DNA from: Acidobacteriaceae bacterium
GTDB taxonomy: Bacteria; Acidobacteriota; Terriglobia; Terriglobales; Acidobacteriaceae
Assembly (NCBI GenBank): GCA_003134855.1
Contig: PLCS01000008.1
Coordinates: 124,001-188,000 of the forward strand
Reading direction: 5' to 3'
Length of the DNA stretch: 64,000 bases
A model generated the notes under the pieces. That model did no database searches and had not been told where the DNA came from. It saw only the letters and a list, made by a program, of their open reading frames with translations. Below, one piece after another: positions 1-64,000 of the stretch; within the stretch, counting starts at the first letter, position 1, and each line of letters starts with the position of its first letter. The position numbers and the translations under genes are program-made.

Positions 1-217
1 TGAACGTAGCGGCGCAGAGAATTCAACGCACATATCTCACTCTGCCCGATGCTATCCTTGGTTGGGGTCTACCAAGTTGAGCGCTGAGGCCTACCATCTT
101 ACAAACAAGAAGGCCTATCACCCTATTAAACACCTTGATGCTATACATCTCGTTTTACCCTCCAATTGTCGTGCCTAATGTCACGAAGATTACTTGCGCC
201 CATCTCATTAGTTAGGC

Positions 218-240
218 GGGTGGCCCAAATCTCAATCTAC
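218..240 (+). repeat. Degenerate REP half-element
   Basis: GGGTGGCCCA followed by AATCTCAATC repeats the start of the REP hairpin at 251-283, but the second stem arm is not retained. It reads as a decayed or partial REP unit just outside the RAYT gene. Confidence 0.5.
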
Positions 241-777
241 CACGATGAATGGGTGGCCCAGGTCTCGACTTTGAGACCTGGGATCGAGTAGCCCATCTCT
301 TCGCGCCCCGGTCCAGAAAGACTCGATTTCAACGGTCCCGATCTCTCCCGTCGCGTAATACCGGAAGCTGGACCATTTCCACTCTTCGGGCTTCTCGACT
401 AAATTGCGCTGGACTGGATTGCGATGCATATAGTGCAGCTTCTCGACGCGCTTCTCTTCATTGTGCACGTTGAAATCATAGTAACGCGGCTGCCAGAATG
501 GTTTCTGCTTGCTTTGCACGGAAACCGATAGCTTCAATGCTTGAATCGCCTTGGGAAGCAGAGCCTTTTTCGGCTCGCTGACCAGTAGATGAACGTGATC
601 TGGCATAACCACGTAGCCGGAAACGATAAAGTCGTAGCAGAGACGCATGGCTTCAAGCGAACGTTCGAAAAGTTCACGCGCCGACGCTGTGCCGAGGTGT
701 TCCAATCGGTGATAGCAGCCGAAGGTGATGAAGTGGAAGCAACCGCATTGCTGGTAACGAACAAGCCCTTTTGGCAT
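232..777 (-). CDS. REP-associated tyrosine transposase (RAYT, Y1/IS200-like)
   Basis: 181-residue protein of the HUH/Y1 transposase superfamily. The metal-binding HUH motif is visible as PDHVHLL near residue 60, and the downstream YYDFNVH segment supplies the candidate catalytic tyrosine. The conserved HRNPVQRNLV and EWKWSSFRYY blocks are typical of RAYTs. Family knowledge: RAYTs are single-copy, vertically inherited transposases that process REP/REPIN hairpins. The gene is framed by REP hairpins in opposite orientation (251-283, inside the 3' end, and 849-883, upstream), the standard RAYT arrangement. It appears intact. No other insertion-sequence gene lies nearby. Confidence 0.9.
   Translation of the reverse strand: MPKGLVRYQQCGCFHFITFGCYHRLEHLGTASARELFERSLEAMRLCYDFIVSGYVVMPDHVHLLVSEPKKALLPKAIQALKLSVSVQSKQKPFWQPRYYDFNVHNEEKRVEKLHYMHRNPVQRNLVEKPEEWKWSSFRYYATGEIGTVEIESFWTGARRDGLLDPRSQSRDLGHPFIVVD
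251..283 (+). repeat. REP hairpin, 3' side of the RAYT gene
   Basis: CCCAGGTCTC (257-266) pairs perfectly with GAGACCTGGG (273-282) around a 6-base loop and is preceded by GGGTGG. The unit overlaps the 3' end of the RAYT gene and is the inverse of the unit at 849-883. Confidence 0.85.
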
Positions 778-848
778 GGCTTCATCCTACATCCAAAGCT
801 ACTTATCCGATCCATAGAAAACGAGAAGCGGCGGATTGAGGTTCTTCG

Positions 849-883
849 TTTCCCAGGTCTCAATATCGAGACCTGGGCCACCC
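849..883 (-). repeat. REP hairpin, 5' side of the RAYT gene
   Basis: CCCAGGTCTC (852-861) and GAGACCTGGG (868-877) form a 10-bp stem. TTTCCCAGG at the left edge and TGGGCCACCC at the right edge match the edges of the dispersed elements at 36675, 48732 and elsewhere. Together with 251-283 it gives the inverted pair expected around a RAYT. Confidence 0.85.
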
Positions 884-932
884 ATCGGTTAACTTTAAGC
901 AGGACCGGCGCCGCAGGCGGTAAAATGCGGTC

Positions 933-2786
933 ATGCCAGTTTATCGCTCACGAACCTCGACGCATGGACGCAATATGGCCGGAGCGCGCAGCCTTTGGCG
1001 CGCCACCGGGATGCAGGACGGCGACTTCGGCAAGCCCATCATCGCCGTTGCCAACTCCTTCACTCAGTTTGTTCCCGGCCACGTCCATCTGAAGGACCTG
1101 GGCCAGCTGGTCGCACGGGAGATCGAGCGCGCGGGAGGCGTGGCCAAGGAGTTCAACACCATTGCGATTGATGACGGCATCGCCATGGGCCACGACGGAA
1201 TGCTCTACAGCCTGCCCTCGCGCGAGCTGATCGCCGATTCGGTTGAGTACATGGTCAATGCCCATTGCGCCGATGCGCTGGTGTGCATCTCCAACTGCGA
1301 CAAGATCACGCCGGGAATGCTGATGGCCTCGATGCGCCTGAACATCCCCGTGGTCTTCGTCTCCGGCGGGCCGATGGAAGCGGGCAAGGTCAAGCTGAGC
1401 AACAATATCGTCAAGGCCGTGGACCTGATCGACGCGATGATCGTGGCCGGCGATCCCAAGGTGAGCGACGCGGACGTGGAGGAATACGAGCGCTCGGCCT
1501 GCCCTACCTGCGGCTCGTGCTCGGGAATGTTCACCGCGAATTCGATGAACTGCCTGGTCGAGGCTTTGGGCCTGGGGCTGCCGGGAAACGGCTCCGTGCT
1601 GGCCACCCACAGCGACCGCAAGGAAATCTTCCTGCGGGCGGGGCGGACCATCGTCGATCTGGCCAAGCGCTACTACGAACAGGGCGACGAAAGCGTGCTG
1701 CCGCGATCAATTGCGAGCTTTGAGGCCTTCGAGAATGCCATGACGCTGGACATCGCGATGGGCGGCTCGACGAATACGGTTCTGCATCTGCTGGCGGTGG
1801 CGCAGGAGGGCGAGACGCCCTTCACGATGGCCGACATCGACCGCCTCTCGCGCCGCGTTCCCAATCTTTGCAAGGTGGCCCCTTCCGCGCCCAGCGTGCA
1901 TCTGGAAGATGTGCATCGCGCCGGCGGAATCTTCGCCATTCTTGCCGAGCTGGATCGCGCCGGACTACTGCATCGCTCGGCGCACACCGTTCATGCGGCG
2001 ACCATGGGCGAAGCCATCGACAAGCTGGATGTGAAAGGCGCGCCAACGGCGGCGATTGCCGAGTTCTATCGCGCCGCTCCGGGCGGCGTGCGCACGACGG
2101 AAGCCTTCAGCCAAAGTAATCGTTATGACGAGCTGGACCTGGACCGCGCCAACGGCGTGATCCGCGATCTGGAGCACGCCTTCAGCAAGGATGGGGGGCT
2201 GGCGGTTCTCTTCGGCAATATCGCAGAGGAGGGCTGCATTGTGAAGACAGCGGGCGTCGATCCGGCGCACCTGACCTTCACGGGGCCGGCGCGGATCTTC
2301 GAGAGCCAGGACTCGGCGGTGGAGGCGATTCTGGGCGACAAGGTCGTTCCCGGCGATGTGGTGCTGATTCGCTACGAAGGGCCAAGGGGCGGTCCGGGGA
2401 TGCAGGAGATGCTCTATCCGACCAGCTATCTGAAGTCGAAGGGGTTGGGAAAGGCCTGTGCCCTGATTACCGACGGGCGCTTCTCCGGCGGATCCTCCGG
2501 ACTCTGTATCGGGCATATTTCGCCGGAGGCAGCCGATGGCGGCTCACTGGCGCTGGTCGAGGAAGGCGACACCATCGAGATCGACATTCCCAAGCGCGTG
2601 CTGCGCGTAGCTCTCTCGGACGAGCAACTACAAGCCCGGCGCAAGGCCGCGGAGGCCAAGGGCGCAGCCGCATGGAAGCCCGCCACGCGCAACCGCAAGG
2701 TTTCGCAGGCGTTGCAGGCCTATGCCGCGATGACCACCAGCGCGGCGCGCGGCGCGGTGCGCGATGTGAGCCGAATCCAGAAGTAG
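933..2786 (+). CDS. ilvD: Dihydroxy-acid dehydratase
   Basis: 617 residues, almost the length of E. coli IlvD and collinear with it from the N-terminal HGRNMAGAR block to the end. The enzyme dehydrates 2,3-dihydroxy-isovalerate and 2,3-dihydroxy-3-methylvalerate, the third step of valine and isoleucine synthesis, in the cytoplasm. Cluster ligands are visible: Cys122 in NCDK, with the Asp/Lys that follow binding Mg, and Cys190/193/196 in [12 protein letters not shown]. The C-terminal DGRFSGG block is present. No other ilv gene is adjacent. The nearest upstream gene is the divergently oriented RAYT. Confidence 0.97.
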
Positions 2787-2828
2787 CCAGTGTCCGTGAC
2801 CGGACGAAGATGTTCTATCGAATGAGCG

Positions 2829-2878
2829 AACGTGGGCCAGGAGGCCCACGTTACAGCCGGCCGGGAGGCCGGCGTTCC
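2829..2878. repeat. Tandem two-hairpin intergenic repeat, copy 1
   Basis: First stem AACGTGGGCC (2829-2838) / GGCCCACGTT (2843-2852) with an AGGA loop. Second stem GCCGGCC (2856-2862) / GGCCGGC (2867-2873) with a GGGA loop. The same two-hairpin layout, with compensated stem changes, recurs at 26457-26505 and 56260-56306. It sits about 40 bases after the ilvD stop and could also act as a transcription barrier. Confidence 0.8.
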
Positions 2879-3043
2879 ATTACCAAAGGTGGCGCATCTT
2901 TCCACTCGATCGAAACTATAAAAATCGTCCGTCCGTCTTTCTCAATGGAGAATCATTCGCCGTCGCGCGCAATCGCTCCCGGATTTGCGCGTGCAAATGC
3001 AACCACAAGTTCGCAACACAACAAAGATTGGATACCCACTTCT

Positions 3044-5590
3044 ATGTTCCCTCGTTCAATCGCAGCATTGCCGCAGGCAATCCTGCTTTCCGCCTTATTC
3101 GCTGCCCCGCCCGCGTCCTTCGCCGGCGCTCAGATGAAGGTGACCGATAGCGGCTATCTGGATATGCAGGGCTTCAGCGTGATGCTCTATCAGAACACCT
3201 ATCACCCGGTCTTTGTCGATGAGAAGAACGCCGCGATGCAGATGATCCTGCACGGCCAGCGCATCGCCACCAACGGCGACGTGCGCCTGATGCCCACGCC
3301 GGAGCAGTGGGATCTGGTGGCCAAGCTCAAGGGGCACAGCGCCGACAAGGAGCACAATCGCCTCACGGCCGATCTCTCCTTTCCTGCCTACAAGATGGAC
3401 TACACACTGGAGGTGACCGCCGAGCCGGGCGGCGTGCGGGTGAGCGTCAACCTGGACAAGCCTCTGCCGGAGAAGCTGGCTGGGCGCGCGGGCTTCAATC
3501 TGGAGTTCCTGCCGTCGATCTACACGGGAAAGAGTTATGCAGTGGACGGCAAGCAATTCGGCGTGATTCCGCGCAGTCCGCAGGACCCGATGCAACAGGT
3601 GCTGCCGCCGGCCGACGATCCGAAGAAGCTGCCCTACCAGGATGAATGGGACCAGGCGAAGGGCTACACGCAGCCGCTTCCGCTGGTCACTGGAGGCAGC
3701 ATTACGCTGGCGGCGGAGAACCCGCTCTACCGCGTCAATGTCAGCTCCGAGACCGCTCCCGTCTCGCTGTACGACGGCCGCAACCGCGCGCAGAATGGCT
3801 GGTTCGTGCTGCGTTCGCTGATTCCATCCGGTAAAACCGCGGGCGCGGTCGTCTGGCATATTCATCCGGACCTGATCCCGAATTGGACGCGGCCGCCGAT
3901 GGTCGCGCACAGCCAGGCCGGCTACGCTCCCAACTTCCCGAAGGTTGCGGTGATCGAGCTCGATCCGAATTACGATGCGCCGAAGACGGCGAAGTTGGTA
4001 CGCCTGGGCGCGGACGGCACGTACAAGCAGGTCTTCGAGGGGCCGATCAGCGCACCTACGCCGTGGCTGCGCTACCACTATGCGAACTTCGATTTCTCCA
4101 CGGTGAACGAGCCCGGCCTGTATGCGATCGAGTACGCAGGCCAGCGCACCGATCTTTTCCCCATCGGCAGGGACGTGTACAGCCGGAGCTGGCAATCCAG
4201 CCTGGATGGGTTTCTGGCCGTCGAGATGGACCACGTCTCGGTGCGCGAGGGCTACCGGCTGTGGCACGGCGTCTCGCACATGGACGATGCCCGCCAGGCG
4301 CCGCCGAATACCCAGCATTTCGACGGCTACTCGACGGGCCCAAACCTCGATTCGCCCTACAAGCCGGGCGAACACATTCCCGGATTGAATGTGGGCGGCT
4401 GGTTCGACGCCGGCGATTACGACAACGTTGCCCCCAGCCAATACGCGGTCATTGAGAACCTCTCCCTGGCCTACAAAGAGTTCGGCCTGAAGTGGGACGA
4501 ACTCTCGGTGGACGAGACTGCACGTACGGTCGAAATGCATCGACCGGACGGCGTTCCCGACGCCGTGCAGCAGGTCAAGCACGGCGTTCTGCAGGTGCTG
4601 GCTCAGTACAAGGCCGTCGGACACCCATTCATGGGCATGATCGAGCCCACTCTGCGCGGGTATACGCACCTGGGCGATGCCGCCTCCATTACTGATGAGC
4701 GCATCTATTCCGACAAGCTCGGTCCCAACGAGATCGACGGCAATTACTCCGGCAAGCCGGATGACCGCTGGGCCTTCACCACCAAGATGCCGTTCCTGCA
4801 ATACGGCGCGGCAGCGGTGCTGGCCTCCGCATCCACGGCGTTGAAAGGATGGGACGACCCCCTCGCCAAAGAGTGCCTGGAGACCGCCGTCAAGTTGTGG
4901 GATGAGGAGCACGCTCATCCGACGCCCACCCAGGGTTCTTTCTACGGACCTCGCGGTATAGGCGCGATCGGCGAGTGGAGGGCCGCTATACAGTTATTGA
5001 TCGCCACCGAGGGCGGCGAGCCGTACAAAACGCGGGTCCGGGAACTCTTCCCCACCGTGCGCAAGAACTTCGCGTTCGGCGGCTGGATGGCCGTTCTGGC
5101 TCTTCCGTACATGGATGCGGATTTCAAGCAGCAGTTGGAAGAGGTGGTCAAAGCCTACAAGGCAGAAGTGGATGCCGATATGGCCAAGACTCCCTTCGGA
5201 GTTCCGCCCAGCCTTGGCACCTGGGGCGGATCCAGCCAAGTGGCCACATTTGGCTCGCGGATGTACTTCCTGCACAAGGCATTCCCGCAGATTGTGGGTC
5301 CGGAGTATACGCTGCGTGCGGCCAACTATCTGCTGGGCACGCATCCGGGGTCGAGCACCTCGTATATCTCTTCGGTCGGGACGGTTTCCAAGTTGAAAGC
5401 CTACGGAAACAACCGCGCCGATGGAACCTTCATTCCCGGAGGCATGATTCCGGGCTATATCGTGATCAAGCCGGATTTCCCGGAGTGCATCGACGACTTC
5501 GGCTTCCTTTGGTTTGAGAACGAATACACTGTCAGCGTCACCAGCGATTGGATTCTGGCGGCGAATGCGGCTGATGCGCTGACCAAGTGA
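3044..5590 (+). CDS. Secreted GH9 glycoside hydrolase (cellulase-type) with N-terminal Ig-like region
   Basis: 848 residues from the ATG at 3044, chosen because it opens a clear signal peptide (residues 1 to about 29, ending ASFAGA); the frame stays open upstream into ilvD but has no matching start signal. After roughly 370 residues of beta-rich, CelD_N-like sequence comes the GH9 (alpha/alpha)6 domain. GGWFDAGDYD carries the nucleophile-activating Asp455/Asp458, and FENEYTV near residue 825 carries the likely acid Glu827. GH9 enzymes are inverting beta-1,4-glucanases that act outside the inner membrane on cellulose, xyloglucan or mixed-linkage glucan. The exact substrate cannot be read from the sequence. 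It is convergent with the LacI gene, with a terminator between. Confidence 0.9.
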   Translation: MFPRSIAALPQAILLSALFAAPPASFAGAQMKVTDSGYLDMQGFSVMLYQNTYHPVFVDEKNAAMQMILHGQRIATNGDVRLMPTPEQWDLVAKLKGHSADKEHNRLTADLSFPAYKMDYTLEVTAEPGGVRVSVNLDKPLPEKLAGRAGFNLEFLPSIYTGKSYAVDGKQFGVIPRSPQDPMQQVLPPADDPKKLPYQDEWDQAKGYTQPLPLVTGGSITLAAENPLYRVNVSSETAPVSLYDGRNRAQNGWFVLRSLIPSGKTAGAVVWHIHPDLIPNWTRPPMVAHSQAGYAPNFPKVAVIELDPNYDAPKTAKLVRLGADGTYKQVFEGPISAPTPWLRYHYANFDFSTVNEPGLYAIEYAGQRTDLFPIGRDVYSRSWQSSLDGFLAVEMDHVSVREGYRLWHGVSHMDDARQAPPNTQHFDGYSTGPNLDSPYKPGEHIPGLNVGGWFDAGDYDNVAPSQYAVIENLSLAYKEFGLKWDELSVDETARTVEMHRPDGVPDAVQQVKHGVLQVLAQYKAVGHPFMGMIEPTLRGYTHLGDAASITDERIYSDKLGPNEIDGNYSGKPDDRWAFTTKMPFLQYGAAAVLASASTALKGWDDPLAKECLETAVKLWDEEHAHPTPTQGSFYGPRGIGAIGEWRAAIQLLIATEGGEPYKTRVRELFPTVRKNFAFGGWMAVLALPYMDADFKQQLEEVVKAYKAEVDADMAKTPFGVPPSLGTWGGSSQVATFGSRMYFLHKAFPQIVGPEYTLRAANYLLGTHPGSSTSYISSVGTVSKLKAYGNNRADGTFIPGGMIPGYIVIKPDFPECIDDFGFLWFENEYTVSVTSDWILAANAADALTK

Positions 5591-5601
5591 GAGGCCACGA
5601 G

Positions 5602-5644
5602 AGCGGGCAAGAAGCGCTGGTTATCCCAGAGATTCTTGCCCGCT
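5602..5644. terminator. Bidirectional terminator between convergent GH9 and LacI genes
   Basis: Perfect 12-bp stem AGCGGGCAAGAA (5602-5613) / TTCTTGCCCGCT (5633-5644). The loop contains a smaller CTGG/CCAG stem. It lies in the 66-base gap between two converging genes. Confidence 0.75.
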
Positions 5645-5656
5645 AGCGTAGCTGAC

Positions 5657-6727
5657 TCAGCTCTGCTTCCCGCGGGCGCGCTGGGAATGGGGCGCGGCGG
5701 TCGACTCGCGAATCACCAGTTCGGGCAGGATGGGCACCGTATCCGGAACGGCCTCCTGGGCGCGAATCCGCTGCAAGAGGATGCGCGCGGCCATGATTCC
5801 CATCTGGTTGAGAGGCTGACGAATGGTGGTCAGGCTGGGATTGTAGAAGGCCGCGCTGCGGATATCGTCGAAGCCCATCACCGAGACATCCTCCGGCACC
5901 CGCAGGCCATGATCCTTGCAGGCGCGGATCGCTCCGATGGCGGCCTCATCGTTGTAGCAGACTATGGACGTGAATTCTCCGCCGCGGCTGAGGAGTTCCT
6001 GGGCCGGTCCATATCCCAGCTCCGGAGTGGAAACGCGCAACTGGATCTGCACGGCCAACTCCGGCGGAGGCGCGATCTTCAATTCCCTGGCCACATTCAT
6101 CAGGCATTGCCAGCGTTCGTCGGCGTCGGCGCTATGGCTGCCGCCGCGGATGAAGGCGATTTTGCGGTGCCCCAAATCGTAGAGGTGGCGCAGGGCCAGC
6201 TCCGCGGCGCGGCAGTGATCGAGAACTACGTTCGTCACACCCTTGATCCGGCGATGGCCCGCGACCGCCACGACGGGCAGCTTCATGCTGTGCTCCAGCA
6301 CGGTGTCGATCAGGATAAACCCTTCCACGGAGCGGTCCATGAGCAGACTGGCGTACTCCTCCAGCAGCTCTGGCTTGCCGCGATGGCTGGCGGTGAAATA
6401 GAAGTAACCTTTCTCGACCAGGAACTCCTCGACTCCCGCGATCACCTGCGCGGCATAGTGGTCGTTCAGGTCGGGCACCAGCACGCCGACGGTGAAGGTC
6501 TGGCGCTTGCGCAGCGAGCGCGCGTAGAAGCTGGGCCGATAGTCGAATTTCGCGGCCGCCTCGGTCACCCGGTCCCTGGTCTCCTGGGGAATCGAGCGCA
6601 CGCCGGGAGCGTTATTCAGCACCAGCGAAATGGTGGCTGGAGAGAGATTCAGATACTCGCCCAGAGAACGCAGTCCGACGGGCCGCGCGGGTTGCGGATT
6701 GACCGCTGATTTCGTACGTCTGGCCAT
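5657..6727 (-). CDS. LacI-family transcriptional regulator
   Basis: 356 residues. An N-terminal helix-turn-helix with hinge helix (about 17-75; the recognition segment includes NLSPATISLVLNN) precedes a periplasmic-binding-protein-like effector domain containing VGVLVPDLND, HRKIAFIRGG and VMGFDD. LacI proteins bind palindromic operators and release DNA when a sugar or sugar phosphate binds. Lying between a GH9 gene and the receptor/transporter genes, it is the natural candidate regulator of this polysaccharide locus. Operator candidates are noted at 12036-12073, 15188-15201 and 17265-17309. The effector cannot be deduced. Confidence 0.93.
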   Translation of the reverse strand: MARRTKSAVNPQPARPVGLRSLGEYLNLSPATISLVLNNAPGVRSIPQETRDRVTEAAAKFDYRPSFYARSLRKRQTFTVGVLVPDLNDHYAAQVIAGVEEFLVEKGYFYFTASHRGKPELLEEYASLLMDRSVEGFILIDTVLEHSMKLPVVAVAGHRRIKGVTNVVLDHCRAAELALRHLYDLGHRKIAFIRGGSHSADADERWQCLMNVARELKIAPPPELAVQIQLRVSTPELGYGPAQELLSRGGEFTSIVCYNDEAAIGAIRACKDHGLRVPEDVSVMGFDDIRSAAFYNPSLTTIRQPLNQMGIMAARILLQRIRAQEAVPDTVPILPELVIRESTAAPHSQRARGKQS

Positions 6728-6798
6728 ACAATCCTCTTACATAAACACCAAAGAAACTATCAAATCCCCCGCACTCCGCAGCGCATCACTTCCATCGC

Positions 6799-8010
6799 TT
6801 ACTTTTCCGGCGACTCCGGCGCCGGGGGCTGCACCTGGGGCGGCCGGGCGTGCTCGCTATTGATTCTGTCGAAGAGCGCTTGATCGGCCGCCTTGTTGAC
6901 CTGGTTGGCTTTTTCGAACTCCGCCTTGGCTTCGTCTTTCCTGCCCATCGTCCGGTAGAGCCGTCCCAGCCGCCAGTGAACGTCCACTTCCTCCGGGGCC
7001 AGCCGCTCGGCTTCCTTCATCTCCCGCAGAGCATCGTCCTGGCGGCCCGCGCTGGCATAGAGTATGCCCAGGTCGAGATGAGCGAGAGCCAGTTCAGAGT
7101 CGAGTTTTGCGGCCTTCTCCAGCAACGGAAGGGCGACTTCAGGATGGCCCAGTTGCAGGTCCACGTCGGCCAGATAGGTCATGGCCTGGGCGTGATTCGG
7201 GTTGTTGTCCAACTCGGCCTGAAACTCGCTCGCCGCCTCGGGGTATTGCTTGAGGATCCACAGCACATAGCCCAGGCTGAAGTGCGCGTCGGGCGTCTTG
7301 GGATTGACCTTCAATGCGGCGCGAAACTGCGCAATCGCGCCGTTTCTGTCTTTCATTTCGTCCAGCGCGTCGCCGACCAGCATATCAGCCTCGGCGGACT
7401 CCGCATTCAGCGACAGAATCTCATGATTGGTCTTCACCACGCACTGGTACTGCCTGGACCACAGGCAACTGTGCGCCAGGGCCAGCCGCAAGGGGAGATT
7501 CGGCGTGTCGCGCGCGGCAGCCTGCTGAAGATATGGAACCGCCTCGGCGTATTCGGCCAGCCCATAGTAGGCCATCCCGATGAGGATCGTCAGGCGCTGT
7601 CCCTCGGCGGAAGCCGGTCCCTGGCTTTTGAGCAGCGATTTGAATTCCACAATGGCCTGCTTCAGTTCGCCGCCCTTGAAGAGCGCAAGGCCAAGATTTA
7701 ATTGCAGGCCGGGAATCGCGGGATTCAGCGCCAACGCCTTGCGATAAAGCGGCGCCGCCTCCGCATAGTGTTCCTGGCGCGCTTCCAGCAGACCCAAGTG
7801 AGCGTAAGGCTCCGGGTTCGAGGGATAAGCCTTCAGGTAGAGGCGCCATGCGGCCTCCGCCTCGGCATTCTTGCCTTGCTGCTCCATGGCCAACGCCGTC
7901 TGCCGCTGGCTCGCAGCGTCGCCGGCGGGCTGCCCTGTCGAGTGGGCCGCGGCCAAGACCAGCGTTATCGCGAGGGCGAGGCAGATTCTACGTTGCAGCG
8001 TGGGTCTCAC
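6799..8010 (-). CDS. Secreted or periplasmic TPR-repeat protein
   Basis: 403 residues. A signal peptide (hydrophobic stretch about 9-22, ending near HSTGQ) is followed by about ten tetratricopeptide repeats covering most of residues 30-380, with typical W/LG/Y and A...P spacing (for example YAHLGLLEARQ and AHLDLGILYAS). TPR proteins are protein-interaction scaffolds with no intrinsic activity. In acidobacteria such genes often accompany Oar-like receptors, and this one lies directly downstream of one on the same strand, separated by a strong terminator (8067-8097). The partner is unknown. Confidence 0.85.
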   Translation of the reverse strand: MRPTLQRRICLALAITLVLAAAHSTGQPAGDAASQRQTALAMEQQGKNAEAEAAWRLYLKAYPSNPEPYAHLGLLEARQEHYAEAAPLYRKALALNPAIPGLQLNLGLALFKGGELKQAIVEFKSLLKSQGPASAEGQRLTILIGMAYYGLAEYAEAVPYLQQAAARDTPNLPLRLALAHSCLWSRQYQCVVKTNHEILSLNAESAEADMLVGDALDEMKDRNGAIAQFRAALKVNPKTPDAHFSLGYVLWILKQYPEAASEFQAELDNNPNHAQAMTYLADVDLQLGHPEVALPLLEKAAKLDSELALAHLDLGILYASAGRQDDALREMKEAERLAPEEVDVHWRLGRLYRTMGRKDEAKAEFEKANQVNKAADQALFDRINSEHARPPQVQPPAPESPEK

Positions 8011-8066
8011 TTTTGCACCTAGTTTAATCCAATTGATAGTAGCAATTTGCCGGCGCTTGAAGAAAA

Positions 8067-8097
8067 GGGGCGCGGCAGGGGTTGCCTGCCGCGCCCC
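8067..8097 (-). terminator. Rho-independent terminator of the TonB-dependent receptor
   Basis: Perfect 13-bp GC stem GGGGCGCGGCAGG (8067-8079) / CCTGCCGCGCCCC (8085-8097) with a 5-base loop, 16 bases past the receptor stop. On the minus strand it is followed by CTTTTCTTC. Confidence 0.85.
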
Positions 8098-8112
8098 GGT
8101 AGAGGGTTGAGG

Positions 8113-11100
8113 TTAGAAGACGAACTTGGCACCAAGTTCGAGGTTGCGGGGATCCCACGTGCCGGTAACCTGGCCGTAGTTGCTCTGATCCGAGCATGGA
8201 CGTGTCCAAACCTGGCCCGTGCCCGGAGCGCAGCTCATGCCCGCGTTGATGCCGTTCCATTCGGTGTGGTTAAACGTGTTGAACGATTCAAAGCGAAGCG
8301 TGAGGCTAGCCGTATCGTAAATCTGGAACGTCTTGTAGAGAGACGTTGTGAAGTTGACACGGCCGGGTCCGACGAGCGCATCCTTGCCAGCGTTGCCGAA
8401 GCCCAGGTTGAGTCCACCGTTATAGGCAGGAGTCGGAGCGTAGAAATTGTCGGTGTTGAACCAACTCGTGCGCGTCTTCTTGTAGCTGATATCGCCAGCC
8501 ATGCGATTCGGACGAGAGGTGTAAGCGCCGCCCAGGCCGACTGGATCGTCAACTGCGCCGTCGCCCGGCGCTACAGGCAAGCCGGACTGATCGATGATGG
8601 TGCCTGCAATCTCCCATCCGCCGAGCGTGGACTTGAGAAGGCCGGCGCTCTTGTTGAAGATGGGGAGCTTGTAGACGTAGTTGGCGCTGAGGATGTTACG
8701 GCGATCGAGCGCGCCCGATCCCTTGTCATACTTGAAGAACCAGGGGTTGCTCAGATTAACGCCGCCGCCGTTGTCGTAAGAGTTGACATCGATTTCATGC
8801 GAGTACGTGTAATCGATTTCGCCGCTTAGGCCCCACTTGTTCTGGGCGCGAAGGCCGGTCTGGAAGCCGTTGTAGTTGCCGTTGGTTTGGTTGATATCCT
8901 CGTCGATGCCGGTGTAGCCCTGGAACTGACGGAAGGCGTTGAAGCCGCCCCAGTTATTGAAGCTGCCGCAATGTTCATTAGGCGAGGGGTTAGTTCCCAC
9001 ATGGCCCGGCTTATCGTTATCGGCCGGCAGACCGTTCGTGGTGTAATTGCCGCTGCCGTCACCGGAGGTGCAGCGAGGATCTTGCATGTTGACTGTCCCT
9101 GGCGCGCCGATGTTCTGCTTGGTAATGGCGGGCGACATGTTGTTGATGTTGTTGCCGACGTTCTGGTGCCATGCGATGTTGCCGACGTACTGGATAACCC
9201 AGATGAGCGAGGGAGCCACTTCACGCTGCACACCGATGCTGAACATGGCCGCGCCGGGCGCTTTGTATGTCTTGGCGAGGTTGTTTGCGCCGCCGGCAAA
9301 GATCAGAGACGTCGGCGCGGTTACAGCGCCGGTGCCCCAGTTCGTTCCCGGTTGGCTGAAGAAGATGTTGTTGACCTGGAGCGCAGGATCGAAGGGCGCG
9401 CTGGTGGCGACACCGAAGATGTCGTTGCCCTGTATACGCTCGTAGAAGGTTCCAAAGCCGCCGCGGAGAACGGTCTTGCCGTTGCCGAACAAATCCTCGG
9501 AGAATCCGATGCGGGGTTGCAGCGTCTCGTAGTCGTTGTTGACCACGCCCGGCGCGATATGATTCTGGCCGGCAATCTCCATGCCGTTGATGTAGGAGGG
9601 AATGCCCAGGTAGGTGTACAGCTGCGGGCTGGACGGGTCGATGGCGCCGCTGGCCTGCCAAACGGGCAGCGCATTGGGCTTATAGGCATCCGGATTAAAG
9701 TTGCCAAGGAGGTTCTGGCGCTCCCAGGCATGCGGCAGGGCGTCATAGCGGAAGCCGAGCTGCAAGGACAGGCGCGGGGTTACGTGCCAGTTGTCCATCG
9801 CATAAGCCGAAGGAGTCTGGTTGGCGTAGTGCCGAATGGGCGCGCCCAGGTTCTGGTTGTATTGGCCGGCCAGGCCCATCAGCATATCCATGAGGCCGTC
9901 GTGCGACATCGCGTTGAAGCCGTAGCTGCCCTGTGCGTCGCCATAGAGCATCTGGTTCTTGGTGTAGCGGTTGTAGCTGACGCCGAACTTGAAGGCGTGC
10001 TGTCCCACCGAGTACGAGATGTCCATCTTGGGCGAATAGTCCTGGGCCGCGTTGTGATAGGGCTCGGTGGCCGTGTCTTCAGCCGTTCCGTAGGGTCCGC
10101 CGTAGCCGGTGATGCCAGGCCAGATTTTCCGCTGGACGGCATAGGCCGGGACAACGGGCTGGACGTTCCAGCTGGCTGGCAGGAAGGTGTTCGCGCTGGG
10201 TGTGATGATGGCAGCGTTGCCGTCATAGTTGATGCTGGCTTCCAACAGCAGGTTGGGCGAGATGGTGCCGCTCACTTTGATGGCGGCGGAGTGAGCCGGA
10301 GATTTCAGAGTGTCGGTAAGGGTGTTGTAATTGCACCAGCACCAGCCCAGTTCCGGGGCGCCTTCGGCCTGATTCTGCAAATCGCCGATGTAATGGCCGA
10401 GGATGGCCCACTTGTCGGTGATGTTGTGATCGATGCGGACGATGTCGTCGCGGTCCGTTAACGGCAACGGAACGCTGGCGATGTTTCTGTCCTGGCCGGC
10501 TACGTTCGGCGGAGGAAGAATGCCCGCGTTGAGGTAGGTGATCGCATTGCCGTTGTTCACGATGGCACCGCCTGCGCCAACGCTGATATCGTACAGTTGA
10601 TGCGGGATGACCGGCGCGGCGGTGCACGTGCCATCTGCGTTCAATGTACCTCCACCGAAGCACTCCCCAGGGGTCAGGCCCAGGCCCTTCAAGGCGAGAG
10701 TGTAGTAATAAGAGGATGTCCCGCCTGGAACGTTCGGCACCACAAGTTGAGTTTTCGGGGCAAACAGAGGCGCCACATAGGCGAGATCCACGCCTGCCTT
10801 CGGAAGATCGGCCGGATCGATCGTGGGGTTATTGCTGCCGGCGGTGCTGGAGGTCTTGCGCCATTCCTCGTTCCAGAAGAAGAAGGTCTTCTGCTTGTTG
10901 GAGTTGTAGCTGTGAGGAATGTAGAGCGGGCCGCCGATATTGAAGCCATAGATGTTGTAATGCACCGTGTCTCTCTTGACAAACGGGGTCGCCAGCTTGT
11001 GGAAGTAGGAGTTGGCGTCATAGGCGGTGGCGCGGTTTTCTTCCCATGCCCCGCCATGGAACTTCTTCGTGCCGGACTTCAGCGAAAGGCTGATGGTGGC

Positions 11101-11814
11101 GCCGGAGGAGATACCATAATCGGGAGGATAGTTCGAACTCATCACCTGGAACTCGGCGATGGCGTCCTGCGAAGGCTGAATCTGCATGCCGCCGGCGCCG
11201 CCGCGGTCAGACGACTCGCCGCCGTCGATCAGCCAGATATTGTGGCTCTGGCGCAGACCGTTGAAGCTGATGGTGAAGTTGGAAGAGAACGCCGCGGGAG
11301 TGTTGTTGTCCGGCAGGTTCGAGCTAACGCCCATGCCCAGAGCAGCCAGAGCCGCGAAGTTGCGGTTCTCGGTGGCGATTTCGCTGATCTCTTCGGAGCT
11401 GATCAGGGTGCTGACCACGTTGGAGTCAGCCTGCACAGCCAGGGCGTCGGCCGAGACGGTAATCGTCTGGCTTTCGGCGCCGACGGTCAGCTTGACGTCA
11501 ACGCGGAAGGTTGCGGAAACGTTGATCACGATTCCGTTCTGCGCGAAGGTCTGGAAGTTCTTGGCAGAAACCTTCAGGTTGTAGTTGCCGGGGTTCAAAC
11601 CGGCGATTTCATACAAGCCGGTGCCGCTGCTGTTGGTGGCGTGTTCAGCGCCGGTAGCCTGATCGGTGAGCGTGATCGACGCGCCTGCGACGACTGCTCC
11701 CGTCTGGTCTGTGACGATGCCGGTGAGATCAGAGTTGGCCTGCGCAAATGCTCCCACGCACGCCAGGACGAAAATCAGCGGCAACAGAAGGAACCTGTAT
11801 CTCGCTTGTCTCAT
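8113..11814 (-). CDS. Oar-like TonB-dependent outer-membrane receptor with carboxypeptidase-regulatory domain
   Basis: 1233 residues. Signal peptide (1 to about 25, ending GAFAQ), a beta-sandwich carboxypeptidase-regulatory-like domain (about 28-110, with GIVTDQTGAVVAGASI and GLNPGNYNLKV), then plug and a long 22-strand-type barrel ending in the aromatic ELGAKFVF. The start is supported by AAGGAAGG just upstream. In acidobacteria these SusC/Oar-like receptors are thought to import oligosaccharides or other large ligands with TonB energy. Its place between a LacI regulator and sugar-metabolism genes suggests a plant-glycan ligand. No SusD-like lipoprotein accompanies it. Confidence 0.92.
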   Translation of the reverse strand: MRQARYRFLLLPLIFVLACVGAFAQANSDLTGIVTDQTGAVVAGASITLTDQATGAEHATNSSGTGLYEIAGLNPGNYNLKVSAKNFQTFAQNGIVINVSATFRVDVKLTVGAESQTITVSADALAVQADSNVVSTLISSEEISEIATENRNFAALAALGMGVSSNLPDNNTPAAFSSNFTISFNGLRQSHNIWLIDGGESSDRGGAGGMQIQPSQDAIAEFQVMSSNYPPDYGISSGATISLSLKSGTKKFHGGAWEENRATAYDANSYFHKLATPFVKRDTVHYNIYGFNIGGPLYIPHSYNSNKQKTFFFWNEEWRKTSSTAGSNNPTIDPADLPKAGVDLAYVAPLFAPKTQLVVPNVPGGTSSYYYTLALKGLGLTPGECFGGGTLNADGTCTAAPVIPHQLYDISVGAGGAIVNNGNAITYLNAGILPPPNVAGQDRNIASVPLPLTDRDDIVRIDHNITDKWAILGHYIGDLQNQAEGAPELGWCWCNYNTLTDTLKSPAHSAAIKVSGTISPNLLLEASINYDGNAAIITPSANTFLPASWNVQPVVPAYAVQRKIWPGITGYGGPYGTAEDTATEPYHNAAQDYSPKMDISYSVGQHAFKFGVSYNRYTKNQMLYGDAQGSYGFNAMSHDGLMDMLMGLAGQYNQNLGAPIRHYANQTPSAYAMDNWHVTPRLSLQLGFRYDALPHAWERQNLLGNFNPDAYKPNALPVWQASGAIDPSSPQLYTYLGIPSYINGMEIAGQNHIAPGVVNNDYETLQPRIGFSEDLFGNGKTVLRGGFGTFYERIQGNDIFGVATSAPFDPALQVNNIFFSQPGTNWGTGAVTAPTSLIFAGGANNLAKTYKAPGAAMFSIGVQREVAPSLIWVIQYVGNIAWHQNVGNNINNMSPAITKQNIGAPGTVNMQDPRCTSGDGSGNYTTNGLPADNDKPGHVGTNPSPNEHCGSFNNWGGFNAFRQFQGYTGIDEDINQTNGNYNGFQTGLRAQNKWGLSGEIDYTYSHEIDVNSYDNGGGVNLSNPWFFKYDKGSGALDRRNILSANYVYKLPIFNKSAGLLKSTLGGWEIAGTIIDQSGLPVAPGDGAVDDPVGLGGAYTSRPNRMAGDISYKKTRTSWFNTDNFYAPTPAYNGGLNLGFGNAGKDALVGPGRVNFTTSLYKTFQIYDTASLTLRFESFNTFNHTEWNGINAGMSCAPGTGQVWTRPCSDQSNYGQVTGTWDPRNLELGAKFVF

Positions 11815-12242
11815 GTGACCTTCCTTTTCAAGTTTGTTTTCAGTTGAAATTGCGTACTTCGTTCAGTGCTCCATCAGCTATCTGGAATGAAGCCGGTAAA
11901 AAATGACTCACAAAACGCCGTTTCACGACTCTCTGCACTGCTCTGAAAAACTCCCGAAATGACGCCGGAAAGCTGCGATTTTCTCCGTTAAATGGAAGAG
12001 GAAAAATCGCCTTTCTCCGTATTTTGGAAATTTCCGCTTAATCGCTTGAATTACGGTAATCAAACGATTAAGCACACGTCGAGAAAAACCGCTATTCGCG
12101 AGCCGGGGCCATTACACGCCAATCAGCATCCTGTTGTCAAGTGTGTTTTTACGTGCCAGCAAAAAAAACTTTGTGTGATTTCATAACATCCTATATATCA
12201 ATAAGATAGTCAACTCCATCCAGAGCGATTCAGGCGCGTTTT
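11815..12242. other. 428-base promoter region of the receptor gene
   Basis: No gene seen; all short frames lack a ribosome site. The region is clearly AT-richer than its neighbours. It holds the receptor's ribosome-binding site at its left end and a long interrupted palindrome at 12036-12073. Confidence 0.5.
12036..12073. promoter_or_regulatory. Long interrupted palindrome, candidate LacI-type operator
   Basis: GCTTAATCGCTTGA (12036-12049) is mirrored by TCAAACGATTAAGC (12060-12073) with 13 of 14 positions matching around ATTACGGTAA. It lies about 220 bases upstream of the receptor start, in AT-rich DNA. The size and symmetry suit a dimeric regulator. Linking it to the LacI protein encoded at 5657-6727 is inference. 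Confidence 0.45.
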
Positions 12243-13196
12243 TCACAAGGAAATGAGCATTTTTTGCGCTTCGTCTTCCGGATCGGAAGTTGACCGGGGC
12301 CTCAGCGTGTACACCGTGGTCCTCTCGATCCGGTCGCCGGCGTTTATGGCCTGCAAAGGCCCCAAAGCCTCCAATTCGATGTATGGAAGAGGGTCAGGAT
12401 TGGTGTAAATCTCGGTGACGCATCCGCCGTCGGGGTACTCTCCCGGCCCGGCTTCCGTGTCGATGCGCAGCGCGCAACCGGCTCCCACGCAAACCATGCA
12501 GCTTCCATCCGTTCCGATCTTGACCTGCTCGCTTGTGTGGCGTCCGAGCCACAGCAGTCGCCCTTCGATCTTTAATTCGGCCGGCTGGGCCGCGAGCAAG
12601 CCAAGGTAGCCGTTCGCAAACCGCGAACTTTCTTTGAGGAGGATGGCAACACGCTCCGGCTCCCGCAATTGGGTTATGGTCCAGATGCCAACCCGGAGAG
12701 CGCCGCCAAGGAGCTTGCGATACTCGGTCCGGATGCGCAGGACAGGTTGCCCGGCGTCCAACTCCACATGGCGCACTACCTGGATGCCGAAACCCGGATC
12801 GACGGGCGAGGTCAGCGTCACGCCGAATTCTGTAGCCGCGGCCTGCGCGGGCCGCGAATCAAAGGCTACGGGCGGCGGCCACTCCCGGCCCTGCTGCCGG
12901 GGCCATGCGGATTGCGGCGCAGGCCAGCACTTGTCTCCGCCAAAGTTGATCCATTCGTCAGAGGCATCGTGCATCTGACCGTCCAAGACCCGATTCTCCC
13001 AGAAGGGGCCGTCCGTCTCACCTGCGAGGCGCAACTGCATCACGCGGCCAATGGCGGGCACGACGACGGCTTCCACGCATCCGTTCGAGAGGAGATAGCA
13101 ATCGGGCCAGCCATGATAGGAGATGCGCTCGACAGTTACGGCATCCTGGTTCGCAGGCGTGTCCAGTACATCAACGGTTACGGCGCGGAGATTCAA
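12243..13196 (-). CDS. DUF4380-like protein, galactose-mutarotase-type fold
   Basis: 317 residues, no signal peptide. ERISYHGWPDCYLLSNG, VVPAIGRVMQLRL and INFGGDKCWPAPQ resemble the opening blocks of DUF4380 proteins, a beta-sandwich group related to aldose 1-epimerases. The canonical epimerase His/Glu catalytic pair is not obvious, so the activity is unknown; a carbohydrate-binding or mutarotase-like role is only inferred. It lies 18 bases downstream of the symporter gene on the same strand, so the two probably form an operon. Confidence 0.65.
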   Translation of the reverse strand: MNLRAVTVDVLDTPANQDAVTVERISYHGWPDCYLLSNGCVEAVVVPAIGRVMQLRLAGETDGPFWENRVLDGQMHDASDEWINFGGDKCWPAPQSAWPRQQGREWPPPVAFDSRPAQAAATEFGVTLTSPVDPGFGIQVVRHVELDAGQPVLRIRTEYRKLLGGALRVGIWTITQLREPERVAILLKESSRFANGYLGLLAAQPAELKIEGRLLWLGRHTSEQVKIGTDGSCMVCVGAGCALRIDTEAGPGEYPDGGCVTEIYTNPDPLPYIELEALGPLQAINAGDRIERTTVYTLRPRSTSDPEDEAQKMLISL

Positions 13197-13214
13197 CTTA
13201 CTCGGCCTTTCTGG

Positions 13215-15092
13215 TTAGGTGGCCTTCTTCAAGGCGGCTTTGTCGGTCTCAACCTCGCGCTCGTTCAAATGGTCGTACCAGGTGAACTTGAGAATCAGCG
13301 AAGTAACCAGAATCACGCCCAGTGCAAGTGCGGCGCGGTCAAACTCCTGAATCACGATGTACAGGGGCAGCGCCACCAGGGAGATCTGCCAGACGATGCC
13401 GACGGCGATATTGAAGATATCGCGGAAGAAGTCCGTGTTGCGCTGGAAGCCGGGATCTTCGGCCAGGACCTTCTTCAACACCGGCCCCCAGAAGCCCCAC
13501 GGGCGCACGCGGCGATAGAAGTCCATGAGCACTTGGTCGGACTCGGGCTTGGTAAGATAGGTGCCGAGCAGGCAGCCGATCAGCGAAATTCCCGCCACCA
13601 GCGGGAAGATGATCACGACTTCCATGTTGATCGAATACGTGTCCAGAAGGTGCTGCACGGCGGGCAGAAGGGGAACGATTCTTGGCATCGCCAGCGCGGC
13701 GGCAATGCCTGTGACCATGCCCCAGAAGTAACCCCAGCCGTTGAATCGCCACCAGTACCACTTCAGAACATTGGACGCCATGTAGCCGCCCCACAATCCG
13801 GAGACGATCCAAACCACCACCGTGTTGACTGAGTCCACGTTCCACCCGATAAGGACGCCGATCACCACCACCGCAAAGGAGGCCAGATAACTCAGGCGGA
13901 CATAAGTCTTGGGAGAGGCGTTGGGGTTGATGAAGCGCTTGTAGATGTCATTGACAAAATACGGAGGCGCGGCATTGACGGTGGCCGCGAAGTTAGACAT
14001 GAAAGCCGCCAGCAGGCCGGCGATCAAAAAGCCCAGCAGGCCGACCGGGACAAAGCGCCCCAGCGCATAAGGCAGCACCAGCTCGAAGTCCATGTTCGTT
14101 CCCATGGCGCGGAGGTTGGGGCCATAGAAGGCGGCGGCCAGCACGGTAAGTCCAATGACCAGAAAGTAGCGCGGAGGGGTGAGCACGATGTTCACCCAGG
14201 CGCTCATCATCGAGGCCTCGCGCGGATTCTTTGCGGAAAGCACGCGCTGCATATCGTAGTTCGGCGCCGGACCGGCGGCCGAGATCGGAATGCCCTTGAA
14301 GAGCAGCATGATCACGAAGAAGCCGAAGAGGCCATAGCCGTCCTGATGAATCTTCTCGGTGGCGGCGGGAAGCAGCGTGCTCCAGTCCAGGCCTAAATGC
14401 CATCCGAAGAAGATATTGTCCCAGCCGGCGGGCACCACCCGGTGCAGCATCTCCGGCGCCACCTTGCGCATGGCGATGATGCCCACGGCAAAGGATGCGA
14501 TCGACAGAATGAAGAACTGCACAACCTCGGTGATAACCACGCTGATCATGCCGCCCTTGATCACGTAGATAGCGGTAATAGCAATAAGAATCAGCGCGTA
14601 TTCATTGGCGGAAAGATGCCAGGGCAGAAAGGTCTGGGCAAACTTGCCGATGCCCTTGAAAGCGTAACTGAAAAACCCGATGATACTGACAAAGGCATAA
14701 ATCACAACGATCATATGCGAGAATTGCGCGCCCATCCCGGTGCCGAAGCGCGTCTTGATCCACTCCGCGCCAGTCATCACCTTGGAGCGGCGCAGCCACG
14801 CGGAGAGATAGACCATCAGGAAGATCTGGTTGAAGGTCGGCCAGAGCCATGGAATCCAGACGCTCTTCAGGCCGTAGACAAACATCCAGGAGACCAGCAG
14901 CATGGTGCCGCTGATATCGAACATTCCCGAGGCGTTGGAGATGCCCAGCATATACCAGGGCATGGCATTGCCGCCGAGAAAGTAATTCTGCATGCTGTGC
15001 GATGCGCGTTTTGAAACCCAGTAGCCTATGAATACCGTACTCAGCAGGTAGGCCACGATGATGGCGATGTCAATAAAGTGAAGTTGCAACAT
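13215..15092 (-). CDS. Sodium:solute symporter (SSS/SLC5 family)
   Basis: 625 residues with about 13-14 hydrophobic segments starting at residue 8. N-terminal FIGYWVSKRASHSMQNYFLGG and SNASGMFDISGTMLL match the SSS signature region, where TM1 and TM8 form the sodium site. Members couple sodium to uptake of sugars, amino acids, pantothenate or proline. Placement in a cellulose/mannan-type locus, upstream of the DUF4380-like gene, argues for a sugar or disaccharide as substrate. It is likely the inner-membrane step between the outer-membrane receptor and the cytoplasmic phosphorylases. Confidence 0.9.
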   Translation of the reverse strand: MLQLHFIDIAIIVAYLLSTVFIGYWVSKRASHSMQNYFLGGNAMPWYMLGISNASGMFDISGTMLLVSWMFVYGLKSVWIPWLWPTFNQIFLMVYLSAWLRRSKVMTGAEWIKTRFGTGMGAQFSHMIVVIYAFVSIIGFFSYAFKGIGKFAQTFLPWHLSANEYALILIAITAIYVIKGGMISVVITEVVQFFILSIASFAVGIIAMRKVAPEMLHRVVPAGWDNIFFGWHLGLDWSTLLPAATEKIHQDGYGLFGFFVIMLLFKGIPISAAGPAPNYDMQRVLSAKNPREASMMSAWVNIVLTPPRYFLVIGLTVLAAAFYGPNLRAMGTNMDFELVLPYALGRFVPVGLLGFLIAGLLAAFMSNFAATVNAAPPYFVNDIYKRFINPNASPKTYVRLSYLASFAVVVIGVLIGWNVDSVNTVVVWIVSGLWGGYMASNVLKWYWWRFNGWGYFWGMVTGIAAALAMPRIVPLLPAVQHLLDTYSINMEVVIIFPLVAGISLIGCLLGTYLTKPESDQVLMDFYRRVRPWGFWGPVLKKVLAEDPGFQRNTDFFRDIFNIAVGIVWQISLVALPLYIVIQEFDRAALALGVILVTSLILKFTWYDHLNEREVETDKAALKKAT

Positions 15093-15187
15093 TTAGCTCC
15101 TTAATGCCCGCGGGCATGGTCTCCCGCACTCCGCGGAAAACATATCTTAGATTGCTTCTCATACCACGAAAAACTTATCAGATCAAC

Positions 15188-15201
15188 TTATCCATGGATA
15201 A
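15188..15201. promoter_or_regulatory. Perfect palindrome upstream of the symporter gene
   Basis: TTATCCATGGATAA is a 14-bp perfect palindrome about 95 bases upstream of the symporter start, in AT-rich DNA. A short palindrome can arise by chance. It is listed because of its promoter-proximal place in a LacI-associated locus. Confidence 0.3.
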
Positions 15202-15239
15202 CTCATTGCATGTCCCCGGCCAGATTAAATTGAGGCTAC

Positions 15240-15280
15240 GTGCCCCATCCTTTTCGCGTATTCTGCGAAAAGGGTGGGAA
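15240..15280 (-). repeat. Dispersed REPIN-like hairpin (inverted copy)
   Basis: On the minus strand: CCCACCCTTTTCGC, a short loop, GCGAAAAGGATGGG, then GCAC. Stem arms 15244-15257 and 15265-15278 match 13 of 14. It belongs to the family at 19845, 25450, 36675 and 48732. Confidence 0.75.
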
Positions 15281-15309
15281 CAAAGATGCATTCCTTTCCG
15301 GCGTGCCCA

Positions 15310-17097
15310 TTATTTCATTTCGCCGGCCAGCAGGAAGACCAGCGATGCCTGCCAGTTGATGCAAATCTCGTTGCTTGCATACGATGCCCATTCATCGGCA
15401 TAGATCTTGGCTGGGGGCAAATCCTTCGGCAACGCCGCCAGCACCTGATCCTGGCGATCCTTGTCCGGCCCTCCGGAGAGCAGCCCCGGCCAGGGGGGCA
15501 TCTCTGGACGCGCCGCGCTGGGCCGGTGATGCGGGTGCTGGTAGGGGTTCTCGCCCACGTGAGTTACCCACGAAAGCGAAAACGCGTTGCGCCCCAGAAG
15601 ATAATGCAAGTCATCCCGCGCCGCATCCGCAAACTCCTTGTCCGACTTATTCTTGCGCATAAGATCGGCCATCAGAAGAGTCATGCCATGACCTGCCGCG
15701 ACGCCATTGGAACCCCATACATAATCCTTGGCTTGCATGCTGACATGATAGGGATTGCGGCGTGTGCGCTCGACAATCGCGCTCGCCGCCGCAAGGGTGC
15801 GCTCGCTGATCGCCACGACCACCCTGCCGTCCGCGCCCCGGCGCGGAGAAAGCGCATAACTCCACAGCCCCATCTGCCCCACATCGGCCCAGGTTGCCGT
15901 GGGCGGAGAATCCAGTCCGGGAAGAAACTCGGCATAACTTGCGAGGAAGAAGTCTTGATAAGCGGCATCGCCGGTGGTGCGCCAAAGCTCAGCCGCCGCC
16001 CACAGGCGCTCGTCCCGGCAATTAGCGTCGGCATAGGAGCCGGTGCTGATGCCCGGCGGATTCTCGAAGGCAACATTGGGATACTTTTCGGTCCACGCCC
16101 AGGCGCTCCGCGCCGCTTGCAGAGCCTGCGCGGCAAACTTCGCATCATAGGGCTGGTAAACCCGCGCCGCGATGGCCGCCACAGCCGCCAGGTCCGCGGT
16201 CGCGCAGGTGCTCTTGTACGGCGCAGTGGCCGTGCCGATCACCTTGCTGGGCTCGGTATCCGCATCCGGAGCGATAAAGCCGGGAAAGCCTGCGCTGGTC
16301 TGCTTGTGCCAGACTCCGCCGTCGGTGTCCTGCATCTTCAGCATCCACTCCAGGCCCCAGCGCGCTTCATTCAAAATATCCGGCGTGCCGTTGCCTGACT
16401 CGGGAATCCGCAGCGAGATATTCTTGATTTTCTTGCCGTAGATCTCCCAGGTCCACAGCAGCGTTCCCGCGCTGATGCCGGTGGTGACTACGTAGCGGCC
16501 ATAGTCGCCCGCGTCGTGCCAGCCGCCCACGTTGTCGCGTTCTCCCGTCGATCCCGAACTGGTGTGAAAGACGCCATGCAGGTGACAGGCGGGGTGCGCA
16601 TAGCCGGGGAACTCCGAGCCCATGTCCACCGCGGTTCCACAGCGCTGCCCGTAAAAGCCGCGCATGGCCATATAATACGTGTACTCATAGACGTTTACGC
16701 CCAAATCAAAATTCCAACTGCGCCCCACGCCGGGAACCGCGATGTAATAGCTCCCCGGACTGTGGAACTTGGAAAAATCCGCCGCCTGCACTTGATCGCC
16801 GGAGTTAGGGTCGGCCTCGCCAGGCTCTAGCTTCCCCCGAAAAACTACCTTATTGTCGCTGGAGCGCCGCACTTGAAAGGTTGTCGCGGGCGTGCTGACC
16901 AGCGCCGCCTTGGGGCCATTCAGCGGATAGCCCACCTGGTCCACCTTGATGGCCAGCTGCGCGGTTTCCACGGCCTTGCCTGTTGCTCCACCCCCGGAAG
17001 CGGCTAGAGCCTTGGTGGCGGGGAAAGAAAGAAAGACGGCTAGAGCAAACGAGATCGGCAATACAACCGACTGCGCGGCAATCAAGGATGTGAACAA
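15310..17097 (-). CDS. Secreted GH9 endoglucanase
   Basis: 595 residues if started at the TTG at 17097, preferred because AAAGG lies nine bases before it and it opens directly into a signal peptide (FTSLIAAQSVVLPISFALAV, then the cut after ATKALA). An ATG at 17220 would add 41 residues but has no ribosome site. An N-terminal CelD_N Ig-like domain (about 45-140) precedes a GH9 domain with GGWHDAGDYGRYV (Asp195/Asp198), the GH9 His signature HHRPS, and SYASNEICINW carrying the probable acid Glu577. It cleaves beta-1,4-glucans outside the cytoplasm. It is divergent from the cellobiose phosphorylase gene, which would take its product. Confidence 0.92.
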   Translation of the reverse strand: MFTSLIAAQSVVLPISFALAVFLSFPATKALAASGGGATGKAVETAQLAIKVDQVGYPLNGPKAALVSTPATTFQVRRSSDNKVVFRGKLEPGEADPNSGDQVQAADFSKFHSPGSYYIAVPGVGRSWNFDLGVNVYEYTYYMAMRGFYGQRCGTAVDMGSEFPGYAHPACHLHGVFHTSSGSTGERDNVGGWHDAGDYGRYVVTTGISAGTLLWTWEIYGKKIKNISLRIPESGNGTPDILNEARWGLEWMLKMQDTDGGVWHKQTSAGFPGFIAPDADTEPSKVIGTATAPYKSTCATADLAAVAAIAARVYQPYDAKFAAQALQAARSAWAWTEKYPNVAFENPPGISTGSYADANCRDERLWAAAELWRTTGDAAYQDFFLASYAEFLPGLDSPPTATWADVGQMGLWSYALSPRRGADGRVVVAISERTLAAASAIVERTRRNPYHVSMQAKDYVWGSNGVAAGHGMTLLMADLMRKNKSDKEFADAARDDLHYLLGRNAFSLSWVTHVGENPYQHPHHRPSAARPEMPPWPGLLSGGPDKDRQDQVLAALPKDLPPAKIYADEWASYASNEICINWQASLVFLLAGEMK

Positions 17098-17264
17098 GAG
17101 ACTAGACCTTTCTGCGGTTTTGCCCCGCGGCTGCGACAGAAGTGATTTCAATTTGGGAATCCTCTCACATCGGCCTGAAATCTGGCAACGATACCCGGCA
17201 CAACACCAGGCCCGTCCCATTCATGCGCGAAAAATCCAGGCACGGCGCCGGGTCAAGTATAATC

Positions 17265-17309
17265 GTTTTCGTCTTCCAAAGTATCGAAAACCGCTCTGGA
17301 AAAACGTTT
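17265..17309. promoter_or_regulatory. Candidate operators in the GH9/GH94 divergent promoter
   Basis: GTTTTCG (17265-17271) is inverted as CGAAAAC (17285-17291), and a perfect AAACGTTT palindrome follows at 17302-17309. CG-centred A/T-flanked palindromes are the usual LacI-family operator style. The site lies between the two divergent transcripts and could serve both. Confidence 0.35.
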
Positions 17310-17371
17310 GACTGGATTATATGGACCCGGGCCGGGCAGACGGCGGCTCCGCGGCTGAAGGAGCATTCACC

Positions 17372-19816
17372 ATGAAGTACGGAAGTTTCGACGATAAAAA
17401 CCGCGAATACGTGATCGCACAACCAGATACACCCCTGCCGTGGATCAATTACCTGGGCTGTCAGGCGTATTTTGGCATCATCTCCAACACCGCCGGAGGC
17501 TACTCGTTCTATCGCGATGCCCGCCTGCGCCGCCTCACCCGCTATCGCTATAACAACGTGCCCTTCGACTTCGGCGGGCGCTACGTCTACCTGCGCGACG
17601 ATGAATCCAGGGAGTTCTGGTCGCCCTCCTGGCAGCCAACGCGCCACGACCTCAAGGATTACTCCTGCCGCCACGGCATGGGCTACACCACCATCGGCTC
17701 GGAGTACGCCGGCATCGAGGCCCACACCCGCTACTTCGTGCCCCTGGACGAGAACCTGGAGATATGGCAGCTCTCCGTCACCAACAAGCGCGCCGTCAAA
17801 GCCTCCATCTCCGCCTTCTCCTCGATCGAGTTCTGCCTGTGGGACGCTCAGGACGACGCCACCAACTTCCAGCGCAACTTCAACACCGGACAGGTGGAAG
17901 TCGAGGACGGCGTGATCTATCACAAGACCGAGTACCGCGAGCGGCGCAATCACTTTGCCTATTTCGCCTGCTCCGAGCCACTGGCCGGCTTCGATACCCA
18001 GCGCGAGGCCTTCCTGGGCCGCTATCGGGGATGGGATTCGCCGGCCGCCATTGAAGCCGGCCAGCTCACCAACTCCATCGCGCACGGCTGGTCGCCCATC
18101 GGCGCGCACCAGGTCAAGCTCGACCTCGAACCCGGCGAGACGAAGCAGATCGTCTTCCTGCTCGGCTACCATGAGAATCCGGTTGCAGAGAAGTTCGACC
18201 CGCCCGGCACGCAGACCATCAACAAGAAGACGGTCAAGCCGACGATCGCCAAGTATCTCGATCCCGCCAACGCCGACGCGGCCTTCGAGCAGTTGCGCCA
18301 GTACTGGGAGAGCCTGCTCGGCGTCTTCCAGGTCGCGACGCCCGACATCCACACCAATCGCATGGTCAACATCTGGAATGCCTATCAGTGCATGGCGACC
18401 TTCAATATGTCGCGCTCGGCGTCGTTCTATGAATCCGGCATCGGGCGAGGACTCGGCTTCCGCGATTCCAATCAAGATTTGCTGGGCTTTGTGCACATGG
18501 CCCCGGCGCGCGCCCGCGAGCGCATCCTCGACCTGGCCGCCACGCAACTGCCTACCGGCGGCGCTTATCACCAGTACCAGCCGCTCACCAAGCGCGGCAA
18601 CAACGACATCGGCGGCGGCTTCAACGACGATCCGCACTGGCTCATCATCGGCGTTTCGGCCTACCTGAAGGAGACCGGCGACTGGAGCATTTTGGACGAA
18701 CCCGTCCAGTACGACAACGTGCCCGGCAGTGAGCAGCCGCTCTACGAGCACTTGCAGCGCAGCTTCAATTACACGCTGTCGCGCCTTGGCCCGCATGGCC
18801 TGCCGCTGATCGGGCGCGCCGACTGGAACGACTGCCTCAACCTGAATTGCTTCTCCGAAACTCCCGGCCAGAGCTTCCAGACCACCACCAACAAGGACGG
18901 CAAGGTAGCCGAATCGGTCTTTATCGCCGGCCTCTTTGTCCATGCCGGCCGCGAACTGGCCGCAATCGCCTCCCGCCGCGCTCTGGCCGCCGAAGCCGCA
19001 TCCTATCTCGCTGAAGCGGACAAGATGGTCTCGGTGATTCTGGAGCATGGCTGGGACGGCGAGTGGTTCCTGAGAGCCTACAACGACTTCGGCGGTAAGA
19101 TCGGGTCGAAGGAGTGCGCGGAAGGCAAGATCTTCATCGAGTCCAACGGCTATTGCACGCTGGCCGGCATCGGTCTGGAAGACGGCAAGGCCGCCACCGC
19201 ACTGGCCGCGGTTGGCGAGCATCTGGCGACAAAACACGGCATCGTGGTGCAGCAGCCTGCTTACACCCACTATTACATCGAGATGGGCGAAATTTCCTCT
19301 TATCCGCCGGGATACAAGGAGAACGCGGGCATCTTCTGCCACGTCAATCCTTGGATCATGATTGGCGAAACGCGGCTGGGCCATGGCGATCTGGCGCACG
19401 ACTACTACAGCCGCATCAACCCCTCGGCGCGCGAGGCGATCAGCGACCTGCATCGCTGCGAACCCTATGTCTACGCGCAGATGATCGCGGGCAAGGACGC
19501 GCCCACCTTCGGCGAGGCCAAAAACTCCTGGCTCACCGGCACGGCGGCGTGGAACTACTATGCCATCGTGCAATGGATCCTGGGCGTCCGCACCACGCTC
19601 GACGGGCTCGAGATCGCTCCCGTGATTCCCAAAAACTGGCCCGGATTCACCGCGACGCGCATCTTCCGTGGAGTGACTTACAAAATCTCCATCGAGCGCC
19701 AGGGCGAGGGCAATGCAATCTCTCTCACCGTGGACGGCGCGCCGATCGAGGGTAATGTTGTAACTCCTCCCACGGACGGGCGGAAGGAAGTTACGATCAA
19801 AGGAATTCTGACATAG
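17372..19816 (+). CDS. GH94 cellobiose phosphorylase
   Basis: 814 residues from the ATG at 17372 (GAAGGAG is correctly spaced before it). The N-terminal MKYGSFDDKNREYVI, INYLGCQAYFGIISNTAGGY and RLTRYRYNN are the family hallmark. RADWNDCLNLNCFS near residue 484 contains the catalytic Asp of GH94, and the substrate-pocket HQYQPLTKRGNNDIGGGFNDD block is intact. The enzyme reversibly converts cellobiose and phosphate to glucose 1-phosphate and glucose in the cytoplasm, saving ATP. The epimerase and GH130 genes follow on the same strand. A REPIN-like repeat (19845-19894) fills the gap after it. Confidence 0.95.
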   Translation: MKYGSFDDKNREYVIAQPDTPLPWINYLGCQAYFGIISNTAGGYSFYRDARLRRLTRYRYNNVPFDFGGRYVYLRDDESREFWSPSWQPTRHDLKDYSCRHGMGYTTIGSEYAGIEAHTRYFVPLDENLEIWQLSVTNKRAVKASISAFSSIEFCLWDAQDDATNFQRNFNTGQVEVEDGVIYHKTEYRERRNHFAYFACSEPLAGFDTQREAFLGRYRGWDSPAAIEAGQLTNSIAHGWSPIGAHQVKLDLEPGETKQIVFLLGYHENPVAEKFDPPGTQTINKKTVKPTIAKYLDPANADAAFEQLRQYWESLLGVFQVATPDIHTNRMVNIWNAYQCMATFNMSRSASFYESGIGRGLGFRDSNQDLLGFVHMAPARARERILDLAATQLPTGGAYHQYQPLTKRGNNDIGGGFNDDPHWLIIGVSAYLKETGDWSILDEPVQYDNVPGSEQPLYEHLQRSFNYTLSRLGPHGLPLIGRADWNDCLNLNCFSETPGQSFQTTTNKDGKVAESVFIAGLFVHAGRELAAIASRRALAAEAASYLAEADKMVSVILEHGWDGEWFLRAYNDFGGKIGSKECAEGKIFIESNGYCTLAGIGLEDGKAATALAAVGEHLATKHGIVVQQPAYTHYYIEMGEISSYPPGYKENAGIFCHVNPWIMIGETRLGHGDLAHDYYSRINPSAREAISDLHRCEPYVYAQMIAGKDAPTFGEAKNSWLTGTAAWNYYAIVQWILGVRTTLDGLEIAPVIPKNWPGFTATRIFRGVTYKISIERQGEGNAISLTVDGAPIEGNVVTPPTDGRKEVTIKGILT

Positions 19817-19844
19817 AGAATCTTCATTGATCGTGTAATATCTG

Positions 19845-19894
19845 GGTGCTCCACCCTCGCCGCGTTGTTGTTTTTGCGGCTAGGGTGGGATACC
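19845..19894 (-). repeat. Dispersed REPIN-like hairpin
   Basis: CCACCCTCGCCGC (19851-19863) pairs with GCGGCTAGGGTGG (19876-19888) around a T-rich loop, with edges GGTGCTCC and GGGATACC. On the minus strand it reads GGTATCCCACCC...GGGTGGAGCACC. It lies between the GH94 and epimerase genes. Confidence 0.8.
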
Positions 19895-19931
19895 ACGAAC
19901 TCAACCGGCTTCTTTCATCAGGAGCATCCCA

Positions 19932-21311
19932 GTGCTAGAGTTACGGCAAAAGGTGGAAGCGGAGTTACGTTCCAACATACTTCCCTTCTGGCTCCAGCAC
20001 GCCATCGACGAAGAGTATGGCGGCTTTCGCGGCCAGATCGCGAATGATCTGACCATCGATCCGCGCGCTGCCAAGGGACTGATTCTGAACGCGCGCATTC
20101 TGTGGACCTTCTCGAAGGCTTATAGCACTTATCGCGATCCGGTATATCTTGAAACAGCGCGCCGCGCCTATGAATATCTCGTCCGTTTCTTCCGGGATGC
20201 TGAGTTTGGCGGCTTCTACTGGATGGTCGATTATGAGGGCCATCCTCTCGACACGAAGAAGCGCATTTACGGGCAGGCGTTTACTGTCTATGCGCTGGCA
20301 GAGTATTACCACGCAACCGGCGACGCCGAGATACTGGCGCGCGCCTTGCGCCTGGTCGAGAAGATCGAAGCCGCGGGCCACGATGCCGCGCACGGCGGTT
20401 ACTTCGAGACTTACGAGAGAGACTGGTCGCTGGCTCAAGACCAGCGCCTGAGCGATGTGGACCTGGACGAGAAGAAGTCCATGAACACACACCTCCATCT
20501 GCTGGAGGCCTACGCCACGCTGCTGCGCTTCCACGAGAACGCAACCCTCCGTCTCAGGCTGCGGGAACTTATCGAAGTCTTTCTTGGTCATATCATCAAT
20601 CCAGTAACTCATCACTTCATTCTTTTCTTTGATGACGAGTGGCGGCCGCGCTCGGAGAAGATTTCGTTCGGCCATGACATCGAGGGAAGCTGGCTGCTCT
20701 GTGAGGCCGCCGAGGTTCTGGGCGACTTTATTCTTTGGAAGCGTGTTACTTCGACTTCGATCAAAATGGCGCAAGCCGTCTACGAGCAAGGCCTCGACAT
20801 AGACGGCGGCCTGCTCTACGAGGCCGACCCCACAGGGATCATCGACACCGACAAGCATTGGTGGCCGCAGGCCGAGGCCGTTGTGGGCTTTCTGAACGCC
20901 TATGAGTTATCCGTCCAGAAGCACTTTCTAACTGCCGTGGAACGAAGCTGGAATTTTATCGATAAGTACATTGTCGATCACCAGAACGGAGAGTGGTTCT
21001 GGCGGGTTTCCAAGTCGGGAGTACCCAGCCAAGAGCAATACAAGGTGGACCCATGGAAGTGCCCCTATCACAACAGCCGCGCCAGCTTTGAGGTGATGGA
21101 GCGGCTGGACGTGCTGAAAGCGGCAGGCAAACTTTACGGAAATGGACAAGATATGGCGCTTCCATCAGAGCCGCTTATTCCGAACAAGAAGACCATCGCA
21201 GCCATTAAAGAAGCTCATTCGGAAAAGCTGGAATCTGTCTCACTTGACGATCTGCAAGTGATACTAGATGCGGAAAATAGCATAAACTGCGGCTACGAGG
21301 AAAGCAAATGA
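19932..21311 (+). CDS. Cellobiose 2-epimerase (AGE superfamily)
   Basis: 459 residues, starting at a GTG (19932) eight bases after AGGAG. The (alpha/alpha)6-barrel AGE-family blocks are present: [11 protein letters not shown] near the start, [16 protein letters not shown], the His-rich [35 protein letters not shown] and [10 protein letters not shown], which supply the catalytic His pair. The enzyme epimerises the reducing-end glucose or mannose of beta-1,4 disaccharides (cellobiose to glucosylmannose, mannobiose to mannosylglucose). Its stop overlaps the start of the GH130 gene (ATGA), so the two are translationally coupled, matching the mannobiose route through mannosylglucose. Confidence 0.93.
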
Positions 21312-22528
21312 ATCAGGCATCTTTCAAGAAGAGCGTTCAAAACCTATTCAAGCAGCAGGAGAAGCTGCTCACCCTCCGTAACTCAAAGTTATCCGGCGGC
21401 AACGGCATTTATGACCGCTACGAGTTTCCGGTGCTGACCGCCGCGCACGCGCCTATCGCCTGGCGCTACGACCTCAACCAGAAGACCAATCCCTTCCTGA
21501 TGGAGCGCATGGCAATCAATGCGGCCTTTAATGCCGGCGCGATTCTGCACAAGGGCAAGTTCCTGGTGGTGGCGCGTGTCGAAGGCGCGGACCGCAAATC
21601 CTTCTTCGCCGTCGCCGAGAGTCCGAATGGCACGGATAACTTCCGCTTCTGGGATTACCCGGTACTTATGCCCGAGACCGCCGATCCGGACGTAAATGTT
21701 TACGACATGCGGCTGGTGAAGCACGAAGACGGCTGGATCTACGGCCTCTTCTGCACCGAGCGGAAAGACCCCGCAACGCCGCAGTGGGAGACCTCCTCGG
21801 CGGTCGCGCAGTGCGGCGTCAGTCGCACCCGCGACCTGAAGACCTGGGAGCGGCTGGCTGATCTCCAATCCAAATCGCCGCAGCAGCGCAACGTGGTGCT
21901 GCACCCCGAATTTGTCGATGGCAAGTATGCCTTCTACACTCGTCCGCAGGACGACTTCATCCAGGCCGGCAAGGGCGGCGGCATCGGCTGGGGGTTGTCG
22001 CCGAGCATCGAGCAGGCCGTGATCGACGAGGAGATCATCCTCGACAACCGCGAGTACCATACCATTCAAGAGGTGAAAAACGGACTCGGTCCCGCGCCCA
22101 TCAAGACGCCGCTGGGCTGGCTGCACCTGGCTCATGGCGTCCGTAACACCGCCGCAGGCCTGCGCTACGTGCTTTATATGTTTCTCTGCGAGCTGGAGCG
22201 GCCGTGGGTGGTCACGCACAAGCCGGCCGGTTACTTCATTGCTCCCGAAGGCGGGGAGCGCGTCGGCGATGTCTCCAATGTGGTCTTCAGCAATGGCTGG
22301 ATCGAGCGCAAGAATGGCGATGTGCTGATCTACTACGCCTCATCGGACACGCGGCTGCACGTAGCCACGAGCACGATTCCCAAGCTGCTGGACTATGTGC
22401 TGCATACTCTGGCTGACCCGCTGCACAGCCGCGCCTGCGTCGAGCAGCGCTGCGCTCTGATCGGGAAGAATCTGGACGTGCTGAAGGCACTGAAACTGCC
22501 GGGCAAAAAGCGTGCTGCCCGCACTTGA
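21308..22528 (+). CDS. GH130 4-O-beta-D-mannosyl-D-glucose phosphorylase
   Basis: 406 residues of the five-bladed GH130 propeller family. It carries [20 protein letters not shown], the [14 protein letters not shown] block and [18 protein letters not shown], the last containing the candidate catalytic Asp. The length and N-terminal helical stretch before the propeller fit subfamily 1, whose members phosphorolyse mannosylglucose to mannose 1-phosphate and glucose. Overlap of four bases with the 2-epimerase gene gives the known mannobiose pathway: mannobiose is epimerised, then phosphorolysed. Together with GH94 the locus can process both gluco- and manno-configured disaccharides, as from glucomannan. 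Confidence 0.9.
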
Positions 22529-22535
22529 GGAAGAG

Positions 22536-22553
22536 TGCTATACTTGTATAGCA
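22536..22553. promoter_or_regulatory. Palindromic operator of the RelBE-like toxin-antitoxin operon
   Basis: TGCTATAC and GTATAGCA flank a central TT, 20 bases before the antitoxin start. Ribbon-helix-helix antitoxins bind such palindromes with their toxin to autorepress. TATACT within it also resembles a -10 box. Confidence 0.65.
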
Positions 22554-22572
22554 TTACCGCAGGAGACCCGAT

Positions 22573-22797
22573 ATGCTCGCAATTCGCTTGCCCGAAGAGA
22601 TTGAAAAACGCCTGGATGCCTTGGCACAGGAAACCGGCCGGACCAAGAGCTTTTACGTGCGCGAGGCGATTCTCGAGCATCTGGACGACCTTGAAGACAT
22701 TTATCTGGCCGAGCAGCGGTTGGCCGACATCCATGCAGGCCGCGTGAAGACGATTCCTCTGGAAGAAGTGATGAAGCGTTATGAAATGGTCGATTAA
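22573..22797 (+). CDS. RelB/CopG-like ribbon-helix-helix antitoxin
   Basis: 74 residues. The first 45 form a ribbon-helix-helix DNA-binding fold (LAIRLPEEIEKRLDALAQET, then GRTKSFYVREAILEHL). The acidic C-terminal tail (LEDIYLAEQRL and onward) would wrap the toxin. It overlaps the next gene by 17 bases. The TGCTATAC palindrome just upstream is the expected autoregulatory operator. AGGAG precedes the start. Confidence 0.85.
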   Translation: MLAIRLPEEIEKRLDALAQETGRTKSFYVREAILEHLDDLEDIYLAEQRLADIHAGRVKTIPLEEVMKRYEMVD

Positions 22798-23050
22798 TCT
22801 GGACCCTCGGGCCGCGCGCGAATTGGAGCGCCTTGATCCACAGATTGTGCGCCGAATCAACCGCTTCATCTTCCAGCGCATCGCTTTCCTTGAGGACCCG
22901 CGCAGCATCGGCGAAGCGCTCAAGGGCAAGGAGTTCGGCGAGCTCTGGAAGTACCGAGTCGGCGACTACCGAATCATCGCCAAAATCGAAGACAAGCTGG
23001 TCCGCATTCTGGTCGTGCGCATCGGCAATCGGCGCGAAGTCTATCGCTAA
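22781..23050 (+). CDS. RelE/ParE-superfamily toxin
   Basis: 89 residues. It shows the RelE fold pattern: N-terminal LDPRAARELERLDPQIVRRI helices, then the beta-sheet motifs ELWKYRVGDYRIIAKI and VRILVVRIGNRREVY. The Arg-rich YRVGDYR and the C-terminal R-x-x-VY are typical of ribosome-dependent mRNA interferases; a ParE-like gyrase target cannot be excluded. It is translationally coupled to the antitoxin gene. Confidence 0.85.
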   Translation: MKWSINLDPRAARELERLDPQIVRRINRFIFQRIAFLEDPRSIGEALKGKEFGELWKYRVGDYRIIAKIEDKLVRILVVRIGNRREVYR

Positions 23051-23072
23051 CGCAATAATTCTGGATCAAGGC

Positions 23073-23509
23073 TTACGGATTCTCCCGTACCTTCATCACC
23101 AGGCACGTGAGCGTCTGCTCGCCCCGGAGCAGCATCTGATGGGGCAAGCCCGCCGGAACGTGCGCCACATCGCCCGCCCTCAGCTCCTGCCTTCTGCCGC
23201 CCTCTACCGATGAGCCGCGAATCTCTCCCGGCCCAATGCTGGCCCCCCAGCCACCGCGCCGCCTGTCACCAGCGTTGCATGGCCGTCGAGCACGTAGAAG
23301 ACGTCGGCGAAGTTCTCATGCGCCTCGGCCGCGCCGTCGCGGCTGCGAAAGAGCAGCATCGCGCAATGCCCCGGATACTCCCGCAGTGTCTCGCTGGCCG
23401 CGCCGTCTCCCTGCCGGGCCAGCTCGCGCAGCGTCGTCGCTCGCTCCAAAAGCACGGCAGGAGACCAGTGATCGGAATGCCCTGCTATTTCCTTCGGCAA
23501 TGAGTCCAT
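23073..23509 (-). pseudogene. Cupin-domain protein, frameshifted at a C6 run
   Basis: The first frame (from 23509) encodes MDSLPKEIAGHSDHWSPAVL and then the cupin core HENFADVFYVLDGHATLVTGG; it leaves frame at a run of six C (23243-23248, plus strand). The downstream frame continues the same fold as SIGPGEIRGSSVEGG, RAGDVAHVPAGLPHQML and VMKVRENP, and ends at 23073-23075. One extra base in the C run would give a single continuous gene of about 146 residues. This may be a true pseudogene, phase variation at the homopolymer or a sequencing error. The metal-binding cupin role is unknown. Confidence 0.75.
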
Positions 23510-23611
23510 AACTCTCCCAGTTTAATCTCGCTGCCTTGAATCGGTATGAAATTCGGTCTGCCGCCTCACGGCTGTTCACGATTCTCTGACCCATTGCCGT
23601 ACCATGAATCC

Positions 23612-24094
23612 ATGCAGGCCCCGGCAAATCCTGAGTTCCTGCGCCGCGCCATTGCGCTGGCTACTGAGAACGTAGAAACCGGCTCGGGCGGGCCGTTTGG
23701 CGCGGTGATTGTGCGCGACGGCCGCATCATTGCCGAGAGCGTGAACACCGTCACCGTGGCCAACGACCCTACGGCCCACGCCGAAGTGAACGCCATCCGC
23801 GCGGCCGCCAAGGCTCTGGGCGTGTTCACGCTGGCCGGCTGCCGGCTTTACTCCAGTTGTCAGCCCTGCCCCATGTGCCTGTCCGCTGCTTACTGGGCGC
23901 GGATGGAAGCCGTCTTCTATGGCGCCAGCGCTGAAGACGCCGCCCGCGCCGGCTTTGACGACGCGTTCCTCTACGATGAGCTGCGTAAAAACCCCGCCGA
24001 GCGCAAGCTCCTCCCTGCCACGCAACTGCTCGGCGAGGAAGCCTGGGCCAGCTTCGCCGCCTGGATCGCTTCGGCCCATAAGATCGCGTACTGA
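23612..24094 (+). CDS. Nucleoside/guanine deaminase (cytidine deaminase superfamily)
   Basis: 161 residues from the ATG at 23612; the upstream extension lacks family similarity. The zinc site is complete: His56-Ala-Glu58 (THAEVNAI) and Cys86/Cys89 in PCPMC. The length, GGPFGAVIVRDG and the C-terminal helix fit the guanine-deaminase/tRNA-adenosine-deaminase-like branch. It probably deaminates a free purine base (guanine to xanthine) in purine salvage; tRNA adenosine deamination is less likely. It stands alone between the cupin relic and the YCF48-like gene. Confidence 0.85.
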   Translation: MQAPANPEFLRRAIALATENVETGSGGPFGAVIVRDGRIIAESVNTVTVANDPTAHAEVNAIRAAAKALGVFTLAGCRLYSSCQPCPMCLSAAYWARMEAVFYGASAEDAARAGFDDAFLYDELRKNPAERKLLPATQLLGEEAWASFAAWIASAHKIAY

Positions 24095-24139
24095 AGCGCA
24101 TCTGGCGCTGCCGCCAAGCGCGCGACTATACTGCAAGCC

Positions 24140-25417
24140 ATGCAAGTTCTTCGGCTAACTCTGCTCCTGGCCGCCTCGGCTTTCGCCGCCGCCCAATCCC
24201 CGCCTCAACTCTGGCAGACGCAGGAGTCGGGCACCACCGCCGGCCTGCGCGGGATCGATTCGGTCGATAGCACGGTAGTCTGGGCCAGCGGGACGGGCGG
24301 AACGGTGCTCAAGACCATCGACGGCGGCGCGCACTGGACGGCCTGTGCCGTTCCCGACGCAGCCACCGACGGCGCAACCCTCGACTTTCGCGGCGTGCAG
24401 GCCTGGGATGCGACGACGGCAATTGTCATGGCCTCCGGGCCTGGCGAAAAGAGCCGACTGTATAAGACGACCGATGGATGCAAGACGTGGGCGCTGCTGC
24501 TGAAGAACACAGACCCAGAAGGGTTCTACGACGCCTTAAAGTTCTGGGATCGGAGACATGGTCTTCTTCTTGGAGACCCTGTGAGATCAATGCCATTCGC
24601 GCGTGACAATCCGGCGTTTATGGACTCCTACAAAAAGCTCTGGGTGGAGAAGCTCAAGAGCGCGCGGTTTCTCACCCTTGAAACCCGGGACGGCGGATTC
24701 CGTTGGGAACACTGGCCTATTCGAAACGCGGATCTGATCGATCCTGGCAAGGCAGGCAGCTCAGCATTTGCAGCTAGTAACTCATCGATTGTCATTCCGC
24801 CCCAAGTGGATCCGTCCACGACTCGTGAAGATCCTGACACTTCGACAAGTGGATGGATTGGAATCGGCGGCAAGGGGGGCGCAAGAGTCCTTGAAGGGTT
24901 CAACGTCCTGCCTGATGTCGGTGAGCCTGGGGCTGAAGCGTATGGTTTCGCATGGGCATGGACAACACCTGTGCCCTTGGCCGGTGGGAACGAGAACTCA
25001 GGAGTTTTTTCTCTCGCTTACCGGAACTCACACCTGCCGATGACCGAAGTTCTTTACAGAGGCGGAGGAGGTGCCTATCTCACTAACTGGCAATTGACCG
25101 CAGTTGGCGGCGATTACACTAAACCGGATGAGAGAACAGGCACCGCCGCTTGGTCCGACGATAGCGGGCGACACTGGACCGCCTCCGCCACCCCACCCCA
25201 CGGCTTCCGCTCCGCCGTGCAATGGTCCGAGGCTCTGAAAGCCTGGATCACGGTCGGCACCAACGGCTCCGACCTCAGCCGCGACGACGGCAAAACCTGG
25301 CAGCCGCTCGACGACGGCAATTGGAATGCTCTCTCGCTACCCTTCGTCGTCGGCCCCAACGGCCGCATCGCCCGGATCAACCCGGCGGCGCTGCCGTCCG
25401 GCAAGACCGCTCCTTAA
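24140..25417 (+). CDS. Secreted YCF48/BNR-repeat beta-propeller protein
   Basis: 425 residues. A short signal peptide (LLLAASAFAAAQ) leads into repeated blade motifs such as VLKTIDGGAHWTA, LYKTTDGCKTWALL, WSDDSGRHWTA and LSRDDGKTWQPL, the Asp-box/BNR pattern of YCF48- and sialidase-like propellers. YCF48 is a photosystem II assembly factor, but bacterial relatives like this one have no assigned role. Bases about 24530-25150 are noticeably less GC-rich than both ends of the gene, suggesting a recombinant centre. Confidence 0.75.
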   Translation: MQVLRLTLLLAASAFAAAQSPPQLWQTQESGTTAGLRGIDSVDSTVVWASGTGGTVLKTIDGGAHWTACAVPDAATDGATLDFRGVQAWDATTAIVMASGPGEKSRLYKTTDGCKTWALLLKNTDPEGFYDALKFWDRRHGLLLGDPVRSMPFARDNPAFMDSYKKLWVEKLKSARFLTLETRDGGFRWEHWPIRNADLIDPGKAGSSAFAASNSSIVIPPQVDPSTTREDPDTSTSGWIGIGGKGGARVLEGFNVLPDVGEPGAEAYGFAWAWTTPVPLAGGNENSGVFSLAYRNSHLPMTEVLYRGGGGAYLTNWQLTAVGGDYTKPDERTGTAAWSDDSGRHWTASATPPHGFRSAVQWSEALKAWITVGTNGSDLSRDDGKTWQPLDDGNWNALSLPFVVGPNGRIARINPAALPSGKTAP

Positions 25418-25449
25418 GTTACTGATCCGTTTCTTTTGATCTGCAACAT

Positions 25450-25495
25450 GGTATCCCACCCATTTCCGCAAAAAACGCGGAAATAGATGGGGCAC
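25450..25495 (+). repeat. Dispersed REPIN-like hairpin
   Basis: GGTATCCCACCC with inner arm ATTTCCGC, a short A-rich loop, then GCGGAAATAGATGGGGCAC. Same family edges as 36675 and 48732, with a different but self-complementary inner stem. Confidence 0.8.
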
Positions 25496-25538
25496 GGCAT
25501 TGTTTTTTTTATGGGCCAGATCAATCATTCGCTCATGC

Positions 25539-25988
25539 TCAGTCTTTCAATTCGCGTGCCCGCGCCAGCAACGCCTCCATCGTCGGCGGAGGATCGCCCG
25601 CTTCCAGCATCTCGCGGAAGAGGCGGTATGGGTCGGTCTTTGCGCCGGCCTTGCGCAGCGTCCGTACATCGTTCATCCAGGCGTAGATGATGACCTTTTC
25701 TTTGCTGGAAAAGCGAAAGAAGAGCCGGAAGCGCTGATGAAATTTGGCCCGGAACCATTGGCGGTTATTCACACCCAAAGTGTTGCCTTGCCGGAACTCC
25801 GCAGCGTTGGGGTCTCTGGGAATCATTTCCAAAATGATTCGACGAATGGTAATCAACAGCTTCGCGGAAGGATGTTCCATGTACTTGGTTGGATCCTTCG
25901 CGGCTAGAGCTTCCACCTGTTCCGCAAGCCGCTCCAGTTGACGGGTGAATTTGGGGAGAGCATAAAGCGTCCAGCCATTGACGATCAT
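25539..25988 (-). CDS. yhaV: YhaV-family toxin
   Basis: 149 residues, collinear with E. coli YhaV: the N-terminal VNGWTLYALPKF, the FRQGNTLG block, FRLFFRFSSKEKVIIYAWMN, and LRKAGAKTDPYRLFREML near the end. YhaV is a ribosome-dependent RNase of the RelE superfamily that blocks growth when freed from its antitoxin. The start codon follows the antitoxin stop without a gap (TAG then ATG), so translation is coupled. It appears full length and intact. Confidence 0.92.
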   Translation of the reverse strand: MIVNGWTLYALPKFTRQLERLAEQVEALAAKDPTKYMEHPSAKLLITIRRIILEMIPRDPNAAEFRQGNTLGVNNRQWFRAKFHQRFRLFFRFSSKEKVIIYAWMNDVRTLRKAGAKTDPYRLFREMLEAGDPPPTMEALLARARELKD

Positions 25989-26381
25989 CTAAATGAGCAC
26001 CTCATCGCCGAGGTCTTCGTCTGGGTCTACCGACATCCCCTGTGTCAATCGCTCGATTCGTTCCATCAGGTCAGCGCTCAGCGGCTTGATCTGCTCAGGA
26101 TGGTCTTCCATGTCCTTCGCCAGGAACGCAAGAAAGGCCTCCAACACCGGGTCGTTCTCTTCGCTCTCTTCGCGGCTCGGAGCTATCGCCGAGACCAGCA
26201 TCTGTCCGGGCGCGATGACGTGCGCCTTTACCTCGCCATTGAACTCCGGATGACTGCGGAACAGTGCGCTTTCAAAACGGAAGCCTGAGGAGTTGCCCGT
26301 CCGGGTCTGCTTACCCCGGTACACCTGCCCGGCATTTTTGACGCGATCGCCAGAGCGAACACTGCCATTCAGAGTTGCCAT
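25989..26381 (-). CDS. prlF: PrlF-like antitoxin with divergent N-terminus
   Basis: 130 residues. The C-terminal half aligns with PrlF/SohA: DPVLEAFLAFLAKDMEDHP, then a helical stretch, then GMSVDPDEDLGDEV, matching the toxin-contact region. The N-terminal half (SVRSGDRVKNAGQVYRGKQT, FRFESALFRSHPEF) does not look like the usual SpoVT/AbrB DNA-binding domain of PrlF, so DNA binding may use a variant fold. It precedes the YhaV toxin directly. Assignment rests on the C-terminus and gene order. Confidence 0.85.
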   Translation of the reverse strand: MATLNGSVRSGDRVKNAGQVYRGKQTRTGNSSGFRFESALFRSHPEFNGEVKAHVIAPGQMLVSAIAPSREESEENDPVLEAFLAFLAKDMEDHPEQIKPLSADLMERIERLTQGMSVDPDEDLGDEVLI

Positions 26382-26456
26382 GATTGTGCCTCGAAATTAT
26401 GTTACCACAATTGTATGCACGTTGCCTCATTCAACGCTTCCGCCAGGAATAAACAC

Positions 26457-26505
26457 GCGTGGACCGGGAGGTCCACGCTACAGCCGGCCGGGAGGCCGGC
26501 GCTAT
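26457..26505. repeat. Tandem two-hairpin intergenic repeat, copy 2
   Basis: GCGTGGACC (26457-26465) / GGTCCACGC (26470-26478) with a GGGA loop, then GCCGGCC (26483-26489) / GGCCGGC (26494-26500) with a GGGA loop. Compared with copy 1 the first stem has a G-C to A-T change compensated on both arms. Confidence 0.8.
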
Positions 26506-26624
26506 AGTTTCATGCGTGGCAGGTCGGGGAAGCCGATGCGGGACTGGTAAGAAACAGGGATGTTGTTGGACCAGGGTTGGAACGATTCGCGGGAATGCGC
26601 GACGAGGATTGTTGGAATAAATTC

Positions 26625-26663
26625 AGCAAGTTAGCGTCCGCTTTGCGGACATAGCAAGTTGGC
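26625..26663. repeat. AGCAAGTT direct repeats around a GC hairpin
   Basis: AGCAAGTTAGC, then GTCCGC-TTT-GCGGAC (26636-26650), then AGCAAGTTGGC. A related unit occurs at 36555-36602. Confidence 0.5.
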
Positions 26664-26796
26664 GAGTTGGCGGCGGCATTGGCAATCAGATGTTTCATCC
26701 CTCGTGGGTTGGCAAAAGCCGGTAGGGGGACTATTACGAAAGAAACCCGGCCCGCGCGGCATCAACAGCTCCGCACGATAAAATAGCCTCAACCGG

Positions 26797-27543
26797 ATGC
26801 CGCAAACTTCTCCAGCCGCCGCGCCCCAGACCACCCGCTCCGCGCGGGCCACGGAGCCGCGCGCCCCTATCATTCATCTCAGCAACCTCGAAAAGACCTA
26901 CACCACCGCGCGCGGCGCGCTCACCCTCTTTCGCGGCCTGAACCTCGAGGTTCAGCCCGGCGAGATGGTGGCCATCGTCGGCCAATCGGGCGCGGGCAAG
27001 AGCACGCTGCTGCACATTCTGGGCGCGCTGGACGCGCCCACCGCCGGAACGGTCACCTGCGTCGCGGTCAACGTGGCCCAGCTTTCGCCGCGCGAGGCCG
27101 CTGCCTTTCGCAATCGCGAGATCGGCTACGTCTGGCAGTTTCATTACCTGCTGCCGGAGTTCACGGCTCTGGAAAACGTCGCGATGCCTCTGCTGGCTCG
27201 CGGCCTGCGTAAATCCGAGGCGCTCGCGGCGGCGGCCAAGTGGCTCGGCGAGGTGGGCCTGGAGGATCGCGGCGACCATCGGCCGGGTGAGTTGAGCGGC
27301 GGCGAGCAGCAGCGCGTGGCGCTGGCGCGCTCGCTGGTCAACCATCCCCGGCTGCTGCTGGCCGACGAACCCACCGGCGACCTGGACGAGACCACCGCCG
27401 GCCGCGTCTTCGACCTGATTGAACGGCTGCACGCGACGCACGGCCTCACTTCGATTCTGGTGACGCACAATATGGAGCTGGCCGCGCGCTGTAGCCGCAT
27501 TTTGCGCCTGGAGAGTGGCAGACTGGCCGCGTATACTCCATAA
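26797..27543 (+). CDS. LolD/MacB-type ABC transporter ATP-binding protein
   Basis: 248 residues. Walker A GQSGAGKST (62-70), the Q-loop, signature LSGGEQQR, Walker B LLLADEP and an H-loop in VTHN are all intact. VWQFHYLLPEFTALENV is characteristic of the LolD/MacB/FtsE group, where this ATPase drives extraction of lipoproteins (LolCDE) or substrate export from the periplasmic face. No permease gene (lolC/E) is adjacent, so it is an orphan whose partner must be encoded elsewhere. The first 22 residues are a disordered Ala/Thr/Arg-rich extension. Confidence 0.88.
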   Translation: MPQTSPAAAPQTTRSARATEPRAPIIHLSNLEKTYTTARGALTLFRGLNLEVQPGEMVAIVGQSGAGKSTLLHILGALDAPTAGTVTCVAVNVAQLSPREAAAFRNREIGYVWQFHYLLPEFTALENVAMPLLARGLRKSEALAAAAKWLGEVGLEDRGDHRPGELSGGEQQRVALARSLVNHPRLLLADEPTGDLDETTAGRVFDLIERLHATHGLTSILVTHNMELAARCSRILRLESGRLAAYTP

Positions 27544-27871
27544 ACGGATGAAAATGCCGTAAAGATTTGGCGAAAAAATTACGCCTTTGCGGGCGGTTGT
27601 TGAGTCTAATGGAGTAAGCGGGCTGGAAGAGGATGCGGTTTTCATTCCTTTCCGGCTGAAAATGGGATGGATGGAACTCTCTTTGGCGGTGCAATCGCCG
27701 GAGAAAATGGGTGTAAGATCGCCTGTGAGCCATCCAAGAGGGCTGTTCGGGGCCAAATGCAGATTCACTGGCCTCGGCGGCGAAGTTTAAACGGGGCGCG
27801 CGGGCTGGGCTGAAGCCGGCAAGTGAAGCGGACGGCTGCTCCCGCCGATAGCCAGTATCAGGGGGACCGCT
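27544..27871. other. 328-base region upstream of clpC
   Basis: No gene supported; a 67-codon frame inside lacks a ribosome site and recognisable similarity. No CIRCE inverted repeat or other heat-shock operator was seen. The AGGGGGA before the clpC start is the only clear signal. Confidence 0.4.
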
Positions 27872-30340
<2,469 letters not shown>

Positions 30341-30362
30341 GGGCTCAATCCATCCCGAACCC

Positions 30363-30392
30363 AAGCGCCCCGGCAAACCCGCCGAGGCGCTT
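30363..30392 (+). terminator. Probable terminator of clpC
   Basis: AAGCGCC (30363-30369) pairs with GGCGCTT (30386-30392), with a CGG/CCG inner stem, 23 bases past the stop. It is followed by TTGTTATT. The T-run is weak. Confidence 0.55.
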
Positions 30393-30434
30393 GTTATTGA
30401 AGATCATTCAACTTTTCAGGTTCGCAGTCCGGGG

Positions 30435-33400
30435 TCATTGGTTATGCAGAACGACGCCGGGCGGTAAAACTAGTTGAGGCGCAGGAATCACACCCGTGCT
30501 TGTTCCGTTCCCACCATCGCATCCAAGGTTCCCACCACCGCATCCATGGGTATTTACTCCATCGAATAGCCCAATTCCAAAGGGCATCCCTACGGGAACT
30601 GTGAAATTAACCGTTAATGTACCCAATGGATATGAAGCTATACTCCCCTGCACCACAGTGTAGATGATATTCGGTTCAGACAACAGCACTGGTTTATTAC
30701 CCGAAATACCGAAAGTAAAAACACTTGAATCCGCCAGAGAACTCTCTGTATATGGGGGATAAATTGTTTCTGGGGAAATTATCGAAAGGAATTCTTCGGG
30801 GTACACCCGCTCTCCCTGGTTAATACTAGACAATGCAAGGACACCACTAAAGCCAATGTTGATCATGAAAGTTTCCTGAGCCGTTACGTGGCCACAGCCC
30901 GCAGCATGATACGCTATGTCACAGCGCAGTGTGTCCGCGCTCAGACTCCCTGTCCTAGAGATCGTACCGGTCAACGATACCGGAGTTCCCGCCGCTATTG
31001 TTGTCGATGTAAGCACATAGTTGTATGATCCAGAACCTACCGCGTCGGCCCGGTTTTCGGTGGACACGGAAGTTGTTGAAGCTCCCACTGAGAAGTTTGA
31101 GCCGTCAAAGCCAACCACAGAGGAGGCGCCGTTTTCAGAGACGCTCAAATCAGCAGTAGAAGTGCCGGATTGTAAGGCGGACTTGCAGGGTGGGGTGGCC
31201 GGCGTCCAGGGCGCGGGGTAATCGCAGACCGTGGTGTCCGGACTCACGAAGGCGTCACCATTAAAGTAGGTAGGGTTTGCAGTTGATACGGTCACGCTGG
31301 CCGAGTCAGTGGCACTTAGGTCGGCTTTGCTGATGGCCGTAACGACGACTGCCGACGGGTTTGGCACGGTGCCGGGCGCGGTGTACACGCCTTCCTCTGT
31401 AATGGTTCCGAACGTCGAGTTTCCACCGGCGATACCGTTCACACTCCAAGTAACCGCTGTGTTCGAGGAGCCTTGAACCGTTGCTGCGAATAGCTGACTT
31501 ACGCCCACAGGGATACTGGCAGTGGTTGTCGAAAGGGTTACAGTCACACCCTTAATCTCAAAAGTGACGGGTGCTGACGTTCCGCCTGGAGGATCTGGAC
31601 TGTTCACGGTGACCGGGAAGGCTCCGGCCTGCACAAGATCGCTGGCAGGCACGACCGCCGTCAAATCACTTGGGTCCGAAAACTTGGTGACTAATGCCTG
31701 CCCATTGAAGTTCACCACCGAATCCGGAACAAAATTAGAACCGGTGAGCGAGATCGTCAGGTCCGGGCTATTGGGAAGTGCCTGATTCGGTGTGACCGTG
31801 TCGAGCACCGGCGTAAAGCAGGTGACTGAGGATTGGAGTATGTTTGAGTTGTACAAATTCAGGCTCGGGCTCGAATAATCCGCCACATTTAGGCCGAAAA
31901 TCTTGGCATTCACACCGACATTGCCCTCAATCCCAAAGTTCAGACTCCAACACGGGCTTGCGGTAAGGCTAGATACAAACTGTAAATAAGCGTCCGTACT
32001 TAAATATGGTGTCACCACACCATAAATCTCGGCGCCTGCCTGTAACCCAACAAAACCCTTGAGAGTAAGCGGCGCGTCCACCGAGGTAGCACCTGGAGAG
32101 GCAGCTGGCGAGGTGACCGTGCCTATCGGACTCCATTGCCCGTTGGCATACGATACCCCAACGGTGATAATAGAGCTTGCAGAGTAAAGTGTGTACGCGC
32201 TGATATTTGCTGATGGAGTCAGCTTGAGACCTACAAATGGGGTCAAAGTGGGCTGAATTGTAACCGGTACGCCGCCGATCAGGGCCGTAGTGAGAGGCCC
32301 TTTTATGCTTTGCAGATTCTGCGTAATGCCAAGGCCTCCCTCATCGCCCGCTGTGATAGACAAATCGACACCAAGAGTAATGGTTGCATTCGCAGAAACC
32401 AATTGGAACGATTGGATTTGCAAGGCAAAGTTAAAGCTAGGGCAATAATCTCCAGCGCCCTGTAGCGTCGTTAGTGAAGCCTCTCCCGGTCCTGAAGGAT
32501 CTTCTCCCACCAATTCAAGATCGATGGGGAGCGAAATCGTGTTAAGGTTTCTCGCGCAAGCTGTTCCTACGCTTGAGGCCTCCGCCAAGTCACGGCTGGT
32601 TAGTTTGTGGCCAAGCACGCGACGAGACGATATTTTTGACTTTGAACGTAAGCTGGGTGTTGTGTTTGTCGGACCAAGGGCTTCGGTGAACTGGAACGTC
32701 GCCTGTTGAATGGCATCCGTCAAAGCTGCCTGTTGCACACTGGCAGTGACAGTTCCGCCGCTGGTGCTAACACTGACGATCTTTACCAGCAAGCCGTTGG
32801 GCGCGGCTGTGGTTGGCGCGCTGGCAAGTACATCGCCGACAGACAAAGAGGCTGCCACAGGACTCGATGCAGGCAGCGTAACGGTCGAGCCGTCCGTCGA
32901 AACCGTGAGGCCGCTCATGCCGGTCGCATCGAGCACCTTCGTGGTGTTCGGGATGATTGTGGAATATACGACATTGGCAGTCGAGGCGGAGCCGGATGTC
33001 ACGCTCACCGTCAGAGTGGCCTGGGCCGCGTAATAGGTGCTGGTTCCCACCACAACCGGCGCGGCAGTGACCGTGTACGTTCCGGGTATGGCGTTCATTG
33101 TCCCGCTTGAAGTCAGCGTCGATTGCTGGCCGTTCGGATCGGTTACCGTCACATTGGCCGACGCGCCCAACGGCAAACCCGTAATCGTGACCACAAGCGT
33201 GGTCGCTGAAGTTACCGCGACCGTTGCATTGCCGGATTTTGTTGTATCTTCCGTTGAGGTCGCTGTGATCGTTGCCGTTCCCACGCCAGCCGGTGTGAAG
33301 ACACCGGTGCTGCTGACAGCGCCGATGCTCGTGGGGCTGACGGACCATGTGACCGAAGAACTGTAATCTCCGGTTCCACTCACCGTCGAAGTGCAGGCCG

Positions 33401-33593
33401 AGGTCTGGCTCGATGAGATCGAAGTAGGAGAGCAGCTTACCGCGACAGACGTGATCGTGGGCGTTACCGGGGGAGTGCCTCCGCCTCCCCCGCCGCAACC
33501 GGCAATGACCGTCACGATTACCGCTGCCAACAATAGGGTGACAAACCCCCACCCCATACGCAAAGCCCTGCGACGCCGTCCAGTCTCTGACAT
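30435..33593 (-). CDS. Large Ig-like/IPT-domain surface lipoprotein
   Basis: 1052 residues. A membrane-spanning signal with lipobox VIAGC (Cys about 33) is followed by a GGGGG linker, so the protein should be lipid-anchored. A bacterial Ig-like (Big_2) domain lies at about 45-130, a second beta-sandwich region at about 130-210, a large beta-rich domain of unknown type at about 330-620, an IPT/TIG-like domain at about 620-715 (GSNFVPDSVVNFNGQ), another Big_2-like domain at about 715-800, and an unassigned C-terminal domain. It is Ser/Thr-rich with few charged residues. A cell-surface adhesion or matrix role is plausible but not shown. Base composition is lower in GC than the neighbours, especially in the middle. 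Confidence 0.8.
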   Translation of the reverse strand: MSETGRRRRALRMGWGFVTLLLAAVIVTVIAGCGGGGGGTPPVTPTITSVAVSCSPTSISSSQTSACTSTVSGTGDYSSSVTWSVSPTSIGAVSSTGVFTPAGVGTATITATSTEDTTKSGNATVAVTSATTLVVTITGLPLGASANVTVTDPNGQQSTLTSSGTMNAIPGTYTVTAAPVVVGTSTYYAAQATLTVSVTSGSASTANVVYSTIIPNTTKVLDATGMSGLTVSTDGSTVTLPASSPVAASLSVGDVLASAPTTAAPNGLLVKIVSVSTSGGTVTASVQQAALTDAIQQATFQFTEALGPTNTTPSLRSKSKISSRRVLGHKLTSRDLAEASSVGTACARNLNTISLPIDLELVGEDPSGPGEASLTTLQGAGDYCPSFNFALQIQSFQLVSANATITLGVDLSITAGDEGGLGITQNLQSIKGPLTTALIGGVPVTIQPTLTPFVGLKLTPSANISAYTLYSASSIITVGVSYANGQWSPIGTVTSPAASPGATSVDAPLTLKGFVGLQAGAEIYGVVTPYLSTDAYLQFVSSLTASPCWSLNFGIEGNVGVNAKIFGLNVADYSSPSLNLYNSNILQSSVTCFTPVLDTVTPNQALPNSPDLTISLTGSNFVPDSVVNFNGQALVTKFSDPSDLTAVVPASDLVQAGAFPVTVNSPDPPGGTSAPVTFEIKGVTVTLSTTTASIPVGVSQLFAATVQGSSNTAVTWSVNGIAGGNSTFGTITEEGVYTAPGTVPNPSAVVVTAISKADLSATDSASVTVSTANPTYFNGDAFVSPDTTVCDYPAPWTPATPPCKSALQSGTSTADLSVSENGASSVVGFDGSNFSVGASTTSVSTENRADAVGSGSYNYVLTSTTIAAGTPVSLTGTISRTGSLSADTLRCDIAYHAAGCGHVTAQETFMINIGFSGVLALSSINQGERVYPEEFLSIISPETIYPPYTESSLADSSVFTFGISGNKPVLLSEPNIIYTVVQGSIASYPLGTLTVNFTVPVGMPFGIGLFDGVNTHGCGGGNLGCDGGNGTSTGVIPAPQLVLPPGVVLHNQ

Positions 33594-33723
33594 CTGCTTA
33601 GCCTTTCAAATGGATTTGCCAGCAAGCATACTCCTTTCTGCCTGAGTACGCAAAAACGTTAAAAAGTTATCAAACAGGCTGGTAATCCTCGATATTTAGA
33701 CCGGGGGAATCGTAATCCACTTT

Positions 33724-33900
33724 TCAGCTTAGGAACTCGGCGATCACGCTGACTACCGTCTGCTGCTCGTCTTCGCGCAGCTCGGGGAAGATGGGCAGAG
33801 CCATGACTTCACGGGCGGCGCACTCGGCTTCGGGGAAGCTGCCTTCTTTATAGCTGAGGCTCTGCAATGCCTGCTGCAAGTGGAGCGGGACAGGGAACCA
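33724..33900 (-). pseudogene. Relic of a DegT/DnrJ/EryC1 aminotransferase 3' end (copy A)
   Basis: The frame reads FPVPLHLQQALQSLSYKEG, then FPEAECAAREVMALPIFPEL and a terminal VVSVIAEFLS, the C-terminal signature of PLP-dependent sugar aminotransferases (DegT/DnrJ/EryC1/StrS). The rest of the roughly 370-residue enzyme, including the PLP lysine, is missing. Similarity stops just before the hairpin at 33925. A diverged second relic with the same orientation lies at 36319-36440. Confidence 0.7.
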
Positions 33901-33924
33901 GCAACTGAGGCGGTTCAACTCATT

Positions 33925-33967
33925 CAAACATATGGGCCGAGGCGGAATGCCTCGGCCCATGTGTTTG
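33925..33967 (-). terminator. Strong terminator-like hairpin after the VWD gene
   Basis: An 18 of 19 bp stem from CAAACATATGGGCC to GGCCCATGTGTTTG with inner CGAGGC/GCCTCG and a 5-base loop. It lies 20 bases past the stop of the VWD gene on the minus strand. Confidence 0.75.
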
Positions 33968-33986
33968 TAGCGGGTGGTTTATCGGA

Positions 33987-36128
33987 CTACTTATTGTCCG
34001 GTTCCCGATGCATGACCGGCTTCATGACGCGAATGGGCCGACGGGCAAGGATGAAAGTCTTAATAGCCAGCTTATCGTTCATCACGACGCTATCCAGCAC
34101 GCAGGATTCCAGCAGATCCCGATTTGTTATACCGGCCGCCCTGCAAGCCTCGCGCGCAGGTCCAGCCAGCTGTGGATCGATCTCCGATGCATAGAACGGC
34201 TTGGCAGGAATGCCGGCCTTGATCGTTGCCGGTTCAGTGAACATCGAATCCTTCGGATGCACACGCCAACTGTCGGCATAGGTATGGTAGAGATCGGTGA
34301 AGGTTACCGGCTCCTTCAGCACCACTCCCGCGGAAGTCGCAAGCACCTGCTCGGTTCCTTTCGGGTTACCCAGCAACCCGCGAATCTTCGTGAGAGTATG
34401 GCCCAGGCCCACGTTCACATTGATCCACTGGGGGTTGAGTGTAGCGCTCACGCTGTCGCCGCTGTCGTTTGTCACGATGTAGACGCTGCCATGCCTGACG
34501 ATCTGAACCCCGGTGGATTCGGCAATCGTCGAGCCATCGGCCAGAGTTCTAGCCGCGCCATTGATGACCAGCCGCGCGGGCTCAATGTAGAGGGCCACGC
34601 GCGTCTTGCCCATCCGCACCGCAACGGCCTTGTTGACTGCCGTGTTGGGGTACTGCGGTGGTCCGGTCTTCTGGCGAGTTTGCACTTCAAAGTCCGGGCC
34701 GTCCTGCATCAGCACAAAGTCGCCCGACGCCTGGAAGTCGTAATACAACCCGCTGAAGGTGGTCACATGAGTGTCGCCGACACTGGTTGCATCCGCGCAC
34801 GACGCAATCGCGCCAGCAGGCGCGGGGAAGCTCTCCCAGAACAAGAGCGCCGGCATGGTCCCTGTCACTGGGGAAGGAGGGGTGTTGCCCAGGGTCAGGT
34901 TGTTCGATTCGCCGGTGAAGCTTTGCAAGTCACAGTTGGGTCCGGTCGTTACTCCGCTGTCCACGCCGGTGCGCACATGAATCGTCGTTCCGCTGCTGAA
35001 GACGGCCTGACTTGCGCTGCCATCGCCAAAGACATTGAACTCGACTTCCTGCCACTGGGAGCCCAGATCCGGGAAGCGATTGTCCCCAGGCGCCGAGAAG
35101 AGCGTGAGGCTGCCATCCTTCACCACCAGGGAGTCATCCGCGCCGTGTACACCGGCTGCGGAGCCCGTAACTGTCATCCCTTGCAGCGAAGTGATCGGTT
35201 CCGACGTCGCCGGGCCACCGTTCACGGCGTTGATCCAACAGTAAACATTGCCCGTGGAGGTGAACTGAAAGGTATGCCATGCCGGCAGCCCTGGTGGAGA
35301 CGCCGGGCAGCTTGTTCCTGCTGGACCATAGTTTTCCAGCCAGTACTGGATGAACGCGCTTCCAGCGGCTTCGTATACGAACTGCTCCCACCCCTGGCAA
35401 GGCGGTGTGGTGGAAGCCGGAGAGCCGCTACACGCGCTGGTCGTGAAGGTCTTACTGTTCAGTTGCAGGGAATAGGCGTTATCAACGGCGCCGGGAAGGC
35501 TGCACGTCGGGTTCACGGGGCAGACGATCTGGCCGGAGGCGTTAATCGGACAGGGTACGGAGCACTCGCTCAAGGTACTGGGGGTTACACTGTCGAACAA
35601 ACCCTCAGCCTCGGTGATGTGGCCGGTCACCACGGGTGAAAAATCCGGGCCATTTCCTACTGTTTCAGGCCGAATTCCATGCCTCGGCGGATAGGGTTTG
35701 TCGGGCGGCGTCTTGCAGGCTACTTCGTGCCACACGGTGTCCGGATAGGTCACTGCGTAGCAAGCCTTCTTCGGCCGCGACGCCTTCAGAAGCGTTCTGC
35801 GCCACCTCTCCAGCTCCTCCGCGGCTGGCCTCCGCTCGTTGTTCAATTGCGCCATCTCCGCGGCAGGACTGCTCTGCGTCTTCTCATCGGCCATTTTGAC
35901 CGGTGTCTGGCCCGCCGCTGACCAGGCTACGCCCAGCGCCAGCGCCATGAGCATCGCGCAGGACTTCATGCCTGCGCTCGCGAAACGGCCCATCCAGCTC
36001 CGTCCCATACGATTGCCACTGCCTTGCGTCCGCTTCGAGGATGCGTTCAGCACCCCCTCGAGCGGTGCACACGTACACGTGTAATGCTGCCAGAGTTGCT
36101 TTGACATAAGACCTCTTTTCGATTGCAT
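33987..36128 (-). CDS. Secreted protein with von Willebrand type D-like domain
   Basis: 713 residues from the first ATG; a later ATG about residue 54 begins a cleaner signal peptide (MKSCAMLMALALGVAWSAAG), so the true protein may be about 660 residues. The central part (about 150-440) is Cys/Gly/Pro-rich and reads like a secreted beta-protein with paired cysteines. At about 450-630 a VWD-like domain starts with SVGDTHVTTFSGLYYDFQAS and includes FVLMQDGPDFEVQTRQ and a GLLGN motif. VWD domains mediate extracellular polymer or adhesion functions in animals and occur in some bacterial surface proteins. It is flanked by two aminotransferase relics. Confidence 0.75.
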   Translation of the reverse strand: MQSKRGLMSKQLWQHYTCTCAPLEGVLNASSKRTQGSGNRMGRSWMGRFASAGMKSCAMLMALALGVAWSAAGQTPVKMADEKTQSSPAAEMAQLNNERRPAAEELERWRRTLLKASRPKKACYAVTYPDTVWHEVACKTPPDKPYPPRHGIRPETVGNGPDFSPVVTGHITEAEGLFDSVTPSTLSECSVPCPINASGQIVCPVNPTCSLPGAVDNAYSLQLNSKTFTTSACSGSPASTTPPCQGWEQFVYEAAGSAFIQYWLENYGPAGTSCPASPPGLPAWHTFQFTSTGNVYCWINAVNGGPATSEPITSLQGMTVTGSAAGVHGADDSLVVKDGSLTLFSAPGDNRFPDLGSQWQEVEFNVFGDGSASQAVFSSGTTIHVRTGVDSGVTTGPNCDLQSFTGESNNLTLGNTPPSPVTGTMPALLFWESFPAPAGAIASCADATSVGDTHVTTFSGLYYDFQASGDFVLMQDGPDFEVQTRQKTGPPQYPNTAVNKAVAVRMGKTRVALYIEPARLVINGAARTLADGSTIAESTGVQIVRHGSVYIVTNDSGDSVSATLNPQWINVNVGLGHTLTKIRGLLGNPKGTEQVLATSAGVVLKEPVTFTDLYHTYADSWRVHPKDSMFTEPATIKAGIPAKPFYASEIDPQLAGPAREACRAAGITNRDLLESCVLDSVVMNDKLAIKTFILARRPIRVMKPVMHREPDNK

Positions 36129-36318
36129 GACAACCTGCTGTGATTACGCTTCAGGGAAGAGACAGCGCGCCATGCTTACTGCATAGTGCATCACGCGCAG
36201 CTTGCGTTTCAACTACTCATTTGCGGATTTGCAGAAATGAACCGGCATGGCCCGTGCTGAACTCCATCACGGAGCGCGATACGGACAGGGCGCAAGGCGC
36301 CAGGGTCTTTCGGTTCCC

Positions 36319-36440
36319 TCAGCTCAAAAACACGGCGATGGCGCCGACCACGGTCTGCTGCTCGTCCTCGCGCAACTCGGGGAAGATGGGCAGGGCCAGG
36401 ACTTCTCGGGCGGCGCGCTCGGGCTCTGCGGAGGGTTCGG
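36319..36440 (-). pseudogene. Relic of a DegT/DnrJ/EryC1 aminotransferase 3' end (copy B)
   Basis: The frame reads EPSAEPERAAREVLALPI, then FPELREDEQQTVV and terminal AIAVFLS, matching copy A (33724-33900) closely: about three of four bases are identical over 120 bases. An in-frame TAG precedes it, so only the last 40 or so codons remain. Confidence 0.65.
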
Positions 36441-36554
36441 CGTGTTTTTCACAACCCTATGCCAGCAGCCGCATGGTCTCCCGATGAACAAAAGTGGTGG
36501 AGAGTTGGAGCTTCTCAATCCTTTCGCAAATACTCGCGAGGACTGGCTTACCAG

Positions 36555-36602
36555 TTAGCAAGTTGTCCATCGCTTCGCGGTGATCGCAGGTTAGCAAGTT
36601 GG
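36555..36602. repeat. AGCAAGTT direct repeats around a GC hairpin, second copy
   Basis: TTAGCAAGTTG (36555-36565) and TTAGCAAGTTGG (36591-36602) flank CGCTTCGCG. Same layout as 26625-26663, with a different, weaker hairpin. Confidence 0.45.
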
Positions 36603-36674
36603 CGGGTTCATTGCCGGCGTAACTTGCAAACGCGAGACGGGCTGCTCCTCATCAACAGGACGGTTGAAGTTCGT

Positions 36675-36725
36675 GGTTTCCCACCCTTGCCGCAAAAACA
36701 AAGACGCGGCGAGGGTGGGGCACCC
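36675..36725 (+). repeat. Dispersed REPIN-like hairpin
   Basis: GGTTTCCCACCCTTGCCGC, an A-rich loop, then GCGGCGAGGGTGGGGCACC. It is the most complete copy of the family, with both edges intact. Confidence 0.85.
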
Positions 36726-36755
36726 AGACTCATGATCTTCCACTAACCGCCGTTT

Positions 36756-36816
36756 GGTTTCCCAGGTCCCAGAAGCGGGACCTTCGACCAAGCTCAGGGC
36801 AGGAGCTGGGGCACCC
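36756..36816 (+). repeat. Variant REPIN-like element
   Basis: It starts GGTTTCCCAGGTCCC and ends GGAGCTGGGGCACCC, the same edges as the other copies, but has an internal GGTCCC/GGGACC hairpin resembling the RAYT-flanking units. It lies 30 bases from the copy at 36675-36725. Confidence 0.6.
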
Positions 36817-37023
36817 TGATGGATTTGGAAATGAGGCTGAAAATCGGCCCGGAAAACAAAATTGAGGAAAAACAGGGTTGAAAAGATAAGCGAAGCCTTA
36901 TATTGTTGAGCCATTGCGGGAATGGGCGGCTCCGGGGCTTCCGGCGCCGCTTCCGCCGATTTGTATTAGTACGCTATTCAATTGCGTCCACCCCCCCCCA
37001 CGTAGAAGGCAGGAGATCGGCAC

Positions 37024-37323
37024 ATGGAGAACAAGCCGGCACAAAACATTCAGGACACGTTCCTGAACACGGTCCGCAAGGACAAAACACCCATTACGGT
37101 ATATCTGGTGAGCGGCGTCAAGCTCACGGGAAAGATCCGCTCCTTCGACAAGTATTCCGTGCTTCTGGAGAACAACAGCCAGGAGCAGTTGATCTTCAAG
37201 CACGCCATCTCGACCGTGGTGAGCAACCGCGGCGTGATGCACAGCGAGTTCCACGCGGGGCTAGGCACCGTTCATGGTCCGATACCAGTGGCCCCGCCGA
37301 CCTCGATAGGGGAGCCGCGATAG
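37024..37323 (+). CDS. hfq: RNA chaperone Hfq
   Basis: 99 residues. The Sm1 motif (about 8-50, with [20 protein letters not shown] and [14 protein letters not shown]) is followed by the Sm2 signature FKHAIST (58-64), where His and Lys contribute to U-rich RNA binding; the usual Tyr before KH is Phe here. Hfq forms a hexameric ring that pairs small RNAs with mRNAs. The C-terminal tail is short and Pro-rich. It is followed eight bases later by hflX, the classical hfq-hflX arrangement. Confidence 0.97.
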
Positions 37324-37331
37324 CAGGCCCG

Positions 37332-38810
37332 ATGCGCTCCCGGTTAGCCGGCGAGGCGAGCCGGACCGGCGGCTCCGGAGGAGCTGCTGAGCGAGCGGTC
37401 CTTGTGGGAGTGGACCTCGGAGTCCGCTCTCGCGGCAACCGCGCAGCCCAGACGGGTGCGCGGCAAGCGGTGGTGTGCGCGGAGCCGGACGGCGCTGATT
37501 TTGCGGATGCGCCGGAGTCCGCCGATCTTCCTTTTGCAGAGATTTTGCCGGGCAGAGCGGCTCTGGCGCGTTCCTCGACGGAACTGGACGCGGAGGAGTC
37601 ACTCGCCGAGTTTCGCGAACTGGTGGCGAGCGCCGGCGGCGTGGTGGTGGGCGAGATCATGCAGCGCCGCGCGCGCCCCGATCCGGCCACGCTAATCGGC
37701 TCCGGCAAGGTGGAGGAGATTCGCGGCGTTGCCGCCTCCACCGAGGCCGATCTGGTGCTCTTCGACCACGACCTGACGCCGACGCAACTGCGCAATCTGG
37801 AGGCCGCGCTGCCCTGCCGTGTGCTGGACCGCACGCAGTTGATTCTGGACATCTTTGCCCGCCACGCCCGCACCAGCGAGGGGCAGTTACAGGTGGAGCT
37901 GGCGCAGCTAGACTACCTACTGCCGCGGCTGAGCGGCAAGGGCAAGGCCATGTCGCAGCTTGGCGGCGGCATCGGCACGCGCGGACCGGGCGAAACCAAG
38001 CTGGAGACCGATCGCCGCCAGATCCAGCGCCGCATCGACCACTTGAAGCTGGAAGTGGAATCGGTGCGCCGGGTGCGCAAGCAGCAACGGCAGCGGCGCG
38101 AGTCGGTCCCGGTGCCCACGGTGGCCCTGGTCGGCTACACCAACGCCGGCAAGAGCACGCTCTTCAATCAACTGACAGGCGCGCAGGTCTTGCAGTCGGC
38201 GAAGATGTTCGCCACGCTGGACCCAAAGCTGCGGGCGATCGAACTGCCCAGCCGGCGGAAGGTGCTGCTTTCGGACACGGTCGGCTTCATTCGCAACCTG
38301 CCGCACACGCTGGTGACCAGCTTTCGCGCCACGCTGGAAGAGGTGGCGCAGGCTGAGGTGCTGCTGCACATCCGCGATGCGAACTCGACCTATGGCGAGG
38401 AGCAGAAGACGCAGGTCGAGCGGGTTCTGGGTGAACTGGATTGCCTCGCCAAGCCGCGCATCGAGGTGCTGAACAAGATTGACCTGCTGGGCGAGCACGA
38501 GCGGCAGGGTTTGCTGGAGCGGAGCGCGGCGGGGGCCGAGGTGGCCGTTTCGGCGCGCACCGGCGAGGGGATGGAGGCGCTGCTGGCGGCGATTGATCGC
38601 GCGCTGCACTCCGACCCGCAGCTCACCGCCGAACTACGCGTTCCGCAGCAGGAGGGCGCGGTGCTGGCGGCCATCGAGGCGGGCATGGTTGTGCATAGCC
38701 GCGAGTACGAAGGGAATCTGGTGCGACTGACGGTCAGCGGTCCGGCGTCGCTGATCGGGCGGCTGCGGCAGTTCCGGATGCGGGACGAGAGCGCTAAGGA
38801 GACTCCATGA
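37332..38810 (+). CDS. hflX: GTPase HflX
   Basis: 492 residues from the ATG at 37332, eight bases after the hfq stop; an upstream extension in the same frame would only overlap hfq. After an N-terminal HflX domain (about 75-250, with [16 protein letters not shown] and the Gly-rich [12 protein letters not shown] loop) comes the G domain: G1 GYTNAGKST (268-276), G3 DTVGF and G4 NKID. HflX binds the large ribosomal subunit and splits stalled ribosomes under stress. The first 65 residues are an Arg/Ala/Gly-rich extension not typical of the family. Its stop overlaps the next start (ATGA). Confidence 0.93.
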
Positions 38811-39364
38811 ACCCCGCCGAAGACCGCGCCATTACCACGCTCAGTAGCCGCGAGGTCTATCGCAACCACTGGATGATCTTGCGCGAGGACGAGATTCTGC
38901 GCTCCAACGGCGAACGGGGCGTCTACGGCGTGGTGGAGAAGGAGGACGCGGCGATCATCCTGCCCATCGACCGGGGGCGCGTCTGGCTGGTAGAGCAGTT
39001 TCGCTACACCATCGGGGAGCGGGCGCTGGAGCTGCCCCAGGGCGGCTGGGAGATGGAAGTCGAAGATCCCGAAGAGCTGGCGCGCGGCGAACTCAAAGAG
39101 GAGACCGGCCTGGCAGCCGCGCGGATGACCTGCCTGGGATGGCTGTGGATTGCCTACGGCTTCACGCGGCAGAGGCAGCACGTCTTTCTCGCCACCGGGC
39201 TGACTGAGAGTGAGAAGACCCCCGACGTCGAGGAGCACGACCTCGTCGTCCGCTCCTTCGCCGTGGAGGAGTTCGAGGGGATGATGCGCAATGGCGTGAT
39301 TCGCGACAATGGCACGCTGTCGGCGTGGGGGTTGTATCTGCTTTGGAAGGTAAAACAGGGATGA
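38807..39364 (+). CDS. NUDIX hydrolase, ADP-ribose pyrophosphatase-like
   Basis: 185 residues, translationally coupled to hflX by a four-base overlap. The Nudix box lies at about 79-102 (GGWEMEV ... [13 protein letters not shown]): the catalytic Glu residues are kept, but the Arg of the consensus RE pair is Gly, with an Arg one position earlier. [20 protein letters not shown] before the box fits the ADP-sugar pyrophosphatase group, which cleaves ADP-ribose to AMP and ribose 5-phosphate. The exact substrate is not determined. Confidence 0.85.
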
Positions 39365-39491
39365 GTTGAATACGGGGGCCGATTGCGATTGAGCGCTAGA
39401 TCGGGTTGCAACGCAGCGGTAAGATCTACCTTGTGAGCTTTCTTCTTTCTGGGCGAATTCGGCGCAAAACAGTTCAGCGCTGCGGGAGCCT

Positions 39492-40025
39492 TTACATCGC
39501 GAGTTTGTAGATGTTGCCCTTGCTATCCTGGGCCACGCCTCTCGCGCCGTATCCCGCAGCGCCATTGTTGTTGGAGTTTCCCAGGTCATACCACTCGACC
39601 TGCAGCACAGTGCCTTGATTTCCAGTCAGCTCAGTGTGCACGAAAAGGGGCTGACCGAGAACGTGGGCCACATAAAAGCCCTGTCCGTAGACCGTGTCCC
39701 ATGCGGCGGCCATGCTGTTTGCTCCCGTTGTGCCTGCAACAGCGCTGTCTGTTCCCGCCTTATCGTATACCTGTTTCCACGTGCCTTGAAACTGTTCGCC
39801 ATTTGCGAGAGTAATCGCCAGTTTTCCCTGCCTGTCATCCGAATGCACGCCAACAGTGACGGGTTTGCTGAAGTTGGCGACGAGAGTAAATTTGGCAGGG
39901 TAGATCGGTGGCGGCGTCAGCGAGGCAAGCGGGCCCTGGACCGGATAGAGATGGCCGAGGCTCTGGCATCCCGAGATCATGCAAACGCTTAAAAGTCCAA
40001 GGGTAAGAACAAATATCGTTTTCAT
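39492..40025 (-). CDS. Small lipoprotein of unknown function
   Basis: 177 residues. The N-terminus MKTIFVLTLGLLSVCMISGC is a lipoprotein signal with lipobox ISGC (Cys20). The mature part is beta-rich with Gly/Asn-rich stretches (WYDLGNSNNNGAAGYGARG) and ends DSKGNIYKLAM. No enzyme motif is visible. It is convergent with the NUDIX gene and lies 62 bases downstream of citrate synthase on the same strand. The family was not recognised. Confidence 0.7.
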   Translation of the reverse strand: MKTIFVLTLGLLSVCMISGCQSLGHLYPVQGPLASLTPPPIYPAKFTLVANFSKPVTVGVHSDDRQGKLAITLANGEQFQGTWKQVYDKAGTDSAVAGTTGANSMAAAWDTVYGQGFYVAHVLGQPLFVHTELTGNQGTVLQVEWYDLGNSNNNGAAGYGARGVAQDSKGNIYKLAM

Positions 40026-40087
40026 GGGGTATCCTCTATCCGTTAGAAACCGGAATCCAGCAAATAGTTGCTGTGCCGGTCTGAGTT

Positions 40088-41224
40088 TTATCCGCGCTCG
40101 TCCATGGGGATGTAGGGCGCGGGATAGGGCGGCCCGATGTACTCGGCGCGGGGACGGATGAGGCGGTTGTCGTCAAGCTGCTCGATGATGTGAGCGGCCC
40201 AGCCGGCGATGCGGCTGATGGCGAAGATGGGCGTATAGAGGTCGATGTCGATGCCCAGCGTCGCATAAGTGGAGGCCGAGTAGAAGTCTACGTTGGCGTT
40301 GAGTTTTTTATCGGCGTTGATGTAAAGCTCGATGGCGCGGGAGTACTCGAACCACTTGGGAATGCCGGCGTCCTTGCCGAGCTGCTCGCTCATCTTGCGC
40401 AGGTGAGTGGCGCGGGGGTCTTCGGTCTTGTAGACGCGGTGTCCGAAGCCGGAGATCTTCTGCCGCGCGGCAAGCATATTCTTGACGTATTCGACCGGAT
40501 CGGCGCCGGCCTTGTCGATCTCGTAGAGCATGCGCATCACGCCCTCGTTGGCGCCGCCGTGCAGCGGCCCCTTGAGCGCGCCGATGGCGCCGGTGACGGC
40601 CGAGTGAACGTCGGCCAGCGTGGCCGCGATGACGCGGGCGGCAAAGGTGGAGGCGTTCAGCTCGTGTTCGGCGTGCAGCACCAGCGCCAGGTCCAGCGTC
40701 CGGGTCGCCGTTTCAGAGGGCTTGACGCCGTTCAGCATCCAGAGAAAGTTGGCCGCATGGTTCAGCGAGCGATCGGGCGGCACCACATTGAGGCCCTTGC
40801 GCAGCCGGTCGTAGATGGCCACGATCATGGCTATCTGCGCGGTCAGGTGGTAGCACTTGCGAACGTTGGAGTCGTGGGAGTTGTCTTTTTCGTCGGCGTC
40901 GTAAAAGCTGAGCGCGGAGACGGCGGTGCGCAGGACCTCCATGGGCGTGGCCGAGGCGGGGATGCCGCGCAGCATATCGACGATGCGGAAGTCCAGCCCC
41001 CGTGCCAGCGAGAGTTGCGACTGGAACTCGCGCAGGGCCAACTCGTTGGGGAGAATGCCGTTCCACAGCAAGTAGGTCGTCTCCTCGAAGGTCGAGTGAA
41101 CGGCCAACTCGTGGATGTCGATACCGCGATAGGAGAGCACGCCCGCCTCTCCGTCGATCCAACAGATCCCGGAGTTTGCCGCGACAATCCCTTCCAGACC
41201 CTTTCCAGCGACAGCGGTCGTCAT
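40088..41224 (-). CDS. gltA: Citrate synthase (short type)
   Basis: 378 residues, the length of the type I-like short citrate/2-methylcitrate synthases. The active-site regions are intact: LVLHAEHELNAS and GPLHGGANEGV with the two catalytic His residues, GFGHRVYKTEDPRA, and the Asp in NVDFYSAS. It condenses acetyl-CoA with oxaloacetate at the entry of the TCA cycle. A 2-methylcitrate synthase role cannot be excluded from sequence alone, but no prp genes are adjacent. It is divergent from the coiled-coil protein gene at 41612. Confidence 0.93.
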   Translation of the reverse strand: MTTAVAGKGLEGIVAANSGICWIDGEAGVLSYRGIDIHELAVHSTFEETTYLLWNGILPNELALREFQSQLSLARGLDFRIVDMLRGIPASATPMEVLRTAVSALSFYDADEKDNSHDSNVRKCYHLTAQIAMIVAIYDRLRKGLNVVPPDRSLNHAANFLWMLNGVKPSETATRTLDLALVLHAEHELNASTFAARVIAATLADVHSAVTGAIGALKGPLHGGANEGVMRMLYEIDKAGADPVEYVKNMLAARQKISGFGHRVYKTEDPRATHLRKMSEQLGKDAGIPKWFEYSRAIELYINADKKLNANVDFYSASTYATLGIDIDLYTPIFAISRIAGWAAHIIEQLDDNRLIRPRAEYIGPPYPAPYIPMDERG

Positions 41225-41611
41225 AGCCCTCGATCTCCCCTTAGCGATTTAGCGATATTTTTCAGACGATTGGGGTGGCTGTCCTGGCCTCCAACAAGCC
41301 CGGCGCCCGAATGTGCCGTATAGATTGTTTATAACGCAGTGATTCGATGGTTGTCACGAAACGTGGGACGGCGGCAGGGTGGAAATGGCTGTGAAGGCTC
41401 TTTTTGGGTGTGTTATGTATAAAGAAGGCCAGTTTTTTCAACACAAGGCGGAATATTTCTATATTCTGTAGATTCCCAGGGACGCGCGGAGCGAGGGCTT
41501 CGTCATAGGGCATTCCGGGAGATTTTTTTAGAGCGGCGTCTAATCCGGAGAGGAAGGCGCCCTACAACAAGAGCGGTCCGCGCGACGGGCCGTCACGGAG
41601 AGGCAGCAAAG
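41225..41611. other. 387-base divergent promoter region (citrate synthase / 41612 gene)
   Basis: No gene seen. AT-rich patches, including TTATGTATAAAG near 41413 and TATTTCTATATTCTGTAG near 41453, are plausible -10 regions, but no convincing -35 partner was found. No repeat element recognised. Confidence 0.4.
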
Positions 41612-42451
41612 ATGAGTGAACTTGACGATACCCCGCGCAGCTATTCGGGCGCACTACTGGCGGCCATCGCCGTCGCCCTGCTGATCGGGATTGGCAGCTT
41701 GATCTGGAACTACAACCAGAGCGGCAGCCTGGCCAACCAGCAAAAAGAGATCGACGCGGCCAACGAGCAGAATAAGAAACTGGCCTCCGATCTGCGCGAA
41801 ACCGATGCCCACCTCAAGGTGGCAACCGAGGAGCTGGGCAACTCACTGGGGCTGACGCAGAAGCAGATGGACGAGCGCGCCCAGGAGATCGTCCGCCGCG
41901 AGGAGCGCAACGAGGCTGACAGCCAGCGGCTGGCCAGCGCGCAAAAACAGACCGCGCAGGCTGTGACCGCCGTCTCCAACGATGTGTCCAGCGTCAAGAC
42001 CGACGTGGGCGGAGTGAAGACCGATCTGAGCAAAACGCAGAGCCAATTGGCCACGACGATCGACCAGTTGACGTCGATGAAGGGGGATTTGAACGGCCAC
42101 AGCAGCCTGATCGCCCGCAATCAGGAAGAGCTGGATTTGCTGAAGCACAGAGGCGACAGGAACTACTACGAGTTCACCCTCACCAAGGGCCAAAAAAAGC
42201 CCGTCGGTACGGTGAGCCTGGAGTTGAAGAAGGCCGACTCCAAGAAGAGCAAGTTCACTCTGGTGGTCTTCTCCGACGACAAACAGTATGAGAAGAAGGA
42301 TCGCAACCTGAACGAGCCGCTGCAGTTCTACAGCGGCAAGGATGGGCTGCTCTTCGAGGTCGTGGTCAACTCCGTGGGCGTAAAGAATAGCCAGATCTCC
42401 GGCTATCTGACAACGCCGAAGAATGCGCCGGTTCCGGCTACTGTTCCATAA
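41612..42451 (+). CDS. Single-span membrane protein with long coiled coil
   Basis: 279 residues. One transmembrane helix (about 13-33) follows a short cytoplasmic N-terminus. A Gln/Ala/Glu-rich heptad region (about 38-175, with repeated SSVKTDVGGVKTDLSK-type units) forms a long coiled coil. The C-terminal domain (about 178-270) is a small beta-domain beginning YYEFTLTKGQKKPVGTVSLEL. No family was recognised. The last 14 bases overlap the 3' end of the convergent gene 42438-43106. Confidence 0.75.
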   Translation: MSELDDTPRSYSGALLAAIAVALLIGIGSLIWNYNQSGSLANQQKEIDAANEQNKKLASDLRETDAHLKVATEELGNSLGLTQKQMDERAQEIVRREERNEADSQRLASAQKQTAQAVTAVSNDVSSVKTDVGGVKTDLSKTQSQLATTIDQLTSMKGDLNGHSSLIARNQEELDLLKHRGDRNYYEFTLTKGQKKPVGTVSLELKKADSKKSKFTLVVFSDDKQYEKKDRNLNEPLQFYSGKDGLLFEVVVNSVGVKNSQISGYLTTPKNAPVPATVP

Positions 42452-43106
42452 CCGCTGTCTGGGGCGCGAGCACCAGGTTTTGCTGGTACTGGATCGAGAA
42501 GGTGAAGTTCAGGCCGGACTTCGATCCCGGGTCGCTGTGATTCGGGTCCGGCAGCCAGTCCTTGCGCGCGTCCCACTGCTGTTTTGTCAGCCGGAAGACC
42601 CAGAATGCGGTGCCGTCCACGCTCTGCCCCGGGTCGAGGACCGTATGGGGCGCGAGCGGCTTGCCGTGCGAGGCATCCAGCTTGGGAAAGGCGAGAAATG
42701 CCTCCTCGAATTGCGCCACGCTCCCCGCGGAGACGGAAAGAGGAATACCGTCCGCCAGCCTGACATTGGCCAGCACATTCTGCACGATGAGCGGAACCTT
42801 GCTCTGGTTATGCAGCTTCACATGGGCAAAGAGCAGCACCTGGTCGAAGCTCTCCTGGGACTTGGCATCGCCGTTGGCATCGATCCCCGAGGTCTGGCCG
42901 TGCCTGGGATAAGCCCATACTTGCACAATTTCGCCGCTGGCCACCGGCGGCTTGTGGCTGGCCAGCACGACGACGGCGACGACGACGGTGACCAGCACGG
43001 CCGCGATGACGCCCGCCCGGACCACGTGGCTGCTGCCCTTGGTGAACTCTTCGCCAAGAGCGGCGTCGTCAATTTCTTCCTGGGATTCCTGATGGAGTAA
43101 GCTCAT
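42438..43106 (-). CDS. Single-span membrane protein of unknown function
   Basis: 222 residues. The N-terminus is acidic (QESQEEIDDAALGEEF), then comes one transmembrane helix at about 30-50 (VIAAVLVTVVVAVVVLA). The extracytoplasmic part looks like an Ig-like beta-domain (QVLLFAHVKLHNQSKVPLIV, then a C-terminal FTFSIQYQQNLVL). It converges on, and overlaps by 14 bases, the coiled-coil gene. Function unknown. Confidence 0.7.
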   Translation of the reverse strand: MSLLHQESQEEIDDAALGEEFTKGSSHVVRAGVIAAVLVTVVVAVVVLASHKPPVASGEIVQVWAYPRHGQTSGIDANGDAKSQESFDQVLLFAHVKLHNQSKVPLIVQNVLANVRLADGIPLSVSAGSVAQFEEAFLAFPKLDASHGKPLAPHTVLDPGQSVDGTAFWVFRLTKQQWDARKDWLPDPNHSDPGSKSGLNFTFSIQYQQNLVLAPQTAVMEQ

Positions 43107-43414
43107 AGCGCCCTTATCTTATCTCGGCTGACGCAAAATGGGCCAAGAATTTCGCATTATTTCCGCGAACGATACTGAATATGCAGCGGATGCTTCGATT
43201 GAGCTACTGCTTAGAGTGGCGCGGCGCGAACTTATTTCTCTTATAGATCAGTTCTGAATACGGGGCCTCCGAATGCAGCGTTCCATACTAAAACACATAG
43301 AAAACAAAATATTTAAGTTGTATCACGCCTCTTGTGACATGGGGCTGAAAAATGGGCACACTCACGCGTACCACCGGGCGGCGGTCTTGCGCTTACGCCT
43401 GGTCTTCAGCGCCT
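43107..43414. other. 308-base region between the cspA-type gene and gene 42438
   Basis: AT-rich in its centre. It holds a 39-codon plus-strand frame (43138-43257, starting MGQEFRIISAND) with no ribosome site. Nothing else recognised. Confidence 0.35.
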
Positions 43415-43645
43415 CTAGGCTGTGCTGGGCACGGCGTCCCGGAGACGGATAACCGCATCCGCCTGGGCGCCTTTCTGCCCCTGGACGATGTCGAACTCAA
43501 CGTCATCGCCCTCTTTCAGCGTTTTGTACCCGTCCAACTGAATCGATGAGTAGTGAACGAATACATCCGGCCCGTCTTCACGCCCAATGAATCCGTAGCC
43601 CTTGGCGTTGTTGAACCACTTGACCTTCCCTTTGTATTGAGCCAC
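43415..43645 (-). CDS. Cold-shock domain protein
   Basis: 76 residues, a single OB-fold. RNP1 is KGYGFI and RNP2 is VFVHY; the basic N-terminal [12 protein letters not shown] and the central [15 protein letters not shown] loops fit CspA-family proteins, which bind single-stranded RNA/DNA and melt RNA structure. The C-terminal extension ([10 protein letters not shown]) is longer than in E. coli CspA. The gene stands alone. Confidence 0.93.
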
Positions 43646-43774
43646 AGGTTCCTGCCTTTCTTACATCCTGTGAGGTACGGCGAACAGCGTACTGGGGAAT
43701 GTCCGCCGCTATATATTCTGACGCAAAAAGCTGCCATCGGTTACAAAATTTTTAGGCAGCCCCCGTGCAAAAGG

Positions 43775-43808
43775 AGGCAGAGCCGGCGGAGGAGTGCCGG
43801 CCCTGCCT
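43775..43808 (-). terminator. Terminator of the H1-tailed NUDIX gene
   Basis: AGGCAG-a-GCCGGC (43775-43787) pairs with GCCGGC-c-CTGCCT (43796-43808), 12 paired bases with one mismatch. On the minus strand it is followed by CCTTTTGC. It lies 39 bases past the stop. Confidence 0.65.
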
Positions 43809-43846
43809 GGAGAGAATGGCTTGAAGCGGGGCTACAGATTCCTCCG

Positions 43847-44668
43847 CTACTTGCCGTGCTTGCCGGCCATCTTGTGCGCGAACAAGAGCACGCTGGTCAG
43901 CGTCTTGCCGTCCAGTATCGCGCCCTTCTCGATCAGCTTGACCACCTGGGAGAGTTTGACCAGGCGAAACTCGATCCGCTCGTCGTCCTCCGGATGGGCG
44001 TCGCCCGCCACCAGGCCCTCGGCCACGAAGACCTTCATCGACTCGCCGAGAAAGCCGGGGCTGGGATAGTACTCGACCAGAGGCTTCCACTTCTTTGCCC
44101 GGTAGCCGGTTTCCTCCTCCAACTCCCGCTGGGCGCCTTGCAGGGCGTCCTCGCCCGGATCCAGCTTGCCGGCCGGCAGCTCCCACAGGAATCGGCCGGC
44201 GGCATGGCGATACTGCCGCTCGATTACGACCCATGGATTTTTCTTGCTTTTCGTGTTGTCGATAGCCAGGATGACTACACTGCCGTGGTGGCGGACGACG
44301 TCGCGCACGCCCTCCCTGCCACCCGGCTCAATCAGCCGGTCGCGCAGCACACGGAAGAGCGGCCCCTCGAAGACCACTTCGGAGCTGAGCAGCTCAGCCT
44401 TTTGCTCCACCGGCGCGTTAGGAGCCTTCGTCGCCTTGGGTTTTGCGGCTTTTGCTCCTTTGGGTTTTGCGGCTTTTTTTGCCTTGGGTTTTGCGGCTTT
44501 TGCGGCCTTGGGCTTGGTGGCCTTTGCTTTCTTTGGTTTCGCGGCCTTTGCGATCCTGGGCTTGGCAGCTTTTGCTTTCTTAGGTTTTACTGCCGTTGCA
44601 ATCTCGTGCGCCGCAGCTTCTGCGGTCATGGGCTCGGCGGCCTTCACGGCTTTCTTGACCTTGGGCAT
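43847..44668 (-). CDS. NUDIX hydrolase with histone-H1-like Lys/Ala/Pro tail
   Basis: 273 residues from the ATG at 44668, chosen because AAGGAGAGAG precedes it; the frame is open 39 codons further up without a ribosome site. Residues about 28-86 are a run of AKPK/AAKP-type repeats, like the C-terminal tail of histone H1 and bacterial H1-like proteins. From about 95 on lies an ADP-ribose-pyrophosphatase-like NUDIX domain with a fully canonical box (GKLDPGEDALQGAQRE, then LEEETGY; about 167-189) and the upstream WVVIERQYRHAAGRFLWELP strand. The enzyme should hydrolyse ADP-ribose or a related nucleoside diphosphate. The tail would bind DNA or another polyanion (inference). Confidence 0.85.
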   Translation of the reverse strand: MPKVKKAVKAAEPMTAEAAAHEIATAVKPKKAKAAKPRIAKAAKPKKAKATKPKAAKAAKPKAKKAAKPKGAKAAKPKATKAPNAPVEQKAELLSSEVVFEGPLFRVLRDRLIEPGGREGVRDVVRHHGSVVILAIDNTKSKKNPWVVIERQYRHAAGRFLWELPAGKLDPGEDALQGAQRELEEETGYRAKKWKPLVEYYPSPGFLGESMKVFVAEGLVAGDAHPEDDERIEFRLVKLSQVVKLIEKGAILDGKTLTSVLLFAHKMAGKHGK

Positions 44669-44866
44669 CTCTTCTCTCTCCTTGAAGCGCGTTCCTGCGC
44701 AATTCAGAATAGAGTATACGCACACAACGGCCCGCGCGCCGCACCAGATTCGCCATGCGTGCATCAATTCGCACTGGCGTAACATCTTTAACAGTAGCCG
44801 AATCCCGTTTTTGCCCCTGCGCTTGGGATTCGCTATCAGATTTAAGATCGTATAGAGAGTAAGTCA

Positions 44867-46495
44867 TTGAACGCAGAGTGCCATCCCATCAGCGTTGTAC
44901 CGGGGCTGCACCGGCTCTTTCTGGAGTACTGCTCCGGCGCGGCGGCGGCGCGGGCGTTTTACGCCCCGTTGCCGCCGGGCACGGACGCGCCGGGGGGCTG
45001 GCAGGCGCGCCCGGACCTGACCCCACAGCGGCCCGCGCACTGGCCGGAGCTGCTCGGGCTGCTGGCCGGGCAGAACACTGAATCAACACAGGCGGCGGCG
45101 CTCGAAGCTCTCGGCGGCGGCGCGGGCGTCTTGGTGACCGGCCAGCAGGTGGGCCTCTTCGGCGGGCCGCTCTTCACGCCCTTCAAGGCGGCCACCGCGC
45201 TGGCCCGCGCGCGCCAGGCGACGGCAGCGGGCCGTCCTCACGCCGCCGTCTTCTGGCTGGCTACCGAAGACCACGACTTTGCCGAGATCAATCACGTCGT
45301 CTTCCCGGCGCGCCGCGAACTGCGCAGGCTGGAGTATTCGGCGGCTCCCGAGGCCGCGCGCCCGGTGGGCGGCCTGGTGCTGGACGACTCGATCAAGCCA
45401 CTGGTCGATCAGGCGTACGAACTGCTCGGAGCTTCCGAGGCAATGGAGGCGTTGGCCGCAGCCTACCAGCCGGGACGCACCTTCGCCCAGGCCTTTGCTG
45501 AGTTTTATTCGCGTGCCTTTGCCGCGCAGGGACTGCTGGTGCTGGATGCAGGCAGCCGCGCCTTTCACCGCATCGGCTCTCCTGTCTTGTGCGCGGCTGT
45601 GGAACGCGCCGACGAGCTGCACGCCGCGCTCGTGGAGCGCAATCAATCGCTCGATGCAGCCGGCTATCATGCGCAGGTAGCCGTTGGGGAGCAATCGAGC
45701 TTGCTCTTCCTCATCGATCAAAGCAGCGGCGCGCGCCTCGCGCTGAAGCGGCTGGCTCCCAGCGCTGCCGAGCCGGCAGGACTGTGGCAGGCGGGGCGGC
45801 ATAGCTTTTCCACGGCGGAGCTTCTTGACATTCTCGACGCCGAGCCGGAGCGCATCTCGCCCTCGGCGCTGCTGCGGCCCGTCTTCCAGGATTTCCTGCT
45901 CTCGACTTCGGAGATCATCGGCGGACCGGCGGAGATTGCCTACTTTGCCCAATCCTCCGTGCTCTACGAACGCATTCTGGGCCGGGTGACGCCGGCGCTG
46001 CCGCGCTTTTCGGCGACGCTGATTGAGCCGGCCATTGGCGACCTGCTGCGCCAGCACAACCTCACGCTGGAGCAGGTCTTTGCCGAGAGCCCGGCCTCGC
46101 TCGGGCAACTGCTGGCTGCCCGCTCGATTCCAGCGGCGGGAAAACGAAATCTGGCGGCGGCCGAGCTTGCGCTGAACGCCGAGTTGATCCCGCTGCTCGA
46201 CTGGATGCATTCGCTCGATGAGGGCCTGGGCCGGTCGGGAGAAACCGCAGCCGGCAAGATCCGCTACCAGATGAGCCGCTTGCGGACTCTGGCGGCCAAC
46301 TTCCAGTTGCAGCGCGAGGACTCGCTCGCGCGCCACGCCGAGTCCATCAGCCAGGCGCTCTATCCCGGCGGCGTCTTGCAGGAGCGGCTGCACGGCGCGG
46401 CGTATTACTTTGCCCGCTACGGTTTTGGGCTGGCGGAAGAGCTGACCGCGCAAGCCGCAAATTGCCGCTCAGGCCATGCGGCGATCTGGCTATAA
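44867..46495 (+). CDS. bshC: Bacillithiol synthase, cysteine-adding enzyme
   Basis: 542 residues, starting at a TTG (44867) after GAGAG. The family core is clear: VTGQQVGLFGGPLFTPFKA and FWLATEDHDFAEINHVVF, then the coiled-coil and C-terminal blocks (QRLHGAAYYFARYGF-like end). BshC joins cysteine to glucosaminyl-malate in the last step of bacillithiol synthesis. Bacillithiol is the low-molecular-weight thiol of Firmicutes, Bacteroidota and acidobacteria. bshA and bshB are not in the window. It is divergent from the H1-tailed NUDIX gene. Confidence 0.92.
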   Translation: MNAECHPISVVPGLHRLFLEYCSGAAAARAFYAPLPPGTDAPGGWQARPDLTPQRPAHWPELLGLLAGQNTESTQAAALEALGGGAGVLVTGQQVGLFGGPLFTPFKAATALARARQATAAGRPHAAVFWLATEDHDFAEINHVVFPARRELRRLEYSAAPEAARPVGGLVLDDSIKPLVDQAYELLGASEAMEALAAAYQPGRTFAQAFAEFYSRAFAAQGLLVLDAGSRAFHRIGSPVLCAAVERADELHAALVERNQSLDAAGYHAQVAVGEQSSLLFLIDQSSGARLALKRLAPSAAEPAGLWQAGRHSFSTAELLDILDAEPERISPSALLRPVFQDFLLSTSEIIGGPAEIAYFAQSSVLYERILGRVTPALPRFSATLIEPAIGDLLRQHNLTLEQVFAESPASLGQLLAARSIPAAGKRNLAAAELALNAELIPLLDWMHSLDEGLGRSGETAAGKIRYQMSRLRTLAANFQLQREDSLARHAESISQALYPGGVLQERLHGAAYYFARYGFGLAEELTAQAANCRSGHAAIWL

Positions 46496-46522
46496 TCCTC
46501 TCCAGCGGGATTGAGGTTCGCC

Positions 46523-47473
46523 ATGAGACAGTTTTTTGGTATTTGTGTTTTCAGCTTGCTGGCCTGCGCGGCGGCGCTGGCGCAGAAGCAGCCCTGCGCG
46601 ACGGCGGGCGACAACAATGCTTTTCTGGGCATTCAGACCATCCGCCTATGGCCGGGTGACGCGCCGGAGGCCAAGGGCAAGGCCTGCGAGGACACGCCTA
46701 CGCTGACCGTCTTCGAGCCGCAGAGGGGCCACGAGAACGGCTCCGCCGTGGTGGTGCTGCCGGGTGGCGCTTACCTGATGCTGGCGGCCAACCTTGAGGG
46801 GCGGCAGGTGGCCGACTGGTTCACTGCGCGCGGCTTTCGCGCCTTCGTTCTCAGCTACCGGCTCTCCTCGAACGGCTATCTGCTGCCGGTGCCGCTGATC
46901 GACGCGCGGCGCGCCGTGCAACTGGTGCGGGCGCGGGCCGCAGACTACCATATTGCGCCCAGCCGCATTGTAATCATAGGCTTTTCGGCCGGCGGCCACT
47001 TGGCGGCGCTGGCCTCGACGCAGTTCATTGCCGGTAAACCCGACGCCGACGATCCCATTGAGCGCGTCTCCAGCCGACCGGACTATCTGGTGCTGGGCTA
47101 TCCCTGGCTTGGCGCCATCAGCAGCGATACCAGCCACCTGAGCTACTGCAAGCTCTTCAAGGTGATGGACAGGTGCGAGGCGCTGCGGATGGCCTATTCT
47201 CCTGACCTTTTTGTCACCAAGGAGACGCCGCCCACCTTCTGGTTCCATACCTTCAACGACCAGACGGTTCCGGTGGAGCAGGGGCTGCGCTTTTATGAGG
47301 CGCTGGTCAAGGCCGGGGCGCCCGCCGAGGCGCACATCTTCGCGAACGGGCCGCACGGGACCGGGCTGGGCAAGGGCGATGCGGCTCTGGACCAATGGCC
47401 CAACCTGCTGGAGATCTGGCTGCGCGCGCAGGGATTGCTGACAGCGGAGCCGGCGGTCGGAGGCAAACCATAG
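46523..47473 (+). CDS. Secreted alpha/beta-hydrolase, carbohydrate esterase-like
   Basis: 316 residues from the ATG at 46523 (GAGG before it). The signal peptide is IC VFSLLACAAALA. The nucleophile elbow is GFSAGGHLAAL (Ser155), with Asp246 in NDQTVPVEQ and His278 in GPHGTGLG completing the triad. VVVLPGGAYLML is the oxyanion HGG-like loop of BD-FAE/acetyl-xylan-esterase-type hydrolases. A role in de-esterifying plant or microbial polysaccharides is likely, but the substrate is not known. It follows bshC by 27 bases on the same strand. Confidence 0.85.
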   Translation: MRQFFGICVFSLLACAAALAQKQPCATAGDNNAFLGIQTIRLWPGDAPEAKGKACEDTPTLTVFEPQRGHENGSAVVVLPGGAYLMLAANLEGRQVADWFTARGFRAFVLSYRLSSNGYLLPVPLIDARRAVQLVRARAADYHIAPSRIVIIGFSAGGHLAALASTQFIAGKPDADDPIERVSSRPDYLVLGYPWLGAISSDTSHLSYCKLFKVMDRCEALRMAYSPDLFVTKETPPTFWFHTFNDQTVPVEQGLRFYEALVKAGAPAEAHIFANGPHGTGLGKGDAALDQWPNLLEIWLRAQGLLTAEPAVGGKP

Positions 47474-47490
47474 GCATGCAAGGAGATATT

Positions 47491-47970
47491 GTGAAGACTG
47501 AGTGGTTTCTCGCTGAATTGGTCATGAAAATCACAGTGGCCGACGACCCAAGGAATGTCGTGCATCAAAATCTGGTCCTGATACGTGCCGATTCTGCTGA
47601 CGAAGCCTATAAGAAGGCCGTTCAGTTTGGAAAAAATGAAGAAATCTCCTACGACAATCCTGCCGGAAAAGCTGTTCATTCTTGTTTTGAAGGGGTTTCC
47701 GATCTCATAGATATTATTGATGATTTGTACGATGGAGCAGAACTGGACTTTCATTACACCGTTGCAATGCCGGAAGAAAAGATGCAATCTCTCGTGCCGC
47801 CGCGAGAACGTTTACGGGCATTTCTCCCACCGAGGCGTGCAGAAGGACCCAACTATACTTCGGCAGAGATCATGGCTAAAGTTGCGCGAATGATGGAAGC
47901 TGAGCGTAAGAAAAAAAGCTCTGCAAGTAAGAGGCGGGCTGCCAGCTCCGGGAGTGGACGTACTTCCTGA
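47491..47970 (+). CDS. DUF4288 protein
   Basis: 160 residues starting at GTG 47491, six bases after AGGAG; an in-frame ATG at 47476 would add five residues. WFLAELVMKITVADDPRNVV, then NLVLIRADSADEAYKKAVQFG, is the DUF4288 pattern. The C-terminus is Lys/Ser/Ala-rich (KKKSSASKRRAASSG). No function is known. Codon use and base composition are clearly AT-richer than in the flanking esterase and atp genes, so recent transfer is plausible. Confidence 0.75.
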   Translation: MKTEWFLAELVMKITVADDPRNVVHQNLVLIRADSADEAYKKAVQFGKNEEISYDNPAGKAVHSCFEGVSDLIDIIDDLYDGAELDFHYTVAMPEEKMQSLVPPRERLRAFLPPRRAEGPNYTSAEIMAKVARMMEAERKKKSSASKRRAASSGSGRTS

Positions 47971-48116
47971 AGCCTGCAGCCCGCTGGACCCTGGACCGGG
48001 TCTTAGGTGATAACCTCAGTTTAGGCCTGTTTTGGGTGAAAGCAAGTTCTTTCTTGGATAATTCTTCCCACATAGTGACAACCATCACGGGAGTCCCGGA
48101 ATTGGGGCCGTTTTCG

Positions 48117-48145
48117 TTGACTTGAGGGACCGCTCCTGATACAAA
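48117..48145 (+). promoter_or_regulatory. Sigma70-type promoter of the F1 ATP synthase operon
   Basis: TTGACT (48117-48122), a 17-base spacer, then TACAAA (48140-48145), about 77 bases before the first atp start. The -35 box has five of six consensus bases. Confidence 0.5.
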
Positions 48146-48221
48146 AAAGTGTTCCACCTGAGACAATAGAACCACAGAGACCGCCTGAACAATCCGTACA
48201 ACCTGGACGAATCGGACCAGC

Positions 48222-48680
48222 ATGCAAGTGATTTTTCAACAACTCGGGACGCTTTTTCTAGGCGCCGTGCCCACGATGCTGCTTTTTATCGTGCTGGTTA
48301 TGGCTTACCAGTTCCTGGTGCAGGGGCCGCTCACCAAAACACTTCAAGCCCGGCGCGACCGCACCGAGGGCGCCATCGAAGCCGCGCAGCAGGCTTTAGC
48401 CCTGGCCGAAGCCCGGGCGGTCGAGTACGCCGAGAAGCTGCGCCTGGCCCGCGGCGAGGTCTTCAAGCTGCGCGAGGCACGCGTCAAGCAATGGAATGCC
48501 GAGCGAGACGTGGCGCTGGAGGTGGCCCGCAAGGCAGCCGCGCTCAAGGTGAGCCAGGCCAAGGCTGCTCTGGAAGCCGAGGCCGCGCTGGCAAGACAAG
48601 ACCTTCAGGCCTCCGCCGGGGATTTGGCTCGCCAGGTGGTGCGCGCCGTTCTGCCCGTGGCCGCCGGGGGTTCCCGTTGA
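48222..48680 (+). CDS. atpF: ATP synthase F0 b'-type subunit
   Basis: 152 residues. One N-terminal membrane helix (about 13-33, LFLGAVPTMLLFIVLVMAYQ) is followed by a long Ala/Glu/Arg-rich alpha-helix (about 40-145), the peripheral-stalk arrangement. Two different b-type genes in tandem imply a heterodimeric stalk (b and b'), as in cyanobacteria and alphaproteobacteria. It is the first gene of the cluster. The a and c subunits (atpB, atpE) are not in this window. Confidence 0.87.
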   Translation: MQVIFQQLGTLFLGAVPTMLLFIVLVMAYQFLVQGPLTKTLQARRDRTEGAIEAAQQALALAEARAVEYAEKLRLARGEVFKLREARVKQWNAERDVALEVARKAAALKVSQAKAALEAEAALARQDLQASAGDLARQVVRAVLPVAAGGSR

Positions 48681-48688
48681 GAGATTTC

Positions 48689-49489
48689 ATGCCGCAAACA
48701 AAGTTCTTGGCCACGACGAATCGAAATCTATGGTTTCCCACCCATTTCGCCAAGAGCGCGAAATGGATGGGGCACGGGGCTTTATATGGGGCTTTACCGA
48801 TTCTGTTTTTTTCTACGCTCGTTGTTGGCTTGACGGCAATGCCCTTGCGGCTCGCGGCCCAGGAATCGGCGCCAGCGGTCCAGCCGGCGCAGGCCTCGGC
48901 GCCAAGTGAAGTCGTCAAGTCGCAGGAGGAGCAGAACAACGTCTTCCGGCTGGAAGGCCCGGTGGTGAAGTGGACGGCCCGGACGTTCCATTTGAGCGTG
49001 GAGACGACGGCCAACCTCTTCGATTTCCTTAATTTCGGCATTGTCGTGCTGCTGATCGGCGTTCCTCTGGCCAAGGTTCTGCCCAAGCTGCTGCGCACAC
49101 GCGGCGAGAAGGTGCGAACGGACATCGATGCAGGCCGCAAGGCGACCGCGCAGGCCAACCTGAGGCTCGGCGCCATCGAAGCCAAGCTCTCCGGCCTGGA
49201 CGGGGAGATTGCCAAGATTCGCGCCCAGGTGGAAGAGGAAAGCAAGCAGGATGAAGCGCGCATCAAGTCCACTTTGGCTGATGAAAGCACCCGCATTGTG
49301 GCCGCCGCCGAGCAGGAGATTGAAGCCTCCGCCGCCCAGGCCCGCCGCTCGCTGCGCCACTTTGCCGCCGATCTGGCCATCGACCAGGCCGTCCAGCAAC
49401 TGACCTTCACGGCGGAGACCGACCGCGCGTTGATTGCCGAGTTTTTGGGCGACGCCAGCATGAGCACGGCCAAGGGAGGGCAGAAGTAG
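48689..49489 (+). CDS. atpF: ATP synthase F0 b-type subunit with N-terminal extension
   Basis: 266 residues from the ATG at 48689, eight bases after the b' gene. The b-like core starts at about residue 110: a membrane helix (FLNFGIVVLLIGVPLAKVLP), then a long charged helix ending against delta. Ahead of it are about 100 extra residues: a hydrophobic segment that looks like a signal peptide (LPILFFSTLVVGLTAM) and a Pro/Ala/Ser-rich linker. Residues 15-29 are encoded by a REPIN-like hairpin (48732-48775) lying in frame. An ATG at 48767, after the repeat, is an alternative start. The next gene begins directly after the stop. Confidence 0.83.
   Translation: MPQTKFLATTNRNLWFPTHFAKSAKWMGHGALYGALPILFFSTLVVGLTAMPLRLAAQESAPAVQPAQASAPSEVVKSQEEQNNVFRLEGPVVKWTARTFHLSVETTANLFDFLNFGIVVLLIGVPLAKVLPKLLRTRGEKVRTDIDAGRKATAQANLRLGAIEAKLSGLDGEIAKIRAQVEEESKQDEARIKSTLADESTRIVAAAEQEIEASAAQARRSLRHFAADLAIDQAVQQLTFTAETDRALIAEFLGDASMSTAKGGQK
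48732..48775 (+). repeat. REPIN-like hairpin inside the atpF reading frame
   Basis: GGTTTCCCACCCATTTCGC (48732-48750) and GCGAAATGGATGGGGCAC (48758-48775) form a stem of the family at 25450 and 36675. The reading frame stays open through it. Confidence 0.85.
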
Positions 49490-50029
49490 ATGGCAGCCTT
49501 TGTTGCGCGTTACGCCCGCGCTTTTGCCGATGTGGTCACCCAGGAGAAGCTGGACCCAGCGGTGCTCGACCGGCAGTTCAACGACTTTCTGGTTACCTGG
49601 GATGAGAGCGCCGAGTTGCGCGAACTGTTTGTCAATCCGGCTGTTGCCGCGCCGCAGAAGGTAGCGATTCTGGACAAGATGAACGAGCGGCTCGGGCTTT
49701 GGAGGGTGCAGCGCAACCTGCTGGCGCTGCTCATCAATAACGACCGCATCGGCGAGGTGCGCGAGGTGGTCGTGGCCTGGCGCGCGGAGATGCGGGAGCG
49801 GCAGGGCGTGCGTTCCGTGGAGATTGCGACCGCCCGCGAACTCAGCGAAGAGGAGCGCGCAGAGCTGGTGGCCGGCGTCGGCAGGCTGGCCGGCAGCGAG
49901 ATTCAGGCAACGTTCAAGTTGGACTCTTCCATCCTCGGCGGAACGGTGGTGCGCATCGGCTCCACGGTGTACGACGGTTCGGTCCGCGGACGGCTGGAGC
50001 GGTTGAAGGAGGTTCTTATCGCTGGTTAG
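49490..50029 (+). CDS. atpH: ATP synthase F1 delta subunit
   Basis: 179 residues, the usual length, immediately after atpF. An N-terminal six-helix bundle (VARYARAFADVVTQEKLDP at the start, DFLVTWDESAELRELFVNP) and the C-terminal VEIATARELSEEERAELVAG plus TFKLDSSILGGTVVRIGSTVYDGSV motif are typical of delta/OSCP. It joins the peripheral stalk to alpha3beta3. Confidence 0.93.
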   Translation: MAAFVARYARAFADVVTQEKLDPAVLDRQFNDFLVTWDESAELRELFVNPAVAAPQKVAILDKMNERLGLWRVQRNLLALLINNDRIGEVREVVVAWRAEMRERQGVRSVEIATARELSEEERAELVAGVGRLAGSEIQATFKLDSSILGGTVVRIGSTVYDGSVRGRLERLKEVLIAG

Positions 50030-50088
50030 CGACAAGAACCAGGGACTAAGGGACTAGGGACCAGGGACTAGCCCCGCAAAGGACAGAA
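50030..50088 (+). repeat. Low-complexity tandem repeat in the atpH-atpA spacer
   Basis: Four near-copies of GGGACTA/GGGACCA (50042-50071) fill the spacer before the atpA ribosome site. No inverted partner is seen. Confidence 0.6.
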
Positions 50089-51624
50089 ATGGCTCAGATC
50101 AAGGCAGACGAGATTACGCAACTTCTTCGCGAGCAGATCGCGAACTACGACTCGAAGGTCCAGGTGGACGAAGTCGGGACCATCACCTCGCTGGGCGACG
50201 GCATTGCCCGGCTGCACGGGCTCGACAAGGTGATGGCCGGCGAGCTGCTCAGCTTCCCGCACGGCATTGCCGGGCTGGCGCTGAGCCTCGAAGAGGATTC
50301 GGTAGGCGCGGTGATTCTGGGCGAGTACACCGAGCTGAGCGAGGGCAACGAGGTCAAGCGCACCGGGACGATTTTGAGCGTGCCGGTGGGCGAGGGCATG
50401 ATCGGCCGCGTGGTGAACGCGCTGGGCCAGCCCATCGACGACAAGGGGCCCATTGCCTCGACGCAGTCGCTGCCCATCGAGCGCCTGGCCCCCGGCATCA
50501 TCGACCGCCAGCCGGTGCGCGAGCCGATGGCGACCGGCCTCAAAGCCATCGACGCGATGATTCCCATCGGACGCGGCCAGCGCGAACTGATCATCGGCGA
50601 CCGCCAGACTGGCAAGACAGCCGTGCTGCTGGACACCATCATCAACAACGCCAAGAACGACCTGATCTGCATCTATTGCGCGATCGGCCAGAAGCGGTCG
50701 TCGATTGCGCAGGTCGTGCAGACGCTGACTGAAGCCGGCGCGATGGGCCACACGATCGTCGTTGCCGCCTCGGCCTCGGAACCCGCGCCCATGCTCTACA
50801 TCGCGCCCTACGCGGCCACCGCCATTGGCGAATACTTCCGCGACAACGGCCGCCATGCGCTGGTGATGTACGACGATCTCTCCAAGCACGCCATGGCCTA
50901 CCGCGAGATTTCGCTGCTGCTGCGCCGTCCGCCGGGCCGCGAAGCCTATCCCGGCGACGTCTTCTATCTGCACTCGCGGCTTTTGGAGCGCTCCTCCAAA
51001 ATGTCCAAGGAAAAGGGCGGCGGCAGCCTGACCGCGTTGCCGGTGATCGAGACCCAGGCGGGCGACGTCTCGGCCTACATTCCGACCAACGTCATTTCCA
51101 TCACCGACGGACAGATATTCCTGGAGACCGATCTCTTCAACTCCGGCGTTCGTCCGGCGGTCAACGTGGGGCTTTCGGTCTCGCGCGTGGGATTTTCGGC
51201 GGCGATCAAGGCGGTCAAGCAGGTGGGCGCGACGCTCAAGCTTGATCTGGCGCAGTACCGCGAGCTGGCGGCCTTTGCACAATTCGGCTCCGACCTGGAC
51301 CCGCTCACGCAGAAGCAGCTCAACCGCGGCGCGCGCCTGACGGAGCTGCTCAAGCAGCCGCAGTTCCAGCCGCTCACCTGGCAACAGCAGACGGTGATTT
51401 TGTTTGCCGGCACGCAAGGCTATCTGGACGATTTTGCGGTCACAGACATTCGCGCCTTCGAGGTTGGACTGTACAAGTACTTTGACAGCGCGCAGACGGC
51501 GCTGATTGAGGATCTGACCAAGAAGAAGACGCTCGACGACGATCTGCGCGCCAAGCTGCACGCGGCGCTGAAGGAATATGCGGCGAATTTCAAGGCGGAA
51601 CTTGAGGCCGCGGCAAAGGCGTAG
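50089..51624 (+). CDS. atpA: ATP synthase F1 alpha subunit
   Basis: 511 residues, standard length. P-loop GDRQTGKT (170-177), the arginine finger in the SVSRVG region (near 364), and the conserved [20 protein letters not shown] block are intact. It carries a non-catalytic nucleotide site and forms alpha3beta3 with AtpD. The stop codon lies inside the left arm of a 24-bp inverted repeat. Confidence 0.97.
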
Positions 51625-51723
51625 CTTCTAGCCTCTAGCTTCTAGCTACTAGCTAAAAGCCGGAGTCTGGAGAATGAAATCTGGATTTGCAAGCCGAAAG
51701 CTAGAAGCTAGAGGCTAGAAGCT
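51623..51723. repeat. 24-bp perfect inverted repeat in the atpA-atpG spacer
   Basis: The left arm 51623-51646 (AGCTTCTAGCCTCTAGC...) and the right arm 51700-51723 (...GCTAGAGGCTAGAAGCT) are exact reverse complements over 24 bases, separated by 53 bases. Both arms consist of overlapping TAGCTTC-like units. The left arm includes the atpA stop codon. Confidence 0.85.
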
Positions 51724-51732
51724 CGGAAGAAC

Positions 51733-52821
51733 ATGGCAAACGTACTCGATCTACGGCGTCGCATCCGCAGCGTGAAGAACACGCGGCAGATCACCAAGGC
51801 CATGAAGATGGTGGCGGCGGCCAAGCTGCGGCGCGCGCAGGAGCGTGCTTTGGCGGCGCGGCCCTACGCCAAGATGATCACCAGCGTGCTGGAATCGCTG
51901 ACCCGGCGCGTGGATATCTTTGACGAGGATACCGGCAACCTGCGCCATCCGCTCTTTATCACGCGTGAAGAGAAGCGGATTCTGCTGATCGTCATCAGCG
52001 GCGACAAGGGCTTCGCCGGCGCTTTCAACGCCAACATCCTCAAGACGGCCTTTCAATTCATCGCCGGCAACACGGACAAAGAAATTGACGTGGAGGCGGT
52101 GGGCCGCAAGGCGCGCGACCTGATGCGGCGGCGCTATCCGGTGGCCGTCTACAGCGAGCGCACCGAGTCGGATCAGATGGGCGACAACCCGCACATCTTC
52201 AAGACCCGGGAGCGCAAGGCTCCGGTCGAGGTCACCGGCGACCATCCGGGGATGCTGTTGAAGCTGGAACAAAGCCGCGTCTTTGAGATGGCGCAGAACA
52301 TCATTGCCCGCTACATTCATGAGGAGATCGACGCCGCCTACATCGTCTACAACGAATTCAAATCAGTGATCGCGCAGCGGCTGGTGGTGGAGAAGCTGTT
52401 GCCGCTGATGACGATCGGCATTCCGCAGATTACCGGCGCGGTGGAGCAGACCGAAGCCGAGCGCGAACGCGCCGCCGAGGCCGCTCTCTCGGCGGGCATC
52501 CTGATCGAAGCGGCCGACACCGCCGAGGCCGACGAGGAAGCAAAGAAGTTCGGCACAGCTCAGGTGGACTACATCTACGAGCAGCCTTCGGAAGAATTGT
52601 TTGCTGGGCTGATTCCGCAGTACATCACCTCCATGCTCTACCACGCGATGACGGAGTCGGTGGCCGCGGAACAGGCGGCGCGCATGACGGCGATGGATTC
52701 GGCAACCAACAACGCCTCGGATATGATCGACGCCTACACGCTGCTGATGAATCGCGTGCGTCAGGCGGCCATCACCAAGGAGATCATTGAGATTGTTTCC
52801 GGCGCCGCGGCGGCGCAGTAA
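51733..52821 (+). CDS. atpG: ATP synthase F1 gamma subunit with internal insertion
   Basis: 362 residues against about 285-300 for most gamma subunits. The N-terminal helix (RRRIRSVKNTRQITKAMKMV) and the C-terminal helix (MDSATNNASDMIDAYTLLMN) forming the rotor coiled coil are conserved, as is ISGDKGFAGAFN. The extra length lies mainly at about 226-278, an Ala/Glu-rich probably helical insert (AEREREAAE-like; ADTAEADEEAKKFG) before the DYIYEQPSEEL strand, with a smaller one near 155-180. The insert is in the part that faces the foot of the stalk and epsilon. Confidence 0.93.
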   Translation: MANVLDLRRRIRSVKNTRQITKAMKMVAAAKLRRAQERALAARPYAKMITSVLESLTRRVDIFDEDTGNLRHPLFITREEKRILLIVISGDKGFAGAFNANILKTAFQFIAGNTDKEIDVEAVGRKARDLMRRRYPVAVYSERTESDQMGDNPHIFKTRERKAPVEVTGDHPGMLLKLEQSRVFEMAQNIIARYIHEEIDAAYIVYNEFKSVIAQRLVVEKLLPLMTIGIPQITGAVEQTEAERERAAEAALSAGILIEAADTAEADEEAKKFGTAQVDYIYEQPSEELFAGLIPQYITSMLYHAMTESVAAEQAARMTAMDSATNNASDMIDAYTLLMNRVRQAAITKEIIEIVSGAAAAQ

Positions 52822-52826
52822 AAGGC

Positions 52827-54445
<1,619 letters not shown>

Positions 54446-54447
54446 AG

Positions 54448-54533
54448 CAGTTCTCAGTTGTCAGTTCTCAGTTGTCAGTGAAGGCACGGTGCTGCAATAT
54501 CAGTTTTTACTGAGAGCTGAGAACTGAGAACTG
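54448..54533. repeat. Imperfect inverted repeat in the atpD-atpC spacer
   Basis: The left arm (CAGTTCTCAGTTGTCAG..., 54448-54479) and the right arm (54509-54533, ...GAGAACTGAGAACTG) match at 23 of 25 positions. The unit is CAGTTCT/CAGTTGT, unrelated in sequence to the TAGCTTC unit of the two upstream spacers but with the same architecture. Confidence 0.75.
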
Positions 54534-54543
54534 AAAGGAGCTC

Positions 54544-54972
54544 ATGGCTGACGAAACCAATCAACTCCGCGTCCGGCTGGTCACTCCCGAGCGCATCTTC
54601 TTCGATCATGCGGCGGTCGCGGTCGAGCTGCCGGCGAAGAACGGCTACTTCGAGGTGCTCTACGGCCACGCGCCGCTGGTGGCCGAGCTGGGCGCCGGGG
54701 ACGTGATCATCCATGGCGGCGAGGGCGCGGAGAGCGTGCAGCGCTACAACGTCAGTTGGGGCTTTACTGAGGTGCTGGGCGACCGTGTCACCATCCTGGC
54801 CAGTGACGCGCTCAAGCCCGAGGAGATCGACGTGCCCCGCGCCAACGAGCAACTGGCGCGCGGCCACAAGGAGTGGGACCAAGCCGGCGACAGCGCGGAC
54901 GCCTACACCGAGGCTCTCCGCGTCATCAGTGAAGCCGAAGCCAAGATCGCCTCCGCGGCGGAAAAGCACTGA
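54544..54972 (+). CDS. atpC: ATP synthase F1 epsilon subunit
   Basis: 142 residues. The N-terminal beta-sandwich (LRVRLVTPERIFFDHAAVAV, GYFEVLYGHAPLVAEL) and the C-terminal helical hairpin (EEIDVPRANEQLARGHKEW and onward) are present. It contacts gamma and the c-ring and can inhibit ATP hydrolysis. It is the last gene of the operon; a terminator hairpin follows. Confidence 0.93.
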   Translation: MADETNQLRVRLVTPERIFFDHAAVAVELPAKNGYFEVLYGHAPLVAELGAGDVIIHGGEGAESVQRYNVSWGFTEVLGDRVTILASDALKPEEIDVPRANEQLARGHKEWDQAGDSADAYTEALRVISEAEAKIASAAEKH

Positions 54973-55002
54973 GACCTGTTCGCTGATTCCCGCTTCATCC
55001 GG

Positions 55003-55032
55003 AAAGGCCCCGCTATGATCAGCTGGGCCTTT
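55003..55032 (+). terminator. Terminator of the F1 ATP synthase operon
   Basis: AAAGGCCC (55003-55010) pairs with GGGCCTTT (55025-55032) over a 14-base loop, 30 bases past the atpC stop, followed by CTCAT. Confidence 0.6.
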
Positions 55033-55060
55033 CTCATAGGCACGCTGGCGGAGGCGCACC

Positions 55061-56206
55061 CTACTCTGTGACCGTCGAACCGTAGTTTGTGGGTTGCGGC
55101 GCGGCGCCGCGAAGCTGCGCGATAAAAAGCTGAACCCGGCTTAGCACCAGAGCTTTGCGGTCGGTATGCACCTCGTGCCCGCTGTTTTTGGCGATGATTC
55201 TCAGGCTATGGGTGGAGAGCTGCTTCTGCTCCTCCTGCATCTGGGCATAGAGAGGTTCGAGCTTGCGCGCCTCGGGAGGCTCGTTGGAGCCTGTGCCCGC
55301 TGCCGGATCGTGGGAGATAATCAGCAGCGGCAGGTCGCCGAATGGACCGCTGTGCAGGGTCTCCGCGCTCGAAGCGTCAAAGTTTTTGTACTCGTTCAGG
55401 AGCGCATCGAAATGCATCCTGCATCCGTCTTCGCCAAGCGCACTGCCGGCGCGGGACTCCCAGCCAGCGGTGGGCTTGCACGCACCCATCAGGCGGGGGA
55501 TGCCCGCGCTGTAAATCAGCCGATCAATCCTGATAAGCAGGGCCAGGTGCGAATCGTCTTGCGGACCGACAACTGCCGCGATGCGCTTGGTCTGATCGGG
55601 CGTTGAGCTATCCATAAGGATGATGCCTTGCACATTGGCCGGATAATGCGACCTATAATCGCGCACGTAGATTCCGCCCCAGGAGTGCGACAGGAGCACA
55701 ATCGGGCCTGTAACTCCAGCCTGCGCGAGCAGCTCATGCAGGTTGGCGGCAGTGTGGTCGGCGTCGCCCGGGCCCGGCTGCGGCTCGCTCCAGCCCAGGC
55801 CCGCCCGGTCATAGGAACATACGCGGGTGATCTTGGCCAGATCCGGCTGAAAGTTGCCCCAACCCAACACCGGGGTTGAAACTCCCCAGCCCGCTTCAAG
55901 CACGATGGTTGGCGAGCCGCTTCCGGTGCAGTAGAGATGCATCTTATGACCATTCACCTGGTAAAAAGAGCCTGGAGCCGGATGGGTTGCCCTGAAGATT
56001 TGCATGGCAATTACGTTATAGGCGCTGCTCAGGGCCAGGGTTGCCGCAACCAATACAACGATGGACAGAACGATGCGTTCAGCAATCTTCCGCCACAACC
56101 GGCAGGGCTTTGTGGAAAGCGAAATCATGCGGCGAACGCTCAACCACAGAAGCAGAATCCCAACCAGCAAAAAGATAGCCGGCATGACAAGATAATCGAA
56201 AACCAT
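55061..56206 (-). CDS. Membrane-anchored alpha/beta-hydrolase
   Basis: 381 residues. Two hydrophobic segments at about 5-25 and 43-70 anchor the N-terminus. The hydrolase domain then shows YDRAGLGWSEP, the elbow LLSHSWGG (Ser175; His replaces the common Gly at the second position), a candidate Asp300 in IISHD and His344 in NSGHEVH. The catalytic set is complete. The substrate is unknown; annotation beyond alpha/beta-hydrolase is not justified. Confidence 0.82.
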   Translation of the reverse strand: MVFDYLVMPAIFLLVGILLLWLSVRRMISLSTKPCRLWRKIAERIVLSIVVLVAATLALSSAYNVIAMQIFRATHPAPGSFYQVNGHKMHLYCTGSGSPTIVLEAGWGVSTPVLGWGNFQPDLAKITRVCSYDRAGLGWSEPQPGPGDADHTAANLHELLAQAGVTGPIVLLSHSWGGIYVRDYRSHYPANVQGIILMDSSTPDQTKRIAAVVGPQDDSHLALLIRIDRLIYSAGIPRLMGACKPTAGWESRAGSALGEDGCRMHFDALLNEYKNFDASSAETLHSGPFGDLPLLIISHDPAAGTGSNEPPEARKLEPLYAQMQEEQKQLSTHSLRIIAKNSGHEVHTDRKALVLSRVQLFIAQLRGAAPQPTNYGSTVTE

Positions 56207-56259
56207 CCCAAACTCTCGCTTTCCGTGCGCGGCGTCTTACAAGGCGCCCATTAACAACT

Positions 56260-56306
56260 GCGGGCGTGGACGCCCGCGCAACAGCCGGTCTGGAGACCGG
56301 CGCTAC
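56260..56306. repeat. Tandem two-hairpin intergenic repeat, copy 3
   Basis: GCGGGCG (56260-56266) / CGCCCGC (56271-56277) with a TGGA loop, then GCCGGTC (56284-56290) / GACCGGC (56295-56301) with a TGGA loop. Both stems differ from copies 1 and 2 by paired changes. Confidence 0.8.
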
Positions 56307-56340
56307 ATTCCAGAGATTACACAATCACATAGTCCAGGTG

Positions 56341-58221
56341 CTAGCTCCAGGTACGGATGCCGATCACGCCAAAACAGGCCAGGTACACAACCGCAATCAG
56401 CAACGCGGTCGTGACTGCAATCGAATACCAGCGGACGCTCGCGCGTATATCCACTTTCCGCGCCCGCCACAAAGTAACTGCGCCGGCCAGCGAGGCCGCG
56501 GCAAAGAGCAGCGTGGTGACGGTGAGTCCGAAGGAATAGAAGGTCAGGTTTCCCAGGCGCGCGATTGTGTCACTGCCTGACAGAATGACTAGACCGAGAA
56601 ACGCCAGCAGGCTTAGAACGGCGATCAGCGGCCAGAGGCGCATCATGCGCTCGGCTGGGCGGCGGCGGCGCTTGATGAGTCCGCCGAAGATCCAGAAGGG
56701 CGCATAGAAGAGGATGGAGACGAAGGCAAGCAGAAACCAGGCAACCAGAGCGATTTCAGAAATGGCGAGCCAGGTGGGAATACGCTTCAGCGTTCCGCCG
56801 ATGAAGACGAATCGACCCTCGGCATTGGGAGTAAACAGCATGGCGGTTGCAACCGGCTCTGGATGATCCTTTTTGGGCAGATAGCGGAACTGGCTGCTGC
56901 TGACGGGAACGAAGGGCTGATCGATTTGGCCGATGTTGGTGAGCAGCAGATTGCCGCCCCCAAACCGGACCCGGCTCATCCCCAGCAGGTTCTCGAGAAA
57001 GTGAGAGAACTCGTTGCGCGGCGCAGCGGGCTCATACCAGCCGGCATACTGCTGGGCGTTGGCGGGCAGTTGTCCGGCGGCTGGCACGGGCTGCCTCGTG
57101 AGGTTTTTGGTAATGTAGGCTCGGATGGCATCGCCGATCTTGCCGAAGGCAGCGCCATTGGCGGAGTTGATGCTATAAAAGTAGCCCACGTTATATTCCG
57201 GCAGATAGGACATTTCTGTGATTCCGCCGTCCACGCCGCCATTGTGCCCGTGATAGACAAAGCCATCGTGGACGCTGGTGTAGTTACTCAAGCCGTAACC
57301 TGCCTTCAAACCCGCTTGCGCCTCCCAGGTTCGAGTCGGCGTTTCCATACGGTCGATGGAGGCTGAGGGAATTACTTGTGCGCCGCCTGCCGCGCCGCGA
57401 TTGAGATAGAACTGCACATACGCAGCCATGTCCCTGGCCGAGGCATTGATGGCTCCGGCGGGACGCTCGATGATATGCCAGTATGGATACGGAGTTTTTC
57501 CATCGCCGTGATAGAGAGTGGCCAACTGCGGTGATGGCTGCTCGAAGTAAGTGGCCGTCTTCATGCCGATGGGCAGAAAGAAATTCTGAGTTACATAATC
57601 CTCAAAGCGCTCTCCGGTGATCTTTTCAACGATGTAAGCGGCGACCGGAGGCCCGGAGTTACAGTAGGACATACGCGTTCCCGGCCGCCAGCGGGATGTG
57701 CGCGAGTGGTGGTCGTAATCGAGGCCTTCGCGCAGAGTCATGCCTTTGGCGTTCTTGGCGTATTCGCGCATATGCATATCATCCCATCCGGTGGTGTGTT
57801 CCAGCAGGTCCACGACGCGCACCGGGTCTGTCGCCTCCCAGCGATTCTCAAACCAGATCTCGGGCACAAGTTGATGCACCGGGTCCTGGAGCGATAGCTT
57901 GCCTTCATTGACCAGCTTGAGGATGGAGAGCGAGGCAAAAGCCTTGGAGGTGGAACCGATGCGAAAGAGCGTCTCATCGGTCGTGGCGTGATTCGTTGCA
58001 ACGTCCGATTTTCCCAGGCCGGCAACCCATTCGGGACCGTCGCGATGCACGATGGCGACCGAGATGCCGGGCGTATGCGTGTCGCTGAGAATCTTCTCCA
58101 ACTGCTGCTTCAACTCCGCGATCGACTGCGCGGGCTTAGGCGGTTCTTCTTTCTTGGCCTGGGCAAAACAGGCGGTTGCCGCGAGCGCGATCAGCGCCAG
58201 TGTTCTTGCAATGCGATTCAT
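56341..58221 (-). CDS. Beta-lactamase-fold serine hydrolase with C-terminal membrane segments
   Basis: 626 residues. Signal peptide (about 1-21), then a class C beta-lactamase/esterase-like domain (about 30-390): SxxK at Ser90-Thr-Ser-Lys93, YxN at Tyr186-Cys-Asn188 and a late HNGG motif in HGHNGGVDGG in place of KTG. From about 395 is a linker beta-domain, and the last 160 residues contain about four to five hydrophobic helices. The family includes D-Ala-D-Ala peptidases, esterases and PBP4-like proteins; the substrate is open. It lies 14 bases downstream of the SdpI-like gene on the same strand. Confidence 0.85.
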   Translation of the reverse strand: MNRIARTLALIALAATACFAQAKKEEPPKPAQSIAELKQQLEKILSDTHTPGISVAIVHRDGPEWVAGLGKSDVATNHATTDETLFRIGSTSKAFASLSILKLVNEGKLSLQDPVHQLVPEIWFENRWEATDPVRVVDLLEHTTGWDDMHMREYAKNAKGMTLREGLDYDHHSRTSRWRPGTRMSYCNSGPPVAAYIVEKITGERFEDYVTQNFFLPIGMKTATYFEQPSPQLATLYHGDGKTPYPYWHIIERPAGAINASARDMAAYVQFYLNRGAAGGAQVIPSASIDRMETPTRTWEAQAGLKAGYGLSNYTSVHDGFVYHGHNGGVDGGITEMSYLPEYNVGYFYSINSANGAAFGKIGDAIRAYITKNLTRQPVPAAGQLPANAQQYAGWYEPAAPRNEFSHFLENLLGMSRVRFGGGNLLLTNIGQIDQPFVPVSSSQFRYLPKKDHPEPVATAMLFTPNAEGRFVFIGGTLKRIPTWLAISEIALVAWFLLAFVSILFYAPFWIFGGLIKRRRRPAERMMRLWPLIAVLSLLAFLGLVILSGSDTIARLGNLTFYSFGLTVTTLLFAAASLAGAVTLWRARKVDIRASVRWYSIAVTTALLIAVVYLACFGVIGIRTWS

Positions 58222-58235
58222 CCTCGTTCTCCCTG

Positions 58236-58898
58236 CTAGCGTGGAAGACCGTCATCGATCTCGCCGCGCCTTTCCAGTTGTTTGTAAATCACCAGCGAAT
58301 ATACCACAGGCGCAAGGGCTCCAACCAGCGTAGCCAGGATCGCCCAGGAAAAGAGGCCAACTATCGAAAACACCAACCCAACCAAGCCGCCCGCCACGAA
58401 GGTTTTGGCTGCAAAGCGATGCGTGGCATTCCAGACGCGCTCATTGGCCAGCGTCCACGGCGTTCTGACTCCGAGATAGAAGTTCCGGCGCAGCTTTCCC
58501 ATCACATTGCCGAAGACTGCGATGAAGAGGCAGACTCCGCAAAGCATTGCCCGGCCCAGATCAATCGAGCGCCCGCAGTCCGACCATAACATCACGGTGT
58601 ACAAATAGGCCATTATGCCAAAGAACAGCAGCATCACCAGATGGTAGGTTCGCCAGAAGCTGTCGATCTCGAAGCGCTTGGGCGAGAGCCAGGGGAAGAG
58701 CCAGGTCATCAGCATCACAGCGGCCATGAAGCCTGGGCCGATGAGATAGAGCACCCACCTGGGCCCGAAGTGGTCCGGCTCCATGCGATAATTCCAGTGA
58801 AATGGAACCCTGGCCGGGAAATGTGGATACAGGACTACCGTGGCGACCAGCGCCGCCGCTATCAGCAGAATTTCGAAGAAAAAAACCTTGCGTGTCAT
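58236..58898 (-). CDS. sdpI: SdpI-family membrane protein
   Basis: 220 residues with about six transmembrane helices. The N-terminal half has the DUF1648 pattern (LYPHFPARVPFHWNYRMEPD), and the C-terminal half has the SdpI signature GNVMGKLRRNFYLGVRTPWT, then NERVWNATHR. In Bacillus, SdpI gives immunity to the SdpC toxin and sequesters the repressor SdpR. The gene overlaps the ArsR/SdpR-like gene by four bases. No SdpC-like toxin gene is visible nearby, so the physiological role is uncertain. Confidence 0.85.
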   Translation of the reverse strand: MTRKVFFFEILLIAAALVATVVLYPHFPARVPFHWNYRMEPDHFGPRWVLYLIGPGFMAAVMLMTWLFPWLSPKRFEIDSFWRTYHLVMLLFFGIMAYLYTVMLWSDCGRSIDLGRAMLCGVCLFIAVFGNVMGKLRRNFYLGVRTPWTLANERVWNATHRFAAKTFVAGGLVGLVFSIVGLFSWAILATLVGALAPVVYSLVIYKQLERRGEIDDGLPR

Positions 58899-59185
58899 TG
58901 TCTTTTCGCTCCTTTCTTGTTGCCGTCGTTGATCAGGCCCATGGCCCAGGCCATCAGGTCTTCGACCACACTGGTATTCAGCCCGTACCAGATCTGCTGC
59001 CCCTCGCGGCGGCTGGTAATCAGGTCTGCTTCCTTCAACACGGTGAAATGGTGCGACATGGAGGGCTTGGTCATGTCGAATTTTTCCGCCAAGGCGCCGG
59101 CGGTCATCTCGCCCCGGCGCAGCAGGGCGAGAATCTCCCGCCGGGTGGGGTCGGCCAGCGCTTTGAATGCTTCGTTGCTGCTCAT
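58895..59185 (-). CDS. sdpR: ArsR/SdpR-type transcriptional repressor
   Basis: 96 residues, winged helix-turn-helix: ALADPTRREILALLRRGEMT, then the recognition region KFDMTKPSMSHHFTVLKEA, and the wing REGQQIWYGLNTS. No Cys-based metal site is present, as in SdpR. It is coupled to the SdpI-like gene and probably autoregulates through the operator pair just upstream (59189-59223). Confidence 0.9.
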   Translation of the reverse strand: MSSNEAFKALADPTRREILALLRRGEMTAGALAEKFDMTKPSMSHHFTVLKEADLITSRREGQQIWYGLNTSVVEDLMAWAMGLINDGNKKGAKRQ

Positions 59186-59188
59186 GTG

Positions 59189-59223
59189 TAATTAGACCTC
59201 CGACTAATTAGACAATAATCTAA
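59189..59223. promoter_or_regulatory. Operator repeats upstream of sdpR
   Basis: TAATTAG (59189-59195) is inverted as CTAATTA (59204-59210), and TTAGA (59208-59212) as TCTAA (59219-59223). The overlapping palindromes begin four bases upstream of the sdpR start codon, where an ArsR-type repressor would block transcription. Confidence 0.55.
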
Positions 59224-59350
59224 ACATAATCCGGGAAGAATATTCTGTCAAGCGAAAATTGCGAATTATTTTTGCGGGGCCCTCGCACCAGGTTGCGCAC
59301 CGCCGCACCTCGATGTATCTTCGTGTTTGCGCAGGGAAGAAGGAGATTCG

Positions 59351-60868
59351 ATGGAAATTCGCAAAACGTTAGCGGGGGTGATGGCTCTGGCGGCCGGTTT
59401 GGCGCTGGGATGGGCAGGGACGCTGGCGGGGCAATCGCTGCCGCCAACGCACGTGGACGATTTCACGGGCCGGCCGCGGGTGATCGTCCTCAGCGACATC
59501 GGCAACGAGCCGGATGATCAGATGTCGCTGGTGCGGCTGCTGATCTACTCGAATGAACTGGAAATTGAAGGGCTGATCGCCACCACTTCGACCTGGCAGA
59601 AGACGGCGATTCATCCGGAGACGATGCGGAAGCTGATTGAGGCCTACGGGCAGGCGCGGCCCAATCTGCTGCTGAATGCGCAGGGCTGGCCGGAGGCCGC
59701 GGAGTTGCTCAGCCGCGTCTACGCCGGGCAGCCGGGCTACGGCATGGCGGCCACGGGCGAGGGCAAGGCGTCAGAGGGCGCAAGGGCGATTATGCGCGCT
59801 TTGGAGCGCGACGACAGCCGGCCGCTTTGGGTCTGCATCTGGGGCGGGGCGAACACGCTGGCTCAGGCGCTCATGGAGGTGCGGGCAAGCAAGCCGCCAG
59901 AGGAGGTTACGCGGCTTGTGGGCAAGCTGAGGGTCTATTCGATCTCCGACCAGGACGACGCGGGCCCGTGGATGCGGCGGGAGTTTCCCGGCCTGTTTTA
60001 TATCGTGATGCCCTCAACCCAGGATGGGAACGAATACTACTTTGCGACCTGGACGGGGATCAGCAGCGACGCCTACTACAGCAAGGAGGTGGGGGCCGAT
60101 CCAAAACCCGTGACCAACGCATGGCTGGACGAGAACATCCGTAGCAAGGGGCCGCTGGGCAAGGTCTATCCGCGTGTGGCGTACATCATGGAAGGGGACA
60201 CGCCCTCGTTTCTGGGACTGATCGACAATGGCCTCAACGCCTATCGGCGGCCGGACTGGGGCGGATGGGGCGGGCGCTACGTTTACCGGCAGCCGCATGG
60301 GGAGACGCATCCCTTCTGGAGCCAGGGCGGCAATGAGTTGGGGCGCGGGAACTCGCAGGATACGGTGATCGGGGCGGATGGGCAGGAGCATACTTCGGAC
60401 CAGGCGACGATCTGGCGCTGGCGCCAGGCCTATCAGAACGACTTTGCCGCGCGCATGACGTGGACGGTGGCCGACTTTGCCCATTCTATTCATCGCCCGC
60501 TGGTGGTGGTGAACGGGGCAGCGGGGACGGCGCCGGTGGAGATGGATGTGACGGTAGGGCAAAGCGTTACGCTGGACGCCAGCCGCAGCACCAATCCCGA
60601 CGGACAGAATCTGCGCTTCCATTGGTTCCGCTATGCGGAGGCGGGCACTGCCGACGGAAACCTGGCTGGGGTGACGCTGACTGATGCCGAGACGAACGAG
60701 GCTACGGTGCGGGCGGAGAGCGTCTGCGGGCCGGCCGGACTGTGGCCGGCGCCCTGCAAAGGGACGGGAATCGCGCACATCATTCTGGCGGTGACCGGGG
60801 AGGGAAGGCTGCCGCTGACCTCCTACCGGCGCATCATTTTGCATGTGCGCCCGGCCGTGAGCAAATAG
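59351..60868 (+). CDS. DUF1593/Sde182-like secreted protein (nucleoside-hydrolase-like domain)
   Basis: 505 residues from the ATG at 59351 (GAAGGAG before it). A signal peptide covers residues 1 to about 28. The nucleoside-hydrolase-like domain (about 40-320) starts with RVIVLSDIGNEPDDQMSLVR, the Asp-rich motif that binds calcium in nucleoside hydrolases, and includes the long FYIVMPSTQDGNEYYFATW block. The C-terminal 100 residues form an Ig-like domain (VTVGQSVTLDASRSTNPDG). Relatives such as Sde182 of Saccharophagus bind cellulose; the catalytic role is not established. Confidence 0.82.
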   Translation: MEIRKTLAGVMALAAGLALGWAGTLAGQSLPPTHVDDFTGRPRVIVLSDIGNEPDDQMSLVRLLIYSNELEIEGLIATTSTWQKTAIHPETMRKLIEAYGQARPNLLLNAQGWPEAAELLSRVYAGQPGYGMAATGEGKASEGARAIMRALERDDSRPLWVCIWGGANTLAQALMEVRASKPPEEVTRLVGKLRVYSISDQDDAGPWMRREFPGLFYIVMPSTQDGNEYYFATWTGISSDAYYSKEVGADPKPVTNAWLDENIRSKGPLGKVYPRVAYIMEGDTPSFLGLIDNGLNAYRRPDWGGWGGRYVYRQPHGETHPFWSQGGNELGRGNSQDTVIGADGQEHTSDQATIWRWRQAYQNDFAARMTWTVADFAHSIHRPLVVVNGAAGTAPVEMDVTVGQSVTLDASRSTNPDGQNLRFHWFRYAEAGTADGNLAGVTLTDAETNEATVRAESVCGPAGLWPAPCKGTGIAHIILAVTGEGRLPLTSYRRIILHVRPAVSK

Positions 60869-61012
60869 GCAGACGCGAACTGCTTTACCAGACGGCGCGC
60901 GGATAGTTCTGACGGATCGATTCGTCGGCGGAGACGAGCCAGGCGAAGCCGTTGGCCTTGGTACCCCCTATGCAATCTTCGCCGCAGCGCTTACAATTCT
61001 CCAAGAAACAAA

Positions 61013-61321
61013 ATGGCCAAGAAGAAAGACAAGATTTTCGAGGTAGCGTGCCCGGATTGCGGGGCGATGATCAAGGTGGACGGCGCCACCGGGCTGGTGG
61101 TGAGCCATACTCCGGCGCCGCGCAAGCGGATGTTTGAGGACCTGGAGACGGCGGCCAAGGCGATGCGCGAGCAGGATGAGCGCAAGGAGTCGATCTTCCG
61201 CCAGTCGGTCGAGGCGGAGAAGAACAAGGAAGACCTCTTTGAGAAAAAGTTCGCCGAGGCGCTGCGCAAGGCCAAGGACGCCCCCGACGGCAAGCCGTTT
61301 CGTGAGTTTGACCTGGACTGA
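61013..61321 (+). CDS. Small conserved-type protein with CPDC zinc-knuckle half
   Basis: 102 residues. It opens with a basic MAKKKDKIF and a CPDCG motif at about 13-17 (half of a zinc ribbon; no second Cys pair), followed by a highly charged helix (about 38-95, AMREQDERKESIFRQSVEAE) and the C-terminal FREFDLD. Family not recognised. Start supported by position only. Confidence 0.65.
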   Translation: MAKKKDKIFEVACPDCGAMIKVDGATGLVVSHTPAPRKRMFEDLETAAKAMREQDERKESIFRQSVEAEKNKEDLFEKKFAEALRKAKDAPDGKPFREFDLD

Positions 61322-61439
61322 GGTTGCAGGCAACCCACAGTTTGCCGGCAGGCTTTTATTTTTTCAGGCACGGCCGGCGATTTAGGGTGATACTGGATGC
61401 ACCGATCCCGTGACCGCGGTCCGGGCAGAAGGAGACACG

Positions 61440-61775
61440 ATGGTGGTAGTTCCGCTTTCCCAGCCAGTGAATGATTTTTCAGCAACGCCGGAGATTGTCG
61501 AATCCGAAACCATGAACTGGATCGGATTTGCGGCCGGTGGAACCCTTGTGACAGCCGGTTTGCTGCTGCTGGCAGGCGAGCGCCGCGCCGGCATGGTGGC
61601 CGCCGCCTCGGGCACGGCCCTGGCCCTGCTCGACCAGCAACAGACGCTGCACTCCTGGTGGAATGCGCTGCCCGGCTATATCGACCAGGTGCAGGGCGTC
61701 CTCGCCAAGGTGCAGGATACGGTCAATGAGGTCGCTGCCAAGCGCGAGGATCTGCGCAGGGTTCTGGCGCGGTAA
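61440..61775 (+). CDS. Small single-span membrane protein
   Basis: 111 residues from the ATG at 61440 (GAAGGAG before it). One or two hydrophobic stretches lie at about 32-70 (NWIGFAAGGTLVTAGLLLLA and a following Ala-rich helix), and a helical C-terminus contains IDQVQGVLAKVQDTVNEVAA. Function unknown. Confidence 0.65.
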   Translation: MVVVPLSQPVNDFSATPEIVESETMNWIGFAAGGTLVTAGLLLLAGERRAGMVAAASGTALALLDQQQTLHSWWNALPGYIDQVQGVLAKVQDTVNEVAAKREDLRRVLAR

Positions 61776-61887
61776 CGCGCCTCCTGGCGAGAAGAGCCGA
61801 CCAGCCAAAGGGAAGTCCCTGCCTTGAACGGGTGCCTCCGGCTGGCTTGCCAAACCGCGCTGGGAGTGTTCCAATTAAAGCATTGAA

Positions 61888-61968
61888 ACAGGGGTGCTCC
61901 ACGAAGTGGGGCTGAGAGATACCCTCGAACCCGATCCGGATAATACCGGCGTGGGAAGCTTTCCAATT
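61888..61968 (+). ncRNA. TPP (THI-element) riboswitch
   Basis: The conserved cores are all present in order: GGGGTGCT, then GGCTGAGAGATACCC (the pyrimidine-sensing THI box), then ACCCGATCCGGATAATACC and GCGTGGGAAG. It sits 70 bases before the start of a TonB-dependent receptor on the same strand. In TPP-bound form it should reduce expression of that gene. Confidence 0.95.
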
Positions 61969-62037
61969 CTGGCAGCCTTCATCTTCGAATTCTCGCGTGA
62001 GTTCTCTTGTTTCAGATGCTTAAAACAAGGGGAATTC

Positions 62038-64000
62038 ATGTCTCGTTGCACTGCCGCCCTGCTGCTCCGCGCCGTTTTATTCGCAGCCTTGCTCGTCTGC
62101 CTCGCCGCGCCTCTGAACGCAATCGCGCAAAGCCCCGCGCCCGTGCCTGCCAAAACTCCCCCTCCCGCCGCGACTCCCCCTCTCGCCGCGACACAGGCCG
62201 CCGCAGCCGCACCGAAGATTCCGCGCGTGATCACGACCGTAGTGGTGCATGGCGAAGTGAAGGACGCTTATCTTCCCGAGGCCGTCACGGTGGGCACGCT
62301 GGACGGCGCAACGCTGCTGGAGACGCCGCTTTCGGCCACCGTCGTCACCCGCGAGCTGCTCACGGACCAGGGCGCGCGCCTGCTCTCCGACGTGGTGAAG
62401 AACGATGCCTCCATTGGCGAGGATTACGCGCCGGTGGGCTACTACGGCGACTACGAGATTCGCGGCTTCCCGATCGATCTGGCCACGGGCCTGGAGATCA
62501 ACGGCATGACCATCGCCGGCGAGCAGGATGTGCCGCTGGAAAACAAGGAGCGCGTCGAGTTTCTCAAAGGCATCGCCGGTGTGGAGAGCGGCGTGGCCTC
62601 GGCTGGCGGGCTCGTAGACTACGTGACCAAGCGCCCGGCGGTCATTGAGGCCGCCGATCTGGCCACCGATCATCGCGGAAGCAGTTATGGCGCCGTCGAT
62701 CTGGGGCATTTGTTCGGCAGACAGAAGCAGGTGGGCGCGCGCGTGAATCTGGCCGGCGAACAGATCATGAGTTATGTCAACGACGCCAACGGCTGGCGCG
62801 CGATGGGCGCGGGCGCGACGGATTGGAAGCTCAGTCCCGTTGCGATTTTGAAGGGCGACTTCGAGTACCAGCACAAGGTCGAGCGCTCGGTCTGCGGCTA
62901 TCAGTTGCTGGGCGGAACGACCGTGCCCAGTCTCGACCAGGTTTATCCTTCCACGATGCTGGGCGAGCAGCCCTGGGCCAAGCCCAATACCTTCGACACC
63001 TTCAACACCGGCGCGCGGCTGGACTATGATCTGCCGCATGAGTGGAAGACTTTCGCAGCGGCGAGTTACAGCCATTCGCTGATTGACGATAACGTGATTT
63101 ATGCGTATGGATGTTACAACGAAACCGAGTGCAATACCGGCTCGGCTCCCTATCCATGGTTCTTTGCGCCTGACGGCACGTATGACATTTATGACTATCG
63201 CAATCCCGGCGAGTTGCGCATCGACGCGCAGGCCGAGGCGATTGTTACTGGCCGCGTGAAGACCGGAGCTATCACGCATGACCTGACCGGCGGCGGCGAG
63301 TTATTCCGGCGCAGCGTGCAGCAGCCATCCAGCTCCGTATATTTCGATGTGGGTTCGGAAAATATCTATCAACCCATCGCTCCGGTTGATCTTGCAACTG
63401 TCGAGGTTCCGCTCCAATCTGCAGGTCCTCGCATCCTGTATGAAGACAATCACCAGTCGGCAGCGGTGATGCAGGATCGCATTCACATTCCCGGCCATGT
63501 TCAACTGCTTGCCGGCGGCCGGTTTGATTCGGTGCGAGATCACAATTATTCCGGCACAAATGAGTCTGGAGCACCGAATTTCACGGATAAAACCATCTGG
63601 CTGCCGCAATATGCAGTCACTTATAACCCCGCAAATAATCTTACCCTCTACGGCAACTACGGCGTAATGCTTTCGCTGGGACCGCAAGCTCCCTTTTGGG
63701 CTGGGGGATACTATCTGTCTCCGTTTTTCACGCGGCAGGCCGAGATCGGCGCCAAGTACGAACCTAGCCAGCGCATTCTTCTTACAACGGCGTTCTTCCA
63801 TATGCGCGCACCGTTCTTCTATCCCATGACGATAGACGATCTAGGCGATCAGAGCTTTGTCTCCGAAGGCCGCGAAACTCACGACGGCGTTGAGTTGAAT
63901 GCGGAGGGCAAGGTAACGGATTGGTTGCGGCTGACGGCCTCGGCGGCGGCTATTCGCGCACTCTCGGACGATTCCAGTACGCCGGCCTTTAATAATAAGC
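62038..64000 (+). CDS. TonB-dependent receptor under TPP riboswitch control (3' end beyond window)
   Basis: The reading frame is open from the ATG at 62038 to the window edge (654 codons, no stop). A signal peptide (CTAALLLRAVLFAALLVCLA, cut near NAIAQ) and a Pro/Ala-rich linker lead to a plug domain (about 80-210; TPLSATVVTRELLTDQGARL, YEIRGFPID, ERVEFLKGIAGV), then barrel strands (NLTLYGNYGVMLSLGP, FFTRQAEIGAKYEPS). The layout is that of siderophore/cobalamin-type receptors. Control by a THI element points to thiamin or a thiamin precursor as ligand (inference). Confidence 0.88.
   Translation, partial: MSRCTAALLLRAVLFAALLVCLAAPLNAIAQSPAPVPAKTPPPAATPPLAATQAAAAAPKIPRVITTVVVHGEVKDAYLPEAVTVGTLDGATLLETPLSATVVTRELLTDQGARLLSDVVKNDASIGEDYAPVGYYGDYEIRGFPIDLATGLEINGMTIAGEQDVPLENKERVEFLKGIAGVESGVASAGGLVDYVTKRPAVIEAADLATDHRGSSYGAVDLGHLFGRQKQVGARVNLAGEQIMSYVNDANGWRAMGAGATDWKLSPVAILKGDFEYQHKVERSVCGYQLLGGTTVPSLDQVYPSTMLGEQPWAKPNTFDTFNTGARLDYDLPHEWKTFAAASYSHSLIDDNVIYAYGCYNETECNTGSAPYPWFFAPDGTYDIYDYRNPGELRIDAQAEAIVTGRVKTGAITHDLTGGGELFRRSVQQPSSSVYFDVGSENIYQPIAPVDLATVEVPLQSAGPRILYEDNHQSAAVMQDRIHIPGHVQLLAGGRFDSVRDHNYSGTNESGAPNFTDKTIWLPQYAVTYNPANNLTLYGNYGVMLSLGPQAPFWAGGYYLSPFFTRQAEIGAKYEPSQRILLTTAFFHMRAPFFYPMTIDDLGDQSFVSEGRETHDGVELNAEGKVTDWLRLTASAAAIRALSDDSSTPAFNNK

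Follow-up and report, generated by a model that had tools for sequence, protein, structure and literature searches.

A polycationic, predicted disordered N-terminal tail on an ADP-ribose-type NUDIX hydrolase of Acidobacteriaceae

Introduction

NUDIX enzymes of the ADP-ribose pyrophosphatase (ADPRase) type are usually regarded as diffusing housekeeping proteins. For the NUDIX domain described here, the best match among PDB sequences is Rv1700 of Mycobacterium tuberculosis (1mk1, 5i8u), and the best fold match is a nucleoside diphosphate sugar hydrolase of Bdellovibrio (5c7q; 5c7t with ADP-ribose). However, the alignment with 1mk1 starts at residue 88 of the query and residue 3 of the chain, and therefore nothing in 1mk1 corresponds to the N-terminal tail of our protein. 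The closest curated model is E. coli NudE (NF008736), but the score of 73.9 is below the cut-off of 169, and the same holds for the likewise close model of E. coli YffH-AdpP (TIGR00052; 48.8 versus 79.55), so that the protein belongs to neither family by that rule.

Lysine-rich appendages have been described on other bacterial proteins. Lysine repeats stabilize the actinobacterial topoisomerase I (TopA) on DNA (PMC7398561). As described there, the TopA C-terminal domain resembles the tail studied here in that degenerate, lysine-rich, H1-like repeats are attached to a catalytic core and are longest in one genus. The differences are that the TopA repeats are C-terminal, whereas the NUDIX tail is N-terminal, that TopA is a DNA enzyme, and that an effect on processivity was measured; homology is not claimed. 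In E. coli, YihI and RNase R have lysine-rich regions that bind polyphosphate (PMC12345225), and the binding region of YihI is reported in that study to be disordered and mainly N-terminal. These are other proteins, however, the YihI motifs are PASK or PASK-like, and in their case the binding partner was measured. A further report that names both NUDIX and H1-like proteins (PMC9060813) deals with separate proteins of Burkholderia and not with a fusion. Indeed, no characterized enzyme with a tail of this kind fused to a NUDIX domain was found in the open-access literature, in agreement with the initial annotation of the locus.

The locus lies in a 64,000-nt stretch of DNA (the window) from the genome of a soil bacterium of the Acidobacteriaceae that belongs to a genus group of 80 genomes including Terracidiphilus gabretensis. 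The fusion of a Lys/Ala/Pro tail to a NUDIX domain, as initially annotated, is real, and its coordinates and strand were exact. The gene occupies positions 43847..44668 of the minus strand, stop included (ATG at 44668, stop ending at 43847), and encodes 273 aa. Codons 1–86 (44411..44668) specify the polycationic tail (27 K, 30 A, 11 P; net charge +25), which is predicted to be disordered, and residues 87–273 (43850..44410) comprise the ADP-ribose-type NUDIX domain and a short basic C-terminus. It is the only full-length match in its own genome; the two further matches are partial or distant, namely a NUDIX paralogue with 30% identity and a 34-residue match to the box.

As the best explanation we propose, with the balance about even, that the tail is a non-specific electrostatic tether that holds an ADP-ribose-family NUDIX hydrolase near polyanions. 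An ADP-ribose-family NUDIX pyrophosphatase would have gained a disordered, polylysine-type N-terminal tail in the Acidobacteriaceae, most strongly in this genus. The tail would be kept for its charge and flexibility and not for its sequence, and would tether the enzyme to DNA, to RNA or ribosomes, or to polyphosphate. Tethering would raise the local enzyme concentration at the polyanion, in a mode comparable to that of the lysine repeats that hold actinobacterial topoisomerase I on DNA; the published precedents (TopA; YihI, RNase R) support this proposal. The computed evidence covers the context of the start codon, the composition and selective constraint of the tail, its distribution over lineages, and the predicted fold and disorder; tethering, its partner, and the substrate are inferred. 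Two of the three alternatives discussed below, docking to RNA and to the nucleoid, are special cases of tethering, and thus the probabilities that we assign to tethering and to its alternatives overlap.

Results and discussion

The NUDIX domain

The NUDIX profile PF00293 matched at 5.3e-19, with 69 bits versus a Pfam gathering cut-off of 21.1, which places the domain in the superfamily. The Nudix box (consensus Gx5Ex7REUxEExGU) is intact at residues 167–189 (44102..44170, minus strand), so that the catalytic box is complete, as had been claimed. It reads G167-x5-E173-x7-R181-E182-L-x-E185-E186-T-G188-Y, and an alignment of 23 sequences, window included, shows no variation in its key letters. 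Likewise invariant in this alignment is P204 in the motif SPGF (residues 203–206), 15 residues past the box; a proline about 15–16 residues after the box is a signature of the ADP-ribose pyrophosphatase subfamily. By sequence as well as by fold, the nearest solved relatives are either ADP-ribose pyrophosphatases or nucleoside diphosphate sugar hydrolases: 1mk1 matched at 4.4e-26, and the domain predicted by AlphaFold2 matched best to 5c7q and 5c7t (31 and 30% identity), which are ADP-ribose-type NUDIX structures. The best NCBIfam models were NudE (1.1e-20) and YffH-AdpP (6.1e-13). All 22 NCBIfam models listed, including those for ADPRase and NudE, score below their curated cut-offs, and therefore the label "ADP-ribose-type" is used loosely here and the substrate is deduced from the family. 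With this qualification, the annotated ADP-ribose-type assignment fits both sequence and fold, and the substrates are probably ADP-ribose or related ADP compounds. The net charge of the domain (residues 87–273) is 0.

Translation and constraint of the tail

A 6-base Shine-Dalgarno (SD) match, AAGGAG, is located at 44678..44683 of the minus strand, 9 bases 5' of the ATG. The tail is constrained although it changes more rapidly than the domain, a pattern to be expected where composition is what is maintained. Of 13 species pairs, 12 yielded a dN/dS for the tail, and all 12 values were below 1 (0.04–0.65), a rough estimate given the few codons and the indel-prone repeat alignments; for L028/L029, one of these 12 pairs, the start taken by rule moreover probably lies too far downstream. 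The corresponding values for the domain were 0.025–0.17 across the 13 species pairs. In three species pairs the dS of the tail was more than twice that of the domain, which suggests misalignment or repeat turnover.

Given the Shine-Dalgarno match of the ATG and a dN/dS below 1, the tail is very probably translated. A start downstream of the tail, against which the annotation had to be weighed, was rejected for three reasons: an SD match precedes the ATG, starts throughout the genus are basic and ATG-led, and the dN/dS is below 1; apparently, translation does not begin there. Inside the tail there are in-frame start codons, e.g., ATG (residue 14) and GTG (residue 87), and such internal starts could give rise to short forms.

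Composition, disorder, and repeat structure of the tail

The AKPK/AAKP stretch at residues 27–84 (44417..44590, minus strand) contains 23 K, 20 A, and 8 P, which together make up 51 of its 58 residues. Among 47,818 overlapping 58-residue stretches from all six frames of the window, only 57 contain at least 14 K and at least 37 K+A+P, thresholds picked after the tail had been seen, and all 57 lie in the tail. In the AlphaFold2 prediction, residues 1–90 have a pLDDT of about 50 and lack secondary structure, and the domain folds; the alignment used comprised the window and 22 of the 30 named loci (omitting L169, L183, L187, L188, L190, L191, L192, and L193). A tail predicted to be disordered, next to a domain folded like ADP-ribose NUDIX enzymes, supports tethering. 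The annotated degenerate tandem repeat in the DNA of the tail was recovered at 44433–44588, with a period of either 24 (6.5 copies, 74% match) or 48 (3.2 copies, 79%).

The tail has the Lys/Ala/Pro-rich, predicted-disordered composition of H1-like proteins. None of the histone-type Pfam models, linker histone and Hc1 included, matched at E<=1, the only Pfam matches to the tailed protein at this level being NUDIX and a sub-threshold Cornifin. Therefore, the likeness to H1 is one of composition only, and the description of the tail as typical of H1-like proteins went too far, all the more as most tails in the genus are lysine-rich but lack the AKPK repeat.

In composition the tail is also like the lysine repeats of TopA, whose site of action is DNA, and this likeness favours the possibility, raised in the initial annotation, that the tail places ADP-ribose hydrolysis on the nucleoid, where sirtuin or repair chemistry would free ADP-ribose. 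The genome does encode a SIR2 gene and a macrodomain gene, but both are located outside the window and belong to common families (present in 10 and 8 of 14 control genomes, respectively), and no DNA-repair or NAD-consuming gene is found among the annotated neighbours. We therefore consider a function specifically at the nucleoid rather doubtful.

With the tail as the query, its own genome yielded no other significant match (next E value 0.36), so that the tail was rejected as a copy of a repeated genomic element. The motifs AKPKA and KAAKxK have 7 and 13 matches in the genome versus 4 and 6 for the reversed control, and 2 and 4 of these matches lie within the tail. Other lysine-rich frames are present in the genome, and such tails may thus be easily gained. 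One is a repeat frame of about 500 residues rich in Ala, Pro, Lys, and Glu (L263:1462-3015, minus strand) that ends in an H1-like Lys/Ala/Pro region, close to an ORF that resembles a NusG-type factor. Another is a 92-residue ORF (L273:1414-1692, minus strand) whose central part is of the Lys/Ala/Pro type and whose C-terminal stretch is basic; it had no Pfam match at E<=0.01. A third is a short lysine-rich peptide (L272).

Distribution of the tail across relatives

The genus set comprised 70 intact orthologues from 69 of the 80 genomes, one genome having two; among the other 11 genomes were one truncated locus (L163, dropped), one partial locus at a contig end, eight weak matches, and one without any match. 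Starts were assigned as the ATG with the best SD match, and three (L110, L100, L032) were corrected by eye before counting. A basic N-terminal extension was found in all 70 loci, with lengths of 9–107 residues (median 36.5) and net charges of +3 to +45 (median +11). Two stricter rules were also applied: with the nearest ATG that has an SD, the median length was 34.5 residues and 68 of the 70 loci still reached +3, and with the nearest ATG of any kind the values were 34 residues and 67 loci; this consistency supports tethering. An SD match of at least 4 was present in 66/70 loci, a figure that is partly circular because the rule selects the ATG by its SD match. Correction of six starts that later appeared doubtful (L112, L151, L034, L067, L028, and L029) lowered the median length to 35.5 residues and left all 70 loci at +3 or above. 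The genome with two tailed orthologues, G173, carries them on different contigs (L110, L125), representing either a paralogue or a mixed bin.

Outside of the genus the tail fades. For the rest of the family, 87 loci were obtained from 117 genomes, the remaining genomes having no match or mostly weaker matches; the query included the tail, and thus the genomes left out probably have shorter tails. The medians of these 87 loci were 14 residues and +4, and 55 reached +3, with four loci (L070, L081, L089, L090) scored as length 0 because they had no usable ATG. As outgroups, 40 of 152 genomes from other families of the class were hand-picked across families among the matches listed, of which one without a start codon (L232) was excluded. 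In the remaining 39 loci, the medians were 2 residues and a charge of 0; three reached +3, and none had a tail of at least 20 residues. The fall of the medians from genus to family to class, in length as well as in charge, also supports tethering. Orthologues that lack the tail entirely, as considered in the initial annotation, thus do exist, but outside the genus. Among six loci from other members of the phylum, chosen for long frames or early match starts, the AKPK tail was absent; one of them (L275) has an Arg-rich stretch upstream that is putatively N-terminal.

Short-tail genes are judged poorly by the start rule, because many of them have no SD. By eye, many short-tail orthologues without an SD (in loci L042–L088) share a similar short upstream sequence that reads YIV or YSV before the Met and could be the −10 promoter box of leaderless mRNAs.

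Within the genus, four or more KP pairs occur in nine of the 70 loci, six of which belong to the clade of the window. This clade has nine members (support 91) with tails of 58–107 residues. In a FastTree phylogeny of 155 rows (L089 and L090 omitted), long tails of at least 55 residues are clustered, requiring 11 changes versus a mean of 20 and a minimum of 17 in 300 label shuffles. Together with the distribution over family and genus, this clustering indicates that the tail was probably added within the Acidobacteriaceae and was lengthened most in the window's clade of nine. The tail is thus a lineage-specific feature of variable length that was added to an older enzyme, and the combination of a dN/dS below 1 with a tail length that follows the tree supports tethering. 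The predicted variability was indeed observed: besides the range across the genus, the tail of the window has 86 residues, and those of its two closest relatives have 91 and 62. The tails of the 69 genomes form a natural series in which to ask whether ADP-ribose metabolism sits on nucleic acid in bacteria, and by what route a long-established enzyme acquires a low-complexity tether.

Many family members start with short basic sequences such as MPKKK or MAKKK. These starts, the degenerate DNA repeat, and the wide variation in length between close species are all compatible with a tail that has little or no specific function: lysine-rich early codons would aid translation or solubility, and in one clade a basic start, being tolerated, would have grown longer by slippage of the repeat. 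Effects on initiation, however, need just the first few codons and not 30–107, the positive charge is kept in 67–70 of the 70 loci of the genus, the exact number varying with the start rule, and the dN/dS of the tail is below 1. On this evidence, a tail without specific function appears somewhat improbable to us.

The cold-shock and bshC neighbourhood

Downstream of the NUDIX gene and on the same strand lies a gene for a cold-shock domain protein (43415..43645, minus strand; PF00313, 7.4e-29). A same-strand cold-shock gene is found downstream in all 77 family loci with enough flanking sequence (L004–L032, 29/29; L093–L120, 28/28; L194–L213, 20/20), in L120 about 0.8 kb further away than usual; this constant, nucleic-acid-binding neighbour supports tethering and makes RNA as likely a partner as DNA. 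Among the 30 named loci, some of which are from the same genomes as the family loci, 23 have the neighbour, and it is absent in 7/7 of the most distant ones, one of which is a stray Legionella match. Of the 40 class outgroup loci, 19 have it, distributed over families as 5/6 (f4), 0/9 (f5), 10/16 (f6), 0/4 (f7), 0/1 (f9), 1/1 (f10), 1/1 (f11), and 2/2 (f13). In four of these 19 it is not directly adjacent (about 1.1 kb away in L238 and both f13 loci, about 2 kb in L235). The neighbour is equally constant beside family members with very short tails, e.g., 5–8 residues. Since 19/40 outgroup loci have the neighbour and 0/39 have a tail of at least 20 residues, the pairing of the two genes is, as far as these comparisons go, older than the tail. 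The tail was therefore rejected as the cause of the pairing, which occurs where the tail does not.

Between the two genes, just 3' of the NUDIX stop, a 13-bp hairpin with a short T run (43775..43808, minus strand) forms a possible terminator. The z value was −2.86 for a 96-base stretch, and a consensus terminator scan did not list the hairpin. A GC hairpin is common to the window and its two nearest relatives, but a conserved terminator between the genes was rejected, as 10 of 30 genus loci have no perfect stem of at least 5. Because of the hairpin, co-transcription of the NUDIX and cold-shock genes is uncertain.

The shared neighbourhood in the family and in about half of the outgroup loci raises the possibility that the tail brings the enzyme to RNA or ribosomes, where it would remove ADP-ribose- or NAD-type caps or clear ADP-ribose in connection with the cold-shock protein. 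However, the possible terminator separates the two genes in the window, the neighbour is no less constant where the tail is minimal or absent and is missing from the more distant named loci, and RNA pyrophosphohydrolase models match the NUDIX domain weakly. Docking specifically to RNA or ribosomes is thus tentative and, in our judgment, on the unlikely side. A more specific version, in which the gene pair, retained in all sampled Acidobacteriaceae, would couple the cold-shock protein with an ADP-ribose or ADP-cap hydrolase whose evolving polycationic tail anchors it to RNA, to ribosomes, or to the nucleoid, appears unlikely; if true, it would represent a spatially targeted bacterial system for ADP-ribose or cap removal that has not yet been described.

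Tethering in the general sense, toward any of these polyanions, also has evidence against it: the cold-shock neighbour stands beside very short tails as well, the C-terminal 12 residues of the enzyme are already basic in the class outgroups (median +3), the dN/dS values are rough, and the genome has other lysine-rich frames.

On the other side of the NUDIX gene, bshC (bacillithiol synthesis; 44867..46495, plus strand; PF10079, 1.4e-59) is located upstream in divergent orientation. This arrangement is present in 25/29 and 27/28 loci, but in only 2/20 of the more distant ones.

A second NUDIX gene of the window (38807–39364, plus strand) is tail-less. It overlaps by 4 bases with the end of the ORF at 36903–38810 (plus strand), which from its motifs is presumably the GTPase HflX, and this overlap suggests translational coupling.
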